A DNA stretch of 7,402 bases from an uncultured Desulfobacterales bacterium. Lineage in GTDB: Bacteria > Desulfobacterota > Desulfobacteria > Desulfobacterales > JAFDCJ01. Location: positions 1-7,402 of the forward strand of contig CALZJV010000377.1 in NCBI GenBank assembly GCA_945787595.1, written 5' to 3'. Shown here piece after piece: positions 1-7,402 of this stretch. The translations under genes were made by a program, and so were the position numbers. The notes beneath the pieces were generated by a model. It ran no database searches. It was not told where the DNA came from and saw nothing but the letters and a program-made list of their open reading frames with translations. The first letter of the stretch is position 1. Each line of letters opens with the position of its first letter.

Positions 1-591
1 GGTCTGCCCGGCCGGGCCATCAGAAACAGCTTTTTAAAAGATATGGCCGCCGGGAAAAAGATGCGCTTTAAGTGCGCCTGGAGATGCCTGAAAAGTTGTG
101 ATATCAAAAATGCTCGCTATTGTATCTCACTGGTCCTGGACAATGCCCGCCAGGGGATCCTGGATAAAGGCTTTGCCTTTGCCGGCAGCAATGCCTTTCG
201 GGTCGATAAAATCGTTTCGGTCAACGAATTGCTCCAGGAGCTGATTGATCAATACCAGCATGCGACAGAAAAAGGCGCCAGCAAATTAAGGGATGAATAT
301 GAAAAAGCCCTTGAAAAGATCGTCTCTCTGAAAGAAGAGTATGTCATCGCTATGAGAAAGGGGTTAAGTCCGCTCAAAGATGAATATGAACGGAGCATTG
401 AGAAAGGAACCGTAATGTGCCGTGAAGAATATTTAAAGACCCTGGACAGAATCAGCTCGCTTAAGGCCGAGTACCAGAACGTCGTGGACAAGGCCAACTT
501 GTTAAAAGCCGAACTTGTCGAACTGCTTGAACAATATTCATTATTCGATAAAATTCAGATTGAGGGGACCTGCCAGGAATCCTGCCAATAA
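1..591 (+). CDS. Nitronate monooxygenase family protein (C-terminal part) with repeat tail
   Basis: The reading frame is open from base 1 and ends at TAA 589-591, so the N-terminal part, including most of the FMN-binding barrel, lies outside the window. The first visible residues, GLPGRAIRNSFLKDM, match the conserved segment of nitronate monooxygenase (2-nitropropane dioxygenase) proteins. They are followed by a family-typical cysteine-rich stretch (CAWRCLKSCD) and then FAGSNAFRVDKIVSVNELL, where family members normally end. Known members are FMN-dependent flavoproteins that oxidise alkyl nitronates; FabK-type enoyl-ACP reductases share the fold and cannot be fully excluded. This protein continues for about 115 residues beyond the usual end, mostly as a charged helical repeat (separate entry). 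The ATG at 43 is an internal methionine, not the start. A strong terminator follows 36 bases after the stop, so this is the last gene of its transcript. The family call is fairly secure; the substrate is unknown. Confidence 0.85.
   Translation, partial: GLPGRAIRNSFLKDMAAGKKMRFKCAWRCLKSCDIKNARYCISLVLDNARQGILDKGFAFAGSNAFRVDKIVSVNELLQELIDQYQHATEKGASKLRDEYEKALEKIVSLKEEYVIAMRKGLSPLKDEYERSIEKGTVMCREEYLKTLDRISSLKAEYQNVVDKANLLKAELVELLEQYSLFDKIQIEGTCQESCQ
241..540 (+). repeat. Tandem 14-15-residue coiled-coil-like repeats in the protein tail
   Basis: This part of the nitronate monooxygenase frame encodes about seven consecutive units of 13-15 residues with the pattern L-[KR]-x-E-Y-x3-[hydrophobic]-x-[KR]. 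The units read LIDQYQHATEKGASK, LRDEYEKALEKIVS, LKEEYVIAMRKGLSP, LKDEYERSIEKGTVM, CREEYLKTLDRISS, LKAEYQNVVDKANL and LKAELVELLEQYS. The composition, rich in Glu, Lys, Leu and Tyr, predicts a long amphipathic helix. Unit lengths near two heptads suggest a coiled coil. The DNA repeat is too diverged to be a recent tandem duplication. Its function, perhaps oligomerisation or partner binding, is inference. Confidence 0.8.
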
Positions 592-627
592 ATACGAATT
601 TTTAGCGCAAATGGAATTGGCCTTATT

Positions 628-657
628 AAAGGGCGGACATAAAATGTCCGCCCTTTT
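628..657 (+). terminator. Rho-independent terminator, possibly bidirectional
   Basis: A perfect 9-bp stem pairs GGGCGGACA (631-639) with TGTCCGCCC (645-653) around a TAAAA loop. It is preceded by AAA and followed by TTTT, which extends the stem by A-T pairs. It lies about 36 bases after the stop of the upstream plus-strand gene. On the minus strand the stem is followed by TTTAAT, so it may also stop transcripts from the minus-strand gene ending at 712. Confidence 0.88.
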
Positions 658-711
658 CGATTAGACTGACCGCAGTTCAGGTCAGCGCCAGAGCTGACGA
701 ATAACGAATAA

Positions 712-1604
712 TTAGGCAAGCTTTTTCTCGTACCACTCGGTACGAGAACTTACTTTAAACCCCACAGATTCGTACAGGCCCATCGCCACCTGTTCTTCGC
801 CATCGGCTGTTAGCTCGACGAGTGTGACACCTTTGCTTTTAAGATACGACAATCCTGCCAGCAGAACGTTGCGACCGATCCCCCTCTTGCGGAAATCAGG
901 ATCTACCCCCAGCATGTGGATCTCGCCTTTCATCTCGCCTGCCTCCAGGTTCTCTTCAATCATAATTCGTGTCCAACAATAGCCGATGGGATGATTGTTC
1001 AGGTAGGCCATAATTATGTTTTCCGGAGAGCAGCTGCTTAAGTTGATACGATACGCAATTTCATCGGGGGTATTGGAATTGAAGCCCCAGGCATCGGCAA
1101 AAGCACGGTTTTGGATATAAGTTAATTTATCTGCTTCATTGTGTTCCAGACCGCGGATAATATATCCACTCGGCTCGACATCCGGCAATTGGATCTTCTT
1201 GATGTCCAACTTCAACTCATGAAAGTGGCGGATATATTTAAAGTCCAGGCGTGAGGCGAGGTTCCTGGCCGGCAGGTTGATTTCCGGAATGTAGACTTGT
1301 ACCGAATCAATGCTATTGCGGCACCTTTTTTCCGGTGCAAGGGATGGATCATGCAATCCAGTATCGCGCGATGTATCGCCTGCTCTAAAAAAACACCGGC
1401 ATAGCCGATGATGCTGCCGCCATGCTCTGCAATAAACAGGTCATTTTCCGGGTCAAAACTTGGATGCTCCAGATCTTCTGCCAAACGCTGCTTCGAGACA
1501 GAGCGTACCGATCGATTAAGCTTGTTTGCCTCCCTATGCAATTCAACATAGTTTTCAAAGTCACTGGGACGATAGTTTCTAATTTTGAAATAATTTTTTC
1601 TCAT
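712..1604 (-). pseudogene. Tandem GNAT acetyltransferase, frame-disrupted
   Basis: Two overlapping minus-strand frames together make one protein with two GNAT domains, an architecture also seen in mycothiol synthase-like enzymes. The first frame runs from the ATG at 1604 (MRKNYFKIRNYRPSDFENYV) to the acetyl-CoA-binding motif HPLHRKKGAAIALIR, near 1302. The protein then continues in the -1 frame from about 1302 (VQVYIPEINLPARNLASRL) through the end of domain 1. Domain 2 follows, with motif MLGVDPDFRKRGIGRNVLL and the C-terminal GLYESVGFKV, and ends at TAA 712-714. Compared with domain 2, about 13 residues are missing between motif A and the following strand, so a deletion of roughly 40 bases explains the frame change better than a single-base error. 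An A6 run lies close by (1326-1331). Proteins of this class transfer acyl groups to small amines; the substrate is unknown. The extended ATG at 1751 adds 49 residues that do not look like GNAT. No strong ribosome-binding site precedes 1604. Confidence 0.72.
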
Positions 1605-1754
1605 TGTATCGCAGCCAAGCAGCAGACAGATCTGTAAAGAGGTATAGCGTGACGTGTGATGAAAGTAGCTGAAACGCTGATTTTGGCAATTAGATAGATT
1701 TGTGAAGCCGTGTCTGATCAAACCTGCACCTGCAGATATTAACTGCCGCACAAA

Positions 1755-2396
1755 CTAAGCCGAGGACCAAAGCACATCTCCGCAAAGATTGGGGTCATGG
1801 TCTCTGGCAGAGAAAGCCTCAAAAGCCTGCTTCTCTTTTTTTAATATGGTGGAGTTTCCGTGACCGGGATAAATCCGGGTGTCTTCAGGCAGAACAAAAA
1901 TTTTGCTGGCGAGGGATTCCACGATGCGTGTAAAGTCGGTGGGTGATCCGGTTTTTCCCGGTCCATCCGGGAATATGGTGTCGCCTGCTATCAGATAGTT
2001 TCCTGTCAGGAAGCATAGGCTGCCCGGAGTGTGCCCCGGGGTATGTAATACCGTTAAATGAATATCTCCGCAGGAGATTACATCACCGTCATTTATCAGC
2101 ATGTCCGGGTTCAGCGGCAAACCGCCGGCATCGTCGCTGTGCGCGGCAATCGGAATATTCAAGGCGGACTTCACTTCAGCAAGAGCGCCGGTGTGGTCCA
2201 TGTGATTATGGGTCATCAGAATGTATTCGGGATCGGTTCCTTTCAGCTGCGTCAATATTTTGCCTGCTTCCCCCGGTGCATCCACCAGCACGCTTGCGCC
2301 GGTGTTCCGGCAAATCAGGAAATAGGCATTGGTGCCGAAGGGCCCCAATTCAAGTTTTTCAATCCGGATGCTGTCATCTTTCACTACGTTTACCAT
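1755..2396 (-). CDS. Metallo-beta-lactamase-fold hydrolase (glyoxalase II-like)
   Basis: This 213-residue protein has the full metal-binding signature of the metallo-beta-lactamase superfamily. It has H63-x-H65-x-D67-H68 in THNHMDHTG, H122 in TPGHTPGS, D139 in AGDTIF and H179 in YPGHG. The N-terminal GPFGTNAYFL strand and the length of just over 200 residues fit the short glyoxalase II-like (hydroxyacylglutathione hydrolase-related) cytosolic hydrolases, which usually bind two zinc or iron ions and cleave thioesters or related bonds. It lacks the extra C-terminal domain of classical glyoxalase II, so the substrate cannot be named. The ATG at 2396 is preceded by a good Shine-Dalgarno sequence. 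The broken GNAT gene lies 150 bases downstream on the same strand and may have been co-transcribed. The gene is divergent from the Grx-TrxR operon. Confidence 0.9.
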   Translation of the reverse strand: MVNVVKDDSIRIEKLELGPFGTNAYFLICRNTGASVLVDAPGEAGKILTQLKGTDPEYILMTHNHMDHTGALAEVKSALNIPIAAHSDDAGGLPLNPDMLINDGDVISCGDIHLTVLHTPGHTPGSLCFLTGNYLIAGDTIFPDGPGKTGSPTDFTRIVESLASKIFVLPEDTRIYPGHGNSTILKKEKQAFEAFSARDHDPNLCGDVLWSSA

Positions 2397-2401
2397 TTTT
2401 T

Positions 2402-2407
2402 CTCCCC
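2402..2407 (-). promoter_or_regulatory. Ribosome-binding site of the MBL-fold gene
   Basis: Read on the minus strand, GGGGAG is followed by AAAAA and then the ATG at 2396. The close match and 5-base spacing support the chosen start. Confidence 0.7.
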
Positions 2408-2464
2408 AATATCATAACCCGGAAAAACCGGTATGATGGCCACAAAGGCACATAGCGAGACCGT

Positions 2465-2493
2465 TTGATACGAAATGGTTGGATGTTTTTCAA
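2465..2493 (-). promoter_or_regulatory. Candidate sigma70-type promoter for the MBL-fold gene
   Basis: On the minus strand, TTGAAA (2493-2488, 5 of 6 to consensus) is followed by a 17-base spacer and TATCAA (2470-2465, 4 of 6). This predicts a start of transcription near 2458 and a leader of about 60 bases. It overlaps the dispersed repeat at 2486-2510. This is a pattern match only. Confidence 0.3.
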
Positions 2494-2510
2494 CCCGGAA
2501 CGCTGAACCC
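2486..2510 (+). repeat. Dispersed intergenic repeat, copy 1
   Basis: These 25 bases, starting TTTTTCAACCCGGAACG, match the reverse complement of 6959-6983 in 24 of 25 positions, with a single C/T difference at 2503. The two copies lie about 4.5 kb apart in unrelated intergenic regions, which marks a dispersed repeat family. Confidence 0.8.
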
Positions 2511-2728
2511 GACTCGGCTTAGTCGTTCGACCCTGAGTTTTAGCCCTATGCTCACATCCGAAGGGGTCGTCGCAGGCTGAACCGCTCAACCTGAGTTTGT
2601 GTTTTGGTGTCTTGGTGGCGAAAACGTTTTGCCAAAAAATAAATAGAAATAATAATTAAGGACTATTGTAACTATCATTCATATTTTGCAGATGTCAAAT
2701 CCCTTTTGATGGCCGATATAAATTATGT

Positions 2729-2757
2729 TTGACACTTTCACAATTGATCTCCATATT
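2729..2757 (+). promoter_or_regulatory. Candidate sigma70-type promoter of the Grx-TrxR operon
   Basis: TTGACA (2729-2734, perfect -35) is followed by a 17-base spacer and CATATT (2752-2757, 4 of 6 to TATAAT). This predicts transcription from near 2764 with a leader of about 110 bases. The -35 box overlaps one arm of an inverted pair GTCAAA (2694-2699)/TTTGAC (2728-2733). Two direct ATTGATC copies, 12 bases apart, flank and overlap the -10 (2743-2749, 2755-2761). These may be regulator sites, but this is untested. Confidence 0.45.
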
Positions 2758-2877
2758 GATCCAGGTCGAAAAACTTGATTTTGAACATCACTGTTTTTGA
2801 TTCCACACACGATCTGCGAATACAACCTGTGCAACAAATCGCTCAACTCAAACAATTAGATAGTTCGGAATATACCG

Positions 2878-4119
2878 ATGTCAAAAGCAGATATTACCGT
2901 TTACGGAGCCCATTGGTGCCCTGATTGCCGACGCAGCAAGCAATTTTTAGGTGAACATCAGATCCCTTACAATTGGGTGGATATCGAGGAGGACTCAAAA
3001 GCTGAACAGTTCGTCATCGAAAAAAACGACGGCAAACGAATAATTCCCACCATCGTTTTTTCTGATCAAACCTTCCTGGTAGAACCAACCAACGCCGAAT
3101 TAGCGGCAAAGCTTGGATTGCGAACCAAAGCCAGCCGAAGCCATTACGATCTGATTGTCTTGGGAGGGGGCCCTGCCGGCTTGACCGCCGCCCTGTATAC
3201 TGCTCGCGAAGCCATCGATACGCTCGTCATTGAACGAGCTGCATTTGGCGGTCAGGCAGCCGGCACTGAAAAACTGGACAACATGCCCGGATTTCCTGAA
3301 GGGGTGACCGGCATTGAATTCTCTCAGCGTTTGCGCCGGCAGACTGAGCGTTTTGGCGCAGAGCTTCTGCAGGCCCAAGAGATTGCCGGCATCTACCAGC
3401 ATGATAACTATCATTGTGTTCAAACCAATGACGGCAGCGAATACAGTGCCAACGCCTTGCTGATTACCACAGGCAGCCGTTACAAACGCTTAAATGTCAA
3501 GGGTGAGACGGATTATTTGGGTGCAGGTGTCCATTTTTGTGCCACTTGCGACGGCCCCTTTTACAAAGGCAAGCGTGTTGCTGTCATCGGCGGAGGCAAC
3601 AGCGCAACCGAAGAAAGCCTGCTGCTGACCAAATTTGCCGCTCAGGTGACTATTTTGGTTCGACGCGGCAAGTTCACTGCTTCTGCAGTCATTCAAGAGA
3701 AAGTGCTGTCACATCCTATGATAGATGTTCGCTGGTTTACTGAAGTTAAAGAATTTATCGGCAAAGATTCAAAATTAACCCAACTGAGGGTCTATAACAA
3801 TCAGTCGGATACCGAAGAGATTCTTAAAATGGATGGGACTTTCATTTTCATCGGCCTCGTCCCCAATACGAGATTTTTTGAAACAAGCAATATTTTATTG
3901 GATCGTTGGGGATTTGTTGTCACCGGTCATGCTTTATTGCATGGGGATCACCGGCCGATTGGCTTCGAGCACCGCGATCCGCTGTTGCTGGAAACCAGTG
4001 TCCCCGGCGTCTTCGCTGCCGGAGACGTCCGGGATACGAGCACCAAACAGGTTGTCAGCGCCGCCGGAGAAGGGAGCACTGCAGCACTCATGGTCCGCGA
4101 ATATTTAAAAGGTGTTTGA
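2878..4119 (+). CDS. Glutaredoxin-thioredoxin reductase fusion protein
   Basis: The protein has 413 residues. Residues 1-82 form a glutaredoxin/mycoredoxin-like domain with redox motif C14-P-D-C17 in AHWCPDCRRSKQFL and the cis-proline motif IIPTIVF (P57). Residues 89-413 are a trxB-like thioredoxin reductase: FAD-binding GGGPAG (96-101), active-site C221-A-T-C224-D, NADPH-binding GGGNSA (238-243) and the second FAD motif FAAGDVRD (379-386). A thioredoxin reductase passes electrons from NADPH through FAD and its CATC disulfide to a thioredoxin-type partner; here the attached glutaredoxin is the likely partner (inference). An extra loop of about 17 residues (LHGDHRPIGFEHRDPLL) precedes the ETSVPGVFAAGD motif. 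The ATG at 2878 begins directly at the glutaredoxin fold; its ribosome-binding site is weak. The gene heads a probable operon with the HAD and S51 genes. Confidence 0.92.
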   Translation: MSKADITVYGAHWCPDCRRSKQFLGEHQIPYNWVDIEEDSKAEQFVIEKNDGKRIIPTIVFSDQTFLVEPTNAELAAKLGLRTKASRSHYDLIVLGGGPAGLTAALYTAREAIDTLVIERAAFGGQAAGTEKLDNMPGFPEGVTGIEFSQRLRRQTERFGAELLQAQEIAGIYQHDNYHCVQTNDGSEYSANALLITTGSRYKRLNVKGETDYLGAGVHFCATCDGPFYKGKRVAVIGGGNSATEESLLLTKFAAQVTILVRRGKFTASAVIQEKVLSHPMIDVRWFTEVKEFIGKDSKLTQLRVYNNQSDTEEILKMDGTFIFIGLVPNTRFFETSNILLDRWGFVVTGHALLHGDHRPIGFEHRDPLLLETSVPGVFAAGDVRDTSTKQVVSAAGEGSTAALMVREYLKGV

Positions 4120-4127
4120 GGAAAAAA

Positions 4128-4154
4128 ATGGCTGAAAGGATTCCGCTTGATTAA
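4128..4154 (+). other. Possible 8-codon leader ORF before the HAD gene
   Basis: GAGGA (4118-4122), overlapping the TrxR stop codon, is well placed for an ATG at 4128. That ATG reads only MAERIPLD before TAA at 4152-4154. The small frame overlaps the TTG start of the HAD gene by a few bases, in another frame, so its translation could carry ribosomes onto the weak TTG start. It could also be chance. Confidence 0.3.
4136..4140 (+). promoter_or_regulatory. Ribosome-binding site that supports the TTG start of the HAD gene
   Basis: AAGGA lies six bases before TTG 4147-4149. There is no in-frame ATG between the TrxR stop at 4117-4119 and this TTG, so this site decides the start. Confidence 0.55.
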
Positions 4155-4752
4155 AGCAGTGATTTTCGATTTCGGCCGGGTAATCTCCGCTCAAAAACCG
4201 GTCTCCCTGTTTCGAGCTTATGAGAAAGCTCTGAGGCTGGAGCCCGACACGATCAACCAAATTATGTTCGACAGTCAGGCTTGGCAGGATGCTTTGGTCG
4301 GCCGGATATCGACAAAAGAATTCTGGCATACGATCGGACCCGAGCTAAGGCTTGAATCGCACGAAAAAATTGACGAATTTCGCAAGCATTACCACGCCGA
4401 TGAATCGATCGACAGGGGTGTTTTGAGTTTAATCCGGCAGCTACATCACCGGTATAAACTGGCTATTCTGTCCAACTCTCCGCCGGGTTTGGCCGAATGG
4501 TTGTCTGACTGGGGAATCTTAGACTTCTTTGATGTGGTATTTTGCTCAGGTGATGAAGGCCTGGTTAAGCCAGATCCTGCAGTATACCATTCGACCCTTA
4601 ACCGCCTGGGAATCTTGCCTAAAGAAGCTGTATTTATCGACGACACCATCGGTCATGTCAAAGCTGCCCAATCACTGGGCATACATGGCATCAGGTTTAC
4701 AAATGCAGCGCGGTTGGAGCTGGAACTCGACCGTTTGTTGGCGCTGGAGTAA
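4147..4752 (+). CDS. HAD-superfamily hydrolase
   Basis: This 201-residue protein carries the four haloacid dehalogenase-superfamily motifs. Motif I has nucleophile D8 in MIKAVIFDFGRVIS, motif II is S109 in AILSNS, motif III is K141 in LVKPDP, and motif IV is D165-D166 in VFIDD. The helical cap between motifs I and II (about residues 15-90) places it with the subfamily I, YihX-like or haloacid dehalogenase-like phosphatases. The second position of the usual DxD is glycine (G10), as in many IFDFGGV-type members, so classical phosphomonoesterase activity is not certain. The TTG start is chosen because family proteins begin exactly at this strand and no ATG is available in frame. The gene starts 27 bases after the TrxR gene and ends 32 bases before the S51 gene, so co-transcription is likely. 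The substrate is unknown. Confidence 0.88.
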   Translation: MIKAVIFDFGRVISAQKPVSLFRAYEKALRLEPDTINQIMFDSQAWQDALVGRISTKEFWHTIGPELRLESHEKIDEFRKHYHADESIDRGVLSLIRQLHHRYKLAILSNSPPGLAEWLSDWGILDFFDVVFCSGDEGLVKPDPAVYHSTLNRLGILPKEAVFIDDTIGHVKAAQSLGIHGIRFTNAARLELELDRLLALE

Positions 4753-4784
4753 AAAGTAGATACGGAATAAGGTTTTCGATCGGC

Positions 4785-5492
4785 ATGGGCTATCTATTAT
4801 TGGAAGGAGGTGCTGAATTCGGCGGTCGGATGGCAGATCCCGACAAGCAGGCACTGACTCTTGCAGGCGGACCCGCGGTGCCGATAAAAATCATCCCTGC
4901 GGCCGCGGCACCGGATAATAATCACCAACGAGCCGGACAGAATGGTGTCCGCTGGTTTCATCACTTGGGAGCAACCAATGTTTCGGTTTTGCCTCTGATC
5001 GACAGCGCATCCGCCGATGATCCCGAGGTCGCGGAGACCCTGACAAAATCAAAATTTATCTATCTTTTAGGAGGGTTTCCCCGGTACCTGGCTCAAATTT
5101 TGAACCACAGCCGCAGCTGGCAGGCGATGTTGACCGCCTATCTGTCAGGTGCGGTGATTGCCGGCAGCAGTGCGGGTGCGATGGTGCTCTGCGAATTCTA
5201 TTTCGATCCGATTTCTTCTCAGATAGCTAAAGGACTGAACCTGGTGGAGCGCATCTGTGTTTTACCGCATCATAATTCATTTGGTAAAGACTGGACCCCT
5301 CTCCTGAAAAATCAACTCCCAGACATTATTCTGTTCGGCATTGATGAGGAAACCGGTGCGCTCTATGATGCCTCGCAAGATAATTGGCGGGTTTATGGAA
5401 AAGGCAACATCACGCTGTATCATAGCGACCATGTCGATAAATTCGGGGCAGGACAGGAATTTATCCTGAAGAATGCGGTCAGACAATTTTAA
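4785..5492 (+). CDS. Cyanophycinase-like peptidase S51 family protein
   Basis: This 235-residue protein has the S51 (cyanophycinase/dipeptidase E) arrangement on a class I glutamine-amidotransferase-like fold. It opens with the strand YLLLEGGAEFGG and has YLLGGFPR before the nucleophile elbow AGSSAGAMVL (S129 as nucleophile). The histidine region LPHHNSFG (H162/H163) and GIDEETGALYD (E188) complete the likely triad. Family members hydrolyse beta-aspartyl-arginine bonds of cyanophycin or Asp-X dipeptides. No cyanophycin synthetase gene lies in this window, so the substrate is open. The length is slightly short compared with cyanophycinases (about 270) and close to dipeptidase E (about 230). 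The ATG at 4785 has only a weak, distant AAGG upstream, which fits coupling to the HAD gene. The next gene encodes a diverged relative of this protein. Confidence 0.85.
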   Translation: MGYLLLEGGAEFGGRMADPDKQALTLAGGPAVPIKIIPAAAAPDNNHQRAGQNGVRWFHHLGATNVSVLPLIDSASADDPEVAETLTKSKFIYLLGGFPRYLAQILNHSRSWQAMLTAYLSGAVIAGSSAGAMVLCEFYFDPISSQIAKGLNLVERICVLPHHNSFGKDWTPLLKNQLPDIILFGIDEETGALYDASQDNWRVYGKGNITLYHSDHVDKFGAGQEFILKNAVRQF

Positions 5493-5509
5493 GCGCATAG
5501 ACGGCCGGT

Positions 5510-5537
5510 TTGCAATAATCGATTTATGCATTATTAT
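5510..5537 (+). promoter_or_regulatory. Candidate promoter before the S51-CysRS-tail gene
   Basis: TTGCAA (5510-5515, 4 of 6) is followed by a 16-base spacer and TATTAT (5532-5537, 5 of 6). It sits in the 177-base gap between the two S51-type genes, about 130 bases before the ATG. The gap is otherwise featureless and shows no clear terminator. This is a pattern match only. Confidence 0.3.
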
Positions 5538-5669
5538 TTCAACATTGTATCTCACCGGGGCGTTCCGCAGGGCCAGGTTTTAGGGTATGCTGAAAGATTG
5601 CGCGGTCCAGTCCTGGCAAACAATTTATAAACAAATCTGTTCTGCAATATAAAGCCAACGGGATTTCCA

Positions 5670-6923
5670 ATGGTGTCTAAAAAGGGAAAAATCGTTCTGA
5701 TGGGGTCTGGGGAGCTGACGGCTACAATGGTTAAGGTTCACAAAGGCCTGTTGGACCAATTGCCGGGATCTCCTCAAGCGGCCTTTCTGGACACACCGGC
5801 CGGTTTTCAGCTTAACGTGGATCAGATATCCAGCAAGGCCGTAGAATATTTTCGGGTGCATGTTCGGCAAACGATGTCTATATCCTCATTTAAATCCCAA
5901 GAGACAACCACAGATTTTGACGCCCGACAGGCGTTTCACATCTTGCGCAATTCCAACTATATTCTCATCGGACCGGGCAGCCCGACGTATGCGGTGCGTC
6001 AATTGAAAGAATCTCCAGTACCGGAAATTTTAACTCAATGTGTGGCAAACGGTGGATGCTTGGTTGCGGCCAGCGCCGCAGCTTTGACTGTCGGGTACTT
6101 GACCCTGCCGGTATATGAAATTTACAAAGTCGGTCATGACCTGCACTGGGTGGACGGCATGGACATTCTCGGACAATTTGGCTTTGATCTGGTAATAATT
6201 CCCCACTGGAACAATGCCGAAGGCGGCACTCATGATACGCGCTTTTGTTTCATGGGTGAACCGCGCTTTCGTAAGCTCGAATCCCTCATTCCGCAAGAGG
6301 TGCCTGTACTTGGATTGGATGAGCATACGGCCTGCATTCTGGATTTTGAAAATAACCAGGCAGAGGTCAAGGGAATCGGTCGGGTCACACTGCGGACTTC
6401 GGACAGAGAAATATATTTCAAATCCGGTGATCGTTTACCTTTGGATGTTTTACGTGGGAGGGGCAACAATTCCGGCTGGCGGCCTGATCCGGCCGAGACC
6501 CGAACGCCGCAAGAAGACTCCGCCTGCGCACCAGACTCATTTTGGGATAAAATTCATTCACTTGAGGATAGATTTCATAAGGGTATAGAGGGTCATGACC
6601 CCAGAGCATCAACCAATGCCCTGCTGGAACTGGACCGCACCATCTGGCAAGGCCAGCAGGATCTGGCGAGTGAAGAGAATATTAGCCAGGCCCGGGATAC
6701 GCTCCGTGATCTCATTGTCCTGACGGGAAACGAGCTGTCCTCGTCTCCTGGAAACCAGACCGAGTGTCTGGCGCCACTGATAGAGGCATTACTTGAATTG
6801 CGACAAAACTTTAGGGCAAATAAGCAGTGGGCCGAGGCCGACGCGATCCGCGATACGCTTCAATCGGTGAATATAACCGTGGAAGATGCCAAAAACGGTT
6901 CAAAGTGGCGCTTGGGAACGTGA
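5670..6923 (+). CDS. S51-like amidotransferase-fold protein fused to a cysteinyl-tRNA synthetase C-terminal-like domain
   Basis: The 417 residues fall into two parts. Residues 6-262 are a second S51/class I GATase-like domain. It has the opening strand KIVLMGSGEL, YILIGPGSPTYA before the elbow, VAASAAAL (S135 at the nucleophile position, but AA instead of the usual AG after it), IIPHWNN (H179) and VLGLDEHTACILD (E218). A putative Ser-His-Glu triad is therefore kept. After a hydrophilic linker (about 263-288), residues 290-415 resemble the helical DALR plus tail region of cysteinyl-tRNA synthetase. This is clearest in LIEALLELRQNFRANKQ, WAEADAIRDTLQ and the terminal VEDAKNGSKWRL, which copies the synthetase pattern of an ADxIRDxL helix followed by a (V/L)EDxxxGxxW end. 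No HIGH or KMSKS catalytic core is present. Automated pipelines may mislabel such a protein as a tRNA synthetase. The function is unknown. A weak GGGA (5660-5663) precedes the ATG. Confidence 0.82.
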   Translation: MVSKKGKIVLMGSGELTATMVKVHKGLLDQLPGSPQAAFLDTPAGFQLNVDQISSKAVEYFRVHVRQTMSISSFKSQETTTDFDARQAFHILRNSNYILIGPGSPTYAVRQLKESPVPEILTQCVANGGCLVAASAAALTVGYLTLPVYEIYKVGHDLHWVDGMDILGQFGFDLVIIPHWNNAEGGTHDTRFCFMGEPRFRKLESLIPQEVPVLGLDEHTACILDFENNQAEVKGIGRVTLRTSDREIYFKSGDRLPLDVLRGRGNNSGWRPDPAETRTPQEDSACAPDSFWDKIHSLEDRFHKGIEGHDPRASTNALLELDRTIWQGQQDLASEENISQARDTLRDLIVLTGNELSSSPGNQTECLAPLIEALLELRQNFRANKQWAEADAIRDTLQSVNITVEDAKNGSKWRLGT

Positions 6924-6958
6924 AGGAAAGCTTATTGTATCCTAGTGTGAGCTGCTCA

Positions 6959-7043
6959 GGGTTCAACGTTCCGGGTTGAAAAAACCAATATAGTTCAAAT
7001 AATTGGTTGTAACCTTTGAACCTTGAACTCTGAACGTGGAACC
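6959..7043. repeat. Imperfect inverted repeat containing dispersed repeat copy 2
   Basis: The left arm (6959-6980) pairs with 7023-7043 in about 17 of 21 positions. A nested perfect pair AACCAAT (6983-6989)/ATTGGTT (7002-7008) lies inside. The right arm is built of degenerate TTGAAC-type units at 7-9-base spacing. Bases 6959-6983 are the inverse of 2486-2510 with one mismatch. The transcript could fold into a long hairpin between the S51-CysRS-tail gene and the next gene. There is no U-tract, so it is not a typical terminator. Confidence 0.7.
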
Positions 7044-7067
7044 GATCAATTTAATGATCAGCACGAC

Positions 7068-7075
7068 AGGAGAGG
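7068..7075 (+). promoter_or_regulatory. Ribosome-binding site of the final gene
   Basis: AGGAGAGG precedes the ATG at 7085 by 9-12 bases. It is the strongest ribosome-binding site in the right half and supports this start. Confidence 0.6.
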
Positions 7076-7084
7076 TTTTAGAGC

Positions 7085-7402
7085 ATGATTAATAATCCGC
7101 CGATATCGATTCTATATCTCAAAGAAGAGGAAGATGAGTCCTTAACGTCTTTTTTTTCTTATCTAGGATCCATGCCGCATATCCGACTTTCGCAGATACC
7201 ACAGCTGCCCGATGACCTGAATTCTTTTGATATTGTCATTACATCGGACACCCGGCATTCGGATAACATGATTGATCGTCTGACTCAGTTTGTTCAGACT
7301 GGCGGAGGATGGCAAACGTTTGTCAATTTGTCCGAGCATCCATTACCACAAATATTTGGTGTTCAGCAGGATCCGTTAGGGCCGGAAGCTGAATTGCGTA
7401 TA
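7085..7402 (+). CDS. Unidentified protein, N-terminal part; possible class I GATase-like fold
   Basis: The frame runs from ATG 7085 for 106 codons without a stop to the window edge, after a strong ribosome-binding site. The start reads MINNPPISILYLKEEEDES, followed by LNSFDIVITSDT (a hydrophobic strand ending at an acidic residue), then LTQFVQTGGGWQTFVNLSEHPLPQIFG and GPEAELRI. A strand of the xxYDxVI type followed by a helix ending in FVxxGGGW is typical of the ThuA or beta-galactosidase-trimerisation type of amidotransferase-like domain, which lacks enzymatic activity in several families. This is a fold-level guess only, and the catalytic residues, if any, would lie beyond the window. It would be the third amidotransferase-like protein in a row. 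The family is not recognised. Confidence 0.7.
   Translation, partial: MINNPPISILYLKEEEDESLTSFFSYLGSMPHIRLSQIPQLPDDLNSFDIVITSDTRHSDNMIDRLTQFVQTGGGWQTFVNLSEHPLPQIFGVQQDPLGPEAELRI

Follow-up and report, generated by a model that had tools for sequence, protein, structure and literature searches.

The window (the whole 7,402-nt stretch of DNA analysed) contains an open reading frame whose product joins a peptidase fold to part of a cysteinyl-tRNA synthetase (CysRS), which raises the question of what such a protein does. The gene, at 5670..6923 on the + strand, encodes 417 aa from an ATG start. The original prediction had placed an S51 peptidase-like domain at residues 1-262 and a CysRS tail at residues 290-415, with the synthetase core absent, and this layout, an S51-fold domain followed by the RNA-binding half of CysRS, was confirmed. 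A chance fusion or an assembly error was ruled out by 7,997 protein matches at E ≤ 1e-3 with the fusion as query, those among the 120 listed spanning 83-100% of its length, and by the recurrence of this layout in Desulfobacterota, in Bacillota and in one member of the Streptomycetaceae. The absent core, the intact frame and the strong conservation likewise ruled out a CysRS fragment or pseudogene. We also rejected a known anti-phage protein (no PADLOC match at E ≤ 0.01) and a T-box or other known RNA element (nothing in the window reached an Rfam gathering score), and no inverted repeat of at least 9 was found at 6900-7100 of the window.

Residues 1-262 (5670..6455, + strand) were found to have the S51 fold, and the Ser-His-acid triad was in register with S51 in the alignment to 6nqc. 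The Pfam score for PF03575 was 17.2 bits, under the gathering score of 23.9, and 47 of the 87 members of alignment A2 matched PF03575 at E ≤ 0.01. The triad proposed earlier, consisting of S135 (putative nucleophile, codon 6072..6074), H179 (putative triad histidine, codon 6204..6206) and E218 (putative triad acid, codon 6321..6323; all + strand), proved invariant when homologues were surveyed (320/320 aligned fusion proteins, a set made of the best-listed hits of two queries plus the loci, in which locus/protein duplicates are likely and from which 8 of 328 BLAST hits were left out by length and span). In PepE, the triad is Ser120, His157 and Glu192, and in MccG the third residue is Asp, according to the available part of PMC9239234. 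The fusion has the same fold as the S51 peptidases (peptidase E, cyanophycinase, MccG) and the Ser-His-Glu triad of PepE, but differs from them in its weak family score, its CysRS-derived second half and a motif of its own, PHWNNAEGGxHDTRFC, which is invariant in all 17 rows of alignment A1 and partly varied on the Streptomyces side.

The second half comprises a CysRS-like helical bundle at residues about 288-366 (6531..6767, + strand) and a CysS_C anticodon-binding mini-domain at residues 367-414 (6768..6911, + strand). The bundle was recognized from helices predicted in the structure model, from a match to 1u0b_B spanning residues 292-416, and from a profile that matches CysRS chains from its position 297 onwards. 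The mini-domain matched PF23493 (CysS_C) with an E value of 2.4e-8 and 34.4 bits, over the gathering score of 23, and 69 of the 87 members of alignment A2 gave CysS_C matches at E ≤ 0.01. The class I catalytic domain PF01406 had no match in the fusion at E ≤ 1 in Pfam, and the MshC model TIGR03447 had none at E ≤ 1. The fusion shares with CysRS the helical bundle and CysS_C (residues 332-461 of E. coli CysRS), including the residues that contact G34, and lacks the class I catalytic domain that CysRS has. Some database names already annotate this tail, reading CysS/YqeB C-terminal domain-containing protein, and no function was seen there.

In E. coli CysRS, Arg427 and Asp436 contact G34 of the tRNA by hydrogen bonds and Trp432 by stacking, while a water network at G34 involves Asp436 and Arg423, according to the available part of PMC12684709. 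The alignment to 1li5 paired R378, R382, W387 and D391 of the fusion (6801..6842, + strand) with R423, R427, W432 and D436 of E. coli CysRS. R378 and D391 were each kept in 318 of 319 relatives (one gap) and R382 in 317 (one K, one gap), and position 387 was aromatic (W, F or Y) in 318 (one gap). R378, D391 and R382 were among the five least variable of the 48 CysS_C columns, position 387 ranked fourteenth, and the four positions jointly gave a permutation p of 0.0017 for low variability. Equally conserved columns occur elsewhere in the tail (R394, D406, A390 and W413), and at some of these the conservation probably serves structure. The spaced tail motif was present in 318 of 320 fusion proteins versus 2 of 864 other neighbour ORFs, and, when 20 regions surrounding hits to the MshC model in carrier genomes were read, in 15; among the five lacking it are masked or broken pieces and a tail that has E where D is expected. 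Judged by its sequence, the fusion tail looks like a reader of the tRNA-Cys anticodon. Among the functions suggested earlier, action on an aminoacyl-tRNA or a cysteinyl compound would fit best because the G34-contacting residues are kept, and a bare dimerisation module would fit worse. Literature searches, with most subscription papers outside their reach, found no paper on cyanophycinase or peptidase S51 with cysteinyl-tRNA synthetase; for cyanophycinase with aminoacyl-tRNA, no such fusion appeared by title and abstract start.

The most informative fact is the mycothiol-like gene set around the fusion, which the original prediction had missed. Directly upstream lies a second, stand-alone S51 protein (4785..5492, + strand; PF03575 E value 1e-12, above the gathering score), which shares 21% identity with the fusion's own S51 domain. 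It is preceded by a HAD-family phosphatase (4147..4752, + strand; PF00702 E value 6e-17, HAD-IA family), a candidate for the phosphatase step of a thiol pathway, and by a mycoredoxin-like glutaredoxin fused to a thioredoxin reductase (2878..4119, + strand; TIGR02200, 75 bits, cut-off 89.5; TIGR01292, 309 bits, cut-off 343), a likely disulfide reductase for the thiol. Farther upstream, on the - strand, are a glyoxalase II-like hydrolase of the metallo-beta-lactamase fold (1755..2396; PF00753 E value 2e-22; TIGR03413, 90 bits, cut-off 201) and an MshD-like double GNAT (712..1751; TIGR03448, 21 and 74 bits for its two pieces). The latter is split over overlapping ORFs 1212-1751 and 712-1356, either by a frameshift or by an assembly error; its intact relative in locus L008 is a single 310-aa ORF scoring 106 bits, under the cut-off of 163. 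Downstream, a Gfo/Idh/MocA-type oxidoreductase gene begins (7085..7402, + strand) and is truncated by the window end; its product is extended at the N-terminus, and a whole relative is present in locus L001 (1510-3090); the piece itself had no Pfam match.

A genome scan gave 80 loci from 262 confirmed hits; four of the 80 loci (L067, L069, L071 and L076) were dropped for want of a usable main ORF. The loci closest to the window, L001 and L002, are Desulfobacterales by title, and L002 has the gene order reductase, HAD, second S51, fusion, both oxidoreductases, GNAT and MshA. Relatives of the second S51 protein lay upstream of the fusion in 14 of the 41 loci with at least 7 kb upstream. On the downstream side, the 43 loci with at least 7.9 kb held an MshA-like GT4 glycosyltransferase in 36, a FemAB-like GNAT (PF13480) in 28, and a PIG-L deacetylase in 28. 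One Gfo/Idh oxidoreductase was present in 24 of these loci and the other in 25, while Ino1 occurred in 12, the glyoxalase II-like protein in 9 and a histidine phosphatase in 11. In the Nitrospirota-type loci (L043, L048, L049, L059, L062, L063 and L066), the fusion was accompanied by GNAT and MshA in all seven and by PIG-L in five. Fusion and mycothiol-like gene set go together in Desulfobacterota, Nitrospirota and Bacillota.

These loci share MshA-like, PIG-L, Ino1-like, MshD-like and mycoredoxin-like genes with actinobacterial mycothiol biosynthesis. They differ from it in scoring below the curated cut-offs, in having no MshC over cut-off, and in adding Gfo/Idh oxidoreductases and a FemAB-like GNAT, with Ino1 not in every carrier. 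The MshA model TIGR03449 gave 294 bits in L001, and its best scores were 380 bits among 148 genomes and 367 bits among 25 genomes, none over the cut-off of 462.5. The Ino1 model TIGR03450 gave 415 bits in L023 (cut-off 638); none of the 148 genomes had a hit over the cut-off, and 68 of them had one at E ≤ 1e-20. The MshD model TIGR03448 also stayed under its cut-off in the loci. For the PIG-L protein the top-scoring model was BshB1 (100 bits), ahead of MshB (45 bits), and BshC of bacillithiol synthesis was found in one of the 148 genomes, the non-carrier G025. A thiol-gene survey found mshA-D only in Actinobacteria, as stated in the available part of PMC6282198, and searches for mycothiol in Deltaproteobacteria or for MshC in Desulfo- lineages returned no such pathway by title or abstract start. 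We class the finding as a mycothiol-like pathway with an unusual enzyme.

In mycothiol users, the amide between cysteine and the amino sugar is cut by Mca. An amidase of this kind is one possible role for the fusion: the S51 domain would cut this amide in the thiol itself or in S-conjugates of the thiol, and the CysRS tail would be a recruited docking part. The S51 fold and the intact hydrolase triad are consistent with it, as are neighbours suited to detoxification, among them the mycoredoxin-like gene and the one for the glyoxalase II-like protein. We consider it unlikely, however, as it leaves the kept G34-contacting residues unexplained and most carriers would then be without a candidate for cysteine addition. 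Even if the protein were only a hydrolase, an anticodon-contacting CysRS tail kept outside a synthetase would be unusual.

Our main reading, to which we give a probability of roughly 0.4, is that the fusion is the cysteine-adding enzyme of the mycothiol-like pathway, which stands in for MshC and uses the S51 serine to transfer cysteine onto an amino sugar, with Cys-tRNA(Cys) as the donor. The core genes would then map to MshA, MshB, MshC and MshD, with the fusion in the place of MshC. As no ATP-using domain was found in the fusion by Pfam, a ligase role would need an activated donor, and Cys-tRNA(Cys) is what the second half would bind. The two domains, the conservation of the triad and of the G34-contacting residues, and the linkage and co-occurrence with the pathway genes are observations; from them we infer tRNA binding, an acyl-enzyme, the acceptor and the product as follows. 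The CysRS-derived half would grip charged tRNA-Cys by its anticodon, so that the acceptor end could reach the S51 active site, where S135 would attack the aminoacyl ester to form a cysteinyl-enzyme. The amine of the amino sugar, which would probably be of the GlcN-inositol type and come from the MshA-like transferase and the PIG-L deacetylase, would then take the cysteine off the enzyme, and a GNAT would acylate the cysteinyl-amino sugar. Cyclodipeptide synthases use aminoacyl-tRNA through a serine. The donor proposed here is of the type used by tRNA-dependent aminoacyl transferases (cyclodipeptide synthases and the FemX type; partly from the available text of PMC2922099), which have other folds, HUP/Rossmann and GNAT. 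The available text of that source covers MshC and tRNA-linked ligases and contains none of the terms peptidase, cyanophycin and anticodon.

In broader terms, an S51 fold may have been turned, with a captured CysRS half, into a tRNA-dependent amide-forming cysteinyl transferase that serves a mycothiol-like thiol in lineages not known for one, a proposal that we regard as tentative and at less than even odds. If true, a mycothiol-like redox buffer would be present in mostly anaerobic lineages (sulfate-reducer relatives, Nitrospirota and Syntrophomonadaceae, by record titles), and a hydrolase fold would be added to those known to build small molecules from charged tRNA. Counting against a transferase, S51 enzymes with established activity are hydrolases, and we know of no S51 transferase.

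Co-occurrence was analysed in 148 genomes sampled from a single phylum, the one to which G003, a genome with a Desulfobacterales locus, belongs; MshA-like genes were taken at E ≤ 1e-50. The fusion was found in 18 genomes and an MshA-like gene in 21; 15 had both, 3 the fusion only, 6 MshA only and 124 neither, so that an MshA-like gene was present in 15 of 18 carriers versus 6 of 130 non-carriers. Fisher's test gave p = 3e-13 for the full sample. Leaving out the centre genome changed p to 2e-12, and leaving out the six genomes that have both genes on one contig changed it to 2e-8; with G137 removed as well, because its fusion and MshA contigs break off within one gene set and are probably adjacent, p was 1.4e-7. 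All these values are too small, since the genomes are related and the tests ignore kinship. Ino1 was present in 13 of 18 carriers versus 55 of 130 other genomes (p = 0.02), and 4 of the 15 carriers that also have MshA lack it. As Ino1 is less tightly tied to the fusion, the inositol part of the acceptor and product is uncertain. In a Nitrospirota sample of 118 genomes, both the fusion and MshA were confined to the centre genome, adding no independent case.

Several genomes depart from this pattern and count against a transferase. No MshA-like gene was detected in the carriers G034, G083, G111, G001, G277 and G280; in G111 the fusion gene itself is incomplete, just a piece being present, and in G001 the second oxidoreductase gene ends in a gap of 100 bases. 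Conversely, an MshA-like gene without the fusion was found in G027, G042, G064, G074 and G462 and, weakly, in G038 and G102. The six MshA-only genomes of the 148 include the two weak hits (200 bits in G038 and 176 bits in G102), and no GNAT neighbour was found in the MshA region of G102.

In Bacillota, where four of the five carriers are Syntrophomonadaceae by title, no thiol gene was found in the available flank of the fusion genes. A GNAT-MshA pair was nevertheless present, on other contigs, in four of the five carriers, versus one of 198 other sampled genomes; among eight Bacillota MshA hits at 1e-50, a GNAT neighbour was found only in G276 and G462. That the GNAT adjoins MshA even where the fusion is absent or on another contig would suit a different division of labour, in which the FemAB-like GNAT adds cysteine from Cys-tRNA, with the fusion in an accessory role such as delivery, proofreading or recycling of this tRNA. 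Two of the three GNATs of the set scanned with Pfam gave a FemAB-like match, but this match is unspecific, the third GNAT (L116) lacked it, and a GNAT is also wanted for the MshD role, which makes this division of labour quite improbable.

The family extends to Streptomyces, where members were 33-38% identical to the window fusion and a Streptomyces member as query gave 7,477 matches, 120 of them listed; the actinobacterial group in the 320-row alignment includes unnamed metagenome proteins. The tail is worn on this side: of two members scanned, one passed CysS_C and the other had no match. The actinobacterial setting was read from plasmid records alone, with annotation on two of four, and in the Streptomycetaceae plasmid islands L081 and L082, genes for DUF4331, TPR, a nickel transporter and a class F sortase surround the S51-CysS_C relative. 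Streptomyces makes mycothiol with MshC. Because the relatives there lie amid unrelated genes in organisms that make mycothiol via MshC, the fusion relative does something else or something extra in Streptomyces, a further point against the transferase reading.

This spread outside thiol clusters, and the joining of the RNA-binding half of CysRS to a hydrolase fold, would also fit a deacylase of Cys-tRNA(Cys) or a trans-editing factor, which would strip tRNA-Cys that is mischarged or charged in excess, the thiol genes nearby reflecting cysteine supply. A deacylase gives no reason to expect the fusion and an MshA-like gene in one genome, least of all when they lie on different contigs, and appears decidedly unlikely. 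The copies on Streptomyces plasmid records would further suit an MccG-like resistance enzyme that destroys an aminoacyl-nucleotide inhibitor of CysRS, with the tail as bait or targeting part. S51 peptidases named MccG cut the toxic isoaspartyl-nucleotide of microcin C, that is, MccG acts on an aminoacyl-nucleotide, as described in the available part of PMC9239234. The linkage to thiol biosynthesis genes in three phyla argues against a resistance enzyme, which we judge very improbable indeed.

A cysteinyl transferase in place of MshC bears on the cysteine-adding step, for which mycothiol synthesis needs MshC (available part of PMC2922099). MshC (TIGR03447; 3c8z and 8hfm) performs the same step as is proposed for the fusion, also shares a part with CysRS and also occurs with MshA-, PIG-L- and GNAT-type genes. 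It keeps the catalytic core of CysRS without the CysS_C tail, and the fusion is its complement, with the tail and no core. The absence of the tail from MshC was deduced from its shorter chain (413-414 residues in the solved chains versus 461 in E. coli CysRS); a tail was also not seen in the alignment. No MshC hit over the TIGR03447 cut-off was found in 40 carriers (0/10, 0/18 among 24 genomes with one shared with the 10, and 0/13 among 14), whereas one of 14 control genomes, presumably Corynebacterium glutamicum, had one; this cut-off test is weak, because the MshA-, Ino1- and MshD-like proteins are also below theirs. More telling is that 11 of the 15 carriers with MshA in the 148-genome sample gave just one MshC-model hit at E ≤ 1e-40; since every genome needs a CysRS, that hit must be it. 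G088 had a second MshC-model hit, in an 800-aa frame, and G003 had no hit at E ≤ 1e-40, its genes being cut by masked stretches.

Against a transferase, the carriers G033 and G137 also have a stand-alone tail-less CysRS paralogue (L108, 6108-7586; L112, 6187-7437) for which the MshC model gives 375-377 bits, short of the cut-off. In G033 (L108), this paralogue is the next ORF upstream of MshA, and no GNAT or PIG-L was seen beside MshA. Desulfobacterales are described as having a CysRS that lacks the anticodon-binding domain and aminoacylates a SelC-like tRNA (available part of PMC9437257), so a tail-less CysRS in this group need not be MshC-like. In two non-carriers with an MshA-like gene, G027 and G064, a tail-less CysRS core is fused to a family 2 glycosyltransferase (L143, 1163-3388, + strand; L144, 1345-3531, - strand). 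Among genomes with an MshA-like gene, a tail-less CysRS paralogue was found in 2 of 15 that carry the fusion versus 2 of 4 that do not (the weak G038 and G102 left out), a difference that is not significant (p = 0.18) and that hints that MshC-like proteins and the fusion swap for each other. As a separate observation on CysRS, several carrier genomes (L085, L087, L093, L096 and L099) have frames of 771-793 aa with a cysteine synthase-like N-terminus followed by a CysRS with CysS_C tail, which from their sequence look like cysteine making and tRNA charging in one chain.
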